Below, in pieces: positions 1 through 64,000 of a DNA stretch of 64,000 bases. The stretch covers positions 1 to 64,000 of the forward strand of contig CASEJD010000024.1 in assembly GCA_949288145.1 (NCBI GenBank), given 5' to 3'. This DNA comes from an uncultured Coriobacteriia bacterium (GTDB taxonomy: Bacteria > Actinomycetota > Coriobacteriia > Coriobacteriales > Eggerthellaceae). Below the pieces are notes generated by a model. The model was not told the origin of the DNA. It saw nothing but the letters and a program-made list of their open reading frames with translations, and did not search any database. A program made the translations under genes and the position numbers. Positions within the stretch are counted from its first letter, which is position 1, and each line of letters starts with the position of its first letter.

Positions 1-2
1 CG

Positions 3-263
3 AAGGTCTCGCTGGTCGGCACGGGCATGAAATCGAGTCCGGGCGTCGCCGCGCGCGCGTTCACGGCGCTGGCGGAGAACCAGGTGAACATCCTGTTGAT
101 TTCCACGAGCCCCATCCGCTTGTCCATCGTGGTGGAGGCGTCGCAGTGTGCCAATGCTGTACGCTGCCTGCATACGGCTTTCGACCTGGATTCCGACCAG
201 GTGTACGAAGAGACGCAGCTTTCTGCGGAAGAGATCGCTGCCAAAATGAACAAGGGGCGTTAG
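3..263 (+). CDS. lysC: Aspartokinase, C-terminal fragment (5' end outside window)
   Basis: Partial gene: only the last 86 codons are present, ending at TAG 261-263. The visible residues (KVSLVGTGMKSSPGVAARAF, then ENQVNILLISTSPIRLSIVV) are the typical second ACT-domain of aspartokinase, where the threonine/lysine feedback effector binds and dimers form. Aspartokinase phosphorylates aspartate as the first step to lysine, threonine and methionine. The ATG at 27 is internal to the domain, so it is not the true start. The family is clear; which aspartokinase isoform it is cannot be told from this fragment. Confidence 0.9.
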   Translation, partial: KVSLVGTGMKSSPGVAARAFTALAENQVNILLISTSPIRLSIVVEASQCANAVRCLHTAFDLDSDQVYEETQLSAEEIAAKMNKGR

Positions 264-272
264 CGTTTCGCC

Positions 273-373
273 GTTCTGCCGAACGGCAGAACAACTCGAC
301 GCTGCGAAGCGCTCTCGTACTGAATCTAGCCGCGAACCCGGAAGCGGGCGGCCCTCCAGGCCAGCCCGCTTCC
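273..373 (+). terminator. Two hairpins downstream of lysC
   Basis: A 9-bp perfect stem (273-281 with 284-292) starts 10 bases after the lysC stop. A second, 10-bp perfect stem (340-349 with 364-373) follows. Neither has a strong T-run, so termination is inferred from position rather than from a canonical signal. Confidence 0.4.
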
Positions 374-470
374 GCGTCCCCGTCTACCTTCGGCACGAGA
401 GTGCTTCTCGCTGACGTTACGAACGACCTGCGAGATTAGGCGCGCGTTCATCAAGCCTTCATGCGAGTTG

Positions 471-502
471 CGGGATGCTGGTATCATATTGCTAGCATCC
501 CG
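471..502 (+). promoter_or_regulatory. 9-bp inverted repeat upstream of nhaA
   Basis: A perfect inverted repeat (CGGGATGCT at 471-479, AGCATCCCG at 494-502, 14-nt loop) is followed by the T-rich stretch CTTTCATTTTATTC. It ends 48 bases before the nhaA start. It could be a terminator/attenuator or an operator; the sequence does not decide. Confidence 0.35.
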
Positions 503-550
503 CTTTCATTTTATTCGCGCACGCGTAATCAACCACCGAAGGAGACGCCC

Positions 551-1978
551 ATGGCCGGACGCCCCCATCGTATCAACGAACACCTCATCGAGCCCGAAGC
601 GCGCAGCGCGCAGCGCCGCAAGCACAAGTTCCTCGAGTTCACACACTCGTCCACGCGCGCGACCATGCTCATGGTCGCGGCCGCGCTGATTGCGTTCGCC
701 ATCGAGAACACGCCCGCGTTGCCGTACTTCAACTCGCTGTGGCACGACGTCCACCTGGGATTCACCATCGGCGCGTTCAGCCCGGAGATCAGCCTGGGGC
801 ACTTCATCAACGACTTCCTCATGGCGCTGTTTTTCCTCATGGTGGGCCTGGAGATCAAGTACGAGATGACCGCCGGCGAGCTCACCGAGCCGCGCAAGGC
901 CATCTTGCCCATCGTGGCGGCGGCGGGCGGTGCCCTTATGCCGGCGCTCGTGTACCTGGCACTCAACTGGGGCGGCGAGTTCCAGAACGGATGGGGCGTG
1001 CCCATGGCCAACGACATCGCGTTCTGCCTGGGCATTCTGGCGCTGCTCGGCAAGCGCGTGCCTCTTGGGCTGCGCGCGTTCCTCTCTACGCTCACTATCG
1101 CCGACGACATCATCGCCATCCTGGTGATCGCGGTGTTCTACACGAGCTCGCTCGACGTGCTGTGGCTGGCAGCGGCGCTCGGCTGCTTCGCCGTGCTGAT
1201 GGTGCTCAACCGCATGCACGTTTACGACCTGGCGCCGTACATGCTGGTCGGCCTGGTCATGTGGGTGTGCGTGCTGCTCTCGGGCGTGCACGCCACGCTG
1301 GCGGGCGTGCTGCTGGCGCTCGCGATCCCCGCGAAGTCCGAGGTGCGTCTGGGTCGCGTGGGCGAGTGGTTCGCCGCGAAGGGCTCCACGGTCGAGGAGC
1401 GTTACGACCCCGGCGAGCCGGACATCGCCCAGAAAGAGTACCTGCGTGAGGTCGAAAAGATCCACCGCGTCTCGCGCATGACCATTCCCCCGGTCACGCG
1501 TCTCGATAGCCTGCTGTACGCGCCGGTGTACTTCGTCATCCTGCCGCTGTTTGCGTTCTCGAACGCCGCGGTGGTCATCGTGGGGTCCGACCCGCTTTCG
1601 GTCGTGACGAACCCGGTCGCCATCGGCGTGTTCTGCGGCCTGCTCTTTGGCAAGCCGCTCGGCATCTTCCTGGCCACGCTCATCACAGTCAAGCTCGGCG
1701 CGAGCGACTTGCCCGAGGGCGTGAGCTGGGGGCACATCGTGGGCGTGTCCATCCTGGGTGGCGTCGGCTTCACCATGGCCATCTTCGTGACAAACCTGGC
1801 GTTCGTGGACGTCGAGACGATCGCGGTGGCGAAGGCGGCAATCCTGGCAGCGTCCATCGTGGCGGGCATCGCCGGCTTCCTCTTCCTGCGGCAGGAGGCC
1901 CTGCGCGCGGATGTTGATGACGAGGGCGATGGCGCGGGCGCGCCCGCCGGCCTCCACCCCTTGGACGCGGCTCGGTAA
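551..1978 (+). CDS. nhaA: Na+/H+ antiporter NhaA
   Basis: Inner-membrane antiporter that exchanges cytoplasmic Na+ for external H+. The protein of 475 residues has the NhaA hydrophobic profile. The ion-site motifs are present: PMANDIAFCLG with Asp155, and TIADDIIAI with Asp185/Asp186. These match E. coli Asp133 and Asp163/164 at exactly the same 30-residue spacing. A hydrophilic insert of about 60 residues after residue 260 separates the two membrane halves and is longer than in the E. coli protein. The ATG at 551 is chosen because GAAGGAGA (538-545) precedes it; an upstream in-frame ATG at 461 has no such site and would add sequence lacking family similarity. It stands alone between lysC and the symporter gene. 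Confidence 0.95.
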   Translation: MAGRPHRINEHLIEPEARSAQRRKHKFLEFTHSSTRATMLMVAAALIAFAIENTPALPYFNSLWHDVHLGFTIGAFSPEISLGHFINDFLMALFFLMVGLEIKYEMTAGELTEPRKAILPIVAAAGGALMPALVYLALNWGGEFQNGWGVPMANDIAFCLGILALLGKRVPLGLRAFLSTLTIADDIIAILVIAVFYTSSLDVLWLAAALGCFAVLMVLNRMHVYDLAPYMLVGLVMWVCVLLSGVHATLAGVLLALAIPAKSEVRLGRVGEWFAAKGSTVEERYDPGEPDIAQKEYLREVEKIHRVSRMTIPPVTRLDSLLYAPVYFVILPLFAFSNAAVVIVGSDPLSVVTNPVAIGVFCGLLFGKPLGIFLATLITVKLGASDLPEGVSWGHIVGVSILGGVGFTMAIFVTNLAFVDVETIAVAKAAILAASIVAGIAGFLFLRQEALRADVDDEGDGAGAPAGLHPLDAAR

Positions 1979-2050
1979 ACAGCGGGTTAATTCACGTCTG
2001 GACGCTGGCATTACGGTGGCGTGCGCGCGGTGTTGTGGTAGAGTGGCCGC

Positions 2051-2182
2051 ATGCACAACGCAAGCGTCGAACATATCGGTTTCTTCCAGGGTCGCGCTTC
2101 GGCCCGCGCCGATGCGGCTCTGACCGCTCGTTTCGTGTCGACGCTCGTTTCTTATTACTATTATTCCTATCGATACCTGTAG
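2051..2182 (+). CDS. Tyrosine-rich leader peptide (43 aa), putative attenuator
   Basis: A short open frame ATG 2051 to TAG 2182. Its last ten residues read SYYYYSYRYL, six tyrosines in nine codons (tat tac tat tat tcc tat cga tac). This is the classic form of a ribosome-stalling leader peptide, as in trp or his leaders, but for tyrosine. It lies 314 bases upstream of a sodium:solute symporter with no gene between. No Shine-Dalgarno is visible; TAGAGT at 2039-2044 could be a -10 box placing the transcript start at or next to the ATG (leaderless). Downstream, mutually overlapping pairings exist: 2182-2189 with 2239-2246, and 2202-2208 with 2221-2227. I see no T-run terminator, so the exact mechanism is inference. 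Confidence 0.6.
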   Translation: MHNASVEHIGFFQGRASARADAALTARFVSTLVSYYYYSYRYL

Positions 2183-2496
2183 CACACGGGGCTTCCGCCG
2201 TGCGCTCGCAGGCAGCATCCCGAGCGCTCGGTAGACAGCCGTGTGCGGGATTCCGCCTTCGCGCAGCACCGCGTGCAAGCGTCGTGTGCGCCTCCTGAGG
2301 CTGGCGTCGTACGGCCCCGCCTCCCCTGGCAGCTCGCCTTCCGCAAACTCGAGGCGTGCGCTAGGCCTGAGCAGGGCGCGGTCTGCTGTTGCGGCGTCCG
2401 GTTCGCTCGTTGGGCATCGCGCATCGCGCGCTGCGCACCGAAGCGGCCGGCCCGCCGGCGTCCGCGCTGCAAGCCCCCGGTATCGAAGGGAATCCC
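2183..2496 (+). promoter_or_regulatory. Long untranslated leader of the symporter gene
   Basis: 314 bases between the leader-peptide stop and the symporter start. It contains GCACACGG (2182-2189) complementary to CCGTGTGC (2239-2246), enclosing a 7-bp hairpin (2202-2208/2221-2227). No other gene is supported; overlapping open frames on both strands are products of the high GC content. Confidence 0.45.
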
Positions 2497-4035
2497 ATGC
2501 TTGTCAAAGTCCTCATTGTCGTCCTGTTCGTGGGCGTCGCCATTGGCATCGGCGTTGCGTGCAAGAAGAGCACGAGCAGCGTCGACGGCTACATCCTCGG
2601 TGGTCGCAGCGTCGGTCCGTGGTTGTCTGCGTTCGCGTACGGCACGAGCTACTTCTCTGCCGTCATCTTCGTCGGCTACGCCGGCCAGTTCGGTTGGAAG
2701 TACGGCATTGCCGCCACGTGGGTGGGCATCGGCAACGCCATCCTGGGCAGTTTGCTCGCGTGGTGGGTGCTCGGCCCGCGCACGCGCGAGATGACGCACC
2801 GCCTGGGCGCCTCCACCATGCCCGAGTTCTTCGGCGCCCGCTTCCAGAGCAAAGGCCTGCGCGTGGCGTCGGCCGCCATCATCTTCGTGTTCCTCATCCC
2901 GTACACCGCGTCGGTCTACAACGGTCTGTCGCGCCTGTTCGAGATGGCCTTCGGCGTGCCCTACGAGGTGTGCGTCATAGGCATGGCGGTCGTGACCTGC
3001 CTGTACGTGGTGCTCGGCGGCTACATGGCCACGGTGGTGAACGACTTCGTGCAGGGCATCGTCATGCTTGTGGGCATCGCGGCCGTCATCGCGGCGGTGC
3101 TCGCGAACAACGGCGGCTTCACGGAGGCCATCACGTCGCTGTCGCAGATTCCCTCCGAGGGCTCGGCGATGGCGGGTCCGTTCGTCTCGTTCTTCGGCCC
3201 CGACCTGCCGAATCTGCTCGGCGTCATCGTTTTGACGAGTTTGGGCACGTGGGGCCTGCCGCAGATGGTGCAGAAGTTCTACGCCATCAAGAGCGGCCCG
3301 GCCATCAAGCAGGGCGCCATCATCTCCACGCTCTTCGCCATGATCGTGGCGGGCGGCAGCTACTTCCTCGGTGGCTTCGGGCGCCTCTACGGCGACCAGG
3401 TGGAGATGGCCGGCGGCAACCCGGTGTACGACTCCATCATCCCGACCATGCTCTCCAACCTGCCCGACATCCTGATCGGCATCGTGGTGGTGCTCGTGCT
3501 CTCCGCGTCCATGTCCACGCTGAGCTCGCTCGTGCTCACCTCGGCGTCCACCCTCACGCTGGACCTGCTGAAGGACAACGTGGTCAAGGACATGACCGAG
3601 AAGAAGCAGCTCGGGTTCATCCGCGTGCTCGTGGTGGTGTTCATCGCGATCTCCGCCGGCATCGCCATCGTGCAGTACAACTCGTCGATCACGTTCATCG
3701 CGCAGCTCATGTCCATCTCGTGGGGCGCGCTGGCCGGCTCGTTCTTGGGCCCGTTCTTCTGGGGTCTGTACAGCGGCCGTATCTCGCGCGCTGCCGTGTG
3801 GGCGAGCTTCATCGTGGGCGTCGGCTTGACGACGGGCAACATGATCCTCACGTTCGCGGGCATGCCGCTTATCGCCTCGCCCATCAACTGCGGTGCGCTC
3901 GCCATGGTGTTGTCGCTGGTCATCGTGCCGTTGGTGAGTTTGGTGAGCCCGCATGTCGGCTTCTCGATCGAGCCCCCGCATGGTGAGGGAGCCATCGACC
4001 GCGAGTACGAGCACGAGCTGGAAGAGGCGCGCTAG
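2497..4035 (+). CDS. Sodium:solute symporter (SSS family)
   Basis: Membrane protein of 512 residues with about 13 hydrophobic segments and the SSS hallmarks: an N-terminal helix, then DGYILGGRSVGPWLSAFAYG, typical of the PanF/PutP superfamily (Na+-driven uptake of small organic solutes). ATG 2497 is preceded by GAAGGGA. The tail after the last membrane segment is short and acidic. Family sequence alone does not give the substrate. The tyrosine-rich leader peptide upstream suggests import of tyrosine or a tyrosine-derived or related aromatic compound, but this is inference. It is monocistronic as far as can be seen; a long inverted repeat follows 117 bases after the stop. Confidence 0.88.
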   Translation: MLVKVLIVVLFVGVAIGIGVACKKSTSSVDGYILGGRSVGPWLSAFAYGTSYFSAVIFVGYAGQFGWKYGIAATWVGIGNAILGSLLAWWVLGPRTREMTHRLGASTMPEFFGARFQSKGLRVASAAIIFVFLIPYTASVYNGLSRLFEMAFGVPYEVCVIGMAVVTCLYVVLGGYMATVVNDFVQGIVMLVGIAAVIAAVLANNGGFTEAITSLSQIPSEGSAMAGPFVSFFGPDLPNLLGVIVLTSLGTWGLPQMVQKFYAIKSGPAIKQGAIISTLFAMIVAGGSYFLGGFGRLYGDQVEMAGGNPVYDSIIPTMLSNLPDILIGIVVVLVLSASMSTLSSLVLTSASTLTLDLLKDNVVKDMTEKKQLGFIRVLVVVFIAISAGIAIVQYNSSITFIAQLMSISWGALAGSFLGPFFWGLYSGRISRAAVWASFIVGVGLTTGNMILTFAGMPLIASPINCGALAMVLSLVIVPLVSLVSPHVGFSIEPPHGEGAIDREYEHELEEAR

Positions 4036-4152
4036 CGCCGCGGTTTGATCCTGGCAGCAACTCCGACGACGAGGGCGGGAGACATACGTCGCCCGCCCTC
4101 GCACCCTTGCTGCCCTGTTTCTGGTAATCGTCTTTGTGCGAGCATCTTTGTA

Positions 4153-4215
4153 CAAATCCTCGTTGTTTTCGCGAGATTGGAGGGCATTTTATCTCGCGAA
4201 AACGACGAGGATTTG
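4153..4215. repeat. 24-bp near-perfect inverted repeat upstream of uspA
   Basis: Left arm 4153-4176 and right arm 4192-4215 match over 23 of 24 bases, with a 15-base loop; the single mismatch would be a G:U pair in RNA. It sits between the symporter stop and the uspA promoter. There is no T-run after the right arm, so it is not a textbook terminator. Confidence 0.85.
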
Positions 4216-4228
4216 TTGCAATTTCGCA

Positions 4229-4259
4229 TTGAGCGCTCTGTGCTCGAGAGGAGTACAAT
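4229..4259 (+). promoter_or_regulatory. Probable uspA promoter
   Basis: TTGAGC (4229-4234) and TACAAT (4254-4259) are separated by 19 bases. The -35 box begins 14 bases after the long inverted repeat ends. Confidence 0.4.
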
Positions 4260-4311
4260 CGCCCTCGGTGCGCACTGCGTGCGCCAAGCCATGCTGAAGG
4301 GGGCATCTATC

Positions 4312-4734
4312 ATGTGGTACTCGAAGATCCTGGTGGCATACGACGGGTCGAAGCCGGCCGATCGTGCGGTCCAGATTGCGTGTGACATGGCGCGCGAGAA
4401 CCCGCAGGCGCAGATCGTGTTCGCGCACGTGCTCAAGCTCGTGGGCTTCACGATGGGGGAGTCGGGCATGAACCAAATCCTGTTCGAGCAAGAGCGCGAC
4501 GTCCAACGTCGTCTTGAAGAGGTCGCCGCTCCGTTCGGCGAGCGAGCGCGCGTGCTCATGCTCAAGGGTTCCTCGCCCGCCACGCTGCTTGTGGGCTGCT
4601 GCGAGGACGAGGGGTGCGATGTCATCGTCATGGGCAGCCGCGGCATGGGCGGCGTGAAGGGCTATCTGGGATCGGTTAGCCGTTCGGTCGTGCAGGAGGC
4701 GAAGGCCTGCGTGGTCATCGCGAAAGAGCAGTAG
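4312..4734 (+). CDS. Universal stress protein (UspA family)
   Basis: Cytoplasmic single-domain Usp of 140 residues, the usual size. It starts MWYSKILVAYDGSKPADRAV (first strand plus the DGS turn) and ends with GSRGMGG...LGSVS, the nucleotide-binding loop of the ATP-binding Usp branch. ATG 4312 follows a purine-rich GAAGGGGG (4296-4303); a longer in-frame start exists upstream but would include the promoter. Usp proteins are induced by growth arrest and membrane or energy stress. The gene lies 18 bases before an MFS carrier and may be co-transcribed with it. Confidence 0.92.
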   Translation: MWYSKILVAYDGSKPADRAVQIACDMARENPQAQIVFAHVLKLVGFTMGESGMNQILFEQERDVQRRLEEVAAPFGERARVLMLKGSSPATLLVGCCEDEGCDVIVMGSRGMGGVKGYLGSVSRSVVQEAKACVVIAKEQ

Positions 4735-4752
4735 GAAGCGGCAGAGATCAGC

Positions 4753-6048
4753 ATGTCTGACGAGGAAGGGCAGCCAACCGGCATCTTCACGCGCGGGTTC
4801 GTTATCGGGACGTTGGTGAACCTGCTGCTGTACATCAACTATTACGTGCTCATGGTGGTCATGGCGAACTACTGCATGGACACCTACGCAGCCGATTTAA
4901 GCACGTCGGGATTCGCGGCGAGTATCTTCATCGTGGGCGCGCTCGTTGCCCGCTTCGTGAGCCCGGCGATTATCGGCGCGCTTGGTCGCAAGCGGACGCT
5001 TGTCTTGGGCACGTTCATGATGACAGCGCTTTCCGCTGCGTACCTGGTCAACGCAGGTATGGTCGTGCTGTTCGCCGTGCGCGTGCTGCACGGTTTCTTC
5101 TACGGGCTGGCGCAGACGACGGTCACGTCGCTCACGACCGAGTCCATTCCCGACGCGCACAAGGGCGAAGGCATCGGCTACTACATGCTGTCCGTCACCG
5201 TGGGCTCAGCGATCGGTCCGTTCTTGGGCACGACGCTCATGCACGGCCCTGGCTTCACGGTCATGTTCGCACTGTGCGCTGTGGTGGCAGCCGTCGCGCT
5301 GGCGGGCGCGACGAGCGTGCACGACGTGAGCGCGCCGCGCACGGCAGATGCCGCGTGTTCCGCCGCCGAAGAGGACTTGTCCTCGAGCGCGGACGAGCCG
5401 CGAGACGCCGCCACAACGGGCGCCCCACACGATGTCGCCGACCAGCGCCCTTCCTCGGTTGCTCCTGCGAAGCGCGGGTTCGCGCTCTCGACGTTCATCG
5501 AGCGCACAGCGCTGCCCGTCTCGTTCGTGGTGGTGCTCGTGTACTTGGGCTACGGCGCCGTGATCACGTACCTGAACGCCTTCGCGGCCGAGGCGGGACT
5601 CGCCACAGCAGCCGGTTTTTTCTTCGTGGCGTACGCGCTCACGATGCTCGTCTCGCGTCCGTTCACTGGCAAGGCATTCGACCGACATGGCGACCTCCCG
5701 GTCATGGCCAGCGGTTTCGCAGCGTTCGTGATTGGCATGGTGCTCATTGGGACGGCAGCGAACGGCGTATTGTTGCTGGTGGGGGCGTGCTTCATGGGCT
5801 ACGGCATCGGTACCATCCAGCCGAGCGGCCTTACGCTGTGCGTGCGCCGCGCCCCGGACGACCGCTTCGACGTGGCCAACTCCACGTTCTTCGTGTTCTT
5901 GGACGCGGCGATCGGCCTGTGCCCCATCCTGTTCGGCTGGACAGTGCCGCTTATCAGCTATCGCGGACTGTTCGTGCTGCTCGGCGGTGTTGCGGCGGTG
6001 GCGTTCGTGCTGTACCTGGCGTTGCGCAAGCGTGGGCTCATTGGTTGA
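4753..6048 (+). CDS. Major facilitator superfamily transporter
   Basis: Twelve-helix-type carrier of 431 residues. The central cytoplasmic loop, residues about 190-245, is unusually acidic and Ala/Ser-rich and separates two six-helix halves. The helix 2-3 loop region contains GALGRKRTLVLG, a form of MFS motif A. The gene starts 18 bases after uspA. It resembles the arabinose-efflux/YfcJ-like MFS branch, probably an exporter of small molecules. No substrate can be named. The start ATG 4753 follows a weak purine stretch (GGAAGCGGCAGAG). Confidence 0.85.
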   Translation: MSDEEGQPTGIFTRGFVIGTLVNLLLYINYYVLMVVMANYCMDTYAADLSTSGFAASIFIVGALVARFVSPAIIGALGRKRTLVLGTFMMTALSAAYLVNAGMVVLFAVRVLHGFFYGLAQTTVTSLTTESIPDAHKGEGIGYYMLSVTVGSAIGPFLGTTLMHGPGFTVMFALCAVVAAVALAGATSVHDVSAPRTADAACSAAEEDLSSSADEPRDAATTGAPHDVADQRPSSVAPAKRGFALSTFIERTALPVSFVVVLVYLGYGAVITYLNAFAAEAGLATAAGFFFVAYALTMLVSRPFTGKAFDRHGDLPVMASGFAAFVIGMVLIGTAANGVLLLVGACFMGYGIGTIQPSGLTLCVRRAPDDRFDVANSTFFVFLDAAIGLCPILFGWTVPLISYRGLFVLLGGVAAVAFVLYLALRKRGLIG

Positions 6049-6054
6049 TTCTGG

Positions 6055-6145
6055 GCGCGTCGCGCCGCTCGCGCCTGGCGCCTGTTTTCGCGCGTCGTGC
6101 CGCTCGCGCCCGCCCGCTATTGCGCGCCGCGCCGCTCGACCTCAA
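6055..6145. repeat. GC-rich imperfect tandem repeat, about 33-35 bp period
   Basis: Three degenerate units begin with GCGCGT/GCGCGC at 6055, 6090 and 6122 and share a GCCGCTCG core. The stretch lies just after the MFS gene. Between it and the nhaC start there is a 7-bp hairpin (6241-6247 with 6257-6263) and TATACT at 6231-6236, a possible -10 box for nhaC. Confidence 0.4.
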
Positions 6146-6329
6146 ACACCCGCTCCTGCGCCCGAATCATCCCCTGCGACGTTTGCCGACTTGCTGCATC
6201 TTTACGAAATCTTGACGTAACACGGGCGCTATACTGACCCAGTTGCCGTCAAGGGGGCGGCAACCGTGCCGGCAATCCACGTCGGCCGCGCCGTCGTACG
6301 GCGGCATCCGCATAGCAAAGGGGAAAGCA

Positions 6330-7979
6330 ATGGAAGGATTCGACCTCATCAGCACGGGGTTCTGGTCCGTCGTCCCGCCTATCCTCGCGCTCGTGTTGGC
6401 ACTCGTCACCAAAGAGGTGTACTCGTCGCTGACCATCGGCGTGTTCTCCGGGATGCTCATCTACCAGTTCACCCTGAACGGTTTCGGCGTCGACCAAGTG
6501 ATCGCGTCGTTCACCATGGTCCCGCAGATGATGGCGGAGCAGATAGCCGGCAACGGCGCGCTTATTTTGTTCTTAGCGCTGCTCGGCGCGCTCACCGTGG
6601 TCATCGCCATGGCGGGCGGCAGCCGCGCGTACGGCGAGTGGGTGTCGCAGCACATCAAGAACGCGCGCGTCGCGCAGGTCATGACTGCCGTCTTGGGCAT
6701 CATCATCTTCGTCGACGACTACTTCAACTGCCTCACCGTCGGCGCGGTCATGCGTCCGGTCACGGACCGCTTCAAGGTCAGCCGCGAGAAGCTGTCGTGG
6801 ATTATCGACTCCACGGCCGCGCCGGTCTGCATCATCGCGCCGGTCTCCTCGTGGGCGGTGGCCGTGGGCGGCTACCTGGGCGAAGACGGCTTCACGACCT
6901 TCGTGCAGTCCATCCCGTACAACTTTTACGCGCTGCTCACGATCTTCTTCGTGTTCTTCATGTGCGCTACGAAGTTCGAGTTCGGCCCTATGAAGGCCGC
7001 CGAAATGAAGTCGCACGGCATCGAGGACGCGCACGTGCTGCAGGGTCGTGACACGCTGCAGAAGATCGCCACCATGGGCACGAACGCCGCGGACACGAAC
7101 AAGACCCCGGCCGACCTGCCGTCTATCGTCACCGAAGAGGACGACATCGAGCAGGTGGCCGCGGAGGCCCTTGAAGAGTACAAGGGCATGGACATCTCCG
7201 AGAAGGGTCGTGTGTACGACCTGGTCATCCCCATCGTGATCCTGATTATCTTTTCCATCCTGGGCATGCTGTATGTCGGCGGTTTCTGGGACGGCGTCGA
7301 GTTCGCCGAGGCCGTGGGCGTCGATCCGGTCAGCGGCCTGTGCATCGGCGCGTCGGTGGCACTCGTGGCGGCGGCGATTATGTTCCTGCCGCGCAAGCTC
7401 ATGAAGCTCGACCGCTTCGTCGAAGGCATCTCCGAAGGCGTGCGCTCTATGGTGGGCGCCATCATGATCCTCGTGCTGGCCTGGTCGCTCGGCGGTCTGT
7501 GCCGCTACCTGCTCGGAACGGGCGAGTTCGTCGCCGGCGTGCTGAACGGTATGGGCGTGGGCCTGGAGCTGCTGCCGGCTGCCATCTTCCTGGTGGCGGC
7601 GTTCATCGGCTTCGCGATGGGCACCTCGTGGGGCACCATCGCGCTCATCCTGCCGATCGTCATCGGCGTCTTCGACCCGGCCACGCCGCTGTTCCTGGTG
7701 GCCGTGGGCGCCACGCTGGGCGGCGCGGTCTACGGCGACCACGTCTCGCCCATCTCCGACACCACGATCCTCTCGTCCGCCGGCGCCAAGTGCAACCACC
7801 TGCGCCACGTGTCCACCCAGCTGCCGTACGCCACGCTTGTCATGGCCATCTGCTTCGTGGGCTACGTGGTCGCTGGCTTCACGGGCACGCCGTGGATTTC
7901 CCTCGTGGTGGGCGTCGTGCTGCTTGTCGGCTGCATCATTGTGCTGTCGAAGACGAACATCGGCGTGAAGAAGGCGTAG
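6330..7979 (+). CDS. Na+/H+ antiporter, NhaC family
   Basis: Membrane protein of 549 residues starting at ATG 6330 after AAAGGGG (6318-6323). The NhaC/ArsB-superfamily arrangement is visible: GIIIFVDDYFNCLTVGAVMR in the first half and FAMGTSWGTIALILPI plus GDHVSPISDTTILSSAG in the second half. The last is the diagnostic family motif, with acidic and Ser/Thr residues in the ion path. An acidic cytoplasmic loop of about 80 residues (240-320) separates the halves. It probably exchanges Na+ and H+, or a Na+/organic acid pair as in the MleN/TetA(L)-like members. It ends 70 bases before a bidirectional terminator. Confidence 0.9.
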   Translation: MEGFDLISTGFWSVVPPILALVLALVTKEVYSSLTIGVFSGMLIYQFTLNGFGVDQVIASFTMVPQMMAEQIAGNGALILFLALLGALTVVIAMAGGSRAYGEWVSQHIKNARVAQVMTAVLGIIIFVDDYFNCLTVGAVMRPVTDRFKVSREKLSWIIDSTAAPVCIIAPVSSWAVAVGGYLGEDGFTTFVQSIPYNFYALLTIFFVFFMCATKFEFGPMKAAEMKSHGIEDAHVLQGRDTLQKIATMGTNAADTNKTPADLPSIVTEEDDIEQVAAEALEEYKGMDISEKGRVYDLVIPIVILIIFSILGMLYVGGFWDGVEFAEAVGVDPVSGLCIGASVALVAAAIMFLPRKLMKLDRFVEGISEGVRSMVGAIMILVLAWSLGGLCRYLLGTGEFVAGVLNGMGVGLELLPAAIFLVAAFIGFAMGTSWGTIALILPIVIGVFDPATPLFLVAVGATLGGAVYGDHVSPISDTTILSSAGAKCNHLRHVSTQLPYATLVMAICFVGYVVAGFTGTPWISLVVGVVLLVGCIIVLSKTNIGVKKA

Positions 7980-8049
7980 GCGAACAGCGCGAAAGCGCGC
8001 CTTCGAAAGCGCCGGGCATTCGGCGCTCAGCGAACGTCCAGCGTAACGA

Positions 8050-8086
8050 AAAACGGCCTCGCGGCATAGTTCCGCGAGGCCGTTTT
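8050..8086. terminator. Bidirectional intrinsic terminator
   Basis: An 11-bp perfect GC stem (8054-8064/8072-8082) is flanked by AAAA and TTTT. It lies between the convergent nhaC-type gene and the PARG-like gene, so it can serve both. Confidence 0.9.
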
Positions 8087-8206
8087 GCATGATGGGGAAG
8101 GGTGGCGTGTGCGAAAGCGGCGTGATGGCAGGCGCCTGCGCGTCCGTGGCGCTCGCGGTACGCCCGCGGGCCTGGGTTCGTCGCGCCCCGCGCCGCCCGG
8201 TGCACT

Positions 8207-9061
8207 CTACGCGCGCAGCGTCACGCCCTCGGGGAGCTCGATGGTGCGGAAGTCCTCCTCGTCCTCTTCCTCCTCGGCGAAGGCGGGCTCGGGCGCAGAG
8301 GCCACCTCCGGCGTGCCGAACGCGGCGTCGAACGCATCGAAATGCGTGCGCGGAATGGCGAACACGATGGTTCCGATCGCGCCCGGATGCGCTTCAATCC
8401 ACTGCCGGAACAGCTCCACGATCTGCTCGTCGCTCTCGGTGTCGCGCCCGCATCCGAACGCGCCCACGATGAGCGTCTCCGCGCCGTTCGCGGCGGCAAT
8501 GCGCAGCAGTGCCTCGATGCGGCGGGCGCGGCAGACGTCGCACTCTCGCTCGGAGCGGTGGTTCTCCAGCGCACGCTGGCGGTTTGGCTCGGCGATGGCC
8601 AGCACGTCGGCACGCTTCGTGGCGCCATCGCGCACGAAGACGACGCCCGGCAGGTACGCCGCGCGGTCGGTGAACAGCTGGCCGCTCTGGTAATCGCGGT
8701 TCGCGTCGTGGTAGTCGGCCTTGATGCCGCGCAGGATGGGGTAGAGGTTGCTCTCGGCGCACAAGGCCTGCTCGGGGCCGAAGGAGCCGTCTTCGTACGC
8801 GCCGCCCGGACGCGTGAACGAAGCGGGGTCGACCACGACCACCTTGCCCTGCGCGCGGTGCACCTCCGCGCTCGCGAAGCGCGTGGTGACGACGGTCTTC
8901 GTGGCCTCGAAGGCGGGCTCGGGCAGCTCGAGCTCGCGGCCTTCGCCATCTTCGTAGATGGTGAAGGCGTCCACGGTGGCTTGCGTCTCCGCGGCGAACG
9001 CGGCGTTCATGAGCGCGAGGTGCTTGGCTGCCTCGGCGCGTCGTTCGTCCCTGGTGGGCAT
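8207..9061 (-). CDS. TIGR02452-like protein (bacterial-type poly(ADP-ribose) glycohydrolase fold)
   Basis: A 284-residue cytoplasmic protein with the macrodomain core of the microbial PARG/TIGR02452 family. It has VVVVDPASFTRPGGAYEDGS followed by PEQALCAESNLYPIL, then VAIAEPNRQRA-like and TLIVGAFGCGRD segments. Known family members remove ADP-ribose from proteins or process ADP-ribose compounds. The catalytic QEE seen in canonical members reads PEQ here (residues 96-98), so activity is uncertain. A low-complexity acidic stretch, EEEEDEED, lies near the C-terminus. ATG 9061 has GAAGGAGA just upstream. It appears to be single-gene; its physiological partner is unknown. Confidence 0.75.
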   Translation of the reverse strand: MPTRDERRAEAAKHLALMNAAFAAETQATVDAFTIYEDGEGRELELPEPAFEATKTVVTTRFASAEVHRAQGKVVVVDPASFTRPGGAYEDGSFGPEQALCAESNLYPILRGIKADYHDANRDYQSGQLFTDRAAYLPGVVFVRDGATKRADVLAIAEPNRQRALENHRSERECDVCRARRIEALLRIAAANGAETLIVGAFGCGRDTESDEQIVELFRQWIEAHPGAIGTIVFAIPRTHFDAFDAAFGTPEVASAPEPAFAEEEEDEEDFRTIELPEGVTLRA

Positions 9062-9209
9062 GGCGATCTCCTTCGGTTGGGGCACTGGATGAAATGAACT
9101 GCCTCGATTGTAGAGAACGCCCTTGTGACGGTAAAGCGACGGCCTGACAAGGGCGAGCGCGCGCAAGGGCTTCGTGAAATGCTACGGCCCGGCGCCAAGG
9201 CCGCGCGCA

Positions 9210-9350
9210 TGGCACAAAACCGCCGATGTCGGTGCCGAGGAATTACGGGGCTCGTCGGAATCCGGAATGAAAGCGGTCAAGAAGGCGCGAATGCAGGAAA
9301 CGCGGCGCTCTACGCCTCCTCTCGACACCGACATCGGCGGTTTTGTGCCA
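9210..9350. repeat. Inverted-repeat element, copy A (141 bp)
   Basis: Outer arms 9210-9239 and 9321-9350 are inverted repeats matching 29 of 30 bases, beginning TGGCACAAAACCGCCGATG. The 81-bp interior contains GGAATGAA and CGAATGCAGG (9288-9297). A second element with related ends and the same interior decamer lies at 63840-63969. No protein is encoded; it looks like a small non-autonomous or structured intergenic element. Confidence 0.75.
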
Positions 9351-9470
9351 TTCAGAGGCAATCTCAGGGCGAAGAGAAAGAAAAGAAGAATTTACAACGC
9401 TTTATTACTCTACTGTGCTAAAGTATGTCCAGCAGAAAGGGGCTTCGAACCGCGCGCAGGGGCTGGCATT

Positions 9471-9562
9471 GTGTTTCAGCAGCGGTCAACCTCGCGTTTC
9501 GGCAGCGGTCAACCTTGCGTTTCGGCAGCGACCGACACCGCGCTTCAGCAGCGTACGGTAGC
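9471..9562. repeat. Four imperfect 23-bp tandem repeats
   Basis: Units at 9471-9493, 9494-9516, 9517-9539 and 9540-9562 all start GNGYTTCRGCAGCG. Units 1 and 2 continue GTCAACCT, and the later units diverge. They lie 128 bases upstream of the histidine operon, with nothing else recognisable between 9351 and 9690. They may be regulator-binding repeats. Confidence 0.7.
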
Positions 9563-9690
9563 CGCTCGCGCGCCGCGCATGCTTCGCGAGAGTTGACGTA
9601 ACCCCATCGAAGCACGCGCGTGCTAGAGTCCCTTTCGCGAAATGGAACGCACCCGCGCGCAAGCAGACAGCAGGCAGGAGGAGAGCGAAC

Positions 9691-11367
9691 GTGATAGGAG
9701 CCACCCCTAAAGGGTTCCGTGACGTGCTGCCCGACGAGGCAGCGGAGCGAGAGCGCATTATCCAGCAGATCAAAGGCTACTTCTCCGACCGTGGGTACCA
9801 GCCGGTCGAGACGCCGCTGTTCGAAAGCCATGAGCTGTTCAGCCGCGGCGCACACTTGGCCGAGACCCCATTCCAGCTGTTCGACCACGACGGCCAGCAG
9901 CTCGTGCTGCGCCCCGACCTCACCATGTCGGTCGCGCGCATGGTTGCCACGCGTTTCCGCCGTGAGGACGGCCCCTTCCGCCTGCGCTACGCCGCGCCCG
10001 TCGTGCGCGACCAGGTGAGCGTGGGCGACCCGCGCCAGTTCACGCAGCTCGGCATCGAGCTTATCGGCGATGCCGCCTCCACAGCGGACGCCGAGGTGGT
10101 CACGCTGCTCGCCGGCTTGCTGGACGAATTGGGCATCAAGCCGTGGCGCATCGTCTGCGGCGACGTGCGCATCCTGCAGACCGTGCTCGACGCGTGCGCT
10201 CCCGACGAGGAGTTCAAGCGCGCGGTCCGCACTCTCATCAACGACTCCGACCTAGTGGGCCTCGACGAGTTCGTGGGGGACGCCCGCGCCCGCGGCGTCA
10301 TCTCGGAGGGCTTCGCGCACGTGATCTCGGCGCTGCCGCGCACGTTCGGCGGGCTCGACGCGCTCGATGCGGTGGACGACCTCATGATCTCCGTCGGCCT
10401 GCCGTGCGATGTCACGGCGCCGCTGCGCACGCTCTACGCCGCCGCGCGCAAGGCCGGCTTCGACGATCACCTGGTCTGCGACCTCACCATCATGGCGGCG
10501 TTCGACTACTACACGGGCGTCGTGTTCAAGGGCTACTGCGCCGACGTGGCCGACTCGCTTGCCGCGGGCGGCCGCTACGACTCCATCTTCGAGCGCCTCG
10601 GCTTCGAGCCCATGCCGGCGGCTGGCCTGGCCATCTCGCTCGAGCGTCTGGAGCGCGCCCTGTCCATCGTGGACTTCGGCGTTGGCGCGAAATCCTGGGC
10701 CGACGACGAAGAGCGCCCGCTGCGCATCGCCGTCCCGAAAGGCTCGCTCTTCGCGGACTCGGTGGCCGCGCTCGAGGCCGTGGGCCTCGACGTCTCCGAG
10801 CTGCGCGAACCCGGCCGGCGCCTCATCATCCCGACGGCGGACGGCAGCGTGGAGTACGTCATCGTGCGCCCGACCGACGCGCCGGCGTTCGTGGCGCGCG
10901 GCGGGGCGGACTGCGGCATGTGCGGCCGCGACTCGCTCATCGAGGCGTCGCTTAACGTGATCCAGCTCGTCGACCTGGGCTACGGCGCCTGCCGCTTCGT
11001 GGTGGCGGAGCCCGCCTCGGCCGCCGGCAAGGCCGAGCGCGCGCACGCATGGCGCGGCAGTATCCGCGTGTCCACGAAGTACCCGCGCATCACGCGCGAT
11101 TACTACGAGCGCAAAGGCCAGCAGGTCGACATCATCCCGCTGCACGGTAATATCGAGCTCGGTCCCATCGTGGGCCTGTCCGACCGCATCGTGGATATCA
11201 CGGCCACGGGCACCACGCTGCGGGAGAACAACCTGGTGGTCGTGGACGAGGTGCTGCGCTGCACGGCGCGCTTCTTCGCCAGCCCGGCCGCCCTACGCAA
11301 CGACGACCGCGTGCTCGCCCTGTCCGCCGCCTTGGCGGAGTGGGCGAAGCGCCCGGCTGAGGAATGA
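9691..11367 (+). CDS. hisZG: Fused HisZ-HisG: ATP phosphoribosyltransferase regulatory plus catalytic subunits
   Basis: First enzyme of histidine synthesis: joins ATP and PRPP to give phosphoribosyl-ATP. The 558-residue chain has two parts. Residues 1-330 are a class II histidyl-tRNA-synthetase-like HisZ (TPKGFRDVLPDEA, LRPDLTMSVARM, AAGGRYDSIFERLGF). Residues about 343-558 are a short-form HisG (LRIAVPKGSL, GADCGMCGRDSLIE, DITATGTTLRENNLV at the PRPP site). Short HisG normally needs separate HisZ to be active; here they are covalently joined by a linker of about 12 residues with no internal stop. The start is GTG 9691 after AGGAGGAG. It is the first gene of the his operon, 85 bases ahead of hisD. 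Confidence 0.92.
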   Translation: MIGATPKGFRDVLPDEAAERERIIQQIKGYFSDRGYQPVETPLFESHELFSRGAHLAETPFQLFDHDGQQLVLRPDLTMSVARMVATRFRREDGPFRLRYAAPVVRDQVSVGDPRQFTQLGIELIGDAASTADAEVVTLLAGLLDELGIKPWRIVCGDVRILQTVLDACAPDEEFKRAVRTLINDSDLVGLDEFVGDARARGVISEGFAHVISALPRTFGGLDALDAVDDLMISVGLPCDVTAPLRTLYAAARKAGFDDHLVCDLTIMAAFDYYTGVVFKGYCADVADSLAAGGRYDSIFERLGFEPMPAAGLAISLERLERALSIVDFGVGAKSWADDEERPLRIAVPKGSLFADSVAALEAVGLDVSELREPGRRLIIPTADGSVEYVIVRPTDAPAFVARGGADCGMCGRDSLIEASLNVIQLVDLGYGACRFVVAEPASAAGKAERAHAWRGSIRVSTKYPRITRDYYERKGQQVDIIPLHGNIELGPIVGLSDRIVDITATGTTLRENNLVVVDEVLRCTARFFASPAALRNDDRVLALSAALAEWAKRPAEE

Positions 11368-11452
11368 GAAAAGAGGGCGGTCGTTTTCTCATCGAGGAAT
11401 AGACAGGTTGAATCATCGGGAACTATCGCGAACTTGCGTGAAAGGAAGACGA

Positions 11453-12832
11453 ATGAAGTACGTGGAGCTGGAAGCGGGCGAACGCCTGCGCGAAGAGCAG
11501 CTGACCCGTCAGGGCATCCTGCCGACGAAGGTGATGACGAGCGCGGCCGAGATCGTGGCGCGCGTGCGCGAAGAGGGCGACGCGGTGCTGCGCGAGTTGT
11601 CCGCGAAGTTCGACGGCGTTGAGGTGGAGAGCTTCCGCGTGCCGCAGGAAGAGCTGGACGCAGCGCTCGACCGCGTCGATGCGCGCTTCGTGGGCGCCAT
11701 CGAGCAGGCCGCCGCGCAAATCCGCGACTTCCATGAGCGCGAGGTCCAGCAGTCCTGGTTCACGACGCGCCCGGACGGCACGCTGCTCGGCGTGAAGGTC
11801 ACGCCCATGGAGTCCGCCGGCATCTACGTGCCGGGCGGTCGTGCGCAGTACCCCTCCACCGTGCTCATGAACGTCGTTCCGGCCAAGGTCGCCGGCGTGG
11901 AGCGCGTCGTCATGGTGACGCCCCCGCAGAAGGAGGGTGGCCTGTCGCCGTACACGCTGGCGGCGGCGAAGCTCGGCGGCGTGGACGAGGTCTACACCGT
12001 GGGCGGCGCGCAGGCCATCGCCGCGCTGGCATACGGCACCGAGTCCATCCCGAAGGTCTCGGTGGTCACCGGCCCGGGCAACGCCTACGTTGCCGCAGCG
12101 AAGCGCCTGGTGAGCGGCGATGTCGCCATCGACATGGTGGCCGGCCCCTCCGAGGTGTGCGTGCTGGCTGACGCTTCGGCCGACCCGATGATCGTGGCGG
12201 CCGACCTCATGGCGCAGGCCGAGCACGACCCGCTGGCCACGAGCTACCTCGTCACGTGCGATGCCGCGTTCGCGCGCGAGGTGGAGCGCTACGCCGACGA
12301 GCTCATGACCCAGAGCCCGCGCGAAGAGATCACCCGCGCGTCCTTCGACGATTTGGGCGTCATCGTGGTGGCGCGCGACATGGAGCAGGCGATGGACGCT
12401 GTGAACGTCATCGCGCCGGAGCACCTGGAGCTGCACTGCAAGGACGCCATGGGCCTGCTCGGCGGCATCAAGAACGCTGGCGCCATCTTCGTGGGCGCCT
12501 GGAGCTCCGAGCCGCTCGGCGACTACGTGGCCGGCCCGAACCACACGCTGCCGACCGGCGGAACGGCCGTCTACTCGAGCCCGCTGTCGGTGGACGCGTT
12601 CGTGAAGAAGTCCTCGGTCGTGAACTACACGCCGCAGGGCCTACTGCGCGACGCCGACGCCGCGCAGACCATGGCGCAGGCGGAGGGCCTCTGGGCGCAC
12701 GCGCTGTCCGTGGGCCTGCGCCGCCAGCTGGCCGAACGCGGCGCCGAAGTGTTCGGCGACGACCGTCCGGCAGCCTCAGAGGCGGGCGCCATCGCCTGGC
12801 CGATCACGCTCGATGCGCCGAAGGAGGCGTAG
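11453..12832 (+). CDS. hisD: Histidinol dehydrogenase
   Basis: Catalyses the last two oxidations, L-histidinol to L-histidine, with NAD+ and zinc. The 459 residues are full length and carry ESAGIYVPGGRAQYPSTVLM, GGAQAIAALAYGT, VTGPGNAYVAAAKR and LMAQAEHDPLATS, and end with the GPNHTLPTGGTA substrate/zinc loop. ATG 11453 follows AAAGGAAG; the longer reading from 11408 lacks a ribosome site. It precedes hisC by 3 bases, so the two are translationally close. Confidence 0.96.
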   Translation: MKYVELEAGERLREEQLTRQGILPTKVMTSAAEIVARVREEGDAVLRELSAKFDGVEVESFRVPQEELDAALDRVDARFVGAIEQAAAQIRDFHEREVQQSWFTTRPDGTLLGVKVTPMESAGIYVPGGRAQYPSTVLMNVVPAKVAGVERVVMVTPPQKEGGLSPYTLAAAKLGGVDEVYTVGGAQAIAALAYGTESIPKVSVVTGPGNAYVAAAKRLVSGDVAIDMVAGPSEVCVLADASADPMIVAADLMAQAEHDPLATSYLVTCDAAFAREVERYADELMTQSPREEITRASFDDLGVIVVARDMEQAMDAVNVIAPEHLELHCKDAMGLLGGIKNAGAIFVGAWSSEPLGDYVAGPNHTLPTGGTAVYSSPLSVDAFVKKSSVVNYTPQGLLRDADAAQTMAQAEGLWAHALSVGLRRQLAERGAEVFGDDRPAASEAGAIAWPITLDAPKEA

Positions 12833-12835
12833 ACC

Positions 12836-13924
12836 ATGGCAGTTGTCATCACCGAAGAGGCGCGCCGCCGCATGCAGCCCGCCTTCGCGGACTTGGAGCC
12901 GTACGATCCGCTGTTCACGCCGGTCGACGTGCTGTTGTCCGCCAACGAGAACCCGTGCGACGTGCCGCCGGTCGTGCGCGCGTGCCTGAACGCCGCGCTG
13001 ACCGCCACGCCGCTCAACCGCTACCCTGACCCGATGTCGAACAAGCTGCGCGACGCCATCGCGCTGTGGCGCGGCTGCGACCGCGAGAACGTCATCGTGG
13101 GCAACGGCGGTGACGAGCTGCTGTACAACCTGCTGCTCGCCTTCGGCGGCCCGGGTCGCGTGCTCGTGAACACGCCGCCGGCGTTCAGCGAGTACGCGCT
13201 GCAGGCCCAGCTCACGGGCACGACCGTGCGCGACGTGTGGCGCACGGCGGATTTCGCGCTCGACGAGGAGGCCGTCATCGAGGCTTCGAAGGACGCGGCC
13301 ATCGTGATCCTCACCTCGCCGAACAACCCGACGGGCGACCTGGCCAGCCGCGAGTTCGTGGAACGCCTGGCGCGCTCGACCGACGCGCTCGTCCTCGTGG
13401 ACGAAGCGTACGGTGAGTTCGCGGGCGACGACGCCAGCTGCCTGCCGCTCGTGAAGGAGCGCCCGAACGTCGTCGTGCTGCGCACCCTTTCGAAGGCGTA
13501 CGCGCTGGCCGGCGCGCGCTGCGGCTACATCATCGCGTCGCCCGATGTGGTGGCGGGCTTGGCTGCCGTGCGGCAGCCGTACTCCGTGAACGTGCTCACG
13601 CAGGCGGCTGCCCAGGTGGTGGTGGAAATGCACGACGCGTACGAGGAGAGCATCGCGCGCATTGTCTTCGAGCGCGAGCGCCTCTACGCGGAGCTGCGCG
13701 AGCTGGCGGACGCCGGTAAGCTGGAGGTCTGGGAGAGCGCGGCGAACTTCCTGTTCGTGCGCGTGACCGGCGCTGCCCGCCTGTTCGAGCGCCTGCGCGA
13801 CGAGCATTCCATCCTCGTGCGCAATTTCTCGGGCGCTCCCGGATGCGCGGACTGCCTGCGCTTCACGGTGGGCTCGCCCGAAGAGAACGACCGCCTGTTC
13901 GCCGCTGTGCGCGATATGCTGTAG
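12836..13924 (+). CDS. hisC: Histidinol-phosphate aminotransferase
   Basis: PLP-dependent fold-type I aminotransferase of 362 residues that converts imidazole acetol phosphate plus glutamate to histidinol phosphate. Visible are LSANENPCDVPP near the N-terminus, NGGDELLYNLLLAFGGPG, TSPNNPTGD, VDEAYGEF, the Schiff-base lysine in LSKAYALAGARCGYI, and the C-terminal RFTVGSPEEN with the phosphate-binding Arg. The AAGGAGG ribosome site lies within the end of hisD. Confidence 0.95.
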   Translation: MAVVITEEARRRMQPAFADLEPYDPLFTPVDVLLSANENPCDVPPVVRACLNAALTATPLNRYPDPMSNKLRDAIALWRGCDRENVIVGNGGDELLYNLLLAFGGPGRVLVNTPPAFSEYALQAQLTGTTVRDVWRTADFALDEEAVIEASKDAAIVILTSPNNPTGDLASREFVERLARSTDALVLVDEAYGEFAGDDASCLPLVKERPNVVVLRTLSKAYALAGARCGYIIASPDVVAGLAAVRQPYSVNVLTQAAAQVVVEMHDAYEESIARIVFERERLYAELRELADAGKLEVWESAANFLFVRVTGAARLFERLRDEHSILVRNFSGAPGCADCLRFTVGSPEENDRLFAAVRDML

Positions 13925-13993
13925 CCGGAGCTCCGGCGCGCGGTGCGTCATGCCGCGTGCCTCCGGCTGCTTTGATGATAGGAAGGGGACCCC

Positions 13994-14593
13994 ATGGAGG
14001 AGACCGCAGGCCGCCGCGCCCAGACGACGCGCGGTACGAAGGAGACGCAGATCACCGTCGCGGTGAACCTGGACGGTTCGGGCACGGCCGCCATCGACAC
14101 GCCGGTGCCGTTCTTCAACCATATGCTCGACGCGTTCACGCGCCACTCGCTCATCGACGTAACCGTGGAGGCCGAAGGCGACGTGGACGTCGACGACCAC
14201 CACACCGTCGAGGACGTCGGCATCGTGCTCGGTGCCGTGCTGCGCGAAGCCCTTGGCACGAAAGCGGGCATCGCGCGATTCGGCCAGGCTATCGTGCCCA
14301 TGGACGAGGCGCTCGTGCTGTGCGCGGTGGACATCTCCGGCCGCGGCCAGGCGTTCGTGGAGGTGCCGTTCGAGACGCAGACCATCGGCGGGTTCGACGT
14401 GCAGCTTGTGAAGGAGTTCTTCCTCGCCTTCGCCCGCGAAGCCGGCATCACGCTGCATGTGCGCTTGCTGGCGGGCGAGAACTCGCACCACGTGGCGGAG
14501 GCATGCTTCAAGGCATGCGGCCGCGCCCTGCGCCAGGCTGTCGAGCACGACCCGCGCGTTACCGGCATCCCGTCCACAAAGGGCTCGCTGTAA
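13994..14593 (+). CDS. hisB: Imidazoleglycerol-phosphate dehydratase
   Basis: Manganese-dependent dehydratase of 199 residues; monofunctional, without the N-terminal phosphatase domain found in enterobacterial HisB. The metal motifs are visible: DDHHTVEDVGI in the first half and NSHHVAEACFKACGRAL in the second, plus FFNHMLDAFTRHS. The absent phosphatase is supplied by the PHP protein at 17768-18670. ATG 13994 follows GGAAGGGG. Confidence 0.96.
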   Translation: MEETAGRRAQTTRGTKETQITVAVNLDGSGTAAIDTPVPFFNHMLDAFTRHSLIDVTVEAEGDVDVDDHHTVEDVGIVLGAVLREALGTKAGIARFGQAIVPMDEALVLCAVDISGRGQAFVEVPFETQTIGGFDVQLVKEFFLAFAREAGITLHVRLLAGENSHHVAEACFKACGRALRQAVEHDPRVTGIPSTKGSL

Positions 14594-14818
14594 GCGCACG
14601 CGGGACGGGTCGCCACCTGCCGCAGAGGGCATCAGGCTCGCCGTTCCGCTGTTCAGTCGGTGAATCGCTTGCGATTCACCGACTTCATGCGCTTCACTGC
14701 TTCATGCATTTTCATGCGCGCTTCGCGCGCTTCAGGAATGGTGTTCAGACTCACCTTCAACCCTCTCCGGCAGGCGGCGACACTGCGTGCTGGAAAGGAG
14801 CATTCGAAAGGAGCATCG
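14594..14818 (+). other. 225-bp gap inside the his operon with a 12-bp hairpin
   Basis: A perfect 12-bp stem with a CTTG loop (14656-14667/14672-14683) is followed by repeated TTCATGC words and a second small GC hairpin near 14720. All other his genes are spaced by 0-85 bases, so this gap stands out. It may carry an internal promoter, an mRNA processing site or a partial terminator. Confidence 0.5.
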
Positions 14819-15478
14819 GTGGCACCTGACATCGTGGTGATCGACTATCACAAGGGGAATATCGCGAGCGTCGTGCGCGGCCTTGCGGCCGCGGGCGGTA
14901 GCGCGCGCATTGCCGACGACCCGGCGGAGTTCGGGCGCGCTGATGCGCTCGTGCTGCCCGGCGTGGGTAGTTTCGGCGACGCCATGGCGTACCTGACCGA
15001 AAGCGGCCAGCGTGATGCCATCGTGCGCGCCATCGAGGCGGGCACGCCGTTTTTGGGCATCTGCCTGGGGCAACAGCTGCTGTTCGAATGGGGCACCGAA
15101 GGCCATGAGGACGAGCTCGACGAGCAGGGCCGCGTGGCGGGCCTTGGCGTGCTGCAGGGTCACTGCGAGCTGTTGCCGCAGGTAGGCCTCAAAGTCCCGC
15201 ACGTTGGATGGGACCAGGTGCGCCTGACGGAGGCGGGCCGCGAGAACCCGTTCATGCGCAACGTGGCGGACAAATCGAACTTCTACTTCACGCACTCCTA
15301 CGTGGTGCAGGGCGCGCGCGACGAGGACGTGCTCGGCATCACGGACTACGCCGTGGAGTTCCCGTCCGTGGTGGCGCGCGACAACGTGTACGCGGCGCAG
15401 TTCCACCCGGAGAAGTCGTCGGAGAAGGGTGCACGCCTCATGGAGAACTTCGTGCGCATCGTGGAAGGAAGGGCGTAA
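14819..15478 (+). CDS. hisH: Imidazole glycerol phosphate synthase, glutamine amidotransferase subunit
   Basis: Class I glutaminase of 219 residues that feeds ammonia to HisF. The catalytic cysteine is in GICLGQQLLFEWGTEG and the His-Glu pair in AAQFHPEKSSEKG; LPGVGSFGDAM is the oxyanion-strand region. GTG 14819 is chosen because GAAAGGAGC lies just upstream and the protein then starts APDIVVIDYHKGN as expected; a longer reading would pass through the intergenic hairpin. It abuts hisA directly: the TAA is followed immediately by the hisA ATG. Confidence 0.94.
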   Translation: MAPDIVVIDYHKGNIASVVRGLAAAGGSARIADDPAEFGRADALVLPGVGSFGDAMAYLTESGQRDAIVRAIEAGTPFLGICLGQQLLFEWGTEGHEDELDEQGRVAGLGVLQGHCELLPQVGLKVPHVGWDQVRLTEAGRENPFMRNVADKSNFYFTHSYVVQGARDEDVLGITDYAVEFPSVVARDNVYAAQFHPEKSSEKGARLMENFVRIVEGRA

Positions 15479-16216
15479 ATGGCGACTGGCATCAGCTTGT
15501 TCCCGGCCGTGGACATCCTCGACCGGCAGGTCGTGCGCCTGCTGCAGGGCGACTATGACAAATCGACCGTCTACGGCGACGACCCCGCCGCCATGATCGA
15601 GCCGTTCAAGGCCGCGGGCGCCTCGTGGGTGCACGTGGTCGACCTGAACGGCGCACGCGGCGAGTCCGGCGTGAACGACGAGGTCATCAAGCGCCTGTGC
15701 GCGATCGGCGGCATTGGCGTGGAAGTGGGCGGCGGCGTCCGCTCGCTCGAGCGCATCGAGGAGCTGGCTGAGATGGGCGTGCGCCGCATCGTGCTCGGCA
15801 CGAAGCTCGCGCGCGACCACGAGTTCGCCCAGCAGGCGGCCGAGCGGTTCGGCGACCTGCTCGTCGCTGGCATCGACGCCCGCGAAGGCCGCGTGGCGGT
15901 CCAGGGCTGGCAGGAGGACGGCGGCATGGACGCGCTCGAGCTCGTGGGCATGCTCAAGGGCTGGGGCTACCGCCACCTTGTGTACACGGACATCGCGCGC
16001 GACGGCATGCAGACCGGCATCGAGCCGGAGCTCTACGCGCGCGTGGCGCAGGCCGCGGGCTTCCCGGTGGTGGTCTCGGGCGGCGTGAGCTCGCTCGACG
16101 ACCTTCGCGCAGCGTGCGCGCTCGGTCCGGGCGTGGTCGAGGGCGTCATCACCGGCCGCGCGCTCTACGAGGGCGCGTTCACGCTGGAAGACGCGCTGGC
16201 GGTCGTGGAAGGGTAG
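15479..16216 (+). CDS. hisA: ProFAR isomerase (phosphoribosylformimino-AICAR ribotide isomerase)
   Basis: (Beta/alpha)8 barrel of 245 residues that opens the ribose ring of ProFAR by an Amadori rearrangement. The half-barrel phosphate motifs are present: [20 protein letters not shown] and [13 protein letters not shown]. The catalytic aspartates are in [12 protein letters not shown] (strand 1) and [12 protein letters not shown] (strand 5). Some actinobacteria use a dual HisA/TrpF (PriA); sequence alone does not exclude that here. It follows hisH with no gap. Confidence 0.94.
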
Positions 16217-16223
16217 GTGCGGC

Positions 16224-16988
16224 ATGCTCACGAAACGCGTGATCCCCTGCATGGACGTGAACAACGGACGCGTCGTCAAGGGCGTGAACTTCGTCGATTT
16301 GCGCGATGCGGGCGACCCGGTGGAGATGGCGGAGTTCTACGACGGCCAAGGCGCCGACGAGGTCATCTTCCTGGACATCACGGCCACCTCCGACGACCGC
16401 GCCACCACGGTGGAATTAGCGAGCCGCGCCGCGAGCGAGCTGGCCATCCCCTACACCGTGGGCGGCGGTTTCCGCGACGTGGCGGGCATGCGCCGTATGG
16501 TGGCCGCTGGCGCCGACAAGGTCTCGGTGAACTCGGCGGCCGTGAAGGACCCCGAGCTCATCACGCGCGCGGCGCTCGCGTTCGGCAGCCAGGCTGTGAT
16601 TGTTGCCATCGACGCGAAGCGCACGGGCCCCGACAAGTGGGAGGTCTACACGGCGGGCGGTCGCAAGGCCACGGGCATCGATGCCGTGGAGTGGGCGCAG
16701 GAAGCGGCGCGCCGCGGCGCGGGCGAGATCCTGCTCACGTCCATGGACTGCGATGGCTGCCAGGACGGCTTCAACATCCCGCTCACGCGCGCGGTGGCGC
16801 GCGCCGTGCCCATCCCGGTCATCGCGTCGGGCGGCGCTGGCACGCTCGACCATTTCGCCGAGGGCATCATCGAGGGCGAGGCCGACGCCGTGCTGGCCGC
16901 GAGCGTCTTCCACTTCGGCACGTTCACCGTGCGCGAGGTGAAAGAGCACATGGCGAAGTGCGGCATCCCCGTCCGTCTCGATTTCTAG
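16224..16988 (+). CDS. hisF: Imidazole glycerol phosphate synthase, cyclase subunit
   Basis: (Beta/alpha)8 cyclase of 254 residues paired with HisH; it makes IGP and AICAR from PRFAR and ammonia. It begins [20 protein letters not shown] with the catalytic Asp of strand 1 and shows [40 protein letters not shown] (second catalytic Asp) and [15 protein letters not shown]. It starts seven bases after hisA. Confidence 0.96.
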
Positions 16989-17001
16989 GGAGCGGCTTCA
17001 C

Positions 17002-17319
17002 ATGAACATCGACGAGCTGAAATACGACGACCGCGGGCTCATCCCGGCGGTCGTCCAGCAGCATGACACCGGAGAGGTTCTCATGGTGGCGTGGATGAAC
17101 GCTGAGTCGTTGCGGCTGACGATCGAGACCGGCACTACGTGGTTCTGGTCCCGCAGCCGCCAAGAACTTTGGAACAAGGGCGCGACCAGCGGCAACATGC
17201 AGCAGGTGAAATCCATCACGGCTGATTGCGACGCCGACACGCTGCTCGTGCAGGTGGACTCGCCGGGCCCGGCGTGCCACACCGGCAACCGCACCTGCTT
17301 CTTCAACGAGATTGGATAG
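17002..17319 (+). CDS. hisI: Phosphoribosyl-AMP cyclohydrolase
   Basis: Small Zn/Mg-dependent cyclohydrolase of 105 residues that opens the adenine ring of PR-AMP. The metal ligands are visible: [14 protein letters not shown] (Asp trio) and [10 protein letters not shown] (cysteines), with [17 protein letters not shown] as the substrate loop. It is separate from the pyrophosphohydrolase, which follows as hisE, unlike enterobacterial HisIE fusions. Confidence 0.96.
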
Positions 17320-17328
17320 GAGGCCCTC

Positions 17329-17646
17329 ATGGGAGAGCGAACCGCGAACGTGCAGCCGGGCGATATCGGCGAGACCATGAAAGGCCTGACAGAAGTCATC
17401 CACGGTCGGTGGGACGCGTCGGACGAAGAAAGCTACACGGCGCGCCTGTTGCACGGCCCGGAGGACAAGGTGCTCAAGAAGGTGACCGAGGAGGCCACCG
17501 AAGTGGCGCTTGCATGCAAGGACGACGACCACGACCACATTCGCTACGAGGCGGCAGACTTGGTGTATCACCTGCTCGTGTGTCTTGAGCGGTGGGGCAT
17601 CACGGTCGAAGAGCTGGCCGGAGAACTGGACGCACGCCATCGATAG
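17329..17646 (+). CDS. hisE: Phosphoribosyl-ATP pyrophosphohydrolase
   Basis: All-alpha MazG-like pyrophosphatase of 105 residues that removes PPi from PR-ATP. The E-x2-E...E-x2-D metal motif is seen in KVTEEATEVALACK and RYEAADLVYHLLVC. ATG 17329 follows AGGAGG, which overlaps the hisI stop. It is the last gene of the his operon and is followed by a strong hairpin shared with the convergent phosphatase gene. Confidence 0.95.
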   Translation: MGERTANVQPGDIGETMKGLTEVIHGRWDASDEESYTARLLHGPEDKVLKKVTEEATEVALACKDDDHDHIRYEAADLVYHLLVCLERWGITVEELAGELDARHR

Positions 17647-17708
17647 CGCGCGGACTGAGCGTTCGGCGCGTTAGGCGATTCGTCGCCCTTGGTGTGAACA
17701 ATACGATG

Positions 17709-17745
17709 ACGCGGGGGAGGTGCCTGGATGGCGTCTCCCCCGCGT
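17709..17745. terminator. Convergent terminator between hisE and the PHP phosphatase gene
   Basis: An 11-bp perfect stem (17709-17719/17735-17745) followed by TGTGTTGT. It is placed between convergent genes and probably works in both directions. Confidence 0.75.
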
Positions 17746-17767
17746 TGTGTTGTCAGCTGCCGTGCGT

Positions 17768-18670
17768 TTACAGTTCGATCGTCCGCCAGCCGCCGTCGGC
17801 GGTGGGAGCGTCGATGCTGCGGTACCCTGCGGCATGTGCGAAGGCGTAGGCGCGCTCGATCTCCCAGCAGATGGTGCCGGGCGTGTGGCCGTCCGAGCCC
17901 ACGGTCAGCGGTACGCCGGCGCGCCGGAAGCGCTCGAGCAGGCCGGCGGCGGGGTAGAAGTCCTCGATTGGCTTGCGCAAGCCAGCGGTCGAAAGCTCCA
18001 CGTGCACGCCTGCCTCCTGCGCGGCCTCTGCCATCTGGTCCCACAGCGGCTCGAGCGGGATGCTCGGCGCGTACCCGCTCGTGGAGAAGAGCTTCACCAG
18101 GTCGGGGTGCGCCATGCTGTCGAAGCGGGCGCGCGAAGGGTCGAAGTCGCCGTGCGCTTCCACGCCGCGCGCCTTCGCGCCGCTTCCGCCGTCCCGCCCA
18201 CAGAAGCACGCGCGGCACCAGCGCTCAACGTACGCGCGCCACACGGCGTCGGGCCCCCATTCGTCCCAGATCTCCATCTCCTTGTCGTAGTCGATGGCCA
18301 TGCCGTCGATGAAGTGGATCGACCCAAGCAGGAACACGGCTTCGCCGCGCCAGCGCGCGATGTTCTCCTCGCAGCCCTCGTACCAGTCGGCCTCGAACCC
18401 GTACACGAACTCAAGGCGCTTCCCAGCATCGCCGAACTCGCCCGCCGCCAGCTGGTCGCGCACGCGCAGAAAGGCCTCGCGGTGCTCGCCCAGGTCGGAC
18501 TCGGGGACGGAGCATTCGCAGTCGGGGTCCATTTCGTGCGGCAGGGTCAGGTGGTCGGTTGAGGCCAGGGTTGTGCAGCCGGCTGCCACCGCGGCACGGA
18601 CGTTCTCTTCGAACGTGCCTTCGCCGTCGGAGAAGAACGTGTGCGTATGGCAATCGACGATTTCGGGCAT
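17768..18670 (-). CDS. hisJ: PHP-family histidinol-phosphatase (HisJ-type)
   Basis: Cytoplasmic PHP-domain hydrolase of 300 residues that dephosphorylates histidinol phosphate. Metal motifs: VDCHTHTFFSDGEG (HxH), ASTDHLTLPHE, GFEADWYEG, GSIHFIDG, SMAHPDLVKLF and VGSDGHTPG (final DxH). An insert of about 25 residues around 165-190 contains CRACFCGRDGGSGAKARG, not usual in the family. It lies tail-to-tail with the his operon, whose HisB lacks a phosphatase domain, so it completes the route. ATG 18670 is preceded by GGAAGGACGGACG. Confidence 0.85.
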   Translation of the reverse strand: MPEIVDCHTHTFFSDGEGTFEENVRAAVAAGCTTLASTDHLTLPHEMDPDCECSVPESDLGEHREAFLRVRDQLAAGEFGDAGKRLEFVYGFEADWYEGCEENIARWRGEAVFLLGSIHFIDGMAIDYDKEMEIWDEWGPDAVWRAYVERWCRACFCGRDGGSGAKARGVEAHGDFDPSRARFDSMAHPDLVKLFSTSGYAPSIPLEPLWDQMAEAAQEAGVHVELSTAGLRKPIEDFYPAAGLLERFRRAGVPLTVGSDGHTPGTICWEIERAYAFAHAAGYRSIDAPTADGGWRTIEL

Positions 18671-18713
18671 AAGAACGTCCGTCCTTCCGTGCGAAACATG
18701 ATGTGGAGAGTTT

Positions 18714-18742
18714 TTGGCGCAGTGTGCGCGTTTCTCTACAAT
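18714..18742 (+). promoter_or_regulatory. Promoter of the multidrug MFS gene
   Basis: TTGGCG (18714-18719), a 17-base spacer, then TACAAT (18737-18742). The predicted start is near 18749, ten bases before the terminator hairpin described next. Confidence 0.6.
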
Positions 18743-18758
18743 ACCAGGTTGCAAAGCG

Positions 18759-18806
18759 CGGTCGCTTCCGACGTAAGTCCATTTGTGTCGGGAGCGGCCG
18801 TTTTTT
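18759..18806 (+). terminator. Intrinsic terminator in the MFS leader (putative attenuator)
   Basis: A 14-bp stem with two G:U pairs (18759-18772/18787-18800) is followed at once by TTTTTT (18801-18806). It lies downstream of a good promoter and 88 bases upstream of the MFS start, so most transcripts should stop here unless the hairpin is prevented from forming. Confidence 0.8.
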
Positions 18807-18894
18807 GCTGTAGTAACGATGGAGCGGCGTGGCGGCGAACAGCCGCCGTGCGTCGCGCCTCGCGCACGCTGCGAGCACCCGAGAACAGGAAGAA

Positions 18895-20340
18895 ATGGTG
18901 ACGGTGCAGGGGAAGAAGAACGTCCTTTTGCTCACGACGTTGTACGCTGCCGCGTTCGTGGCGGGGTTCAACGAGAACTTGGTCAACATGGCCCTCATGT
19001 CCATCATGGGGGAGTACGGGATCGATTCGGTGACCGCGCAATGGTTGGTCACGGGGTATATGATCGTTTCGACGGTCGTGGTCTCGTGCATGGCGTTTCT
19101 GTATCAGCGTGTGAAACTGCGCACGTTGTTCCTGATCGCTGCGGTGCTGAGCTTGGTCGGCTCGGCGCTCGGTCTGGTGGCGGGCAGCTTCGCCATGCTC
19201 ATGGCGGCGCGCCTCATCCAGGCGGTGGGCACGGGCATCTTCATCCCGACCATGATGAACACCATCCTTGCGGTGACGCCGAAAAACCGCCTGGGCACGT
19301 TCATGTCCATTGGCGGCTGCGTCATCACGTTCGGTCCGGCGTTCGCGCCGGTGGTGTGCGGCGCAATGGTGACGGCGTTCGGCTGGCACAGCATCTTCAT
19401 TATCCCGACGGTCGCCATGGTGATGCTGATCGGCTGCTGTTTCGCGTTCGTGCGCAATCTGGAGAACGCCCCGGCGAAGCTTGACGCGCCGTCTGTCGCG
19501 CTGTCCGCCCTTGGCCTGACGGCGTTCGTGTACGGTGCGTCCGAAGTGACCACGAACGTCCTGTTTGCGGTGGGCGTGCTGGCAGTCGCCGCAGCGGCGA
19601 TTGCGGCCTTCGCCTGGCGGCAGTTCCACTGCGAGCACCCGCTTATCGAGCTGTCCCCTTTGAAGAACGTGAGGTTCGTGCTGCCGCTGCTGCTCGTCAT
19701 GATGGCCATGATGACGACGTTCTCCATGAGCGTGCTGCTGCCGCTGTACTTCGAGGGCGCGCTCGGCATGACGGCGCTTCTGGCTGGCGTGGTCATGCTG
19801 GCGCCTGTGCTGACGAACGCGTTCGCGACGCTATTCGGCGGCCGCGTCATGGACAAGCGCGGCGAATGGCCGCTGCTGCCCGCGGGTTTCGCGTGCATCG
19901 TGGCGGGCCTGGTGCTCATGGTCGCGCTGAGCGCGACGATGTCCCTGCCGGGCGTGTTCGCCGGCTCGGTGCTGGTGTACGTGGGCGTGGGCCTGGTGCT
20001 GTCGCCGTCGCAGACGGCGGGCCTCAAGAGTCTGCCGCCTCGCCAGAACCCCTTTGGCGTCACGCTCATGACCACGTGTCTGCAGATTGCGGCGTGCATC
20101 GGCCCGTCGCTGTTCGTGGGCATCATGAACTCCGCGCAGGCGGGGGCGCTTTCGGGCGGGACCGAGCTTGCCGCGTCAACGGCGCTTGGCTTCTCGAGCG
20201 CACTGTTGGTCGCCGCCGCCATCGCGGTGGTCGGCCTGATCGTAGCGTTCCTGTTCGCGCGTCCGGGCGCCCAGGCGAAGGCGGCGCGCACGGTGGACGG
20301 TGCAATGACGCAGCAAGGCGTCGCACCTGAATCGGCGTAG
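18895..20340 (+). CDS. DHA2-type multidrug MFS transporter (EmrB-like)
   Basis: A 481-residue carrier with about 14 hydrophobic segments. Helix 1 ends with FNENLVNMALMSIMGEYGI, and the Q-W-L-V-T-G-Y motif (AQWLVTGYMIVSTVV) of drug:H+ antiporters follows. Motif C-like FGPAFAPVVCGAMV is in helix 5, and LPLYFEGALGMTALLAGVVM is typical of DHA2 proteins. ATG 18895 follows AGGAAG. It is likely a proton-driven exporter of lipophilic drugs or host compounds. Expression is probably controlled by the upstream terminator. The gene is divergent from the PHP phosphatase gene. Confidence 0.88.
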   Translation: MVTVQGKKNVLLLTTLYAAAFVAGFNENLVNMALMSIMGEYGIDSVTAQWLVTGYMIVSTVVVSCMAFLYQRVKLRTLFLIAAVLSLVGSALGLVAGSFAMLMAARLIQAVGTGIFIPTMMNTILAVTPKNRLGTFMSIGGCVITFGPAFAPVVCGAMVTAFGWHSIFIIPTVAMVMLIGCCFAFVRNLENAPAKLDAPSVALSALGLTAFVYGASEVTTNVLFAVGVLAVAAAAIAAFAWRQFHCEHPLIELSPLKNVRFVLPLLLVMMAMMTTFSMSVLLPLYFEGALGMTALLAGVVMLAPVLTNAFATLFGGRVMDKRGEWPLLPAGFACIVAGLVLMVALSATMSLPGVFAGSVLVYVGVGLVLSPSQTAGLKSLPPRQNPFGVTLMTTCLQIAACIGPSLFVGIMNSAQAGALSGGTELAASTALGFSSALLVAAAIAVVGLIVAFLFARPGAQAKAARTVDGAMTQQGVAPESA

Positions 20341-20425
20341 GGGCCAGGCTCAAGCGCGGTGCGAGGGGCTCCGCATGTGGCTTGCACCCTGCGGCGTGTC
20401 GACGCACGACGGGCGTTTGCTTGTG

Positions 20426-21211
20426 CTAGGCGCTCACGATGCGCGGCAGAGGCAGGTCGTGCGGTTCGAGCGGGATCGTGCCTGCGGGCACTTCCTGTTC
20501 GGCGAAGCCCACGCCCACCACGAGCGCGTCCGGACGGACGCGCGACAGGAAACCGTCGTAGTTGCCGCCGCCGTAGCCCAGGCGGCTCCCCGCGGCGTCG
20601 AAGGCCACGAGCGGGCAGACGGCGAAGTCCACCTGCTCGGGTCCAACGAGCGGGTACGGCTCAAGCTCAGGGTCGTCGAGCGCGAACGAGCGCAGGGGCT
20701 TCACGATGAACGGCACCGTGCCCGCTTCGAACTGCTCGCACGACACTTCGCGGAACTGCATGAGCAGGCGCGGGGTGAAGGACGCGGGCTCCGAAGCGCC
20801 CGCTGCGTCGCGCTTGCCCGAAGGTTTCTCCGTGTCGTCTTCGCCCGAAGCGCGCATCGCAATATCGCACCCCGCGCCAGTCCATGCGGGATTCTTCACC
20901 ATGCACGGGTACGCCACGCGCGCGCCGCGCTCGAAGGCAGCGCGGACGAAGGGCGCGACGTCCACTTCGCTTCCCATACAGGAGAATGCCGTCACGAGAG
21001 GGCGCGCCGCGATGGGCGCATTCGGGCTTTCCGCGGCAGCCGCGTCCGCCGCGCCTGCGGCAGAACCCGCGTTCGCGCTGCCAATCGCGCGCTCATCAAG
21101 CAGCCGCTCCAGCTCCCGGCAGATGCGCGCGCTCTTCTCCGCGCGCACGCTGGCTGGCAACGCGTCGCGCGCTGCCAGCACCTGCGCTCGCACGCTCGCT
21201 TTCGCGTCCAC
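20426..21211 (-). CDS. 5-formyltetrahydrofolate cyclo-ligase
   Basis: Converts 5-formyl-THF plus ATP to 5,10-methenyl-THF, recycling stored folate. The 261 residues include the signature RLGYGGGNYDGFLSR near the C-terminus and FSCMGSEVDVAPFV. Two Ala/Ser/Glu-rich insertions (about residues 45-70 and 110-135) make it longer than the usual 190-200 residues. It starts at GTG 21211, six bases after the stop of the metal transporter gene and without an obvious ribosome site, so translational coupling is likely. Confidence 0.9.
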   Translation of the reverse strand: MDAKASVRAQVLAARDALPASVRAEKSARICRELERLLDERAIGSANAGSAAGAADAAAAESPNAPIAARPLVTAFSCMGSEVDVAPFVRAAFERGARVAYPCMVKNPAWTGAGCDIAMRASGEDDTEKPSGKRDAAGASEPASFTPRLLMQFREVSCEQFEAGTVPFIVKPLRSFALDDPELEPYPLVGPEQVDFAVCPLVAFDAAGSRLGYGGGNYDGFLSRVRPDALVVGVGFAEQEVPAGTIPLEPHDLPLPRIVSA

Positions 21212-21217
21212 GCGCGC

Positions 21218-22615
21218 CTACCCGATGCCCAGCACCTGCATGACCAGCAGGATCACGGTCAGCACGGTCACGATGGCCACGGTCACCCACAGCAGGATGC
21301 GCATGACGATGGGCAGCCGCCACTTCTTCATGATGCGCTTGTCCGAGCTGATGATGGCCATGAACACCAGCAGCACGGGCAGGATGAGGCCGTTGACGAA
21401 CTGCGCCGTCAGCATGACGGCCATAAGGTCGATGTTCGGCATGATGACCACGATGGCCGAGAAGGCGATGACGAACGTGAAGATGCCCTTGAACATGGGG
21501 GCTTCTTTCCATTTGAACGACACGCCCGCTTCCCAGCCGAACGCCTCGCAGATGACGAAGCTCGTGGTGAGCGGCAGCACGCACGCTGCCAAGAACGACG
21601 CGGCGATCAGGCCGATGGCGAACAGCACCTCGGCGTACTGCCCAGCGAACGGGGAGAGCGCGTGCGCGGCGTCGGCGGCGCTCTCGATGACGATGCCTTC
21701 AGGGAAGAGCACCGTGCCCGTCGTCACGATGATGAACCACGCCACCAGGCACGCGGCGATGGTGCCAGAGACCGCGTCCACCTTGAGCGAGAGCGCGTCG
21801 TCCATCGTGGAGCCCTTCTCCACGATGTTGCTCTGCGCGAAGAACATCATCCACGGCGCGATGGTGGTGCCGATCATGGCAATGGTGAGCGAGATGAAGC
21901 TTTGCTCCTGCACGACGTGCGGCACGACGGTCATCGTGAGCGTCTCGCCCCAGTTCGGCTGGGCCAAGAACGCCGCCACCACGTACGTCACGAACACGAA
22001 CGACAGCACGAGGAAGACCTTCTCCACACGCTTGTAGCTGCCGCCCACGATGAGGAGCCACACGCCCGCCGCGGCGACGGGCACCGAGACCCAGGTGGGC
22101 ACGCCGAACATCTCCATGCCCGAGGCGATGCCCGCGAACTCCGAGAACGTGGTGCACACGTTGCCGATGAGCAGGCAGAGCATGGCGAGCGCCGTCAGGC
22201 GGATGCCGAAGCGCTCGCGGATGAGCGCGGCGAAACCTTTGCCGGTGACCGCGCCCATGCGGCTGGCCGTGAGCTGCACCACGATGAGCAGGATGCACAT
22301 GACGGGGATGACCCACAGGCTCGTGTAGCCGAACTCGGCGCCCACGGTGGAGTACGTGGAGATGCCGCCCGCGTCGTTGCCGGCCATGGCCGTGACGATG
22401 CCGGGACCCATGGCCGCCAGGATGAGCAGCAGCTTGCTCTTCTCTTTCTTCTTGGGGGTCGCTTCCAGGGCCGTATCCGCTCCTGCGGCGGGTGCGGGGT
22501 TTGCGGCGAGCGCCGGGTCGTCCGCCATGGTGGGCTTTGCCGCCGGCGAGGGCGCGCCGGGCGCTGAGGCGCCGCGCTGCGTCGCGTTCGTTTCGGAAGT
22601 CTGCTTGATGACCAT
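21218..22615 (-). CDS. NRAMP-related divalent metal transporter, NRMT-like (probable Mg2+ uptake)
   Basis: SLC11-fold membrane protein of 465 residues with an Ala/Pro-rich N-terminal extension of about 58 residues. In canonical NRAMP, helix 1 carries DPGN and helix 6 carries MPH as the transition-metal site. Here helix 1 reads GNDAGGIST (Asp81 kept, Asn replaced) and helix 6 reads IGTTIAPWMMFF, with Met replaced by Ala253 and His by Trp255. Loss of the soft Met ligand is the mark of the NRMT branch, shown for the Eggerthella lenta protein to carry Mg2+ and Mn2+ without proton coupling (established knowledge, recalled). The upstream MgtE-like protein supports a magnesium role. ATG 22615 starts 10 bases after the upstream stop. 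Confidence 0.85.
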   Translation of the reverse strand: MVIKQTSETNATQRGASAPGAPSPAAKPTMADDPALAANPAPAAGADTALEATPKKKEKSKLLLILAAMGPGIVTAMAGNDAGGISTYSTVGAEFGYTSLWVIPVMCILLIVVQLTASRMGAVTGKGFAALIRERFGIRLTALAMLCLLIGNVCTTFSEFAGIASGMEMFGVPTWVSVPVAAAGVWLLIVGGSYKRVEKVFLVLSFVFVTYVVAAFLAQPNWGETLTMTVVPHVVQEQSFISLTIAMIGTTIAPWMMFFAQSNIVEKGSTMDDALSLKVDAVSGTIAACLVAWFIIVTTGTVLFPEGIVIESAADAAHALSPFAGQYAEVLFAIGLIAASFLAACVLPLTTSFVICEAFGWEAGVSFKWKEAPMFKGIFTFVIAFSAIVVIMPNIDLMAVMLTAQFVNGLILPVLLVFMAIISSDKRIMKKWRLPIVMRILLWVTVAIVTVLTVILLVMQVLGIG

Positions 22616-22624
22616 ACGACCTCT

Positions 22625-23986
22625 TTAGAACATGGCGCGGTAGCCGATGATCTGGAACAGCACGAGCGTGTAGACGATAAGCCCGATGAGCGCGGCGAAG
22701 GCGATGCCGAAGATCTTGAAGAAGCGCAGGCGGCCTTCGGACTCTTCGTTGTCGTCCTCCACGACGTCGAGGGCGTCGTCGAACGTGACGATGCCGAGCA
22801 GGCGGTCGTGCTCGTCGACGACGGGCAGTGCCAGCAGGTCGTACTTCGAGATGTCTGCGGCGACCTCGTCCTCGTCCTCGTCGGGCAGCGCGGTCACCAG
22901 GTCGTCGTCGTACATGACCTGCGAGACGAGCGTGCTGTTGTGCGCGAGCACGAGGGAGCGCAGCGAAAGCACGCCGGAGAGTTTGTCGTACTCGTCCACC
23001 ACGTACACGTAATGGACGGACGGGAAGTCCTCGGGCAGCTCGCGGATGACCTCGATGGCCTCGCCGACCGTCGTGTCCTCCTTCACGGAGACGTACTGCG
23101 TGGTCATGATGCCGCCGGCCGTGCCGTCCTTGTAGCCCAGCAGGCGGCGAATCTCCGCCGCGTCCTCCACGCCCATGAGCCGCAGCAGCGTCTCGGCCTT
23201 CTCGTAGGAGAGGTCGCGCACGATGTCGGCAGCGTCGTCCGGGTCCATCTGGCCGAGGAACTTCGCAGCGCGCGCGTCGTCGAGGTCGTCGAAGACGTCG
23301 GCCTGGAACTCGTCTTCCATCTCGGAGATCGCCTCGCCCACGCGCGCGTCGTCGAGGTGCTTGAACACGTTCGCGCGCTGCTGCGGGTCGAGCTGCTCGA
23401 GAATGTCGGCCACGTCGGCGGGGTGCAGCTCGTCAAGACGCTTGTGCGTGACGGAGAGCTGCACTTCCGAAAGGTCGCGGTCGAGCAGGTCCATGTAGTT
23501 CCAGGCGATGATCTGCTCGTCGATCTTCTTGCCGAGGGCCTTCGCCACGGCGCACACGGCGGTCTCGAGCCACGGAGCCAGGCCGCGCAGGATGCCGCGC
23601 GCGCCCACCTCGGCGCCGAGCAGGCGGATTTGGCTGCCCGAGACGGAGAGCTTGAGGTCGTTTACGCGGACGACCTTCATGCCCTGCGTGTCGACGATCT
23701 GGCGGTTGAGCAGGTCTCGCGCGAGCAGGACCTCGTCGGGCTGCAGGTAGCTGAAGCGGATGCCCGTCGCCTCGAACGCGAGCTTCACGCCGTCGTCCTC
23801 GTCGAACTCGTCGACGTACTTGCGCCACGAGATCATGAACGGGACCTTGCCCGGGCCGGTGAACGCCAGGCTCGTGATGCGCGGGAAGACCTCGCCGGTG
23901 GAGATGGCGACGTCGGAAATGGAGCCGATCTTCTCGCCTGTGGCGTCGACGACCGGTTTCCCGATGATTTGAGAGAGATAGAGCAT
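22625..23986 (-). CDS. MgtE-like Mg2+ sensor protein: PRC-barrel plus MgtE N-domain plus CBS pair plus one TM
   Basis: A 453-residue protein. Residues 1-145 hold two PRC-barrel-like repeats (MLYLSQIIGKPVVDATGEKI; LLNRQIVDTQGMKVVRVNDL). Residues about 170-290 are the MgtE N-domain superhelix (LDELHPADVADILEQLDPQQ). Residues 295-415 are a CBS pair (LGYKDGTAGGIMTTQYVSV). One hydrophobic helix closes the chain. The MgtE pore domain (five helices) is absent, so it cannot itself be the channel. In MgtE the N and CBS domains bind Mg2+ and gate the pore. Here they are probably a separate regulatory subunit for the NRMT transporter encoded 9 bases downstream. AAAGGGGAG precedes ATG 23986. Confidence 0.85.
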   Translation of the reverse strand: MLYLSQIIGKPVVDATGEKIGSISDVAISTGEVFPRITSLAFTGPGKVPFMISWRKYVDEFDEDDGVKLAFEATGIRFSYLQPDEVLLARDLLNRQIVDTQGMKVVRVNDLKLSVSGSQIRLLGAEVGARGILRGLAPWLETAVCAVAKALGKKIDEQIIAWNYMDLLDRDLSEVQLSVTHKRLDELHPADVADILEQLDPQQRANVFKHLDDARVGEAISEMEDEFQADVFDDLDDARAAKFLGQMDPDDAADIVRDLSYEKAETLLRLMGVEDAAEIRRLLGYKDGTAGGIMTTQYVSVKEDTTVGEAIEVIRELPEDFPSVHYVYVVDEYDKLSGVLSLRSLVLAHNSTLVSQVMYDDDLVTALPDEDEDEVAADISKYDLLALPVVDEHDRLLGIVTFDDALDVVEDDNEESEGRLRFFKIFGIAFAALIGLIVYTLVLFQIIGYRAMF

Positions 23987-24010
23987 AGTACTCCCCTTTG
24001 CAGCAGTCGT

Positions 24011-24043
24011 CTTCGACCGCCGCCGGGGAGGAGGAGGTCGAAG
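24011..24043 (-). promoter_or_regulatory. 8-bp hairpin just upstream of the MgtE-like gene
   Basis: CTTCGACC (24011-24018) pairs with GGTCGAAG (24036-24043); the ribosome site follows on the minus strand within 20 bases. It may act with the structured leader upstream. Confidence 0.4.
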
Positions 24044-24054
24044 GCTTAGTTACT

Positions 24055-24177
24055 GTGAGGCTTCGATTTTCGAACCTTCACGTACGTTCCTTTCCTTCCA
24101 ACAATGATGCGCGGTCGTGGAGGCCTGCCCGTGATGGCAGGTGCCGGCGAAGGGGCCGAAATCACGACAGCCCTCAC
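24055..24177 (-). ncRNA. Structured 5' leader of the Mg2+ transport operon (possible cis-regulatory RNA)
   Basis: Read on the minus strand, three nested pairings close a unit of about 123 nt. An outer stem joins 24169-24177 and 24055-24062 (eight pairs with one bulge). A second stem is GTCGTG with CACGAC (24163-24168 and about 24114-24119). An inner hairpin is 24124-24129/24136-24141. It lies in front of the MgtE-like/NRMT genes. I could not match it to the M-box consensus, so the class and ligand are unknown. Confidence 0.35.
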
Positions 24178-24316
24178 ATGATAGCGGACGACATGCCGCA
24201 GGTGAACCCGAAAATGCACAGCGAACTGCAAGATTGCGTCAGATGTGTGCAAAGGTTTGCCAGATGTGGGTAAAGCGCGCGTGCGGGATTCGAATCCTCA
24301 AGGCGTTTTGAGCATG

Positions 24317-24338
24317 AAAAAAGCCCCTGACTCGGGGC
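24317..24338 (-). terminator. Terminator after tRNA-Arg copy 1
   Basis: On the minus strand, GCCCC-loop-GGGGC (24323-24338) followed by a run of six T. Confidence 0.85.
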
Positions 24339-24356
24339 ATAAAAAATGCTGCAAAG

Positions 24357-24433
24357 TGGTGCGCCGTGAGGGATTCGAACCCCCGACGTACTGATTCGTA
24401 GTCAGTCCCTCTATCCAGCTGAGGTAACGGCGC
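24357..24433 (-). tRNA. tRNA-Arg(ACG), copy 1
   Basis: A 77-nt cloverleaf with encoded CCA: acceptor GCGCCGT/ACGGCGC, D-stem CCTC/GAGG, anticodon loop CTACGAA giving ACG, T-arm GGGGGTTCGAATCCCTC. A34 is expected to be edited to inosine by TadA, whose gene lies at 29568. Confidence 0.95.
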
Positions 24434-24536
24434 ATCTCGAATGCAGCCCATTTATAATATCAAAGCTAGAAGGCATGTCAATGGGTTTTCTTGGAGAAGT
24501 GCAAGCTCCGAATCCCTCACGGCTTTTCTGGGCATG

Positions 24537-24558
24537 AAAAAAGCCCCAATCCGGGGCT
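24537..24558 (-). terminator. Terminator after tRNA-Arg copy 2
   Basis: On the minus strand, AGCCCC/GGGGCT stem (24542-24547/24553-24558) followed by T6. Confidence 0.85.
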
Positions 24559-24576
24559 CTTCCAATGCTGAAAAAG

Positions 24577-24653
24577 TGGTGCGCCGTGAGGGATTCGAAC
24601 CCCCGACGTACTGATTCGTAGTCAGTCCCTCTATCCAGCTGAGGTAACGGCGC
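24577..24653 (-). tRNA. tRNA-Arg(ACG), copy 2
   Basis: Identical in sequence to the copy at 24357-24433, including CCA and about 14 bases of 5' flank (CATCTCGAATGCAG). The repeat period is 220 bp, and each copy has its own terminator, although the spacers differ. Confidence 0.95.
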
Positions 24654-24776
24654 ATCTCGAATGCAGCGAAAAGAATTATCTTCGTTCGTCAAAAAAGTGT
24701 CAAGGCTTTCTTTCGGGCCTTGTGGGGAGTTTTCGGCAGGCATGGCGCGCCGAACGCGCTGTGCCTGCCGTCTCCG

Positions 24777-25316
24777 CTACAGCTCCAGCTCGTACAGGTC
24801 GAAGTCGTCCCAGCCGGTGTCCTCGTAGTAGAGCTGCACGTGGGAGATGTGCTTAAAGCCCACGCGCTCGTACAGGCGGGCAGCGGGGGCGTTGCCGTCG
24901 ATGACGTCGAGGCGCAGCGCGCGGGCGCCCGCCTCGCGGCATATGTCGGCGGCGGCGCGCATGAGCGTGGTGCCGATGCCCTTGCCCTGATGGCGCGCGG
25001 ACACGGCAACGAGGTGCGCCACCATGGCCTCGCCTTCGTTCGCAGGCACTCTCCATGGGGCGGTGTCGTAGCCGTCGGGGCGCGCGTGGTCGAGCACCAT
25101 GCCGCCCACGACCTCGTCGTCCAGCAGTGCGATGTACAGCGAGCCCGCTTCGATGTCCTCTGCCAACATGGGACGCGAAGGCCACACGTCCTTCTCCCAA
25201 CGCGGGCTTTCCTTCTTGCCGTCCAGATCGTCGATGAGCTGGTAGTAGAACGCGAGCGTGGCGTCGAGGTCGTCCGGCGTGGCCGGGCGAATGGTCAGGT
25301 TGTCAAGGCTGGGCAT
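24777..25316 (-). CDS. GNAT-family N-acetyltransferase
   Basis: Single GNAT domain of 179 residues: LTIRPATPDDLDATLAFYY at the N-terminus, acetyl-CoA loop VSARHQGKGIGTTLMRAAAD (R/Q-x2-G-x-G/A motif), and ALRLDVIDGNAPAARLYERV followed by GFKHISHVQLYY as motif B. ATG 25316 has AAGGAG 6 bases upstream. Acceptor substrate unknown. It sits between the tRNA-Arg pair and citrate synthase, apparently as its own unit. Confidence 0.88.
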   Translation of the reverse strand: MPSLDNLTIRPATPDDLDATLAFYYQLIDDLDGKKESPRWEKDVWPSRPMLAEDIEAGSLYIALLDDEVVGGMVLDHARPDGYDTAPWRVPANEGEAMVAHLVAVSARHQGKGIGTTLMRAAADICREAGARALRLDVIDGNAPAARLYERVGFKHISHVQLYYEDTGWDDFDLYELEL

Positions 25317-25363
25317 GGCGGCTCCTTGTTCGTTTAGACATCCAGCAGGCAGCACGGTAGCAC

Positions 25364-25389
25364 AAAAAAGGGGCGGCCGTGGCCGCCCC
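25364..25389 (-). terminator. Citrate synthase terminator
   Basis: A 9-bp perfect stem (25370-25378/25381-25389) with T6 on the minus strand, 20 bases after the gltA stop. Confidence 0.9.
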
Positions 25390-25408
25390 GGAGTGTGCGA
25401 TTGCGCGG

Positions 25409-26761
25409 TTAGCGCTCGTCGATCGGCACGTACTCCTTGCGCTGACGCACCGTGGACTTGTACGCCGGGCGGATGATGCGCTTGCCGCTCACGAGCTCTT
25501 CGAAGCGGTGCGCGGCCCAGCCCGCCATGCGGCCGCATGCGAACAGCGGCGTGAAGATGTCCTCGGGGATGCCCATCATGGAGTACACGAAGCCCGAGTA
25601 CATGTCCACGTTCGCGCACATGTCCTTCTTCGTGCCCTTGACGTTAAGAATGACCTCGGGCGCCAGGCGCTCGATGCTCTCGAGCAGCTTGTACTCGGCC
25701 TCGAACTCCGTGCCCTTCGCCATCTCGGAGGCGAACTTCTTGCAGATGAGCGCGCGCGGGTCGGACAGCGTGTAGACCGCGTGGCCCATGCCATAGACGA
25801 GGCCGCTGTGGTCGTAGGCTTCCTTGCGGACAATCTTGGCCAGGTAGTCGGCCACTTCGTCGTCGTTCTCCCAGTCCTTCACGTTCTCTTTGATCTCGCG
25901 CTGCATGGCGAGGACCTGGTGGTTCGCGCCGCCGTGCTTGCTGCCTTTGAGCGAGCCGATGGCCGCGGCATACGCGGAGTACGGGTCGGTGTCAGCGGAG
26001 GACAGCACGCGCGTCGTGAACGTGGAGTTGTTGCCGCCGCCATGCTCGGCGTGCAGGCACAGCATGATGTCGAGCATGCGCGCTTCCTCGGTCGTGAAGT
26101 GGCGGTCCGGGCGCAGCATGGACAGGATGGTCTCGGCCGTGGACTGGCCGGGGATGAAGCGGTGCATGATCATGGACTCGTTGTTGAAGCGCGAGCGCTT
26201 CGCGTAGTACGTGAGCACCATGATGCGCGGCAGGCGCGAGATGAGCGACAGCGCGGTCGTGATCTCATGATCGAACGAGCGGACTTCGGCGTCGGGGTCG
26301 TAGCCGTAGAGCAGCAGGACCGAGCGCGCGAGCACGTTCATGATGTCGGGCGGTGTATTGCGCATGATCATGGACGCCGTGAAGCCGTCAGGTAGCTCGC
26401 GGAAGCTGTCGATGACAGTGATGAACTCGCGCAGCTGCTCTTCGGTGGGCAGCTCGCCCATGAGCAGCAGGTACACGATCTCTTCGTAGGCGAAGCGGCC
26501 GTCGAGCGGTGCGCGCTGCAGGAGATCGTCGATGCGGTAGCCGCGGAAGGTGAGCACGCCTTCGTCGGGGCGCTTGTCGCCGTCGGAGAGCACGTAGCCG
26601 TGGACGTTGGAGATGTTCGTGACGCCCGCGATGACGCCCGAGCCGTCGGCGTTGCGCAGGCCGCGCTTGACGCGGTACTGCTCGTAGAACGACGGATCGA
26701 TGGAGTTGACCTCGGTGAAGCGGTCGTACAGGTTGATTTTTTCCTCAAGCTCAAGCGTCAT
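25409..26761 (-). CDS. gltA: Citrate synthase
   Basis: Condenses acetyl-CoA and oxaloacetate to citrate. The 450 residues carry the three catalytic segments: HAEHGGGNNSTFTTRVLSS (first His), GMGHAVYTLSDPRA (second His) and ANVDMYSGFVYSMMGIP (catalytic Asp), plus GSLKGSKHGGANHQ. The N-terminus (ELEEKINLYDRFTEVNSIDP) resembles the longer Firmicutes/Coriobacteria type. In such anaerobes it likely feeds an oxidative branch to 2-oxoglutarate for glutamate. It is monocistronic with its own terminator. Confidence 0.95.
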   Translation of the reverse strand: MTLELEEKINLYDRFTEVNSIDPSFYEQYRVKRGLRNADGSGVIAGVTNISNVHGYVLSDGDKRPDEGVLTFRGYRIDDLLQRAPLDGRFAYEEIVYLLLMGELPTEEQLREFITVIDSFRELPDGFTASMIMRNTPPDIMNVLARSVLLLYGYDPDAEVRSFDHEITTALSLISRLPRIMVLTYYAKRSRFNNESMIMHRFIPGQSTAETILSMLRPDRHFTTEEARMLDIMLCLHAEHGGGNNSTFTTRVLSSADTDPYSAYAAAIGSLKGSKHGGANHQVLAMQREIKENVKDWENDDEVADYLAKIVRKEAYDHSGLVYGMGHAVYTLSDPRALICKKFASEMAKGTEFEAEYKLLESIERLAPEVILNVKGTKKDMCANVDMYSGFVYSMMGIPEDIFTPLFACGRMAGWAAHRFEELVSGKRIIRPAYKSTVRQRKEYVPIDER

Positions 26762-26937
26762 GGCGAGCCCTTTCTTCCCAAGACGACGGAAGGCGGCAAG
26801 ACGTGCGTCCGCCCCGTCTGCTTGAGGGCATTCTAGGCGCGTTGTGCTTTCGACAGGGTTACAGATTGGTACATTTCGACCAGCGCTGCAGTCGGAAAAC
26901 CGGGCGGCAGGAAGTCGGCCGCCTTGGTGCGCGCACG

Positions 26938-26961
26938 AAAACGGGGCCCTCCCGGGCCCCG
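26938..26961 (-). terminator. marR terminator
   Basis: An 8-bp perfect stem (26942-26949/26954-26961) with TTTT on the minus strand (26938-26941), 66 bases after the marR stop. Confidence 0.8.
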
Positions 26962-27026
26962 CGTGGCGGCTACGGCGCTCCGTTGCTGAAGTATGGCTGC
27001 GTGTGCGAGCCGGGCGGCTCGAGGCG

Positions 27027-27641
27027 CTATGCTTCCTCCGCTTCCTCGGCGTCGTCGCGCTTGGAGCGGCTCTTCTCGGACAGGTCGTCGTCGAGCTTCG
27101 CGATGAGCTTGTCCATGATGGCGGCGAACTGCTCCTTCTCCTCCTCGGTCAGGACGGAGAACACGTCGGCGGCGCTCTTCTTGCGGTCCTCCGCCACCTT
27201 TTCCGCGCGACGGCGGCCGGCGTCGGTCAGGAAGACGTTGACGACGCGCTTATCCTCTTCGTTGTGGCGGCGAACCACCAGCTCAGACGCCTCGAGCTTG
27301 TCGAGGGCTTCGGACAGTGACTGCGGGCGGATGCCGAGCAGGTAGGCCAGGTCCTTCTGGCTCGTGCCGTCCTGCATCATGAGGATGGCGAGCACGCGGT
27401 TCTGGCCGTGGCGGCCGGAGCCACCGTGGCACTTGTGGTTGCCGTAGCCGTGCGTCGCCTCGGTGTCGCCGAACGCCATGGCGTTGCGGCCGGAGCGATG
27501 GCCGTGGCAGCAGTGCCCGGCGTGGCGCTTCTCGCCGCCCTGCTCGTCCATGCGTCGCTTCACGTGGGCGCGGCGGCTGCGGCGGGACAGGACGCTGGCG
27601 CGCTGCAGTTGGTGCATGAGCTCTTCGTTGTCGATAGCCAT
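27027..27641 (-). CDS. MarR-family regulator with His/Cys-rich insert
   Basis: Winged-helix regulator of 204 residues. The MarR core starts about residue 78 (GQNRVLAILMMQDGTSQKDL, then RPQSLSEALDKLEASELVVR, then NEEDKRVVNVFLTDAG, the wing). Residues 40-79 are unusual: within 40 residues there are nine His and three Cys (HAGHCCHGHRS..., ...HGYGNHKCHGGSGRHG), which looks like a metal- or heme-responsive region. ATG 27641 follows AAAGGAGG. A palindrome overlaps its promoter and is probably an autoregulatory operator. The MFS gene upstream on the same strand is its likely partner. Confidence 0.85.
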   Translation of the reverse strand: MAIDNEELMHQLQRASVLSRRSRRAHVKRRMDEQGGEKRHAGHCCHGHRSGRNAMAFGDTEATHGYGNHKCHGGSGRHGQNRVLAILMMQDGTSQKDLAYLLGIRPQSLSEALDKLEASELVVRRHNEEDKRVVNVFLTDAGRRRAEKVAEDRKKSAADVFSVLTEEEKEQFAAIMDKLIAKLDDDLSEKSRSKRDDAEEAEEA

Positions 27642-27710
27642 AGAGGCCTCCTTTTGTCGTGCCGCGTTGCCGGGAGGGGGTCGGCGGCGGTCCTGTGTCA
27701 CGGTGCAAAT

Positions 27711-27751
27711 TTAATCAGGTACCGAACTAATAAACAATCAGGTACCTGATT
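27711..27751 (-). promoter_or_regulatory. marR operator: two AATCAGGTACC sites
   Basis: A perfect 16-bp palindrome (27736-27751, AATCAGGTACCTGATT) and a half-site copy, AATCAGGTACC (27713-27723), lie 70-110 bases upstream of marR. On the minus strand, the TTGTTT (27732-27737 complement) and TTAAAT-like boxes overlap them. This is the expected layout for MarR self-repression. Confidence 0.65.
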
Positions 27752-27879
27752 AATTCACAGAACGCACAAAGCTCGCCCCGACGACGCGAGGTGGGGTTGG
27801 GGGGTGCTGGATGGCGCCGTGGGGCTTTGGCGCGCGATGTCGCGATGGGGTGTTGGCGCGCGGTGGCGCGGTTCGGGCT

Positions 27880-29097
27880 TTACGCGCCCGCCTCTTGGCT
27901 GGCAGGCTTGATCTGGTCGTAGTGGCGTGTGATGAAGAAGACCACGTAGGCGGTCGTTGCCACGGCGAAGACGGTGAAGATGACGAAGATCGTCGGGAAG
28001 TCGAGCACTTCCGTAAGCGCGCCAGCGCCCGTGTTCATGATGGTGGAGAACACGTAGGCGGCGAGGTTTACCGCCGAGACGATGGGCGCCGTCTCGGCTG
28101 CCGTGGCGGTGCGCAGCAACAGGCGCAGCGTGGTGGACGTGCCAATGCCCATGGACAGGCTGAACACCAGGCATGCGAAGAACGCGCCCGGCATGGAGCC
28201 CATGCTCACGAAGGGTATGAGCATCGCGTTCGACGAGATGAAGCAGCCCATGCCGATCAACAGCGACGTGCGCGCGCGGAAGCGCGAGGCGATGGGGCCG
28301 CCGAGCACGGTGAGCGATGCGAACGAGAGGATGAGCGCGGCGACAAGCGTGCTGTCGGTGTGCAGGTTCACCGTGGCGATGGGCGCGCTGTAGGACTGGA
28401 AGAAGCTGCCGACTGTCCACGTGGTCGAGTAGACGACCGCGGCGAGCGGGAAAACGACCTTCGCGGCAGGGGGCACCGCGGCGTTCGGCTTGAGCGTGGG
28501 CCCGAGCGGGTCTTTCTCCTCCACCGTTTCGGGCAGTGCGACGGTGGAGACGAGCGACGCCGCTAGCACGGCGATGATGAATCCGTACGAGGCGGCGTAC
28601 GAAGGAACGATGCCGTAGATGAGACCCGACCCGAGCGACCCGACGAGCAGGCCGAGCTGCGGGCACGTGGCGGAGACGATGGAGCCCCAGGACAGGTGGA
28701 ATTCCGCGATGCAGTCGATGGCGGAAGAGGCGACGTTGCCCATGCCGATGCCACAGGCGATGCCCTGGAACAAGCGCCCGGTGTAGAGCATCGGCGCGCC
28801 GTCGGCGAGCATGAGCAGCACGCAGCCGATGAGCGAGCTGGCAAGCGCGATGCGCACGATGGGCTTGCGACCGACGGCGTTCGACACGCGCCCGAACACC
28901 AGGAGCATGGAGATGACGCCCGCCAGGTACGCGAGCAGCATGATGGTGAGGTCCATGTTCGACAGGCCGAACTGCGCCTGGTATGCGGAGTACAGCGGCA
29001 CCGGAACCGCCGAAGCGGCGAAGACGCTGACGAACGCCACCGTGGCGACGATGAACCCGCGCATCCCCTGCTGGCGCGTGAGCGTGGCCTTGCGCAT
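27880..29097 (-). CDS. MFS transporter beside the MarR regulator
   Basis: A 405-residue, 12-helix-type carrier. Motif A is VFGRVSNAVGRKPIVR in the helix 2-3 loop. YTGRLFQGIACGIGMGNVAS and ATCPQLGLLVGSLGSGLIYG correspond to helices 4 and 5. ATG 29097 follows GGAGGGG. It is upstream of marR on the same strand, with 238 bases between, including the operator, so marR has its own promoter. A role in export of a compound sensed by the MarR protein is likely; substrate unknown. Confidence 0.85.
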   Translation of the reverse strand: MRKATLTRQQGMRGFIVATVAFVSVFAASAVPVPLYSAYQAQFGLSNMDLTIMLLAYLAGVISMLLVFGRVSNAVGRKPIVRIALASSLIGCVLLMLADGAPMLYTGRLFQGIACGIGMGNVASSAIDCIAEFHLSWGSIVSATCPQLGLLVGSLGSGLIYGIVPSYAASYGFIIAVLAASLVSTVALPETVEEKDPLGPTLKPNAAVPPAAKVVFPLAAVVYSTTWTVGSFFQSYSAPIATVNLHTDSTLVAALILSFASLTVLGGPIASRFRARTSLLIGMGCFISSNAMLIPFVSMGSMPGAFFACLVFSLSMGIGTSTTLRLLLRTATAAETAPIVSAVNLAAYVFSTIMNTGAGALTEVLDFPTIFVIFTVFAVATTAYVVFFITRHYDQIKPASQEAGA

Positions 29098-29176
29098 GTT
29101 TCCCCTCCATGTTGCTCTCCACTTGCCGCCGCCATTGTGAAGGGGATCTCCGCAGGGTTCAAGGGGGTTTAAAAAT

Positions 29177-29240
29177 GAAAAACGCCCGAGGGTTTCGGGC
29201 GTTCAGATAACCTGGCGGAGGAAGTAGGGTTCGCCTTCGT
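29177..29240 (-). pseudogene. tRNA-Ser 3'-end remnant with its own terminator
   Basis: TGGCGGAGGAAGTAGG at 29213-29228 repeats the CCA/acceptor/T-stem end of the tRNA-Ser(UGA) gene located 200 bases away, in the same orientation. Just beyond it (29177-29203) is an 8-bp hairpin plus T-run terminator. The rest of the tRNA is missing, so this is a fragment. Confidence 0.65.
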
Positions 29241-29255
29241 CAAGGCGCAAGGCCT

Positions 29256-29335
29256 CAAAATGCTTCGCATTTTGCCCCGGCTAGAGCCGGGGTGACAAAG
29301 GCGGCGAGCGCTGTATCGTCTTACGATACAGCGCT
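29256..29335. repeat. Three consecutive perfect hairpins between tRNA-Ser and its remnant
   Basis: Stems: 29256-29263/29267-29274 (8 bp), 29275-29282/29285-29292 (8 bp) and 29307-29319/29323-29335 (13 bp, loop CTT). Together they fill an 80-base interval with no reading frame of note. Confidence 0.8.
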
Positions 29336-29379
29336 GGTCGAACCGTGGCTTCTCAGCCTCAACCTCAGTCATAGGAAAC

Positions 29380-29404
29380 AAAAACGCCCCAAGTAGGGGC
29401 GTTT
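29380..29404 (-). terminator. tRNA-Ser(UGA) terminator
   Basis: A 9-bp perfect stem (29382-29390/29396-29404) with T-run on the minus strand, 11 bases after the tRNA end. Confidence 0.85.
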
Positions 29405-29414
29405 CCGTTTCCTA

Positions 29415-29502
29415 TGGCGGAGGAAGTAGGATTCGAACCCACGGAACCTTGCGGCTCAACAGTTTTCAAGACTGCCGCCTTCAACCACTCGGCCATTCCT
29501 CC
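29415..29502 (-). tRNA. tRNA-Ser(UGA)
   Basis: An 88-nt class II tRNA with long variable arm and encoded CCA: acceptor GGAGGAA/TTCCTCC, anticodon stem CAGT/ACTG with loop CTTGAAA giving TGA, and T-arm GTGGGTTCGAATCCTAC. Confidence 0.95.
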
Positions 29503-29567
29503 GTGTTGTGTTCGTGTGCTCGCGGGAGCGCTTCGAACTCGGCACAGGATAGCATACAATTGTGCGC

Positions 29568-30056
29568 ATGACTGACGAAGACTATATGCGCTTGGCGCTT
29601 GAGCAGGCGCGCAAGGCCGCTGAGCTGGACGAAGTCCCCATTGGGGCGGTGGTTGTGTACGCGCCGGTTGACAAGGGCACGCGCCGCCCGTTGGCGGAGC
29701 CGCGGGTGATCGCGCGGGCGTTCAACCGTCGCGAGATCGATCGAAACCCATCGGGGCATGCGGAGTTCTTGGCGATGCTGGACGCTGCACGCGAACTCGA
29801 TGCATGGCGACTCATGGGCTGCACGGTGTACGTGACGCTCGAGCCGTGCATCATGTGCGCGGGGCTCATGCACCAGGCGCGCGTTGACCGGTGCGTGTTC
29901 GGCGCGAGCGACCAGAAGGCGGGCGCGCTTGGCACGCTGTACTCCATCCACGCCGACGAGCGGTTGAACCACACGTTCGAGGCAAAGGGCGGTGTCCTCG
30001 AGGAGGAATGCCGCACGCTCCTGACGGACTTTTTCAAGAGAAAGCGGAAGAAATGA
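29568..30056 (+). CDS. tadA: tRNA adenosine deaminase
   Basis: Edits A34 to inosine in tRNA-Arg(ACG), two copies of which are encoded at 24.4-24.6 kb. The zinc deaminase motifs are clear: [10 protein letters not shown] (HxE) and LEPCIMCAG (PCxxC). About 162 residues, with an insertion TRRPLAEPR in the first half. ATG 29568 has no Shine-Dalgarno; TACAAT at 29555-29560 ends seven bases before it, which suggests a leaderless mRNA. A GTG at 29562 is a possible alternative. Its stop overlaps the ispE start (ATGA). Confidence 0.93.
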
Positions 30057-31099
30057 GCGAACAGACCGAGCGCGATGCCGAACGTTGTCCCGCCGACGGC
30101 GGGAATGCTGCTGGTGCGGATGCCGGTGCGGACAGCGCCGTGATCGATGAGGCGGTCGCCACGGCGCGCGCGGCCCGTGTGAAGGGGAGTCCGGCTGCCA
30201 TCAAGGTGATTGCGCCGGCGAAAGTGAACCTGCATCTGGGCGTGGGCCCGGCGGGTGCCGACGGCTTCCATGAGGTCGAAACGGTGTTGCACGCGCTCGC
30301 GCTTCATGACGTGCTGTACGTGCAGCCTTCGGCGGCTGCTTCCGGGAGCGGGTTGACACTCGAACTGACGTGCACGTTCCACGAGGGCTTGCCGGCGGTG
30401 GAGATCGCGCAAGAGGACAACCTGGCGTACCGCGCGGTCGTCGCGCTCGCGCATGCTGTGGGGCGTCAAGAGGACGAGCACCTCACGATGCTGCTTGAGA
30501 AGCGGATTCCCGTGCAGGCCGGCCTGGGCGGCGGGTCGTCCAACGCCGCGGCGGCGCTCGTTGGCGCGGCGCGCGCATGGGGTATCTCTGCCGACGATCC
30601 GCGCATCGAGGCCACGGCGCGCACGCTCGGCGCCGACGTGGCGTTCTTCCTTCATGGCGGCTGCGGTCTGTACCGCGGAAGGGGAGACGAGCTTGTTCAC
30701 GCGCTCACGCCCTCGAAGCGCTCGGTCGTGCTCGTGAAGCCGGACGCCGGCGTATCAACCGCGCGTGCGTACGCCGCGTTCGATGCGGACCCGCAGTACG
30801 TGAGCGCGGAAGAGCGCGCGGCGCTGGCAGAGGCGGAGGACGCTTCGGCGGTGGCCCTGCGCAACAACCTGGCGCCGGCGGCGGAGGCACTCGTCCCCGA
30901 GCTTGCGGACGTCCGCGCATGGTTGGAAGGGCAGCCTGGCGTGGAAGCAGCTATGCTCTCGGGCAGCGGGTCGGCTACGTTCGCGGTGTGCGAATCGCTC
31001 GATGCTGCGTTCGCTGCGGCGACTGCGGCGGGCAAGCGCGGATGGTGGGCTCGCGCGACCGCGCTCTCATCCGCCCGCACGGCGGTCATCCCGCGCTAA
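30053..31099 (+). CDS. ispE: 4-diphosphocytidyl-2-C-methyl-D-erythritol kinase
   Basis: GHMP-family kinase of the MEP isoprenoid pathway: phosphorylates CDP-ME. The 348 residues include AIKVIAPAKVNLHLGVGPAG, the ATP loop IPVQAGLGGGSSNAAAALVG, and AAMLSGSGSATFAVCE near the C-terminus. About 50 residues at the N-terminus precede the conserved core and look low-complexity. It overlaps tadA by four bases (ATGA), so it is translationally coupled. Confidence 0.94.
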   Translation: MSEQTERDAERCPADGGNAAGADAGADSAVIDEAVATARAARVKGSPAAIKVIAPAKVNLHLGVGPAGADGFHEVETVLHALALHDVLYVQPSAAASGSGLTLELTCTFHEGLPAVEIAQEDNLAYRAVVALAHAVGRQEDEHLTMLLEKRIPVQAGLGGGSSNAAAALVGAARAWGISADDPRIEATARTLGADVAFFLHGGCGLYRGRGDELVHALTPSKRSVVLVKPDAGVSTARAYAAFDADPQYVSAEERAALAEAEDASAVALRNNLAPAAEALVPELADVRAWLEGQPGVEAAMLSGSGSATFAVCESLDAAFAAATAAGKRGWWARATALSSARTAVIPR

Positions 31100-31127
31100 C
31101 GCGCTCAAGCACAGCTGAGTAGGTTTG

Positions 31128-31213
31128 GGTTCGAATCCCTTCAAGCGCAAAAGCGCCCCTGCAGGATGATCCCGCAGGGGCGCATGTGATTTCTGGCGGA
31201 GAGTTAGGGATTC
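31128..31213. repeat. 86-bp direct repeat, copy 1 (tRNA-Ser 3' end plus terminator)
   Basis: 83 of 86 bases are identical to 31321-31406. It contains GGTTCGAATCCC, a 10-bp terminator stem (31153-31162/31174-31183, T4 on the minus strand) and TGGCGGAGAGTTAGGGATTC, the 3' end of the tRNA-Ser(GCU) gene without the rest of the tRNA. Confidence 0.85.
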
Positions 31214-31215
31214 CC

Positions 31216-31298
31216 GCGCCCCGCTGCGCGGGGCGCTCAACCCCTCCCTCGCAAGCTCGGTCGGGCGAAACGCTAAAAACGCGCCACTGGCGCGTTTT
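31216..31298. repeat. Hairpin pair inside the tRNA-Ser(GCU) duplication
   Basis: A 9-bp perfect stem at 31216-31224/31228-31236 and a bidirectional terminator-like stem at 31276-31285/31289-31298 (AAAA and TTTT at the flanks). Confidence 0.8.
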
Positions 31299-31320
31299 CT
31301 TCACGTGTTTCCACCTCATC

Positions 31321-31406
31321 GGTTCGAATCCCTTCGAACGCAAAAGCGCCCCTGTAGGATGATCCCGCAGGGGCGCATGTGATTTCTGGCGGAGAGTTAG
31401 GGATTC
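31321..31406. repeat. 86-bp direct repeat, copy 2 (terminator plus tRNA-Ser 3' end)
   Basis: Copy adjoining the intact tRNA-Ser(GCU); the terminator stem 31346-31355/31367-31376 with T4 on the minus strand serves that tRNA. Offset from copy 1 is exactly 193 bp. Confidence 0.85.
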
Positions 31407-31477
31407 GAACCCTAGATGCCCTTGTGGGGCATACTCACTTAGCAGGCGAGCACCTTCGGCCTCTCGGTCAACTCTCC
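31387..31477 (-). tRNA. tRNA-Ser(GCU)
   Basis: A 91-nt class II tRNA with encoded CCA: acceptor GGAGAGT/ACTCTCC, anticodon stem CTCGC/GTGAG with loop CTGCTAA giving GCT, long variable arm ATGCCCCACAAGGGCAT, and T-arm TAGGGTTCGAATCCCTA. Confidence 0.95.
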
Positions 31478-31535
31478 AGAAGTAAATCGGCTGACTATGA
31501 TACCCTGCAATCAATCATCTTGCAAGGAGGAACTT

Positions 31536-33413
31536 GTGCGAAAGCCAGCCGCGTGGAACCGTCGCGCTCTGCGAAGCGCCGAACTCCCATTCGGAGAAAG
31601 CTTCGCTGCTCGTAGCGCGGCTCTGGCTGCGCCTCGCGCGCGTCGCGCTCTCGGCGTAGCCGCGCTGTTTGCGCTGCTCATGTTGGCGCTTCTTCTTGCG
31701 TGCTCCCTTTGCGCCCCCTCGCGCGCTCACGCGGCGGACTACAGTATGCCGCAGGTCGATATCGAGGCGACCGTGGGGGCGGACGGCTCGCTCCACGTGG
31801 TTGAAGAGCGCACGTTCTCGTACTCGGGCGGCGCGTCCGAAGCTGTCTTCGAGCTCGACGTGCCCTACAGCGGGGAGCTCGAGGTCAATGGCGTGTGGGT
31901 AGGCGACCCCGACGACATCGACCAGAATGGCAACGTCATCAGCACGCCGTTGCAGCGCACCTCGTTCGACCTCGCTTGGCGTGGCGACAAGAGCACAGGC
32001 CCGAAAGTCTCCAGCTATGCGGTGGACGACCCGTGCGATACGGTCTATGTGTTCTTCAACGCTGCGGAGGAATCCTGTGTCGTCACGCTGGATTACACGG
32101 TGGAAGGCGCGGTCGGCGTCTACCGTGACATGGGCGAGCTGTACTGGAGCTACGTGAACTCGAACTGGGAGGTCGACTCCCAGAACGTGACGCTGACGGT
32201 GCACCTGCCCGCGCCCGCCGGCGCGGAGATCGTGCCGAACGAGACCGTGTACGCGTGGGGCCACGGGCCGGAGGACGGCACCGTGGCCATCAACACCGAC
32301 GGATCGGTGACGTACACGTGCCCGACCGTGCATGCGGGCCAGTACGCCACGGCGCGCGTTGTGTTCCCGACGGAGTGGCTCAGCGCCGTCTCGCAGAAGG
32401 TGCGCATGGAGCACCAGACCACCGACATCCTTGATTCCGTCATCAAAGAGGAGGCCGCCTGGAGCGACACGGCGAGTTCTCATCGCGAAAGCTCGCTCAC
32501 GTTCCATGTCGTGGTTGTGGCGGCGTCCATGCTGCTCCTGCTTGTGGTGGGCATCGTGTGGGCGTGCTTCGGGAAGGAGCGCCGCTCGCGCTGGAAGGGC
32601 GAATCTTGGAGCAACGCGCCCGAGCCGGGCATGCACCCTGCCGTGGCGGGCCGCTTGTGGCGTTTCGACCACACGAGCTCGAAGGACCTGGTGGCGTCCG
32701 TCATGCGCATCGTGGACGCGGGCCTGGTGGACCTTAAGCGCGAAGAGGCCGTCAACGGCGTGAACGACGTGCAGGTGCGCTGGCTCCTGACGCGAAAGGT
32801 TTCGAATCGTGACGCTGCTGAGGAGGCGGCCAACGAAGGGGGCCGGAAGACGGCGTCCGAGCGTCTGGACAATGCGACGGTTTCCCTGCTGTTCGACGAC
32901 ATCGCCGAAGGCGTGGGCACACTTTCGTTCGACGGCATCGTGCGCGGGGCGGAGGCCATCCCGCGCCAGTACGTCGATGCCGTCCGCGCCTGGCAGGACG
33001 CGTTGAGCCTGGAAGTGCGAAAGCGCTGCCTGTTTGATGCGCGTGGATGGAGGCTTCAAATGCCGGTCGTCGTGGTCGGCGTGGCGTGGGCGCTCTTGGG
33101 CGCGGCGGCGTGGTTCTTCCAGAACGACACAACGACCGCATGGGCCATGATCCCCGCTGGCGCGCTCGTCGCGCTGTTTGGGGCCAATCTGCCGCGCCGC
33201 AGCCAGGAAGGCGCCGACCTGAACGCGAAGTGCGAGGCGCTGCGCGCGTGGCTGGCAGATCGCCCGGCGGACGAAGCGGACAACCGAGCGGAGCTCGAGC
33301 CGTACGCGTACGTGCTCGGCGTCCGCTCGAGCGAAGCGGCGGACGCGCTGGAGCGCGCGTTCGACGACGCGTGGAAAACCGCGCGCGAAGGCGTGCGCGT
33401 GCGACGCTCGTAG
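31536..33413 (+). CDS. DUF2207 family membrane protein
   Basis: A 625-residue exported membrane protein. A hydrophobic signal/anchor (residues 40-65, ending ...SRAHA) is followed by an extracellular beta-rich domain (YSMPQVDIEATVGADGSLHV, the DUF2207 start) of about 280 residues. One transmembrane helix follows (VVVVAASMLLLLVVGIVWAC), then a cytoplasmic region with AGRLWRFDHTSSKDLVASVM (the LTPAE/Y-type linker of this family), then two more helices near residues 510-550. Function unknown in the family. GTG 31536 is preferred: AAGGAGG sits five bases upstream. Single gene, possibly starting just past the divergent tRNA-Ser. Confidence 0.8.
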   Translation: MRKPAAWNRRALRSAELPFGESFAARSAALAAPRARRALGVAALFALLMLALLLACSLCAPSRAHAADYSMPQVDIEATVGADGSLHVVEERTFSYSGGASEAVFELDVPYSGELEVNGVWVGDPDDIDQNGNVISTPLQRTSFDLAWRGDKSTGPKVSSYAVDDPCDTVYVFFNAAEESCVVTLDYTVEGAVGVYRDMGELYWSYVNSNWEVDSQNVTLTVHLPAPAGAEIVPNETVYAWGHGPEDGTVAINTDGSVTYTCPTVHAGQYATARVVFPTEWLSAVSQKVRMEHQTTDILDSVIKEEAAWSDTASSHRESSLTFHVVVVAASMLLLLVVGIVWACFGKERRSRWKGESWSNAPEPGMHPAVAGRLWRFDHTSSKDLVASVMRIVDAGLVDLKREEAVNGVNDVQVRWLLTRKVSNRDAAEEAANEGGRKTASERLDNATVSLLFDDIAEGVGTLSFDGIVRGAEAIPRQYVDAVRAWQDALSLEVRKRCLFDARGWRLQMPVVVVGVAWALLGAAAWFFQNDTTTAWAMIPAGALVALFGANLPRRSQEGADLNAKCEALRAWLADRPADEADNRAELEPYAYVLGVRSSEAADALERAFDDAWKTAREGVRVRRS

Positions 33414-33675
33414 CGTTTCGGGTGCCTTCGCCTCTTGCTGTTAGCGCCTGGCGCCCTCTTCAGCTCCCGCGCCCTGCGTCGAGCGTCGTGCGAGAGATAC
33501 TTCGTCCCCGGCTCCGTTCTCGCAACGCCTTGCGCCGCGCTCGCGGGAATTCGCCTGCGTCGCATGGCGCAGCGCGTGTGCGTGCTCTATAGTGGGGCGC
33601 GTTGAAGAGAGCCGGCGCGCGGCGACGGCAGGGCGTCCGCCCGCGAAAGCGCTGGGCGGCAGGAAGGGGCACAGC

Positions 33676-34218
33676 ATGACTGCCACGGAAGCGAAGCGCA
33701 ACATCGTCCTCATCGGCATGCCCGGCGCGGGCAAGTCGACGCTCGGCGTGGTCTTGGCGAAGATCCTGAACTACGACTTCATCGACGCCGACCTGGTCAT
33801 CCAGAACCAGTGCGACAAGACGCTGCAGAAGATCATCGACGCGTGCGGCCCCGAGGGCTTCATCGAGGTGGAGAACCAGATCCTGGGCGACCTCGAGGCA
33901 GACCGCAGCATCATTTCCACGGGCGGCTCCGCCGTGTACTCCGACGAGGCCATGCGCCATCTCACGGAGATCGGCACGGTCGTCTACCTCAAGATCTCCT
34001 ACGACCAGCTGGTGCACCGCCTGAGCGATCTGCGCGAGCGCGGCGTGGTTATGAAGAACGGCATCGGCATGAGCCTGCGCGAGCTTTTCGACGAGCGTCG
34101 CCCGCTCTACGAGCGCTACGCCGAGATCACCGTCGACGTGGACGACCTGACCATCACCGGCGCCGCCCGCAAGGTGGCGGACGCGCTGATGGCCGCCGGT
34201 TGCGTGCAGGAATCTTAG
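33676..34218 (+). CDS. Shikimate-kinase-like protein with altered substrate motif
   Basis: P-loop kinase of 180 residues, the usual size for AroK. It has Walker A GMPGAGKST (14-22), DADLVIQ in place of the shikimate-binding DSD region, and ERRPLYERYAEITVD near the C-terminus as in shikimate kinases. Two shikimate-contacting positions differ: the FRxxE motif reads FIEVE (62-66, Arg absent), and GGG reads GGS (83-85). It may be a true AroK variant or a paralogue with another small substrate. No other aromatic-pathway gene is nearby. ATG 33676 follows AGGAAGG. A tRNA follows 18 bases after the stop. Confidence 0.7.
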   Translation: MTATEAKRNIVLIGMPGAGKSTLGVVLAKILNYDFIDADLVIQNQCDKTLQKIIDACGPEGFIEVENQILGDLEADRSIISTGGSAVYSDEAMRHLTEIGTVVYLKISYDQLVHRLSDLRERGVVMKNGIGMSLRELFDERRPLYERYAEITVDVDDLTITGAARKVADALMAAGCVQES

Positions 34219-34236
34219 TGTAAAATAACCCTTCAA

Positions 34237-34312
34237 GCCTCCGTAGCTCAGGGGATAGAGCACCGCTCTCCTAAAGCGGGTGTCGACGGTTCGAATCCGC
34301 CCGGGGGCACCA
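34237..34312 (+). tRNA. tRNA-Arg(CCU)
   Basis: A 76-nt cloverleaf with encoded CCA: acceptor GCCTCCG/CGGGGGC (one G:U), D-arm GCTC/GAGC, anticodon stem CCGCT/AGCGG with loop CTCCTAA giving CCT, and T-arm GACGGTTCGAATCCGCC. It reads AGG codons. Confidence 0.95.
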
Positions 34313-34465
34313 TTCGGAATTGACGGCGTCGCTGCTGCGGCGCCGTTTCCGTTGTCGGGCGACGTCATCAAAACGCCACCGAAGTGCGCGAGAATCCCGC
34401 GCTTCTGACCAGGCCTTATTATCGCATGCCCGACGCAACATGACGTCCAGGTAACGAACAGATTA

Positions 34466-34519
34466 CTTGGGTAACAAGCTCTGAAATAACTTGACAGTCC
34501 ATCACTCAGATTTTATAGT
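34466..34519 (+). promoter_or_regulatory. dnaK promoter with HAIR-like HspR operator
   Basis: A strong sigma-A promoter: TTGACA (34491-34496), 17-base spacer, TATAGT (34514-34519). Between and over the boxes lies CTTGACA-N7-ACTCAGA (34490-34510), matching the actinobacterial HAIR operator CTTGAGT-N7-ACTCAAG at 5 of 7 bases in each arm with the exact spacing. CTTGGGTAACAAG at 34466-34478 is a further short inverted repeat just upstream. HspR, encoded in this operon, is the expected repressor. Confidence 0.75.
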
Positions 34520-34809
34520 TGCAACCGTCGAAGGAAACATGCGAAGGCGCAAAGCCACAGCCGGAGTCGCAAACTCGCCGGCGAAAGCAGCCCCTCGCAT
34601 GGCGCGAAAGCTTCCGACACGCGTTCGCTTCTGCCCCTCCTCCTCTTCTCGGCGAGCGCGTGTCGGGGGCTTTCGGTGCGAAATCCCCTCGATGCGGCGA
34701 CACAGCGGTCGTCGGCGGCGAAAACCGCAGGGCGCCGCAGCCGCCACCGAAGTAGGTAACACAGAGGAAAGGCCCCGAAGGCTGGGCCGCAACCGAAAGG
34801 ACATAGAAG
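34520..34809 (+). promoter_or_regulatory. Long structured dnaK leader
   Basis: About 290 untranslated bases separate the promoter from dnaK. A large stem dominates: 34602-34611 pairs with 34669-34680, and 34614-34628 with 34652-34666 (only a base or two mispaired). No convincing small gene is present; the frames that run through it are GC artefacts. Confidence 0.6.
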
Positions 34810-36711
34810 ATGGGCAAGATTATCGGCATCGACCTTGGCACCACGAACTCCGCCATGGCGATCATGGAGGGCTCCGAGCCGGAGATCCTCGTCAACGCGG
34901 AGGGTGACCGCACCACCCCGTCCGTGGTCGGCTTCCGCAAGGACGGCGAGCGCGTGGTCGGCAAGGCCGCGAAGAACCAGGCCGTCACCAACCCGGAGAA
35001 CACCGTCGCGTCCGTGAAGCGCTTCATCGGCCGCTCCTACGGCGAGACCACCGAAGAGCAGAAGACCGTCGCCTACAAGGTGAACAACGGCAACGGCGGC
35101 CGCGCCGTCGTCGACATCGACGGCAAGGACTACATGCCGGAGGAGATCTCCGCCATGGTCCTGCAGAAGATGAAGTCCGACGCCGAGAAGCAGGTCGGCC
35201 AGCCCATCACGCAGGCCGTCATCACCGTCCCGGCGTACTTCAACGACGCACAGCGCCAGGCCACCAAGGACGCGGGCAAGATCGCGGGCCTCGAGGTCAT
35301 GCGCATCATCAACGAGCCGACGGCCGCTGCGCTGGCCTACGGCCTCGACAAGACGAACAAGGATCAGAAGGTCCTCGTCTTCGACCTGGGCGGCGGCACG
35401 TTCGACGTGTCCGTCCTGGAGCTCGGCGACGGCGTCTTCGAGGTCTGCTCCACCGCTGGTGACAACCACCTGGGCGGCGACGACTGGGACCAGCGTGTCA
35501 TCGACTGGCTGGCCGACAAGTTCGCGGCCGACAACGGCGGCATCAACCTGCGCGCCGACAAGATGGCCCTGCAGCGCCTGAAGGAGGCCGCTGAGAAGGC
35601 CAAGATGGAGCTCTCCTCCACCACGCAGGCAAACATCAACCTGCCGTTCATCACGGCTGACGCCACGGGCCCGAAGCACCTTGACTACACGCTGACCCGC
35701 GCTGAGTTCGAGCGCATCACGAAGGACCTGCTGGATCGTTGCCGCAAGCCGGTCGAGCAGGCGCTGCGCGACGCCGGCCTGTCCACGGGCGACGTGGCCG
35801 AGGTCATCCTCGTCGGCGGCTCCACCCGTATGCCGGCCGTCCAGGAGCTCGTCAAGACCATGACGGGCAAGAGCCCGAACATGTCCGTGAACCCGGACGA
35901 GGTCGTGGCCATGGGCGCTGCCGTCCAAGGCGGCGTGCTCGCTGGCGACGTCGAGGGCATCCTGCTGCTCGACGTGACCCCGCTGTCCCTCGGCGTCGAG
36001 ACCATGGGCGGCGTCATGACCAAGATGATCGACCGCAACACCACCATCCCGACCCGCAAGACCGAGATCTACTCCACGGCGGCCGACAACCAGACCTCCG
36101 TCGAGATCCACGTCCTGCAGGGCGAGCGCGAGATGGCAGCCGACAACAAGACGCTCGGCCGCTTCCAGCTCACCGGCATCCCGGCCGCCCGCCGCGGTGT
36201 GCCGCAGATCGAGGTCACCTTCGACATCGACGCGAACGGCATCGTGAACGTCTCCGCGAAGGACCTGGGCACCGGCAAGCAGCAGCAGATCACCATCTCC
36301 GGCTCCACCGCGCTGACCGACGAGGAAGTCGACCGCATGGTGAAGGACGCCGAGCAGCACGCCGAAGAGGACGAGCGCCGCAAGCAGGAGGTCGAGGCCC
36401 GCAACACCTGCGACTCCCTGGTGAACGCCACCGAGCAGACCCTCTCCGAGCTGGGCGAGAAGGTCCCGGCCGACGCCAAGAAGCAGGCTGAGGACGCCAT
36501 CGCCGAGGCGAAGAGCGCCCTGTCCGGCACCGACGTCGAGTCTATCAAGGCCGCGACCGAGAAGCTGCAGCAGGCGGGCTACAAGCTGGCGGAGATCGTC
36601 TACTCCACCGAGCAGGCCGGCCAGCAGGGCGCCGCTGCCCAGCAGCCCACCAACGACGACACGATCGAAGCTGACTACGAAGTGGTCGACGACGACAAGG
36701 AGAACAAGTAA
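34810..36711 (+). CDS. dnaK: Chaperone DnaK (Hsp70)
   Basis: ATP-driven chaperone of 633 residues. ATPase signatures: [36 protein letters not shown] and [17 protein letters not shown]. The substrate domain is present ([20 protein letters not shown]), and the lid ends with the acidic tail [12 protein letters not shown]. Strongly biased GC-ending codons suggest high expression. It is first in the operon dnaK-grpE-dnaJ-hspR-clpB, with only 2 bases to grpE. Confidence 0.98.
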
Positions 36712-36713
36712 CC

Positions 36714-37391
36714 ATGGCCAAGAACGACTACGCTGACTCCGGCCTCATCGACACCTCCGTCGGCGGTACCTCCGCCGTGAGTGAGGTCATGGGCGCTGCC
36801 TACAAGGGCGCCGACGTCGTGAACGTCGAACATGTCGCCGAAGAGGTCGACGAGGTCGAGGGCGTCGAGCCCACGAAGGCCGAAGAGGCCGAGCCCACAC
36901 CGAACCTCGAGTACGAGCTGGGTCTTGCCCGTGCCGAGGTGGAGGAGTGGAAGGACAAGCACCTGCGCCTCCAGGCGGAGTGGAACACCTACCGCCGTCG
37001 CATGGGCGAACAGCGCGAGCAGGAGAAGGCCCTCGCCGCGCAGAGCCTCGTCGAGAGCATCCTGCCGGTGATGGACGACTTCGAGCGCACCATCTCCTAC
37101 GCCGAGGAGCACGGCTCTGACAACCTGCTCGGCGGCGTGCAGGCGGTCCACGCGAAGCTCGTGAACGTCCTGCAGGCCGGCGGCGTCGAGGCCATCGACC
37201 CGAAGGGCGAGGCGTTCGACGCGCTGGAATCCCAGGCCGTCGGCACCGTCGAGGACGAGACCGTCCCCGACGAGACGGTGGCAGAGGTCTACCAGAAGGG
37301 CTACAAGATGGGCGGCAAGGTAATCCGCCCCGCCATGGTCACCGTGACCACCGGCGGCCCGAAGCGACCGAAGGAAGAGTCGGAAGAGTAA
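36714..37391 (+). CDS. grpE: Nucleotide exchange factor GrpE
   Basis: Releases ADP from DnaK. The 225 residues have a long disordered acidic N-terminus (EEVDEVEGVEPTKAEEAEP), then the long coiled-coil helix (LEYELGLARAEVEEWKDKHL, LQAEWNTYRRRMGEQREQE) and the beta-wing domain with EAIDPKGEAFD and VYQKGYKMGGKVIRPAMVTV. It is co-transcribed with dnaK. Confidence 0.96.
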   Translation: MAKNDYADSGLIDTSVGGTSAVSEVMGAAYKGADVVNVEHVAEEVDEVEGVEPTKAEEAEPTPNLEYELGLARAEVEEWKDKHLRLQAEWNTYRRRMGEQREQEKALAAQSLVESILPVMDDFERTISYAEEHGSDNLLGGVQAVHAKLVNVLQAGGVEAIDPKGEAFDALESQAVGTVEDETVPDETVAEVYQKGYKMGGKVIRPAMVTVTTGGPKRPKEESEE

Positions 37392-37400
37392 TACCACGAA

Positions 37401-37429
37401 AGGAGGCGGGCGTTCGGTCCGCCTCCTTC
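37401..37429 (+). promoter_or_regulatory. 10-bp hairpin between grpE and dnaJ
   Basis: Perfect inverted repeat 37401-37410/37420-37429 with a 9-base loop and no T-run. It may stabilise the dnaK-grpE message or lower read-through to dnaJ. Confidence 0.5.
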
Positions 37430-37457
37430 ATAGAGAGAGGAAGTGAGGCGGTTCCCC

Positions 37458-38441
37458 ATGGCAGCCACGCCTGATTACTACAAGACCTTGGGCGTCTCAC
37501 GCACGGCGACACCGGAAGAGATCAAGAAGGCGTACCGCAAGCTGGCCCGCAAGCACCACCCGGACGCTGGCGGCGACGAGGCGAAGTTCAAGGAGATCAA
37601 CGAGGCCTACGAGGTCCTAGGTGACGAGAAGAAGCGCAAGCTCTACGACCAGTACGGCACCGCGAACGAGAACCAGATCCCGTTCGGCGGCGGCAACCCC
37701 TTCGGGGGCGGGTCCGGGTTCAGCGGCTTCAGCAGCTGGGCGGACATCCTCGAAGCGCTGCGCAACGGCGGTGGCGGGTTCAACGTCAACGTGAACGGCC
37801 AGGACATGGGCGGCAACCCCTTCGGGGGCGGCGGCTTCGGCGGCAGCCCGTTCGGCGGCTCCGGATTCGGCGGGGCGCGCGGCCCGCGCCCGGTGAAGGG
37901 CGAGGACGTGAGCGTGGACTTGCCCGTCACCTTCGAAGAGGCCTTCAACGGCGCCGAGAAGCATGTGACGCTGCGTGTGCCCGGCAAGGTCGAGAAGGAG
38001 AAGCTCACGGTGAAGGTCCCGGCCGGCGCCGTGGACGGCGGACGCGTCCGCTTCAAGGGACATGGCCGCCCGGGCCAAAACGGCGGCGCGGCGGGCGATC
38101 TGCTCGTCGTGACGCGCATCCAGCCGCACGCGTACTACGCGCGCGAGGGAGCCGACGTCGTGCTCACGCTGCCGGTGACGTTCGCGGAGGCGGCGCTGGG
38201 GGAGGCCATCGTGGTCCCCGCGCCCGACGGCACGAAGGTTCGTGTGAAGGTGCCCGCCGGCACGCAGAGCGGCACCGTGCTCACGGTGCGCGGCAAGGGT
38301 GCCCCGCGTGTCAAGGGCGGCGGCACCGGAGACTTGCGCATCAAGGTCGAGGTCACCGTGCCCACCGGCCTGAACGACGCGCAGCGCCAGGCGCTCGAGG
38401 CCTATCAGGCGGCATCGCCCGAGCCGGCGCGCCCCTGGTAG
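37458..38441 (+). CDS. DnaJ-type co-chaperone without zinc finger (class B, CbpA-like)
   Basis: Stimulates the DnaK ATPase. The 327 residues comprise a J-domain (1-70, HPD at 34-36), a Gly/Phe-rich linker (about 75-135, repeats of NPFGGG), and two C-terminal beta-sandwich domains ([40 protein letters not shown]). The CxxCxGxG zinc repeats of class A DnaJ are absent. ATG 37458 fits the GTGAGG site; a GTG at 37443 is too close to its purine run. Confidence 0.92.
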
Positions 38442-38552
38442 GCAGCATCGCCCGGCGGCCGAGTTTCGCCGCCGGGCAGCAGGGCCGGTCAACGCGATCG
38501 ACCACGAAGTTTCATCGGCCCTTCGAGGCCGTGCAGATAGAAGGAACGTGAG

Positions 38553-38948
38553 ATGGAAGACAGGAACAGACCGCTCTACATGATCAGCGTGGCGGCGGAG
38601 CTTGCGGGCGTGCACCCGCAGACGCTGCGCGCCTACGAGCAGAAAGGGCTCGTCACGCCCCAGCGCACGAGCGGCAACACGCGCATGTACTCGCAGGCCG
38701 ACATCGACCGCCTCACGCTCATCAACCAGCTGACGGGCGAGGGCATCAACCTTGCGGGCGTGATCCGCATCCTGGATTTGCAAGGCCGCCTGGACGAGCG
38801 CGACGAAGAGATTGACTCGCTGCACAAGCGCGTCCGTCGCCTTGCCGACCGTGTGCACGAGCTTGAGACTCGCGCACACGTCAACGAGCTCATGCAGACT
38901 GGCCAGAACACCACGGCGCTTGCCCTGCGTAGCGTCCATCACCTCTAA
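38553..38948 (+). CDS. hspR: MerR-family heat-shock repressor HspR
   Basis: A 131-residue repressor of the dnaK operon. The MerR helix-turn-helix is at the N-terminus (YMISVAAELAGVHPQTLRAY, then EQKGLVTPQRTSGNTRMYSQ), followed by a coiled-coil helix. HspR binds HAIR operators with DnaK as co-repressor, so the operon is feedback-controlled; a HAIR-like site covers the promoter at 34490. ATG 38553 follows GAAGGA. Confidence 0.93.
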   Translation: MEDRNRPLYMISVAAELAGVHPQTLRAYEQKGLVTPQRTSGNTRMYSQADIDRLTLINQLTGEGINLAGVIRILDLQGRLDERDEEIDSLHKRVRRLADRVHELETRAHVNELMQTGQNTTALALRSVHHL

Positions 38949-38957
38949 GGAGGCATT

Positions 38958-41684
<2,727 letters not shown>

Positions 41685-41704
41685 GCACACTCCAGGGCAT
41701 TCCG

Positions 41705-41740
41705 AGCGGCCCGCCGGCCCTTTCGAGCCGGCGGGCCGCT
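41705..41740 (+). terminator. Terminator of the dnaK operon
   Basis: A 14-bp perfect GC-rich stem (41705-41718/41727-41740) followed by TCGTGTTTCC, 20 bases after the clpB stop. Confidence 0.85.
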
Positions 41741-41790
41741 TCGTGTTTCCACCAAAACAGAGGGCACGGCTTTCCGCCGAGTCCCGCTTT

Positions 41791-41814
41791 GGCGGAACAT
41801 ATATAATGTCCGCC
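41791..41814 (+). promoter_or_regulatory. Palindromic promoter of the small-protein/trkH unit
   Basis: GGCGGAACAT...ATGTCCGCC (41791-41814) is an inverted repeat (9 pairs with one extra A) centred on the -10 box TATAAT (41802-41807). Transcription would begin at about 41814-41815, right at the ATG. An operator lying over the -10 would allow tight repression. Confidence 0.5.
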
Positions 41815-41949
41815 ATGGTCAGACGGAACAACAACCCGCACAAGGTATCGACTATGCTCTGGGGCATGGGCGTCATCGTGGCGAGCCTGCTCGTGTTCAT
41901 CATGCTCATGGACTTGGTCGTCGTCGCCGTGCGGCTGGTGATGGGGTAG
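41815..41949 (+). CDS. Small single-span membrane protein before trkH
   Basis: A 44-residue protein (47 if the ATG at 41806 is used). A basic N-terminus (MVRRNNNPHKVS) is followed by one long hydrophobic helix (MLWGMGVIVASLLVFIMLMD, continuing LVVVAVRLVMG). The stop is 3 bases before the TrkH start, so the two are almost certainly co-translated. No family recognised; by analogy with KdpF it may stabilise or regulate the K+ transporter. No Shine-Dalgarno; probably leaderless. Confidence 0.65.
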   Translation: MVRRNNNPHKVSTMLWGMGVIVASLLVFIMLMDLVVVAVRLVMG

Positions 41950-41952
41950 TCC

Positions 41953-43497
41953 ATGTGGCCTCGCTTCACGCTCACTGACGCTCGGACCATCGCCCATTAC
42001 CTGGGCTTGCTCATTGTCTGCTTCGCCGTGGCGCCGGCCATCCCGTTCGTCACGGCCCTCGTGTTCCAAGAGTGGGAGCCCGCTTCACGCTATCTGCTGT
42101 GCGTGGGCGTGTGCTTGGTCGTGGGCACTGGATTGCGCCTGCTCATGCCCACTGCGCCGCGCCTGAACCGCCAACAGGCCATGGCCGTGACCGGCCTGGC
42201 GTGGATCGCGCTCGCGTTCGTAGGGTCCATCCCGCTCGTGCTCTCGGACCATTACGCCACGTTCGCTGACGCGCTGTTCGACTGCGTGTCCGGCCTCACC
42301 ACCACCGGCGCCACCGTGGCCACGGACCTCGACCACATGTCCGTGGCGGACAACATGTTCCGCTTCGTCATGCACTTCGCTGGCGGCATGGGATTGATCG
42401 TCGTGGCGCTCTCGCTCGGCCTGTTCGGTCGCCGCGCGGGCGACGCGAGCCTCTACGCGTCCGAGGGACGCAGCGAGCACGTGGTGCCCAACGTCGTGGA
42501 GACCACGCGCTTCATCTCGAAGATCGCGGTCATTATCATCGCCGTCACGTTCGTGCCAGTATGCCTGCTGCTCTGCGCCACGGGCCTCGAGCCGGTGCGC
42601 GCGGCACTGCACGGCCTGTGGCTCAGCATCTCCGCGTTCATGACCGGCGGCTTCTCGCCCATGAGCACGAGCGTCATGTACTACCATTCCGGCGCCGTTG
42701 AGATCGTGCTCATGGTGGCCATGCTGCTCGGCACCATCAATTTCGCGCTGTACCTGGAAGTGCGCCGTGGCCGCACAGACCACTTCTTCCAGGACCTCGA
42801 AGTGCGCACGGGCGCCATCTGGCTGCTCGCCATGATTGCTATCCTGACCGCTACGCTCTCGAGCGCGCCGTTGTTCTCGAACCTGCCCGAGATGCTGCGC
42901 AACTGCGCGTTCATGGTCGTTTCGGCCGCCACGACGACCGGCTTCCAGACCGTCTCGGCAAATCAGCTGACCACCGTGTTCTCGTCGGGCGCGTTCCTGG
43001 TACTCGCCATCGTCATGGCGGTGGGCGGCAGCGCGGGCTCCACTTCCGGCGGCATCAAGTTCCACCGCGTGGGCATCATCTGGAAGTCCATCGTCTCCAC
43101 CATCAAGAGCGCCCTGTTCCCGCCAACGGCGCGCGTGGTGGTTGAGTACCACCACATTGGCCGTCGTCGTCTGCGGCCCGACGTCTCGCGCGAGGCGCTG
43201 ACCGTCTTCACGCTCTACGTCATCACATACGTCATCGGTGCCCTTGCGGGCATCGCCTACGGCTACGAGGCAACGACGTCGCTGTTCGAGTCCGTCGCCA
43301 TGGCGAGCAACGGCGGCATCACCGCGGGCATCAGCGGCCCGGGCATGCCGCTCGGCCTTGAGATGGTGTACCTGCTGCAGATGTGGGCCGGCCGTCTTGA
43401 GTTCGTCACGCTCATGGCGCTCATCGTGGAGGTCGTCGTGTCCGTGACGCCGGATGCCGACGACGTGCGCAAACTGCTGAACAGGGGGAAGTCATGA
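41953..43497 (+). CDS. trkH: TrkH/KtrB-type potassium transport protein
   Basis: Pore subunit of Na+- or H+-coupled K+ uptake, 514 residues. The four degenerate filter loops are visible: GLTTTGATVATD, AFMTGGFSPMST, SAATTTGFQTVS and ASNGGITAGISG, each preceded by M1-type helices. The cytosolic TrkA partner is not in the window. It starts 3 bases after the small membrane protein and its last codons overlap the next gene (ATGA). Confidence 0.92.
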   Translation: MWPRFTLTDARTIAHYLGLLIVCFAVAPAIPFVTALVFQEWEPASRYLLCVGVCLVVGTGLRLLMPTAPRLNRQQAMAVTGLAWIALAFVGSIPLVLSDHYATFADALFDCVSGLTTTGATVATDLDHMSVADNMFRFVMHFAGGMGLIVVALSLGLFGRRAGDASLYASEGRSEHVVPNVVETTRFISKIAVIIIAVTFVPVCLLLCATGLEPVRAALHGLWLSISAFMTGGFSPMSTSVMYYHSGAVEIVLMVAMLLGTINFALYLEVRRGRTDHFFQDLEVRTGAIWLLAMIAILTATLSSAPLFSNLPEMLRNCAFMVVSAATTTGFQTVSANQLTTVFSSGAFLVLAIVMAVGGSAGSTSGGIKFHRVGIIWKSIVSTIKSALFPPTARVVVEYHHIGRRRLRPDVSREALTVFTLYVITYVIGALAGIAYGYEATTSLFESVAMASNGGITAGISGPGMPLGLEMVYLLQMWAGRLEFVTLMALIVEVVVSVTPDADDVRKLLNRGKS

Positions 43498-44207
43498 GCG
43501 GCCGCATGATGCGCTTGGTGTTCGCCCTGGTTCTTGTGCTTGCGTTCGCATGCGCTCCCGCGGCCTGGGCTGTCGAAGGCGACGGGGGCCAGGCGGGCGC
43601 GGATGCTGCTGCTCCTGCCGAAGGAGCCGCGAACAGCGAGCGCGCTGTGAGCGGCGAGACCGCCGAAGGCGCAGGCGAAGGAGCGGGCGAAGCCGGCCAG
43701 GCAAGCGAGGTTGATCCGACGAACGCAGTCGACCCACAGCTTCTGCCGGATTCGTCGTTCATCTACGACACGTCCATCGTCGATTTGGCGCACGCCGACT
43801 CGTACTTCGACAACCAGACTGTGCGCGTGACGGGCGAGGTGGTCGGCGACCGCCGCGCCACCATCGGCGACGGCGAGAACTGCTGGATCACGCTCACGGA
43901 GCCAACGTTCGGCGAGAACAGCACCGTCGAGGTGTACATGAGCAACGAGCAGGCGTCGCGCATCGACACGTACGGCGCGTACGGCCGCGTGGGCACCATC
44001 CTGAGCGTGCAAGGCACGTTCCATCTGGTGTGCCCCGAGCACGAGGGCGAAAGCGACGTCCATGCCGAGTCCGTCACCGTGTCGGCCCGCGGCCATGCGG
44101 TGGAGTCGGATTTCGACTCGCAGAGCTTCCTGCCGGGCATCGCGTGCGTGGGTGTCGGCGTGCTCATGATGGTGATCCTGGGCATCCTCAGGGAGCGAGG
44201 GAGGTAG
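43494..44207 (+). CDS. Secreted, membrane-anchored OB-fold-like protein
   Basis: A 237-residue protein of unknown function. It has a signal peptide (MRLVFALVLVLAFACAPAAWA) and an Ala/Glu/Gly-rich linker (25-75). An extracytoplasmic domain of about 130 residues looks OB-fold-like (YFDNQTVRVTGEVVGDRRAT, ENCWITLTE, YGRVGTILSVQGTFHLVCPE). A C-terminal transmembrane helix (LPGIACVGVGVLMMVILGIL) and RERGR end it. It is coupled to trkH by a four-base overlap and followed one base later by rsgA. Possibly an accessory of the K+ carrier, but that is only context. Confidence 0.75.
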   Translation: MSGRMMRLVFALVLVLAFACAPAAWAVEGDGGQAGADAAAPAEGAANSERAVSGETAEGAGEGAGEAGQASEVDPTNAVDPQLLPDSSFIYDTSIVDLAHADSYFDNQTVRVTGEVVGDRRATIGDGENCWITLTEPTFGENSTVEVYMSNEQASRIDTYGAYGRVGTILSVQGTFHLVCPEHEGESDVHAESVTVSARGHAVESDFDSQSFLPGIACVGVGVLMMVILGILRERGR

Positions 44208-44208
44208 C

Positions 44209-45216
44209 GTGCAAGAAGAAGACCGCACGATTGGCGAGGTCGTGAAGCTCGATCGCGGGTTCCCGCTCGTCCGCACGCCGGACGGTGCCGAATACCGCTG
44301 CAAGCATTCCACCGCGCTCGTGAAGCGCGAGCACGTGCGCGCCGTCATTGGCGACCAGGTGGAGCTGTCCTTGCCGCACGGCAACGACAAGGCGCTCATC
44401 ACCGGCATCCTGCCACGCCGCAACCGCTTCGTGCGGAAAGACCCCACCGAGCGCGCCCTGCCCCAGGTGCTTGCCGCGAACTTCGAGCACGTGCTCGTGG
44501 CGCAACCGCTCTCGGATGTGAACCTCAAGCGCCTTGAGCGCGAGCTTGTCCTGGCGTTCGAGACGGGCGCCGACGTGGCCGTGGTGCTCACGAAGGCGGA
44601 CCTGGCCGAGAGCGAAGAGCAGCTTGCGTCCGTTCGCCAGGCGGTTCGGGACCTCGCGGGCGACCGCGTGCCCATCGTCGTGTGCACCGAAGAGGACCCG
44701 GAGTCGGTCGAAGCGGTGCGCGCGCTCGTGCCGCCGGGGGAGACCGCCATTCTCCTGGGGCGTTCAGGCGTGGGGAAATCGAGCCTGGTGAACGTGCTCG
44801 TTGGCCATGAGCTGCAAGAGACGACCGCCGTGCGCAAGACCGACGGCCGCGGCCGCCACACCACCGTGTCGCGCGAGATCGTGGATATTCCCGGCGCAGG
44901 CCGCGTCGTGGACATGCCGGGCGTGCGCGGTCTGGCGCTGTGGGATGCCGAAGAGGGCATCGGCGCTGCGTTCGCCGACGTGGAGGAGCTGGCCGCTGGC
45001 TGCAAGTTCCGCGACTGCAAGCACGAGAACGAGCCGGGTTGTGCGGTGCTCGCCGCCGTGAAGGCGGGCGAGCTCGCGGAAAGCAGGCTCGAGTCCTACC
45101 GTCAGCTCATGCGCGAGACCGACGAGATTCGCCGTCGTCGCGAGGAGGCCGCGCGCATTCGCTCGCGCACCGGGCATCCGCGCCATCGCTCGACCCGCCC
45201 GCGCAAGCGGAAGTAG
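44209..45216 (+). CDS. rsgA: Ribosome small subunit-dependent GTPase A
   Basis: Circularly permuted GTPase that helps mature the 30S subunit, 335 residues. It has an N-terminal OB-fold, G4 LTKADLAE, then G1 GRSGVGKSSLVN and G3 DMPGVRGLAL (order G4-G5-G1-G3 as in the permuted family). The zinc finger is CKFRDCKHENEPGC. The basic C-terminal tail (RHRSTRPRKRK) suits RNA binding. GTG 44209 follows GAGGGAGG, one base after the preceding stop. Confidence 0.93.
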   Translation: MQEEDRTIGEVVKLDRGFPLVRTPDGAEYRCKHSTALVKREHVRAVIGDQVELSLPHGNDKALITGILPRRNRFVRKDPTERALPQVLAANFEHVLVAQPLSDVNLKRLERELVLAFETGADVAVVLTKADLAESEEQLASVRQAVRDLAGDRVPIVVCTEEDPESVEAVRALVPPGETAILLGRSGVGKSSLVNVLVGHELQETTAVRKTDGRGRHTTVSREIVDIPGAGRVVDMPGVRGLALWDAEEGIGAAFADVEELAAGCKFRDCKHENEPGCAVLAAVKAGELAESRLESYRQLMRETDEIRRRREEAARIRSRTGHPRHRSTRPRKRK

Positions 45217-45253
45217 GGAGCTGCCCGCCCGCTTCGCGCGGACGGCCAGCTCC

Positions 45254-45538
45254 CTAGACGGCTTCTTGGCAGTCGGCGTCTTCGTCCTCGAAATCGCGCT
45301 GCGCCACGTCGAACGGCGTGAACGCGCGTAGTTTCTGACACCGGTCGATAGCCTCCAAGTCGATGACGAGCGGCTCGTCGTTTTCGTCGAAGATGCGGTA
45401 GAGCGTCCCGTCGGCGCTCTCCTCGCCGCCTTCGACTCCCTTCGTCGGAGTGTCCGCCTGCATTGCAGGTGCGTCGTGCCGACGTGCTTTGCCGCTCCCG
45501 GGCGCCTTGCGGTGCCCTAAGGGAATATGCGGTTTCAC
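45254..45538 (-). CDS. Small acidic hypothetical protein
   Basis: A 94-residue protein. The N-terminus is basic (KPHIPLGHRKAPGSGKARR), and the acidic C-terminal half contains GTLYRIFDENDEPLVIDLEA and RAFTPFDVAQRDFEDEDADC. GTG 45538 is chosen for the GGAAGGGAG site seven bases upstream. It is tail-to-tail with rsgA. No family recognised. Coding character is supported by a good ribosome site and the amphipathic composition, but it remains hypothetical. Confidence 0.55.
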   Translation of the reverse strand: MKPHIPLGHRKAPGSGKARRHDAPAMQADTPTKGVEGGEESADGTLYRIFDENDEPLVIDLEAIDRCQKLRAFTPFDVAQRDFEDEDADCQEAV

Positions 45539-45809
45539 GTTTCTCCCTTCCACAAAAGAGACACGAAAAGCATAACAGCGTCATCGCAGGCGAAAACGGG
45601 CGTTCCCGCGGTGTGCGAAAACGCCGTGCGACCGGCTGCGCGCAAAATGCCCTACTTCCAGGCCGATGGCGTACAATATGCCGGTACGAACGCGCGTTTG
45701 CATGGCTCGCCGCCGTGCCGCCTTCGCTTCCAGGCATCGTTCGGCCGTATGGCCGCACGGTCCTTTCCGCAGGGTGCGCGCCTGATAACAGAAGAAGGAA
45801 GCCCTACAT

Positions 45810-47102
45810 ATGAATCCGGCAATCGTCATCCCAACGTTCCACACCGGACGCGGGCGCCGCGGCTCGCGCAACATCTCGCAGGCATACGACCATCCCACGC
45901 CGCTGTCGAAGAACGGCGAGTTGCCTCGGTGCCTTCAATCTCTCTTGAAGGTTCGCGGCATCGGTCAAATCATCATCCTTGTCGCGGCCGACCCGGGTGT
46001 GGAGATTCAGGCGTGCGAGAAGGTCCTCAACATCGCCTCCCAATTCCCCGCGCTGAACATCATCGTCATCGGCACGCCGGAGCACCTGCTCATCCAGCAG
46101 CGTATGGAGCAGCTGGGCCTGGGCAAGCTCGGCAAAGAGGTCGGCCTGTCCGGCTACAGCGCCGTGCGCAATCTCGGCCTGGTGGTGGCCAACGTGCTGG
46201 GCTTCGACTCCGTGGTCTTCCTGGACGACGACGAGGTCATCGACGACGCGAACTTCCTGCAGCATGCCATGTACGGCCTGGGCAAGCTCACGCCGAAGGG
46301 CATCCCGATTCTGGCGAAGACGGGCTTCTACTTCAACTCCGAGGGCACGTACCTCTCGAAGAGCCAGGACAAGTGGTACAACCACTTCTGGCAGCAGGGC
46401 AAAGCATTCAACAAGTGGATCGAGAAGGCTATGCGCGGCCCGCGCCTGTCGCGCTCCAACCATGTGTGCGGCGGCTGCCTCGCCCTGCACAAAGAGGCGT
46501 TCAAGCGCCTGTCGTTCGACCCGTGGATCATGCGCGGCGAAGACCTCGACTACATGCTGAACCTGCGCATGTACGGCTCTGACATCTGGTTCGACAACAA
46601 GTGGAGCCTGCGTCACCTGCCGCCCGAGTCCACGAGCGAGGGCACGCGCTTCCGCCAGGACATCTACCGCTGGCTCTACGAGTACCGCAAGATGGAGTAC
46701 AGCCGCACGCAGATCGACCTGCTGCAGGTCAAGCCTGCCTCGCTCGAGCCGTACCCGGGCCCCTTCCTGGAGCCGGGGATCGAGCGCCGCATTCGCATCA
46801 CAGCGTTCCTACGCAGCCTGGCGCGCCCCGACAAGCGCGCCTACCGCAAGGCCGCGAAAGCTGCGAAGGTCGAGGCGGCGGAGTACGCACAGCGCAACTG
46901 CGCGAAATACTTCGAGTTCCAGTTCATCTGGCCTGAGCTCATGGCCCGCATGGAGGGCGATCAGATCCTGCGCACGGCGCTGCTGCAGTCCGCGGCGCGC
47001 TCCATTGCCGGCGCCGACGTCGACCGGCTCGAGCAGCTGGCAGAGGCAGCGGGCATCGACCCGGGCTCCACGAGCGAAATCCGCATGAACGTGGAGGAAT
47101 AG
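45810..47102 (+). CDS. GT-A-type glycosyltransferase-like protein
   Basis: A 430-residue, soluble-looking protein. It begins MNPAIVIPTFHTGRGRRGSR (strand 1 of a GT-A Rossmann half) and has VVFLDDDEVIDDANFLQHAM (DxD-type nucleotide-sugar/metal motif), NHVCGGCLALHKEAF and SFDPWIMRGEDLDYMLNLRM (acceptor-side ED). The C-terminal helical region is Lys/Arg/Ala-rich. Donor and acceptor unknown. No other cell-surface genes flank it. It precedes a TSUP gene by 3 bases, so co-translation is likely. Confidence 0.75.
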   Translation: MNPAIVIPTFHTGRGRRGSRNISQAYDHPTPLSKNGELPRCLQSLLKVRGIGQIIILVAADPGVEIQACEKVLNIASQFPALNIIVIGTPEHLLIQQRMEQLGLGKLGKEVGLSGYSAVRNLGLVVANVLGFDSVVFLDDDEVIDDANFLQHAMYGLGKLTPKGIPILAKTGFYFNSEGTYLSKSQDKWYNHFWQQGKAFNKWIEKAMRGPRLSRSNHVCGGCLALHKEAFKRLSFDPWIMRGEDLDYMLNLRMYGSDIWFDNKWSLRHLPPESTSEGTRFRQDIYRWLYEYRKMEYSRTQIDLLQVKPASLEPYPGPFLEPGIERRIRITAFLRSLARPDKRAYRKAAKAAKVEAAEYAQRNCAKYFEFQFIWPELMARMEGDQILRTALLQSAARSIAGADVDRLEQLAEAAGIDPGSTSEIRMNVEE

Positions 47103-47105
47103 CGC

Positions 47106-47996
47106 ATGGAGATCGGGGCGCTCATCGCTGCAGTCGCGGTCGGCCTGATCGTCGGCGTGCTGTCGGGCCTGCTGGGCATCGGCGGCGGCACCATGATGGT
47201 GCCCGTGTTCCGCCTGGGGTTCGGCCTTGAGGCCATCCAGGCGACGGCTACCTCGCTGTTCACGATCATTCCCACGTCGCTGTCCGGCTGCGTCACGCAC
47301 GTACGGAACAAGACGTGCATCGTCCCGATCGGCGTCGCCGCCGGCCTAGGCGGCGCGCTCACGTCCCCGGTGGGCGTGTGGCTGGCCAGCATGTCGCCCG
47401 CATGGCTCATCATGCTCGCCGCTGCGCTCATCATCGGGTACTCCGCGTTCAACATGCTGCGGAAAGCGTTCAAGAAGCCGAAGGCCGCCCCGGCGCAGGC
47501 CGCCGGGATGCGCCCCGAGCTGAGCACGCCTGCCGCGAAGGGGGAGGTTGCCGCGCACGGCGCGCAGGCCGCCGAGATGGCGCCCGTCGCAGCGCACGCC
47601 GAGTCGTCAGCCTTCGCGGTCGAGCGCAAGCACCTGTTCATTGGCGTCGCCATCGGCCTGACGGCGGGCCTTGCGTCTGGGTATGTGGGCGTGGGCGGCG
47701 GCTTCATCATGGTGCCCATGTTCCTGTCCTTGCTGAGCCTGCCCATGAAAAAGACGTCGGGCACGTCGCTCATCGCGGTGACGATTCTGGCCATCCCCGG
47801 CGTCATCGAGCAGGCGATGCTCGGGCATATCGATTTCGTCGCCGGCATCGCCATGGCGGTGGGCTCCATCCCGGGCGCCGTCCTGGGCGCCCAGCTCATG
47901 AAGCGCGTGCCCGAGCGCGCCCTGCGCATCTTCTTCGGCGTGTTCCTCCTCATCATGGCAGTCGTCCTGGTCGTGAACGAGCTCGCGGTGGCGTAG
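47106..47996 (+). CDS. TSUP-family (TauE/SafE-like) membrane carrier
   Basis: A 296-residue membrane protein with the two-repeat TSUP fold: LLGIGGGTMMVPVFRLGFGL in repeat 1 and GYVGVGGGFIMVPMFLSLLS in repeat 2, each the glycine-rich family signature. A hydrophilic loop of about 60 residues separates the halves. Characterised members export or import sulfite, sulfoacetate or other small organosulfur anions; substrate not determinable here. ATG 47106 lies three bases after the glycosyltransferase stop. Confidence 0.88.
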   Translation: MEIGALIAAVAVGLIVGVLSGLLGIGGGTMMVPVFRLGFGLEAIQATATSLFTIIPTSLSGCVTHVRNKTCIVPIGVAAGLGGALTSPVGVWLASMSPAWLIMLAAALIIGYSAFNMLRKAFKKPKAAPAQAAGMRPELSTPAAKGEVAAHGAQAAEMAPVAAHAESSAFAVERKHLFIGVAIGLTAGLASGYVGVGGGFIMVPMFLSLLSLPMKKTSGTSLIAVTILAIPGVIEQAMLGHIDFVAGIAMAVGSIPGAVLGAQLMKRVPERALRIFFGVFLLIMAVVLVVNELAVA

Positions 47997-48206
47997 CACC
48001 CGCGCTCTTTGCCGAAGCGCGTCTTGCCGCAGCGTTCCTAGCTGTGGTGCGCCCTCCGACGACGCGGGAGGCCGCGCGGTCTCGGTGCGGCCCGAAGGGC
48101 GTCCGGCGTCGGGCGCCGCGCTTCCGTTCCTAGCCCCGTGTGCCGGCGCGTGGTAGCATGGCGTTCTCGGGGCCGAAGGAGGCCCCATGCGCGTAAAGGG
48201 GGCATC

Positions 48207-49508
48207 ATGGGCGAACAACGGCGCAAGTCGCGCACGCTGCTATTCGAAACGTTCCTCGCGATCATGGCCATCGGCTCGGGCGCCGTCTTGGTGTGGTCGC
48301 TCGTGACGCCGGGCGTGAACGTCGCGCTGCTCGTCATCGCGGGCGTCATCTTCACGCTGTCGCTTGTCGTCATCCTGCGCTTGGCGCTCGACCCTGACAT
48401 GGTGCGCGCCACCCAGACTGACAGCGTGCTCGGCCTGGCCAGCCAGACGCTCGCCGCCATGCCCGACGGCCTGGACATCGCCTCCGCGCAGAAGATTTGC
48501 GACCTGCTGCTCCCTGCGACCTCCGCGTGCGCCGTGGCCATCACGGGCACGGACATGATTTTGGGATACGCCGGCGCCCAGCAGGACGAAAGCCGCAGCG
48601 GCAGCCCAATCCGCACCGCCGCCACGCACGCCACGCTGCAGGACGGCAAGACGCGCATCCTCACCTCGCCGGAAGAGATCGGCTTCCCGGCCGGCTCGCA
48701 GGTTATCAAGGCCGCCATCATTGTGCCGTTGACCGTTTCGGGCGAGGCGCAGGGCACGCTCAAGTTCTACTTCCGCCACGCGCGCAACATCAACGAGACG
48801 CAAATCTCCGTCGCCGAGGGCTTCGGCGAGCTGCTGTCCACTCAGCTGGCAGCTATGGCGCTCGAGGAGCAGACGAAGCTGGCCACCAGCATGGAGCTCA
48901 AAATGCTCCAAAGCCAGATCAACCCCCACTTCCTGTTCAACACCATCAACACCATCGCCTCGTTCATCCGCACCGACCCGAACAAGGCGCGCACGCTGCT
49001 GCGCGAGTTCGCTGTGTTCTACCGCCGCACGCTCGAAGACGCGTCCGACCTCATCCCGCTCGACCGTGAGATCGAGCAGACGCAGCGTTACTTCACCTTC
49101 GAAGTGGCGCGCTTCGGAGATGACCGCCTGGAGCTCGACACCGACGTCGACGAGGACTTGGAAGGCGTTTACATTCCGGCGTTCATGGTGCAGCCGCTCG
49201 TGGAGAACGCGGTGCGCCACGCCATGCCCTCCGAAGGAAAGCTCACCATCGTCATCCGCGCGCTCCGCACGGGCAACGACGTGCTGGTCAGCATCGTCGA
49301 CGACGGCACGGGCATGACCGAGGAGGCGCGCCAGAACATCCTGCACCCCGAGTCGTCCACGGGCTTGGGCATCGCGGTCAAGAACATCCACGACCGCATT
49401 CGCGGCTACTATGGCGGCGATTCCCGCATGGACATCCAGACGAAGCTCGGCGAGGGCACCACGGTCACGCTGTACCTCAAGGACGGCGCCCTGCACGACG
49501 AGGGGTAG
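48207..49508 (+). CDS. LytS-type sensor histidine kinase
   Basis: A 433-residue kinase. Two N-terminal membrane helices (13-32, 40-60), a GAF-like domain (about 75-215), the HisKA_7/LytS phosphoacceptor segment QSQINPHFLFNTINTIASF (His241), then HATPase with LVENAVRHAM, VDDGTGM and GLGIAVKNIHDRI. ATG 48207 follows AAAGGGGG; upstream in-frame sequence is intergenic. The partner LytTR regulator follows, but with its own terminator and promoter between. Confidence 0.92.
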   Translation: MGEQRRKSRTLLFETFLAIMAIGSGAVLVWSLVTPGVNVALLVIAGVIFTLSLVVILRLALDPDMVRATQTDSVLGLASQTLAAMPDGLDIASAQKICDLLLPATSACAVAITGTDMILGYAGAQQDESRSGSPIRTAATHATLQDGKTRILTSPEEIGFPAGSQVIKAAIIVPLTVSGEAQGTLKFYFRHARNINETQISVAEGFGELLSTQLAAMALEEQTKLATSMELKMLQSQINPHFLFNTINTIASFIRTDPNKARTLLREFAVFYRRTLEDASDLIPLDREIEQTQRYFTFEVARFGDDRLELDTDVDEDLEGVYIPAFMVQPLVENAVRHAMPSEGKLTIVIRALRTGNDVLVSIVDDGTGMTEEARQNILHPESSTGLGIAVKNIHDRIRGYYGGDSRMDIQTKLGEGTTVTLYLKDGALHDEG

Positions 49509-49536
49509 TCGGCGTCCAACCAAACCAGAACGAAAC

Positions 49537-49580
49537 CCGCCCAGATCTCGCTCGTGGCATTGAAACCGCGAGCGAGGGCG
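49537..49580 (+). terminator. Terminator between lytS-type and lytR-type genes
   Basis: Stem CTCGCTCG/CGAGCGAG (49547-49554/49569-49576), extended by CGCC/GGCG after a bulge and followed by TTTATT. A separate -10 box TATAAT (49611-49616) lies downstream, so the regulator gene can be transcribed alone. Confidence 0.6.
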
Positions 49581-49658
49581 TTTATTCGCGGCCATTCACG
49601 CGGAGTGGTCTATAATGGCATGATAGGTTCGAGAACAGACCGTCTCCTGGAGGTCAAA

Positions 49659-50372
49659 TTGCTGAAAGCAATGATCGTCGACGACGAAGCCCCTGCGCGC
49701 TCCGAGCTCAAGTACCTGCTTGACGAACTGGGTCAGGTTGAGGTCGCTTGCGAAGCCGCCAACGTGCGCGAGGCCATCGAGAAGCTGAAGGAATATCCGT
49801 GCGACGTGATGTTCCTCGATATCAACATGCCTGAGGCCACGGGCCTGCAGCTGGCCGAGGCCATGCAGCACCTGAAGTACCCGCCGGCCGTCGTGTTCGT
49901 CACGGCGTACAGCGAGTTCGCGCTGGACGCGTTCAAGGTGAAGGCCATCGACTACCTGGTGAAGCCGGTCGAGACGGACCGCCTGGCGCAGGCTATCGCC
50001 CGCGTGCGCGAGCACGTCTCCATGCACGCGAAGATGCAGAAGTCCGAGCGCATCCCGGTGGAAAAGGGCGGCAAGAAGATCCTCATCGGCATCGACAAGA
50101 TTCGCTACGTCATGGCGCGCGACGACTACGCCTACCTCCAGACGGACACCGACCGCTACTTCTCCACGGTCAGCCTTGCGCAGCTCGAGAAGCGCTTGGA
50201 CGGCCATGGGTTCTTCCGCGTGCATCGCGGCTACCTGGTGAACCTTTCGCTCGTGAAGGAAGTGGAGTCCGTCTCTGGCGGAACGCTGCTTCTCACGCTG
50301 GACGGCGCTGACGAGAAAATCCCGGTCAGCCGTCGCCGCGTCTCCGCCCTGAAGAAGGCCTTGGGCCTGTAG
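49659..50372 (+). CDS. LytTR-family response regulator
   Basis: A 237-residue regulator. Receiver domain: acidic pocket DD at 8-9, phospho-acceptor Asp54 in MFLDINMP, Thr in VTAYSEFA, Lys in YLVKPVETD. The LytTR DNA-binding domain starts about residue 130 (ILIGIDKIRYVMARDDYAYL, RVHRGYLVNLSLVKEVESV, IPVSRRRVSALKKAL). TTG 49659 is preferred: GGAGG ends six bases upstream and the protein then begins directly with the receiver strand. It pairs with the upstream LytS-type kinase. Target genes unknown. Confidence 0.9.
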   Translation: MLKAMIVDDEAPARSELKYLLDELGQVEVACEAANVREAIEKLKEYPCDVMFLDINMPEATGLQLAEAMQHLKYPPAVVFVTAYSEFALDAFKVKAIDYLVKPVETDRLAQAIARVREHVSMHAKMQKSERIPVEKGGKKILIGIDKIRYVMARDDYAYLQTDTDRYFSTVSLAQLEKRLDGHGFFRVHRGYLVNLSLVKEVESVSGGTLLLTLDGADEKIPVSRRRVSALKKALGL

Positions 50373-50409
50373 CCTACGGCCGACGGCGGAAACCGCGTTC
50401 GTATCACCT

Positions 50410-50437
50410 GCCCCGGGCCGTTGGCTCGGGGCTTTTT
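50410..50437 (+). terminator. Terminator after the LytTR gene
   Basis: A 9-bp stem with one mismatch (50410-50418/50424-50432) followed by TTTTT. Confidence 0.85.
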
Positions 50438-50527
50438 CGTATTCGCTCGCTGAAATAGTGGAGCGCCTGCAGTTCTCCGGCGCGCTTTGGTAAAATCAAT
50501 CCACTTATGGCTTGAAAGAAGGAAACC

Positions 50528-52234
50528 ATGCTAGTCAGTGACGTTGAGAAGCTGTATCCCTCCACCAAAGCGCTGGTGAAGGACAAGGTGGCCAGCCGCC
50601 TACATGCGAAGGACCACACGCTCTACAGCTTTTCCGAGGAGGCGCAGGAGTGCGCCCGCAACTATATGGGCTGGACCGATCTGGCCAGCAACCCGCCGCT
50701 CAACCTGGACGTGATCCAGGAGTTCGCGGACTCCGTGGTCGAGAGCGGCATCAAGACGGTCGTGCTGATCGGCCAGGGCGGCTCCACCCAGGCGCCCATG
50801 ACCATCACGAAATACAACAAGGTCGACGCCGGCCGTATTGCGTTCCGCACGCTGGACTCCGATTCCCCGGTGCGCATGCGCGCCATGATGGCCGAGACCA
50901 ATCCTGAGACCACGCTGTTCATCATCTCGTCGAAGAGCGGCGGCACCATCGAACCGCGCCTGCTGCTGCGCGCCGTGCGCGCTGCCATGGCGCAGGTCAT
51001 GGACGAAGCCGACATCGTGAAGCACCTGGTCGCCATCACCGACCCGGGCTCCGACCTCGAGGCGCAGGCCAAGCGCGAAGGCTGGCTGGCCGTCTTCAGC
51101 GGCGAGCCCACGGTGGGCGGCCGTTTCTCGGCGCTGTCCGTGTTCGGCCTGCTGCCGGCGGCCCTCGTGGGCATCGACCTGCGCGAGTTCATGGAGCACG
51201 CCGTGGAAGCTGAGCGCACGTGCGCGGAGGACGCGGTGGACAACCCGGCTATCACGCTCGCGGCGTTCCTGTACGACAACTACATGCAGGGCCGCAATAA
51301 GTTCTGCTTCCTCACCCCGAAGCGCGGCCGCGTTCTGGGCCTGTGGATCGAGCAGCTGGTGGCGGAGAGCCTGGGCAAGAACGGCCAGGGCATCCTGCCC
51401 AACATCGAGGTCGACTCCCTCATGCTGCACCGCGACGCGGGCGACCGTTCCGTCATCATGTACCAGACGCGCACTGACCTGTGGGACGAGCGCAAGAACT
51501 TCGAGATGAGCCTTGCCTACATCGACAACGCCATCCCGCGCCTGAACTTCCGCATCGAGAACGTCTCGGAGCTGGCGGAGCATTTCGTCATGTGGGAGTA
51601 CGCCATTGCCATGTGCGGCTACCTCATGAAGATCTGCCCGTTCGACCAGCCCGACGTGGCCTCCGCCAAGGCCGAGGTGCTGAAGATCCTGGCCGAAGGC
51701 CAGCCCGAGCCGGACTTCACGCAGGACTTCCTTGACGACGTGTACATGGGCGAGGTCGAGGTGCGCCTGGGCGAGTGCTTCAAGGGCATCGCCGACGTTC
51801 GCGACGCCCTGAAAGCCCTGCTCAAGAGCATCGAGCCGGGCGATTACTTCGCGCTCAACGCATTCCTGCCGTTCACGGGCGAAGGCCGCCGCGAGGCGCT
51901 CGAGGAGATTCGCCATGGCGTGGCGCAGAAGTGCGGCGTGACCTCGTGCCTCGAGGTGGGCCCGCGCTACCTGCACTCCACGGGCCAGCTGCAAAAGGGC
52001 GGCCCGAACAACGGCGTGTACCTCATCCTTTCTGCTGACGAGTTGAAGGACATCCCGCTGGACGAGGAGGCAGAGAGCCTGGGCGCGCTGGCGAAGGCAC
52101 AGGCGTCGGGCGATCTGCTCGTCCTGTCCGAGCGCGGCCGCCGCTGCCTGCACCTGCACCTGCCGGACAACTCCAGCGTCACCCTGCGCCAGCTGGCGTG
52201 GATGGTCGGCGAGATTCTGGACGGCAAGCGCTAA
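50528..52234 (+). CDS. pgi: Glucose-6-phosphate isomerase, lineage of the transaldolase-fused enzymes
   Basis: SIS-fold isomerase of 568 residues interconverting glucose 6-phosphate and fructose 6-phosphate. SIS motifs: VLIGQGGSTQAPMTITKY and FIISSKSGGTIEPRLLL; sugar-ring end: GPRYLHSTGQLQKGGPNNGV. This C-terminal signature and the overall length resemble the PGI half of bifunctional transaldolase/PGI (tal-pgi) proteins rather than classical PGI; the transaldolase half is absent here. ATG 50528 follows GAAGGAAA. TAAAAT near 50490 may be the -10 box. Flanked by terminators on both sides, so monocistronic. Confidence 0.8.
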   Translation: MLVSDVEKLYPSTKALVKDKVASRLHAKDHTLYSFSEEAQECARNYMGWTDLASNPPLNLDVIQEFADSVVESGIKTVVLIGQGGSTQAPMTITKYNKVDAGRIAFRTLDSDSPVRMRAMMAETNPETTLFIISSKSGGTIEPRLLLRAVRAAMAQVMDEADIVKHLVAITDPGSDLEAQAKREGWLAVFSGEPTVGGRFSALSVFGLLPAALVGIDLREFMEHAVEAERTCAEDAVDNPAITLAAFLYDNYMQGRNKFCFLTPKRGRVLGLWIEQLVAESLGKNGQGILPNIEVDSLMLHRDAGDRSVIMYQTRTDLWDERKNFEMSLAYIDNAIPRLNFRIENVSELAEHFVMWEYAIAMCGYLMKICPFDQPDVASAKAEVLKILAEGQPEPDFTQDFLDDVYMGEVEVRLGECFKGIADVRDALKALLKSIEPGDYFALNAFLPFTGEGRREALEEIRHGVAQKCGVTSCLEVGPRYLHSTGQLQKGGPNNGVYLILSADELKDIPLDEEAESLGALAKAQASGDLLVLSERGRRCLHLHLPDNSSVTLRQLAWMVGEILDGKR

Positions 52235-52265
52235 ACGCGCTGGAACAAAGCATTATGCGCCCGAC

Positions 52266-52298
52266 GGCTCCTTGGACTTCGCGCCAAGGAGCCATTTT
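52266..52298 (+). terminator. pgi terminator
   Basis: A 10-bp perfect stem (52266-52275/52284-52293) followed by ATTTT. Confidence 0.9.
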
Positions 52299-52517
52299 CG
52301 TGTTGACGCTCGCAGCGTGCCTAGAGAGGCTGTCGTTTTGTGCATCGGGTGGGGGAGATTTGTGCCGCGTGTGGCCTCCTTGTTCACTTTAGGAAACAGA
52401 AATAACGTAGCGCCCTTTACGGCCAAAGAAATGGCATTGTGCTTAGATGAAACGATAGAGCGATACGACGAACGATGTCGCACTTGGATTGATAGCACTA
52501 TATGACCGGGGGCGAGC

Positions 52518-53087
52518 ATGGAACGTTATACCGACTGCAAGAATTGTTTTTGTTCGGGACTCTCTCCCGAGGCACGACGACTGATTTGCGAGAACGCGCA
52601 CCGCATCCACTACAAGCAGCGTAACGAACAGGTCATGTTCTTGGACAGTAGGCACGTGCTCATCATGGAAAGCGGCTACGCGTTGATATCACGTGGCTTT
52701 ATGACGGACAAGCAGCAAGGAACCGATATCTTGGAGCCAGGGAGCGTTGTGGGCATCGTCCAGCTGTTCCAGCCAGATTACACCGCAACGCTTAATTTCC
52801 TCCCGCTCACGCCCGTGTCGGGCTGCATGGTTCGCTTGTCTCTGATAGAAAAGCTTGCTGCCGAGAACGCCGAGATCGCCACCGCGCTGTTGAAGGAGTT
52901 CTCCGTCCGGTACGGTCGCGTGGTCAGCAAGCTCGCCATCCACTCGTATGGCACGGCGAACCAAAGGTTGCAGTTCTCAATCGCGCGCGTGCGTGAATTG
53001 GGATTGGAGAAAGAGATCACTCACGAAGACCTTGCATGCTTGTCAGGCTTGAGCCGCGTGACGGTGACCAAACTGCTCAATTCGTGA
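52518..53087 (+). CDS. Short Crp/Fnr-family regulator with N-terminal cysteine cluster
   Basis: A 189-residue regulator. The N-terminus MERYTDCKNCFCSGLS has Cys7, Cys10 and Cys12, reminiscent of FNR-type redox or iron-sulfur ligands. A cyclic-nucleotide-like beta barrel follows (EQVMFLDSRHVLIMESGYAL, ILEPGSVVGIVQLF). The chain ends with the helix-turn-helix ITHEDLACLSGLSRVTVTKL, with little or no wing after it. Family members often control fermentation or respiration genes. It is convergent with the LUD gene and near the permease/decarboxylase cluster, the likely targets. A weak GGGGGCGAGC precedes the ATG. Confidence 0.82.
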   Translation: MERYTDCKNCFCSGLSPEARRLICENAHRIHYKQRNEQVMFLDSRHVLIMESGYALISRGFMTDKQQGTDILEPGSVVGIVQLFQPDYTATLNFLPLTPVSGCMVRLSLIEKLAAENAEIATALLKEFSVRYGRVVSKLAIHSYGTANQRLQFSIARVRELGLEKEITHEDLACLSGLSRVTVTKLLNS

Positions 53088-53099
53088 ACCAGGTCTCCC

Positions 53100-53152
53100 G
53101 CATGCCGCCCTCGCCCGGATGCATGGTGATGTTCGGGCGAAGACGGCGATGC
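53100..53152. terminator. Shared hairpin between convergent crp-like and LUD genes
   Basis: Imperfect inverted repeat 53100-53117/53134-53152 (one bulge, one mismatch) between two convergent genes; no T-run. Confidence 0.5.
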
Positions 53153-53159
53153 GACAGGG

Positions 53160-53792
53160 CTAGTGTCCGAGCTCTTCGCCCACAAGAATGACTTTGATCC
53201 TGCCGTCATGACGGCTGTGTCGAGTGACGACGAGCTGGCAGCACATGCTCTTGGGCACGTGGCAATCGCCGCACACGCCGACGCGGTCGCATGGCGTGTC
53301 TGGATGAAGGTCCGCAGCGTTCATGGGGCACGTGGTCGTCCTGATGCGCTTGAAGGCGGAGTCGACGTCTGCCGTGACCTTGTTCATGCCTGCGACGATG
53401 ATGACGTGCTGGGGACCGTGCAGCAGCAAGGACAGGCGGTTCGAATTGCCGTCGATATTCACGAGCGCCCCGTCACGCGTGATGGCGTTCGTGCTCATAA
53501 GGAAGTAATCGGCCTCTGCGCGCTCGAGCCATGCAGCGCGCGGGTCGTCTTTGGTTTCCTCTGAAGGAACGACCCGATAGGCGCCCTCTTTCAGCATCCT
53601 TCGCACGCCAACCTCATCAAGGGTCCTTGATCCGCCCCACGTGACGGTCGACCCCTCTGGAATCATGTCCCTGACGAGCTCGCGCGCCTCTTCCCCCGTC
53701 TCGCAGTAGATGCCCTCGATATTGCGCTTTGCAAGGCCGTCGATGATGACGGCCGCAGTCTTTGCGTACGATGCCTTCCGTGCTTCGTCCAT
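53160..53792 (-). CDS. LUD-domain (lactate-utilisation type) protein
   Basis: A single LUD/DUF162 domain of 210 residues: IYCETGEEARELVRDMIPEG, VTWGGSRTLDEVGVRRML, DYFLMSTNAITRDGALVNID, then VAGMNKVTADVDSAFKRIR and a cysteine-rich end (CPMNAADLHPDTPC, CGDCHVPKSMCC). LutB/LutC, which share the domain, act in lactate oxidation, but LutA and LutB partners are absent. ATG 53792 follows GGAGGAG. It is divergent from an LctP-family permease, which suggests a shared substrate or shared control. True role unknown. Confidence 0.85.
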   Translation of the reverse strand: MDEARKASYAKTAAVIIDGLAKRNIEGIYCETGEEARELVRDMIPEGSTVTWGGSRTLDEVGVRRMLKEGAYRVVPSEETKDDPRAAWLERAEADYFLMSTNAITRDGALVNIDGNSNRLSLLLHGPQHVIIVAGMNKVTADVDSAFKRIRTTTCPMNAADLHPDTPCDRVGVCGDCHVPKSMCCQLVVTRHSRHDGRIKVILVGEELGH

Positions 53793-54116
53793 GGTCTCCT
53801 CCGATCTTCGCGGGTGCGCTGCTTGACGACAGTATGGACAAAACGTCGGCGCGCGTCGATTGGCGAGCAATCGCGGGCTTTTCATCCTCCCGGCGTTCTC
53901 AAATTCATGCATGCAGGTCAAATGCCCAACATTACGAAATAGTCGCGACGTCAAAACCCAGGCTACAAGAAATTCGTGTCGTACGAACAATCCAAACGGT
54001 AGCGGTACTAGCAGATTCGTCACGGGGCTTCCGGCACTATTTTTCTCAAGGCAAACAGGGGAGAAAGGGGGCGCAGGTCGTTTGCCTCGAAGCGAAAAGA
54101 GAAAAGGAGGATACGA
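53793..54116. promoter_or_regulatory. Divergent control region between LUD and permease genes
   Basis: 324 bases, noticeably richer in A+T than the flanks. It holds a short inverted repeat TTCGT-N5-ACGAA (53973-53987) and the permease ribosome site AAAAGGAGG (54101-54109). No coding region supported. A plausible target of the adjacent Crp/Fnr-like protein. Confidence 0.4.
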
Positions 54117-55634
54117 ATGGACGGAGGAATGCTGCAAATCATTTTGGCGTTGTTGCCGTTCGCAGTGCTGTTCGTCGGCTTTACCGTGTTCAAGGCCGAC
54201 GCACTTAAGCTCAGTCTTGCCGTATGGGTGCTGGAGTTGGTGGTCTGCTTCGGTATGTACCGTATGGACCCCGTCAAACTCATCCAATCGTCATTATGGG
54301 GAAATATCACGCTGTGGACCGGATTCCTTGTTCTGTGGTCTGGCCAAGTGTTCGGATCGTGCTATCGCTCGACAGGCTTGCTTGACATCCTGCTCAACAC
54401 GCTCGGTCGCATCATGCCGAGCAAGGAGGGCAAGGCCACGACGCTCGTTACGGTTGTCGCCGGTTACCTGGGCGCATTCAATGGCTTCGCGACGTATCCC
54501 GTCACGATTCCCGGCCTGAAGAAGCTTGGGTTCTCTGGTCTTCGAGCGGCCGCAGCGTACCTGGTGTACTTCGCGTGGAACATCGCGTTCGTGAGCTTGT
54601 TCGTGGCTGCCAACATCGCTGCGGGCGTTTCGAAGATTCCTATCGAGCAGATCATCCAGGTGATGGGCCTTATCTCGCTGCCGTTGTGCGTGATCTCCAC
54701 TGTTGGCTTCTTCAAGATTCTCGAGTTCGATCTGAAGAAGAAGGACAACATCATGATTGCCGTCCTGACGATGATCGGCAACATGCTCGCTGTCGTTCTG
54801 TTCACCCAGATTCTGCCCAGCCTGTACTTGCTGACGTTGATTGCTTCGGCGACGTTCTGCCTGATCGTGTTGAAGCTGTACAGCCGCAAGTACGACAAGA
54901 GCGAATTCGAGGATAGCGACGAAGAGATTCACACGACGTCCGAAATCCTGAAGTCCTTCGGCCCGCTGATTTGCTGCATGGTGCTCGTCATCCTGATGAG
55001 CTACCCGCTCGAGGGCATCGTCAACGCCGCGACCATCCATCTGTCGCTGTGGGGTTACAGCGCCACGAGCATCAGCCTGCTCGACGCGCCCGGCACGTTC
55101 GTTCTGGTGACGGCCATCCTATGCCATCTGTTCAGGGTGAAGAAGACCTCGTCCTTCGCCAAGGACGTTGCCGTCGCTTCGAAGCGCGCCGTCCCGTCGC
55201 TGCTGACACTTCTGTGCGGTGGCGCAATGGTTCAGCTCATGCTCGACACGAATCAGATTTCCATGCTGGCGACCACCATGGCCACGTTTGGTGCAGAGGC
55301 GTACACGGGTTGCATCGGCATCCTGTCCTTCCTGTGCGGCATGGCGTTCGGCCAGGGCATGCCCGCAGTCCGCATGCTGGCAAGCATGCAGATGTCCGCC
55401 GGTCCCCTGCTGGGCATCGCGCCGGTCGTGCTGATCGGCCTGGCGACCATCATCTGCATGGGCAGCGCCAACCCGCTCAAGCCGTCCCTGCTGAAGTACA
55501 CGTCTTCCTTGGCCGACATAAAAGGCCAGGATGGCCAGCTGTTCAATCTGTGCCTGCCGTGGCAGGCAATCGCGCTCGTCGCGTGCGTTGTCATCGGATT
55601 GGTGATGGTGGCGGTGGGCTACACGCCCGTGTGA
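54117..55634 (+). CDS. LctP-family (L-lactate permease type) transporter
   Basis: A 505-residue membrane protein with 12-14 hydrophobic segments in the arrangement of the lactate permease family: LWGNITLWTGFLVLWSGQVF, GYLGAFNGFATYPVTIPGLK, LLCGGAMVQLMLDTNQISML and GMAFGQGMPAVRMLASMQMS, then GSANPLKPSLLKYTSSLADI. Characterised members carry lactate or glycolate with protons; related proteins may take other hydroxy or aromatic acids. ATG 54117 follows AAAAGGAGG. It lies 89 bases before ubiD on the same strand, possibly one transcript. Confidence 0.82.
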   Translation: MDGGMLQIILALLPFAVLFVGFTVFKADALKLSLAVWVLELVVCFGMYRMDPVKLIQSSLWGNITLWTGFLVLWSGQVFGSCYRSTGLLDILLNTLGRIMPSKEGKATTLVTVVAGYLGAFNGFATYPVTIPGLKKLGFSGLRAAAAYLVYFAWNIAFVSLFVAANIAAGVSKIPIEQIIQVMGLISLPLCVISTVGFFKILEFDLKKKDNIMIAVLTMIGNMLAVVLFTQILPSLYLLTLIASATFCLIVLKLYSRKYDKSEFEDSDEEIHTTSEILKSFGPLICCMVLVILMSYPLEGIVNAATIHLSLWGYSATSISLLDAPGTFVLVTAILCHLFRVKKTSSFAKDVAVASKRAVPSLLTLLCGGAMVQLMLDTNQISMLATTMATFGAEAYTGCIGILSFLCGMAFGQGMPAVRMLASMQMSAGPLLGIAPVVLIGLATIICMGSANPLKPSLLKYTSSLADIKGQDGQLFNLCLPWQAIALVACVVIGLVMVAVGYTPV

Positions 55635-55685
55635 TCGAAGGGCTGAAGAGCGCGCTGGCGCCGACTTTCGCGAGCGCGCTTGTCA

Positions 55686-55716
55686 CATCGAAGGGTACCA
55701 ACCCAAGGTAAGGAGG
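55686..55716. repeat. 31-bp direct repeat, left copy (holds the ubiD ribosome site)
   Basis: 30 of 31 bases match 59698-59728; the sequence includes TACCAACCCAAGGTAAGGAGG. Here it is immediately followed by the ubiD ATG (55724). Confidence 0.9.
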
Positions 55717-55723
55717 AACGACC

Positions 55724-57136
55724 ATGTACAAGGACCTGCGCGAGTTCTTGGCCGAGTGCGAGCTCGCCGGCGACGTCATCCACGTCGCGCGGCCGGTCGA
55801 CTGCGACCTGGAGATCGGCAAGGCGCTCAAGAAGAGCTACGAGGGGCGCTGCCCGGTCATCTACTTCGACGACCCGAAGGGCAAGGCCTTCCCGGCCGTC
55901 GGCGGCGTGTTCGGCAACCGCGCCAAGGCGCTGCGAGCCTTCGAGGCGACCGAGGAGACCATCCACCAGAAGTTCATCGACGGCATCGCCAACCCCATCG
56001 CCCCGGTGATGTACGAGGGCGACGTCGCCCCGTGCCAGGAGGTCGTGGTGATGGGCGACGAGGTCGACCTGAACAAGCTGCCCATCCCCCGGTTCTCCCC
56101 CAACGACGGCGGCGCGTTCATCACGGCCGGCCTGACGGTCTCCAAGGACCCCGAGACGGGCGTGCCCGACGTCGGCCACTACCGCTACCAGTACCACGAC
56201 GAGAAGACGCTCGGCTACATGGCCCAGCCCTTCCACCGCTTCGGCAAGAACTGCAACAAGGCGCTGGCCATGGGCAAGAAGTCCTGGGAGGCCGCCATCG
56301 TGATCGGCGGCGACCCGGTGATGCACTACTGCGGCCCGCTCGTGGGCGTCTCCGACGACGCGAACGACTACGAGCTCATGGGCGGCCTGCGCGGCGCCCC
56401 GGTCGAGCTCGTGAAGTGCAAGACGGTCGACGTCGAGGTCCCCGCCTGGGCCGAGTTCGTCATCGAGGTCGAGGTCGACTTCGAGACCACGCGGATGGAG
56501 GGCCCGCTCGGCGAGTTCACCGGCTACCAGACGCCCGCCTCCGAGAAGTGGGTCTCGCGCGTCAAGTGCGTCACGCACCGCCGCAACCCGCTGTTCCAGG
56601 TCCTGCTGACCGGCCAGCCCGTGACCGAGAACCACATCCTCAAGAACGTCCCGTTCGAGGCGTCCATGTACAACTTCCTCAAGCAGCAGTTCCCGACGGT
56701 TTCCGCGGTCAACGTCCTGCCCGCCGGCGGCGTGCAGACCGAGGTGGTCGTGTCCATGACGCAGCGCAACTACGGCGACGCGCGCCACGTCATCCTGGCG
56801 GCCATGGCGAGCAACCTGCGCCCGAAGTACGTCGTGGTGGTCGACGACGACATCGACGTCCACAACCTCGACCAGGTCAACTGGGCCATCGCCTACCGCA
56901 GCATTCCCGGCAAGGACACCATCATCGTCGAGGACGTCCCGTCGAGCCCGCTCGACCCGTCGAGCTACCTGCCTGATACCCATGGGGTCAAGCTCGAATG
57001 GTCGCAGCTTGCGAAGATGCGCCAGAACGGCGCCCTCGGCATCGACGCCACGTTCCCGTTCGGCCTCCCGCACGAGGCCATCGCCGACGTGCCCGGCTGG
57101 AAGGAGTACGACTTCCCCGAGCTCGACGAGCGCTAG
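55724..57136 (+). CDS. UbiD-family prenylated-FMN decarboxylase
   Basis: Reversible (de)carboxylase of aromatic or unsaturated acids, 470 residues, cytoplasmic. The catalytic E-R-E network is visible: Arg154 in GHYRYQYHD, Glu259 and Glu264 in RMEGPLGEFTGY (spacing as in Fdc1). VIGGDPVMHYCGP and VVVVDDDIDVHNLDQVNW are standard UbiD segments. It is of the size of hydroxyarylic-acid decarboxylase C subunits (gallate, vanillate, 4-hydroxybenzoate types). Adjacent ubiX and lpdD-like genes supply prenyl-FMN and the small subunit. Codons end almost entirely in G or C, unlike the following carrier gene. AAGGAGG precedes ATG 55724. Confidence 0.92.
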   Translation: MYKDLREFLAECELAGDVIHVARPVDCDLEIGKALKKSYEGRCPVIYFDDPKGKAFPAVGGVFGNRAKALRAFEATEETIHQKFIDGIANPIAPVMYEGDVAPCQEVVVMGDEVDLNKLPIPRFSPNDGGAFITAGLTVSKDPETGVPDVGHYRYQYHDEKTLGYMAQPFHRFGKNCNKALAMGKKSWEAAIVIGGDPVMHYCGPLVGVSDDANDYELMGGLRGAPVELVKCKTVDVEVPAWAEFVIEVEVDFETTRMEGPLGEFTGYQTPASEKWVSRVKCVTHRRNPLFQVLLTGQPVTENHILKNVPFEASMYNFLKQQFPTVSAVNVLPAGGVQTEVVVSMTQRNYGDARHVILAAMASNLRPKYVVVVDDDIDVHNLDQVNWAIAYRSIPGKDTIIVEDVPSSPLDPSSYLPDTHGVKLEWSQLAKMRQNGALGIDATFPFGLPHEAIADVPGWKEYDFPELDER

Positions 57137-57147
57137 GGCAAGTGAAA

Positions 57148-57179
57148 AAGGGAGGGGCTGGAATCAAGGCCCCTCCCTT
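57148..57179 (+). terminator. Hairpin after ubiD
   Basis: An 11-bp perfect stem (57148-57158/57169-57179) followed by GTTTGGTT. It would reduce transcription into the carrier gene and make ubiD the most abundant product. Confidence 0.75.
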
Positions 57180-57205
57180 GTTTGGTTGATTAAGGAGGCG
57201 CAAAC

Positions 57206-58582
57206 GTGAACCTGTCGCTCAAACAAAGCGATGCTTGGAAATGGGCGATAACGCTGATTGCCACGGTAGCGCCTTTGGCGTTTCCGCTGCAGCAAGACTA
57301 TCGAATCTTCCTGTGCTTGTCGTTTCTTGCCATATTCATTTGGGCATTTGACCTGATTCAGTACGCTGTCGTCGCCGTCATGCTGCCGGTGCTCTACATC
57401 GTCTTCGGCCTCACCGACGCGGAGACGGCGTTCAGCGGCTGGGTGAGCTCGTCGAGCTGGATCACGCTCGGCGGCCTGCTATTCGGCGCAGCGTTCATGA
57501 GAAGCGGCCTGGCGAAACGAATCGCGTTCAAAATGATCGCGCTCACGAAAGGGACGTTCGCGGGCATCGTTTTCGCGTTGACGATCACATGCCTTATCAT
57601 CACGCCGGTCATTCCTTCGGTCATGGGAAAGATCGTGCTGATGGTCCCGATTGCCATTGAGGTGTGCAATGCGCTTGGCTTGAAAAAAGGCGACAAGACC
57701 GCCGCGGCGATCATCACGGTCATTTTCTTCGCGTTGTGGTCGCCGAAGATGGCGTTTCCGACCGCCTCGACCGACGCGATTCTTGCCACGAGCATCCTGA
57801 CCGACCAATACCACTACGAGGTCACTTGGCTTGGGTGGGCGATAGACATGTTCGTACCGGCGATCTTGTGGACCTTCGTCTCGGTCGGGCTTGTGTGGCT
57901 GCTGAAGCCGGCGAAAGTGAAGCTCGACAAGGCGGAAAGCATTGAGCGCTATCGCGCGCTCGGTCCATTGTCGGGGAACGAGAAGAAACTTGGCGTGCTG
58001 ATGATTGCCGTCCTTTGCCTTTTGGCGACGGAACAGCTGCACGATATCGACCCTGCATGGATTCTGGTCCTGGTCGCCTCGCTGTGCTTCTTGCCGCAGC
58101 TCAAGATCTTGGAACCGAAGGATTTCCAGACGACGGACTTCTCGGTCGTGTTCTTCCTTTCGGGCGCCGTGTCCATCGGTGCGGTGGCGTCCCAGATCGG
58201 TATTACGCAAGATATCGTTTCGGGCCTTCAGCCGGTCCTCGCGAACCACTCTAGCTTCGTTCTCTCGATGACCCTGTACGTGTTCTCGATTTTGGCGAAC
58301 TTCTTGCTGAACCCCATTGCACTCATTGCGACGCTAATGGGGCCGGTCACGGAGTTGTGCCAAAGCCTCGGGTACTCGCCGCTGCTGGGCGCCTACTCGA
58401 TGATCATGGGGTTCAACCAAGCCTTGTTCCCGTACGAGATTGCCCCCTTCATGCTGGTGTTCAGCTACGGGTACATGCACATGGGCCAGACCGTGAAGGT
58501 CATGGCGGTGCGAATTGCGGCAGGCCTGGTCTTTACGGCCCTTATCACGTATCCCTGGTGGATGCTCGTCGGGCTCGTGTGA
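57206..58582 (+). CDS. DASS (SLC13)-type anion transporter
   Basis: A 458-residue membrane protein: LPVLYIVFGLTDAETAFSGW, SSSWITLGGLLFGAAFMRSG, LIITPVIPSVMGKIVLMVPI (first SNT-like hairpin region), FPTASTDAILATSILT, and FLLNPIALIATLMGPVTELC in the second half. The family takes up di- and tricarboxylates or sulfate with Na+, and some members exchange aromatic acids. Placed between ubiD and ubiX, it probably imports the decarboxylase substrate. GTG 57206 with AAGGAGG. Base composition is lower in G+C than ubiD. Confidence 0.85.
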   Translation: MNLSLKQSDAWKWAITLIATVAPLAFPLQQDYRIFLCLSFLAIFIWAFDLIQYAVVAVMLPVLYIVFGLTDAETAFSGWVSSSSWITLGGLLFGAAFMRSGLAKRIAFKMIALTKGTFAGIVFALTITCLIITPVIPSVMGKIVLMVPIAIEVCNALGLKKGDKTAAAIITVIFFALWSPKMAFPTASTDAILATSILTDQYHYEVTWLGWAIDMFVPAILWTFVSVGLVWLLKPAKVKLDKAESIERYRALGPLSGNEKKLGVLMIAVLCLLATEQLHDIDPAWILVLVASLCFLPQLKILEPKDFQTTDFSVVFFLSGAVSIGAVASQIGITQDIVSGLQPVLANHSSFVLSMTLYVFSILANFLLNPIALIATLMGPVTELCQSLGYSPLLGAYSMIMGFNQALFPYEIAPFMLVFSYGYMHMGQTVKVMAVRIAAGLVFTALITYPWWMLVGLV

Positions 58583-58606
58583 GCCTTTTGGAAGGTGGTG
58601 TGACGC

Positions 58607-59179
58607 ATGAGGCTGATTGTGGGTATTTCGGGTGCAAGCGGGGTCTTGATGGGGCTTCGTCTACTTGAGGAGCTCAAGCGTCATCAAGGCGTTGAGGCGC
58701 ACGTGGTGATAACCGAGGCGGCATGGAGGAACTTCGAGCTTGAGACGCAAGCTGATCGAGAGACCGTCTACGCGCTTGCGGATTATGTCCACAGCAACGA
58801 CAACCTCGGCGCGGTCATAGCGAGCGGCTCCTTCAGAACGGACGGAATGGTGGTCATTCCGTGCAGCATGAAGACGCTGTCGGCAATTGCGAACGGATAT
58901 GACAGCAACCTGCTTGTTCGCGCGGCGGACGTGTGCCTGAAAGAAGGCCGCAAGGTCGTGCTGGTCCCTCGTGAAATGCCGTTGGGCGCTTCCCATGTTC
59001 GGAATATGGCGCTTGCGCTCGACGGAGGTTGCTGCGTGATGCCTCCAATGCTCACGTTCTACAACCACGCAGACACCCTCGAGCAGCAGGTTGACCATGT
59101 CGTAGGGAAGATCCTGCTCCAGTTCGGGCTTGAGCCAACGCGCTTCAAGCCGTGGAAAGGGGACGAGTGCGATGCGTGA
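58607..59179 (+). CDS. UbiX-type flavin prenyltransferase
   Basis: Makes prenylated FMN for UbiD from FMN and dimethylallyl (pyro)phosphate. The 190 residues start RLIVGISGASGVLMGLRLLE (FMN loop) and include VVIPCSMKTLSAIANGYDSN, VLVPREMPLGASHVRNM and MPPMLTFYNHADTLEQQVDH, all family signatures. It belongs with the decarboxylase cassette as a B-type subunit. Its stop overlaps the next gene (59172-59179). Confidence 0.93.
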   Translation: MRLIVGISGASGVLMGLRLLEELKRHQGVEAHVVITEAAWRNFELETQADRETVYALADYVHSNDNLGAVIASGSFRTDGMVVIPCSMKTLSAIANGYDSNLLVRAADVCLKEGRKVVLVPREMPLGASHVRNMALALDGGCCVMPPMLTFYNHADTLEQQVDHVVGKILLQFGLEPTRFKPWKGDECDA

Positions 59180-59630
59180 ACGGTTCGCCGAGTACACGGT
59201 AAGCGCCGGCAGCGACGAGAGGCTTGCGGTCCGATTGGAGCTCAAAGACACGGGGCGTGGCTGGCTTGGCCTGTTGACGGGCGGAGAGAGCCCCCATATC
59301 GGTGGCGTCGTGCTCGCCACGCCGCGACCAAGCTTGGCGGATCCATCCAAAACGAGCTGCGATGTAGCCTCGATTCCGGTGAGCGGGCACCTCGATAACG
59401 AGGTGGGATCCGAAGTGGCAGCGCTTTTGTGCAAGACGATGGAGGACGCGGTTGTCGTGGTGTCAGGAATTCACGCTGACAACGCCTCTCCAGACGATAT
59501 AACGGAAATCTATCGCAACGTGAGCAATGCGACCGGCCAGATGCTTGACCAAATCGACCGAAGCAAGAATGGCCATTCACGAAGCGTGCAGCAGGACTCC
59601 TCTCAACACCCCCAAGTCCTGCCTGCATAG
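59172..59630 (+). CDS. LpdD-like small subunit / prenylated flavin chaperone
   Basis: A 152-residue protein: RFAEYTVSAGSDERLAVRLE, GESPHIGGVVLATPRPSLAD and SCDVASIPVSGHLDNEVGSE match the small D-subunit domain of hydroxyarylic acid decarboxylases (LpdD/VdcD-like), shown to help activate the C subunit. The C-terminal 25 residues (KNGHSRSVQQDSS...) look disordered. It overlaps ubiX by eight bases. With ubiD and ubiX it forms a complete B-C-D decarboxylase set, although in the unusual order C-carrier-B-D. Confidence 0.8.
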   Translation: MRERFAEYTVSAGSDERLAVRLELKDTGRGWLGLLTGGESPHIGGVVLATPRPSLADPSKTSCDVASIPVSGHLDNEVGSEVAALLCKTMEDAVVVVSGIHADNASPDDITEIYRNVSNATGQMLDQIDRSKNGHSRSVQQDSSQHPQVLPA

Positions 59631-59634
59631 TCAC

Positions 59635-59676
59635 GAGCCCGCAAGCGCGCAATTCCCCTCTATCGCTTGCGGGCTC
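59635..59676 (+). terminator. Terminator of the decarboxylase cassette
   Basis: A 13-bp perfect stem (59635-59647/59664-59676), loop 16, directly after the lpdD-like stop; followed by CTCTCGTT, without a long T-run. Confidence 0.75.
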
Positions 59677-59697
59677 CTCTCGTTGAAGGACGGTTTT

Positions 59698-59728
59698 CAT
59701 CGAAGGATACCAACCCAAGGTAAGGAGG
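59698..59728. repeat. 31-bp direct repeat, right copy (relict ribosome site)
   Basis: Matches 55686-55716 at 30 of 31 positions, including AAGGTAAGGAGG, but the following start codon is ATA instead of ATG and no ubiD-like frame follows. It marks the right boundary of the cassette, 4,012 bp from the left copy. Confidence 0.9.
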
Positions 59729-59773
59729 GGCGCCATACGAGCAATCGGTGTGCCGTGTGCGTATCTTTCGTCC

Positions 59774-59833
59774 TTGCTTGACATACTACTCATACATATA
59801 CTATTCGTAACAAGTATATTTATGAGTAGTATG
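59774..59833 (+). promoter_or_regulatory. AT-rich promoter with 13-bp inverted repeat
   Basis: CATACTACTCATA (59782-59794) and TATGAGTAGTATG (59821-59833) are a perfect inverted repeat with 26 bases between. TTGCTT (59774-59779), 17 bases, TATACT (59797-59802) form a promoter between and over the arms. The right arm would be in the 5' end of the message. Much more A+T-rich than the rest of the window. Confidence 0.7.
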
Positions 59834-59847
59834 TTTGGAGCTGCATC

Positions 59848-61245
59848 ATGTTTGTCGCGCGAGAGCGAGAGCTTGCCGATCTCGAAAGCTGCTATCGGCA
59901 GCCGACGTTTCAGATGGTCGTGTTGTATGGGCGGCGCCGCGTGGGGAAGACGGCCCTTTTGGAAGAGTTCGCTCGAGGAAAGCGAGCCCTCATGTTCACG
60001 GCGCAACAGCAGGGCGAGCGTGACAATCTCCGGGACTTCTCTCGGGGAATGTACGCGTTTTTCAACATGCCGACGTCACTACCTGCTTTCGAAAGCTGGC
60101 TTGACGCGTTTGAGTTCTTGGCGCAGAAAGCCGCCCGCGAAAAAACGCTCATCGTGTTCGATGAATTTCCGTACGCAGCAAAGGCGACTCCGCAGCTACC
60201 GTCGGCACTGCAGATTGCCATTGACCGCTGGTTTTCGAAAACTCAGTCGATGATAGTGCTCTGCGGCAGCAATCAGGGCTTCATGGAAGACGAAGTGCTG
60301 GGCGAGAAGAGCCCCCTGTACGGTCGGCGAACGGCTCAGATGAAGTTGAAGCCGTTCGATTACTATGACGCCGCCCGCATGATGCCGAGCTCATCTGCGG
60401 TCGAGCGCATCGTGTATTACGCGAGCTTGGGCGGCACGCCGTACTATTTGAGCGCGCTGCGTTCAAGCGAGTCGTACGTTCAGAACGTCGCGCGGCTGTT
60501 CTTCGACCGCACGGGATTGATGTTCGACGAGCCCGGTATGCTGATGCGCCAAGAACTGCGAGAGCCATCGATGTATCACTCGGTTCTGCGCGCCCTCGCG
60601 CACGGAGCGAATCGCTCGAACGAAATAGCCGATCGTACGGGCATCCCTTCGTCAAGCATCACTATGTACCTCAAAACGCTCGCCGACCTTGACGTTATCG
60701 AGCGGCTGGTTCCGTTCGGGGAGCCCGAAAAGAGCAAGCGGAGCCTGTATCGCATCAAGGACCCTGCGTTCGCGTTCTGGTTCCATTTCGTGGCGCCGTT
60801 CGTGCCTGCTATTGAAAGTGGCCTGGGCGAGCAGGCGGCAGTGCGGCTGCTGGAAGGCCCTCAGTTGAGCGAGTACGTGGGCCGCCTGTTCGAGCGAGCG
60901 TGCCTTGAATGGCTTGTGCGCGAATCGCGTCGGCTTCCCATCGAGCCGACGCGATTCGGATCGTGGTGGGGAACGGATCCGCGTACGCGCGCGCAAGACG
61001 ACATTGACGTTATTGCGGCAGACGATATCGACAAGCGCGCGATCATTGGCGAATGTAAATGGCGGACAAGTTTTGACGAGAGCGCAACGCTTGAGAAGCT
61101 GGAAGGCCGCACTGCCCTCGTGCCCGGATACCGAGAGTATTGGCGTTTTCTGTTCACCAAGGCACCCGTGTCGGAGGCGACCCGCAGCAAAGGAGCGATC
61201 GAGCCGCATGTGCGGTTCGTCACTGCGGACGACCTGTTCGCGTAA
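59848..61245 (+). CDS. DUF234-type P-loop ATPase with C-terminal nuclease-like domain
   Basis: A 465-residue protein. It has an N-terminal AAA-like ATPase (FVARERELADLE, Walker A GRRRVGKT at 28-35, Walker B TLIVFDEFPYA), sensor LCGSNQGFMEDEVLG, and a winged helix (RSNEIADRTGIPSSSITMYL). The C-terminal DUF234 part has DIDVIAADDIDKRAIIGECK, which fits a PD-(D/E)xK nuclease core (Asp...Glu-x-Lys). Such proteins are common, mobile and of unsettled function in archaea and anaerobic bacteria. ATG 59848 follows TTTGGAG. It stands alone under an AT-rich palindromic promoter. Confidence 0.85.
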   Translation: MFVARERELADLESCYRQPTFQMVVLYGRRRVGKTALLEEFARGKRALMFTAQQQGERDNLRDFSRGMYAFFNMPTSLPAFESWLDAFEFLAQKAAREKTLIVFDEFPYAAKATPQLPSALQIAIDRWFSKTQSMIVLCGSNQGFMEDEVLGEKSPLYGRRTAQMKLKPFDYYDAARMMPSSSAVERIVYYASLGGTPYYLSALRSSESYVQNVARLFFDRTGLMFDEPGMLMRQELREPSMYHSVLRALAHGANRSNEIADRTGIPSSSITMYLKTLADLDVIERLVPFGEPEKSKRSLYRIKDPAFAFWFHFVAPFVPAIESGLGEQAAVRLLEGPQLSEYVGRLFERACLEWLVRESRRLPIEPTRFGSWWGTDPRTRAQDDIDVIAADDIDKRAIIGECKWRTSFDESATLEKLEGRTALVPGYREYWRFLFTKAPVSEATRSKGAIEPHVRFVTADDLFA

Positions 61246-61294
61246 TATATGTATCCAAACACCGCAGCCCATTTGAGAGGCGAAAGGACAAAGC

Positions 61295-63766
61295 ATGGTC
61301 GAGGCGCTCTACATTCATGTGAAAGGCATCGTGCAAGGGGTGGGCTTCCGCCCGTTCGTGTTCCGCGAGGCGAAGAAACACCTGGTCAATGGCTGGGTGC
61401 TTAACGCGACCGACGGCGTGCACATCCATGCCGAGGCGGAGTCGCACCTGTTGGACGAGTTCGTGATGTCGCTGGCGGACAACGCGCCGGCTGCCTCGCA
61501 GGTGACCGAGATCGAACTCAAGGAAGTGCCGCTCGAGGACTTCGACTCCTTCGAGATCCGTTTCTCTGACGACGCGAACGTGGAGGCCACGACGCTCGTC
61601 TCGCCCGACCTCGCCACGTGCGACGATTGCGTGCGCGAGCTGTTCGACCCGGCCGACCGCCGCTATCGCTACCCGTTCATCAACTGCACGAACTGCGGCC
61701 CGCGCTTTACGATCATCGAGCAGCTCCCGTACGACCGCAAGCAGACGTCCATGAAGGACTTCCCCATGTGCCCCGTCTGCGCGAATGAGTACGCCGACCC
61801 GCTCGATCGCCGATTCCACGCCCAGCCGGACGCGTGCTTCGACTGCGGCCCGCAGGTGTACTGGCAGCCGCTCGACGAGAACGGCGCGGTCGGGGAGGCC
61901 TTCTGGGGCTCCGACCGCGAGAAGAGCGACGAGGTGTTCGCGCGCGCGGTCGAGTCGCTGCGCGCCGGGCAGATCGTGGCGGTCAAGGGCTTGGGCGGCT
62001 TCCACCTGGCGTGTGACGCCGCGAACCCCGACGCCATCGCGCGACTGCGCGAGCGCAAGCGCCGCGAGGGCAAGGCGTTCGCTGTCATGGTGCCCACGCT
62101 GGATGACGTGCGCGCGGTCTGCGAAGTGAACGACGCCGAGGAAGGCCTGCTCACGGGCTCGCAGCGTCCCATCGTGCTGCTGAAGAAGCGTGCCGATGCG
62201 CAGTTCGCGGCCGGCTTGGCGGACGATTTGCCCGAACTGGGCGTCATGCTGCCGTACACGCCGGTGCAGCATCTGCTGCTGCACGATTTCGGCGGCATGC
62301 TGGTCATGACGAGCGGCAACATCCACGATGAACCCATCGTGACCGACGACGCGCGGGCGATGGAGGTCCTGGCGGGCGTGGCCGACGCCGTGCTGGGCAA
62401 CAACCGCGCCATCCGCAGCCGCTACGATGACTCCGTCGTGCGCGTCATAGCCGCCGGCAGTGCCGGTCCCACCTTGCAGGTCATCCGCCGCGCGCGCGGG
62501 TTCGCGCCGCTGCCGTTGAAGGTCCCGGCGGCGTGCCAGCGGGCAGAGCAGACTGACGAGTCCGGCGCCGAGGGTGCGCAGTCCAACGCAGTGGCCCCCG
62601 AAGGCTCGCAGGCCGTCGGCACGGTCTTCGCCACCGGCCCTGAGCAGAAGGCCACGTTCTGCCTGACGCGCCCGGGCGAGGCGTTCGTCTCGCAGCACAT
62701 CGGCGACATGGAGAACGCTGAGACGTTCGACGCCTGGCTTGAGGCGAAGGGCGTCTATGAGCGGCTCTTCGAGCTTTCGCCCGAGATGGTGGCGTGCGAC
62801 AAGCATCCGGAGTACCTGAGCACGAAGTGGGCGCTCGACGACGCGCAGCCGCTGCCGGTCTTCGAGGTGCAGCACCACCATGCGCACATTGCCGCCGTCA
62901 TGGCGGAAAGTGGGCTCGAGGGCCCCGTGTGCGGGTTCGCGTTCGACGGCACGGGCTACGGCGAGGACGGTGCCATCTGGGGCGGCGAAGTCCTACTGGC
63001 GAACCTCCAGACGTTCGAGCGCTTCGCGAACTTCGCGTACGTGCTGCTGCCAGGCGGCGCCGCGGCCATCAAGCACCCGCTGCGCGCGGCGTACGGCGTG
63101 CTGTGGGAGTTCGACCTGCTGGAGCATCCGGCGGCGCAACGCGCGCTCGCACCGTTGGGCGAAACGGCGGAGCTCTGCGGCCAGATGATCGAACGCGGGC
63201 TCAACACGCCCATGACCTCGTCGGTCGGCCGCCTGTTTGACGCGGCGAGCGCCATCCTGGGCGTGTGCACGGAGCCGAAGTACGAGGGCGAAGGCGCCAT
63301 CCTGCTCGAGGCCGCCATCGGCCGCACCGATGCCGAGGTCCACATGGACTACGATCCGGACGCCGAGCGCTACGCCATCGAGCTCGTGAAGAACACCGCC
63401 ACGCCTGACTCCACGGCGCTTGACACTTCCGTGGTGCTGCTCGACACGGCGCCCCTCTTCCAGGCCATGCTCGACGACCTGGAAGAGGGCCTGCCCATCC
63501 CGGTCATTGCGCGCCGCTTCCACGACGCGTTCGTGGACGCCATGGTCATGGTGAGCCGCCTGGTGCGTGGTGCCTTCGATATCGATGCCTTCGCCCTGGG
63601 CGGTGGCGTGTTCATGAACCGCTACCTGACCGAGCACGCCGTGGCGGCGCTCGAGGCCGACGGCTGCACGGTCGCGCTCTCGCGCGAGCTGCCGCCGAAC
63701 GACGGCTGCATCAGCTACGGCCAGGCGGTCGTGGCGCTGGCGAACACGAGTGGCGCAGGCGCTTAG
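61295..63766 (+). CDS. hypF: Carbamoyltransferase HypF (NiFe-hydrogenase maturation)
   Basis: Makes thiocarbamate on HypE from carbamoyl phosphate and ATP, the source of the cyanide ligands of NiFe hydrogenase. Its 823 residues are in the normal order: acylphosphatase (1-90, IVQGVGFRPFVFREAKKHLV), two C4 zinc fingers (CDDC..CTNC, CPVC..CFDC), a YrdC domain (about 200-390, VAVKGLGGFHLACDA), and a Kae1-like domain (about 470-820) with VQHHHAHIAAVMAE and FDGTGYGEDGAIWGGE. A low-complexity linker (415-450) separates the last two. Other hyp genes are not in the window. Confidence 0.95.
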   Translation: MVEALYIHVKGIVQGVGFRPFVFREAKKHLVNGWVLNATDGVHIHAEAESHLLDEFVMSLADNAPAASQVTEIELKEVPLEDFDSFEIRFSDDANVEATTLVSPDLATCDDCVRELFDPADRRYRYPFINCTNCGPRFTIIEQLPYDRKQTSMKDFPMCPVCANEYADPLDRRFHAQPDACFDCGPQVYWQPLDENGAVGEAFWGSDREKSDEVFARAVESLRAGQIVAVKGLGGFHLACDAANPDAIARLRERKRREGKAFAVMVPTLDDVRAVCEVNDAEEGLLTGSQRPIVLLKKRADAQFAAGLADDLPELGVMLPYTPVQHLLLHDFGGMLVMTSGNIHDEPIVTDDARAMEVLAGVADAVLGNNRAIRSRYDDSVVRVIAAGSAGPTLQVIRRARGFAPLPLKVPAACQRAEQTDESGAEGAQSNAVAPEGSQAVGTVFATGPEQKATFCLTRPGEAFVSQHIGDMENAETFDAWLEAKGVYERLFELSPEMVACDKHPEYLSTKWALDDAQPLPVFEVQHHHAHIAAVMAESGLEGPVCGFAFDGTGYGEDGAIWGGEVLLANLQTFERFANFAYVLLPGGAAAIKHPLRAAYGVLWEFDLLEHPAAQRALAPLGETAELCGQMIERGLNTPMTSSVGRLFDAASAILGVCTEPKYEGEGAILLEAAIGRTDAEVHMDYDPDAERYAIELVKNTATPDSTALDTSVVLLDTAPLFQAMLDDLEEGLPIPVIARRFHDAFVDAMVMVSRLVRGAFDIDAFALGGGVFMNRYLTEHAVAALEADGCTVALSRELPPNDGCISYGQAVVALANTSGAGA

Positions 63767-63839
63767 CGTTACCGGCGGTCAGGGCTCGCCTTGTCTAGGA
63801 CGAGCGGTCGCTCGTATGGCGCTCTGCGAGCTCCGGTTT

Positions 63840-63969
63840 TGGCGCAAAATCATCGATATTGACCCATTGTGGGATGTTGAAGCGAACGAATGCAGGCGCT
63901 AGGGGAATGAATGCCGGGAAACCAGCCTGTGGCATGCGTCCGGGGGCCAATATCGTCGATTCTGTGCCA
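63840..63969. repeat. Inverted-repeat element, copy B (130 bp)
   Basis: The ends TGGCGCAAAATCATCGATATTG (from 63840) and the complement of ...CAATATCGTCGATTCTGTGCCA (to 63969) are imperfect inverted repeats of about 24 bases. They share the TGGCRCARAA..CGAT pattern with the element at 9210-9350. The interior again has CGAATGCAGG (63887-63896) and GGAATGAA. It is intergenic, 73 bases after hypF; nothing else is recognisable from 63767 to 64000. Confidence 0.65.
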
Positions 63970-64000
63970 TCTGGGGCACTTTGCGCGTGCCATTCGAGCT

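Follow-up and report, generated by a model that had tools for sequence, protein, structure and literature searches.

A conserved Tyr-rich ORF upstream of a symporter gene

Within the window (the whole 64,000-nucleotide stretch of Eggerthellaceae DNA analyzed), a short ORF with a Tyr-rich end is followed, about 315 nt downstream of its stop codon, by a gene predicted to encode a sodium:solute symporter (Table 1). The symporter matched PF00474 (E = 2.7e-57; 194.9 bits versus a gathering score of 22.8) and fell below all NCBIfam equivalog cut-offs, and no curated model assigned it a substrate. Between the two coding regions lie an inner and an outer pair of complementary segments, the latter formed by GCACACGG (2182-2189) and CCGTGTGC (2239-2246); the predicted structure contains both pairs and has a free energy of -37.9 kcal/mol (z = -3.4 versus dinucleotide shuffles). 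At 65% GC, a run of six Tyr codons in nine has a probability of about 1e-9 per start, with expectations of 1.3e-4 in a six-frame window and 0.004 in a genome of the same size and composition, and it occurred once in the window. This low expectation and the recurrence of the leader in relatives (pattern matches in 90/138 genomes versus 5 for the reversed pattern) ruled out a chance run. The first-pass annotation had described the frame with its six Tyr codons in nine, the position of both segment pairs, and the symporter as the next gene and had judged a chance run very improbable, and each of these points was reproduced. It had also proposed looking in related genomes for a Tyr run conserved within variable surroundings, and the comparison returned a conserved Tyr end and a variable body.

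TABLE 1 Features of the leader-symporter locus (window coordinates) and T-boxes of clostridial homologs (coordinates of the named locus)
Feature	Position	Strand	Remarks
-10 hexamer TAGAGT	2039..2044	+	6 nt upstream of the leader ATG; predicts a leaderless transcript
Leader peptide ORF	2051..2182	+	43 codons, ATG start; MHNASVEHIGFFQGRASARADAALTARFVSTLVSYYYYSYRYL; ends SYYYYSYRYL-stop
GAACATA, window form of the RACA[TG]A box	2069..2075	+	Shortly 3' of the leader start
Tyr-rich end YYYYSYRY	2153..2176	+	Includes the conserved CGA-TAC at 2171-2176
Tyr codon, proposed sensing codon	2174..2176	+	Fixed distance to the hairpin arm in all leaders seen
Stop codon and hairpin arm A	2180..2189	+	UAGCACACGG
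Inner hairpin arms	2202..2227	+	2202-2208 GCGCTCG / 2221-2227 CGAGCGC
Hairpin arm C2	2239..2246	+	CCGUGUGC; pairs and covaries with arm A
Sodium:solute symporter (SSF), predicted aromatic-acid importer	2497..4035	+	PF00474
Tyr-specifier T-box	L038 2697-2943		Before symporter; Clostridia
Tyr-specifier T-box	L054 2668-2939		Before symporter; Clostridia
Tyr-specifier T-box	L081 1608-1864		Before symporter; Clostridia
Tyr-specifier T-box	L046 927-1147		Before CoA ligase and symporter; Clostridia

A protein search of genomes yielded 80 symporter relatives, and in many of those from Eggerthellaceae, the gene was preceded by a small ORF ending in YYSYRYL, YYYRYL, TYRYQ, or FEFRYH/Q. The pattern CGATAY-NNN-TAGCRYRYGG was found in 90 of 138 Eggerthellaceae genomes, nearly always as a single match, compared to 5 matches for the reversed control, and a symporter lay 94 to 486 nt downstream in 85 of the 89 parsed loci. 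Matching leader ORFs preceded orthologous symporters in about 84 Eggerthellaceae genomes and in four genomes belonging to two further families of the order; within the order, the element was restricted to Eggerthellaceae and these four genomes and was always upstream of the symporter. The consensus end across this set was usually CGA-UAY-NNN-UAGC, with arm A (GCACACGG in the window) directly after it. Pattern matches at L150, L151, L179, and L180 were also upstream of the symporter; three of these were full PaaK ends, and the PaaK match at L179 comprised the last residues only. Matches at L184 and L235 were rejected as leaders, both being chance matches.

The Tyr codon nearest the stop was invariant in position. 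A search that did not require the RY codons (TAGCACACGG-N24..54-CGTGTGCG) produced 48 matches, of which 46 were preceded by CGATAY; the other two (L229 and L230) end in YFYFYL and YYYFYR, with TTC-TAT at this position, such that Tyr is kept and Arg is absent. Tyr was present at codon -2 in all leaders, accompanied by a mean of 1.6 to 3.05 further Tyr codons and, in some leaders, by Phe, and 12 of 84 leaders had a single Tyr in the last ten residues up to RY. ORFs that stop directly after Tyr still keep UAGCACACGG, and the features common to all members were a Tyr codon, one free codon, and UAGC. Synonymous codon choice was also distinctive. Tyr codons among the ten preceding CGA comprised 145 TAT and 54 TAC, whereas the symporter genes had 157 and 950, respectively (odds ratio = 16, P = 1e-61). 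Leader Phe codons were likewise shifted toward TTT. Leader Arg was almost always encoded by CGA, which made up 43 of 833 Arg codons (5%) in the symporters; CGA was part of the first search pattern, and its prevalence persisted in the RY-free search. Rare synonymous codons such as TAT and CGA are expected in a leader in which decoding is sensed, and the bias could partly reflect a need for unstructured RNA.

In three genomes, the 3' end of a paaK-like gene occupied the place of the leader. PaaK-like proteins of the Eggerthellaceae group end in IFD[SN]RY or nearly so, and in most genomes their last codons are CGC, CGG, CGT, or AGG followed by TAY, without any connection to the leader. In G115, G116, and G156 (loci L196, L199, and L198, respectively), paaK instead ends in CGATAY-stop-TAGCACATGG before the symporter, with the same CGA-UAY-NNN-UAGC spacing as in the leaders, and no separate leader was seen in these genomes. 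Such substitution suggests that the peptide body is dispensable and that what matters is the final codons and how far they lie from arm A.

Selection on the leader and predicted RNA structure

Substitution patterns within nine groups of close relatives were used to examine whether the ORF is likely to be translated. With the start and Tyr end excluded, the leader body had a pN/pS of 0.28 in frame, against 0.95 and 2.18 for the two alternative frames, and the whole ORF had an in-frame pN/pS of 0.30. The leader ORF is under in-frame purifying selection, which is indirect evidence of its translation. A -10 hexamer was located 6 to 7 nt before the leader start codon in 73 of 84 relatives; with two exceptions, it read TAAAGT or TAGAGT, mostly after TGTGG or TGTGC. 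Because of this spacing, the mRNA is predicted to begin at the start codon itself, and most leader mRNAs look leaderless, with an apparent Shine-Dalgarno start in some genera (e.g., L160, L162, and L164).

Shortly 3' of the leader start, a RACA[TG]A box, in most cases GGACATA, was kept together with a His or Gln codon, also in Shine-Dalgarno-led leaders. The GGACATA box paired with the Tyr end was considered as an antiterminator and rejected, since by-eye inspection found the pairing inconsistent across members. Repeated modules (e.g., AVMSEHFAQKC and ALMSAHKAAQC) made up the leader bodies of several genera (L094, L096, L101, L113, L132, L144, L166, L181, and L183); they were strongly conserved, with a pN/pS of about 0.1 in some groups. 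A genome-wide family of MSEHFAQKC-type peptides was not upheld; in the genomes searched, these modules were essentially restricted to the leader, and matches elsewhere amounted to one weak match in each of two genomes (E of about 0.3 to 0.6).

Arm A has the consensus GCRYRYGG and overlaps the stop codon by one base, its initial G. Its partner C2 lies about 50 nt downstream, and at least 7 of 8 A:C2 positions formed Watson-Crick pairs in 83 of 88 members. The mean number of pairs was 7.19, compared to 5.65 in shuffled tails, with C2 located by best complementarity, a procedure that inflates pairing and makes comparison class by class the safer evidence. In that comparison, the large arm classes matched their own partners best (GCACACGG with CGTGTGC and GCACATGG with CATGTGC), as did GCGCACGG with CCGTGCGC and part of the GCACGCGG class. 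The long A-to-C2 hairpin had a mean z of -5.1 overall.

Arm A can alternatively pair with arm B, and the A:B and A:C2 pairings are mutually exclusive. In 43 of 88 members, the A:B hairpin was followed by at least six T residues, forming a predicted intrinsic terminator (mean z = -3.8), and in many of these, UAGC pairs with GCUA, which places the stop codon inside the terminator stem. The other 45 members, including the window, had no U-tract and a weaker A:B pairing, and a search of the window copy for an intrinsic terminator was negative. The fixed Tyr codon was 29 to 37 nt from the U-tract. Leaders with a U-tract had fewer upstream Tyr codons than those without (1.60 versus 3.05, a comparison that ignores the kinship of the genomes). 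Complements of arm A or arm B inside the leader ORF were not above chance (5.57 versus 5.53 and 5.35 versus 5.57, respectively).

Tyr T-boxes, gene neighborhood, and putative cargo

A search of the window for T-boxes (RF00230) found none, and the leader matched no Rfam family. T-boxes were found at four clostridial homologs of the symporter (Table 1), and the specifier was UAC (Tyr), as GAA-UAC, in all four. They constitute an independent line of evidence that agrees with Tyr control of the symporter downstream of the leader.

Genes for the alpha subunit of indolepyruvate:ferredoxin oxidoreductase (IOR), a PaaK-like ligase, and the symporter occurred together in five genomes (G001, from the genus of the window, and G014, G024, G009, and G116), and positional clustering of symporter, PaaK, and IOR genes was seen in further genomes. 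Outside Eggerthellaceae, a CoA ligase or IOR was present within the retrieved flank at 23 of 54 homolog loci; by family, the ligase at L046 is a general acyl-CoA ligase. The PaaK-like and IOR proteins scored below curated cut-offs (386/646 and 644/651 bits, respectively), IOR just below. In the genome of the window, the PaaK-like and IOR genes were on a different contig (C121) from the symporter; joining the two contigs was considered and rejected, and the window opens with the terminal part of an aspartate kinase gene. An AMP-forming arylacetate-CoA ligase adjoining IOR has been interpreted as a possibly biosynthetic combination (PMC13285125). The clustering with the PaaK-like ligase and IOR makes an arylacetate, such as 4-hydroxyphenylacetate or phenylacetate destined for Tyr and Phe synthesis, a more likely cargo than tyrosine; the first-pass annotation had proposed that this carrier imports tyrosine or a related aromatic.

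Proposed control and relation to known systems

The observations somewhat favor a cis-acting leader through which the ribosome reads Tyr-tRNA supply and controls the symporter, with tyrosine supply probably setting the amount of importer made. Tyr-tRNA supply as the controller, also put forward in the first-pass annotation, is well supported by the conserved leader with its fixed Tyr codon and by the UAC-specifier T-boxes of the homologs. In the proposed sequence of events, a leaderless mRNA would be translated from its first AUG, and the ribosome would encounter aromatic codons late in the ORF, followed by the fixed Tyr codon (CGA-UAY-NNN-UAGC). A ribosome covers about 12 to 13 nt from the A-site codon. 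If charged Tyr-tRNA were scarce, the ribosome would wait with the Tyr codon in the A site and cover the stop codon together with the beginning of arm A, such that neither the A:B terminator (where a U-tract exists) nor A:C2 would form and transcription would continue into the symporter gene. Plentiful Tyr-tRNA would let the ribosome depart, arm A pair, and transcription stop; genomes lacking a U-tract, the window included, would require another off-step, e.g., Rho. The imported arylacetate would then yield Tyr and Phe through the PaaK-like ligase and an IOR-type enzyme.

The lower number of upstream Tyr codons in U-tract leaders is as direct occlusion of arm A predicts. The main weakness of expecting expression under starvation is that stalls at earlier Tyr codons (YYYY in the window) would keep arm A unoccluded and promote termination, which could give strong starvation the opposite sign. 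Adlercreutzia-type leaders with Phe codons and a single Tyr, the conservation of a peptide body that pure codon sensing does not need, and the absence of a visible terminator in half of the genomes also count against the Tyr-supply reading.

The conserved body agrees with arrest of the tnaC type, in which the end [YF]x[YF]RYx would stall the ribosome at or near the stop codon under abundant tyrosine or another aromatic, leaving arm A open and inducing the symporter. The alternation of aromatic residues at codons -2, -4, and -6 and a geometry in which the ribosome must be located right at the ORF end are also in keeping with such arrest. It is nevertheless unlikely, because the residue after RY is free and may be any stop, which means that the release factor and A-site codon vary, and because PaaK C termini wholly replace the leader body, synonymous codons are biased toward TAT and CGA, Arg is missing in L229 and L230, and the homologs are under starvation-type T-box control. 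Less probable still is a sensor of coupling, in which a fast ribosome would cover arm A and permit read-through, while slow decoding of Tyr would allow the terminator to form and turn the symporter off in Tyr shortage. The distance from the Tyr codon to the U-tract is near the reach of a coupled ribosome, and stalls at upstream Tyr codons would indeed leave arm A free, but the sign would be opposite to that of the Tyr T-boxes and would poorly fit a biosynthetic, precursor-importing role. Textbook attenuation, with the Tyr codons lying in a pairing segment and tyrosine as the cargo, is the reading closest to the first-pass annotation and is very improbable: the Tyr codons, the alternative pairings, and the T-boxes of the homologs agree with it, but within the ORF neither arm A nor arm B has a complement beyond chance, and the neighborhood indicates arylacetate. 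What stood of the attenuator proposal was a translated, conserved Tyr leader with alternative pairing; its textbook form did not, given the lack of a pairing segment in the ORF and of a terminator in the window.

The leader proposed to read Tyr-tRNA supply resembles trpL, hisL, pheL, and the actinobacterial trp, leuS, and cys attenuators in having a short translated ORF with cognate codons near the stop, alternative RNA hairpins, and control of a gene for the sensed amino acid. Unlike these attenuators, it has no pairing segment (antiterminator) in the ORF overlapping the regulatory codons, its stop codon forms part of the terminator stem, the codon sensed would be Tyr, it is predicted to be leaderless, and an intrinsic terminator is present in only half of the genomes. 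Leader peptides described earlier in actinobacteria concern Trp, Cys, and branched-chain amino acids, and a Tyr leader is not among them (PMC1262725). The Tyr leader is proposed to read Tyr-tRNA charging as does the Tyr-specifier T-box (RF00230), which, unlike the leader, binds tRNA directly and without a ribosome. In tnaC of the tryptophanase operon, which includes an aromatic transporter gene, a ribosome held at the end of the leader ORF prevents the downstream RNA from causing termination. The Tyr leader is likewise proposed to block termination through a ribosome at the ORF end and to control an aromatic transporter gene; tnaC senses free Trp via the nascent peptide, whereas codon choice and the fixed Tyr argue for decoding in the Tyr leader. 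In pyrBI, the terminator hairpin is physically blocked by a ribosome that closely follows RNA polymerase, and the signal is UTP-dependent pausing; a ribosome is proposed to block the hairpin here as well, but the signal would be amino acid codons.

The open-access literature searched contained no example of Tyr control exerted by a translated leader, and the Tyr leader is regarded here as a variant form of ribosome-mediated attenuation. A fuller description, tentative and slightly less likely than not, is of an element family of gut Eggerthellaceae in which one Tyr codon in fixed register, rather than a run of codons within a pairing segment, would be the sensor, the stop codon would lie in the terminator stem, a 5' untranslated region would be lacking, a paaK end might substitute for the leader, and arylacetate import for reductive Tyr and Phe synthesis would be controlled. 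If true, the element would offer a design, open to testing, whose tRNA sensor is a single codon position. Homologous carriers of different phyla would then have two unrelated RNA devices, the T-box and the leader peptide, responding to one tRNA, and an unassigned carrier of human gut bacteria, Gordonibacter and Adlercreutzia among them, would gain a likely role in arylacetate uptake for Tyr and Phe synthesis.

NhaC-family transporters have been listed with Tyr T-boxes, and the SSF symporter family has not (PMC2494555). In the window, an NhaC-superfamily antiporter is encoded downstream of the symporter, at 6333-7979. A 65-bp near-palindrome lies between the symporter and a universal-stress gene (4152-4216); at least five further copies, 86 to 98% identical, are present in the genome, and the sequence resembles small mobile or REP-type repeats.

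Follow-up and report, generated by a model that had tools for sequence, protein, structure and literature searches.

The 64,000-nucleotide stretch analyzed here (the window) carries, between pgi and hypF, a predicted decarboxylase operon; all features lie on the forward strand unless stated otherwise. A gene for a Crp-like regulator (52518–53087; 41.5% and 34.6% identity with the divergent crp in two related clusters) is followed by a gene for a LUD-domain protein on the reverse strand (53160–53792, with a start codon of our own choice), which lies outside the conserved cluster described below. The first gene of that cluster encodes an LctP-like permease (54117–55634). It is followed by the first copy of a 31-bp direct repeat (55686–55716) and by ubiD, which encodes a UbiD-family decarboxylase (55724–57136). 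A terminator-like hairpin (57148–57179; z −3.4 for the surrounding 70 nt) occupies the gap between ubiD and the gene of a DASS/Na_sulph_symp carrier, assigned from domain matches (57206–58582). Next come ubiX, a flavin prenyltransferase gene recognized by curated UbiX models (58607–59179), and an lpdD-like gene for a predicted prFMNH2 chaperone (59172–59630). A second hairpin lies at the end of lpdD (59622–59689; stem GAGCCCGCAAGCG / CGCTTGCGGGCTC), and the second repeat copy at 59698–59728. The next gene past this copy encodes an ATPase (at 59848) and has its own palindrome upstream, at 59781. Neither a transposase nor an integrase is among the annotated genes of this island, and a sigma-70 scan returned 0 promoter-like sites versus 2.6 in shuffles, so that we do not propose a promoter.

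An earlier note on this DNA had seen in these genes UbiD, UbiX, LpdD, and a carrier as a complete set, and the domain and profile matches agree. UbiD scored above the cut-off for its N-terminal, rift, and C-terminal domains (PF20695, PF01977, and PF20696) and reached 299.7 bits against TIGR00148 (cut-off 244.85). Enzymes of the Fdc1/UbiD kind have a catalytic arginine and a Glu-x4-Glu motif, and candidates for both are present, with EGPLGE at residues 259–264 and HYRYQ at residues 152–156. Against the VdcC model NF041204 the protein scored 277.8 bits, below the curated 650 and, as judged from sequence alone, outside the VdcC-type subunit C. UbiX also stayed below the cut-off of the VdcB model (249 of 290 bits) and exceeded those of TIGR00421 (205.1 bits, cut-off 108.9) and NF004685 (231.9 bits, cut-off 188). 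Solved relatives of UbiD include decarboxylases for several substrates; the substrate is probably a (hydroxy)aromatic or related unsaturated carboxylate.

The LpdD-like protein matched Pfam PAC_bac at 1.3e-29. As a single sequence it gave a weak match to the solved LpdD (0.09), and a profile built from 9 homologues matched LpdD 8p4w at 3.2e-13. An AlphaFold2 model of the protein (mean pLDDT 81.7), compared with the PDB by Foldseek, retrieved LpdD chains at ranks 1–6, the best at 9.9e-7 with a TM of 0.69 by target and an rmsd of 3.9; yeast and human proteasome-assembly chaperones came next. LpdD of Lactobacillus plantarum is a prFMNH2-binding chaperone whose metal site consists of His35, His61, and Asp63 (PMC10865409). 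H42 and H73-x-D75 of the window protein match this site, H42 and H73 being invariant in 9/9 homologues and D75 being present in the window protein. Profile, modeled fold, and metal-site residues together predict that it is an LpdD-like prFMNH2 chaperone.

The same gene order was found in distant bacteria. In Syntrophomonas sp. UBA4807 (L006/G781), the cluster reads crp (divergent)-lctP-ubiD-dass-ubiX-lpdD, with identities of 43, 59, 63, 49, 59, and 31% from crp to lpdD. A genome of the same phylum (G1189) shows the same arrangement with identities of 36, 60, 62, 48, 63, and 32%, and a 4-kb contig of an Acholeplasmataceae MAG (L005) carries lctP-ubiD. The relative amino-acid distances of lctP, ubiD, and dass between the window and these genomes are congruent. 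The order C-carrier-B-D, which had been called unusual, is thus normal for this subfamily. The lctP-like permease and the upstream crp belong to the same conserved cluster as ubiD to lpdD, and since the cluster begins further to the left elsewhere, the left repeat is internal to it. The G1189 sequence extends about 4.6 kb past lpdD and contains one ubiD only; the L006 contig stops soon after lpdD and therefore gives no information on the region further right.

Clusters of this crp-lctP-ubiD-dass-ubiX-lpdD type are rare, as far as homology searches tell. The genome of the window was itself the only one with a UbiD relative among the 138 genomes of its family (E ≤ 1e-60), among 396 sampled from its class (1e-70), and among 396 sampled from its phylum (E ≤ 1e-90). 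The picture was similar around UBA4807, with 1/63 genomes in its class at 1e-100, UBA4807 itself, and 2/398 sampled in its phylum at 1e-95, UBA4807 included. The LpdD domain was detected in 10/138 family genomes, including the window's own. More distant UbiD genes next to an LpdD-like gene do occur in the family: three of the loci that we read for this domain carry a UbiD at 28–30%. No UbiD relative was seen in viral contigs among 14 pattern stretches.

We then compared the pgi-hypF locus among relatives. The sister species G021 has pgi and hypF on one contig, separated by a 370-bp spacer from which the island genes are missing. What this genome lacks corresponds to the window from about 52300 to about 59780 (both edges approximate), up to the palindrome, and the ATPase gene is missing as well. 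Its spacer retains a match to the palindrome that precedes the ATPase gene in the window, so that this gene or a relative of it may have been there before. In the other loci compared (L055–L059, from G001, G010, G011, G017, and G020), pgi and hypF are adjacent without island genes (5/5), these genes being foreign to the locus in relatives. In G022, a Schlafen/AlbA_2-type gene follows pgi. The empty site in G021 and what follows pgi in G022 mark pgi-hypF as a place where genes come and go. The assemblies of G021 and G022 reach a completeness of 86% and 85%, so that failing to see the operon at other loci of these two genomes carries little weight; the G021 locus itself is empty. The island genes except ubiD have a GC3 of 0.69–0.81 versus 0.88–0.92 in the four neighboring genes measured. 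We placed the right edge of the island between the end of lpdD (59630) and about 59780, that is within about 150 bp, which puts the right repeat close to this edge without proving that it sits exactly at the junction. Separately, our own reading of the ORFs of G022 showed transposase-like genes past pgi.

The repeat pair described before was recovered, with 30 of 31 bases equal (a G to A mismatch in the right copy), an exact contiguous core of 21 bp, and a start-to-start distance of 4012 bp. Such a pair is expected by chance about 5e-7 times per 64 kb (analytic, for the base composition of the window), and none of 100 dinucleotide shuffles gave a match at ≤3 mismatches. As the earlier note stated, the left copy supplies the ribosome site of ubiD: it contains TAAGGAGG 7 bases 5′ of the ATG, and the Shine-Dalgarno score of ubiD was the best among the genes compared, tied with the carrier gene. 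Past the right copy comes GGCGCCATA, and the sequence continues into GGCGCCATACG, where there is neither a start codon nor a gene, again as had been noted. The homology of the two copies ends at the repeat edges, the flanks being at shuffle level (upstream 25 vs. a shuffle mean of 23.6; downstream 27 vs. a mean of 22.1 and a maximum of 34). With the same site, no start codon, and no homology beyond, the right repeat has the appearance of a non-functional copy of the leader of ubiD. The mismatch in this copy disrupts a small GGGT/ACCC stem predicted in the left one.

The genome of the window (2,096,998 bases in 181 contigs, 98.4% complete) contains these two copies and no third one at ≤3 mismatches; the genome-wide search that had been suggested thus placed none upstream of another ubiD, the genome having a single UbiD gene. 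No copy was found in the other 137 of the 138 family genomes (27 bases, 3 mismatches), in viral contigs (exact search, 0 matches), or in the three related clusters read. A target-site duplication was rejected, as the left copy lies within the conserved cluster and the annotated island genes include no transposase or integrase. A riboswitch was rejected too: no Rfam family matched near the repeat, and the copies fold no better than shuffles (z 0.78 and 1.15).

The explanation that we favor, and regard as reasonably probable, is that an LpdC/B/D-kind decarboxylase operon was acquired horizontally between pgi and hypF and that the leader of ubiD was duplicated, the right repeat being its non-functional second copy close to the right junction. 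The left repeat would act as the translation leader of ubiD; a local duplication or templated insertion, during or after insertion of the island, may then have placed a copy of it near the right junction. None of the relatives read shares the right repeat, and a leader copied near the junction is the cheapest account of it. As to function, the acid would enter through the DASS and/or the LctP-like carrier, UbiX would make prFMNH2, the LpdD-like protein would pass it to UbiD, and UbiD would decarboxylate the imported acid non-oxidatively. Energy may be conserved through exchange of acid for product together with proton uptake. The analogy is with L. plantarum, in which gallate induces the LpdB, LpdC, and LpdD genes along with the carrier lp_2943 and for which a proton-motive force from gallate/pyrogallol exchange has been proposed (PMC4600210). 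For ubiD, the strong Shine-Dalgarno sequence, the codon usage, and the hairpin past the gene fit a higher output than for the genes downstream, and suggest that more UbiD may be made than carrier, UbiX, and LpdD.

The composition of ubiD does not follow that of its operon. Its GC3 is 0.983, compared to 0.81 (lctP), 0.80 (carrier), 0.71 (ubiX), and 0.69 (lpdD), and it is the highest of 73 ORFs picked in the genome, the next being 0.956 (picking required GC3>GC1>GC2, which drops ubiX and lpdD and admits a few antisense frames, and overlapping loci make a few ORFs count twice). Change-points at 55599 (range 55599–55629) and 56971 (range 56950–57220) enclose a GC3 of 0.993, with 0.812 to the left and 0.766 to the right, for a log-likelihood gain of 78 versus at most 12.5 in 30 shuffles run on a coarser grid. 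They bracket ubiD alone and not the segment from repeat to repeat. In other clusters ubiD stays close to ubiX in GC3, within 0.03 in 3/3 measured from the family and within 0.05 in the two cluster relatives. Only 8 codons of the window ubiD are AT-ending, five of them at codons 417–429, which adjoin a ten-residue insertion missing from three relatives.

Because ubiD is so unlike its operon, a uniform one-step transfer of the whole is either too simple or needs strong codon selection. The oddity points to one of two causes, such selection or a replacement of ubiD alone. In the latter case, which we put forward tentatively and which is compatible with the favored explanation, a GC3-rich relative of the same operon would have displaced ubiD in place (xenologous displacement), leaving the extra leader as a by-product; equally tentatively, the exchanged segment would begin between lctP and ubiD and stop close to the 3′ end of ubiD. 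The GC3 jump, the top rank among the picked ORFs, and the agreement of ubiD with ubiX in other clusters speak for it. Against it, the four-fold C usage of ubiD (0.643) is like that of fusA and infB (0.641 each) and unlike that of pgi (0.516) and hypF (0.474). In codon usage ubiD is thus similar to those genes of this genome for which high expression is expected. Selection may account for this, and the GC3 of ubiD is weakened as proof of foreign origin; tuf departs from ubiD by more T. Furthermore, the congruent distances of ubiD, lctP, and dass do not set ubiD apart, and no GC-rich donor was found among the 396 phylum genomes sampled, in which only the window's own genome matched at E ≤ 1e-90. 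If ubiD alone was indeed exchanged, this would be an enzyme swap in a catabolic operon whose cofactor and transport genes stay in place.

It is unlikely that a tandem second copy (leader plus a second ubiD, perhaps more) once stood on the right and was deleted, leaving its leader. In favor of such a deletion, the right copy has sharp boundaries on both sides and stops just where one would look for the beginning of a gene. However, no remnant follows the right repeat (L060) or lies elsewhere in the genome, two events are needed, and G1189 has its one ubiD only.

We also consider it quite improbable that the repeats are active or past recombination ends across which ubiD-dass-ubiX-lpdD loops out or is swapped, leaving lctP and one leader. 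Loop-out is possible in principle: the repeats are direct, 31 bp long, and 4 kb apart, and recombination between them would delete ubiD to lpdD and keep lctP. In Escherichia coli, short repeats recombine without RecA, as seen for cat flanked by a 46-bp repeat; a genomic island that has homologies of 11–20 bp excises although it brings no recombinase (PMC5426353). Like the window, that island (H47) has short direct repeats, and no recombinase gene was found; its repeats enclose the entire island, and PCR revealed excised forms, whereas the left repeat of the window is internal. Neither an excised form nor a swapped module was found in the window's own genome assembly or in the 137 family genomes, there is no third repeat copy, the conserved cluster reaches left of the repeat, and the GC3 change-points enclose ubiD alone. 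The earlier note had taken the 31-bp sequence to bound a moving unit and had envisaged an exchange of decarboxylase modules. The unit absent from G021 runs instead from about 52300 to about 59780, and the genome holds no second UbiD gene to exchange with; from these comparisons, the repeat does not appear to mark a cassette moving as a unit. We give still less credence to the idea that the paired leaders turn ubiD into a plug-in slot: recombination at the leader would have put a GC3-rich relative in place of this gene alone, and recombination between the two leaders could remove everything from ubiD to lpdD, so that decarboxylation is turned off while the permease is kept. Least probable of all is a regulatory element (operator or RNA leader) shared by ubiD and something on the right. 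The left copy is indeed a ubiD leader with a strong Shine-Dalgarno sequence, but the fold and Rfam results above speak against such an element, no copy occurs elsewhere in the genome or in the three related clusters, and the right copy has no gene that fits it.

The arrangement is mostly ordinary. As in LpdC-LpdB-LpdD of L. plantarum and sgdCBD of Streptococcus gallolyticus, the window combines a UbiD-family enzyme, a UbiX, and an LpdD-like chaperone, and the carrier has its counterpart in an ion-transporter-type gene that is co-induced in L. plantarum, according to two reports (PMC4600210 and PMC4218992). In contrast to these gallate decarboxylases, a single cluster comprises all the genes and two carriers, and the DASS gene separates C from B. 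The UBA4807 and G1189 clusters share the order from lctP to lpdD and have crp adjacent; unlike the window, their crp is divergent, we noted no LUD gene in the interval from crp to lctP, and they show neither the 31-bp repeat nor a GC3 jump at ubiD. With this operon, the UbiD/UbiX/LpdD decarboxylase operons gain a rare member. Its two-carrier layout, conserved across distant bacteria, helps to predict substrate import and which cofactor chaperone is paired with UbiD. Among plasmids, one UbiD relative was found at E ≤ 1e-80, in Legionella lytica (45%).

The interval between pgi and hypF appears to act as an insertion site and to accept defence-like genes as well, because the genome of a second sister species, G022, has after pgi a further palindrome, an SLFN/AlbA_2 gene and ORFs that we read as putatively transposase-like (locus L054 on G022:C96, 2777-8160). 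In the window, the ATPase/DUF234 gene to the right of the operon matched the candidate phage-defence model PDC-S27 (4.2e-61). An AT-rich palindrome (22+10+22 bp) is located immediately 5' of the start of this gene, the two features together spanning 59781-61245. A similar palindrome is retained between pgi and hypF in the sister-species genome G021, where the ATPase/DUF234 gene is absent. We also detected a 55% paralogue of this gene in G000:C54 (L071:3024-4421), and the palindrome-like stretch upstream of it is different from that of the window.

A distinct UbiD-UbiX-LpdD set with a DASS carrier was found in G027 (L069 on G027:C11, 8570-15938), about 5.7 kb from pgi. This set differs from that of the window (UbiD, 28%).

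Comparison with three relatives showed that the window UbiD carries a stretch of about ten residues which all three lack. A cluster of AT-ending codons adjoins these extra residues (region 56971-57030), while the rest of ubiD is almost pure in third-position GC.

Elsewhere in the window, two tRNA-Arg(acg) genes spaced by 220 bp are present inside a 95-bp identical repeat (24353-24667), and an exact direct repeat of 51 bp, with a spacing of 193 bp, adjoins a tRNA-Ser gene (31163-31406).
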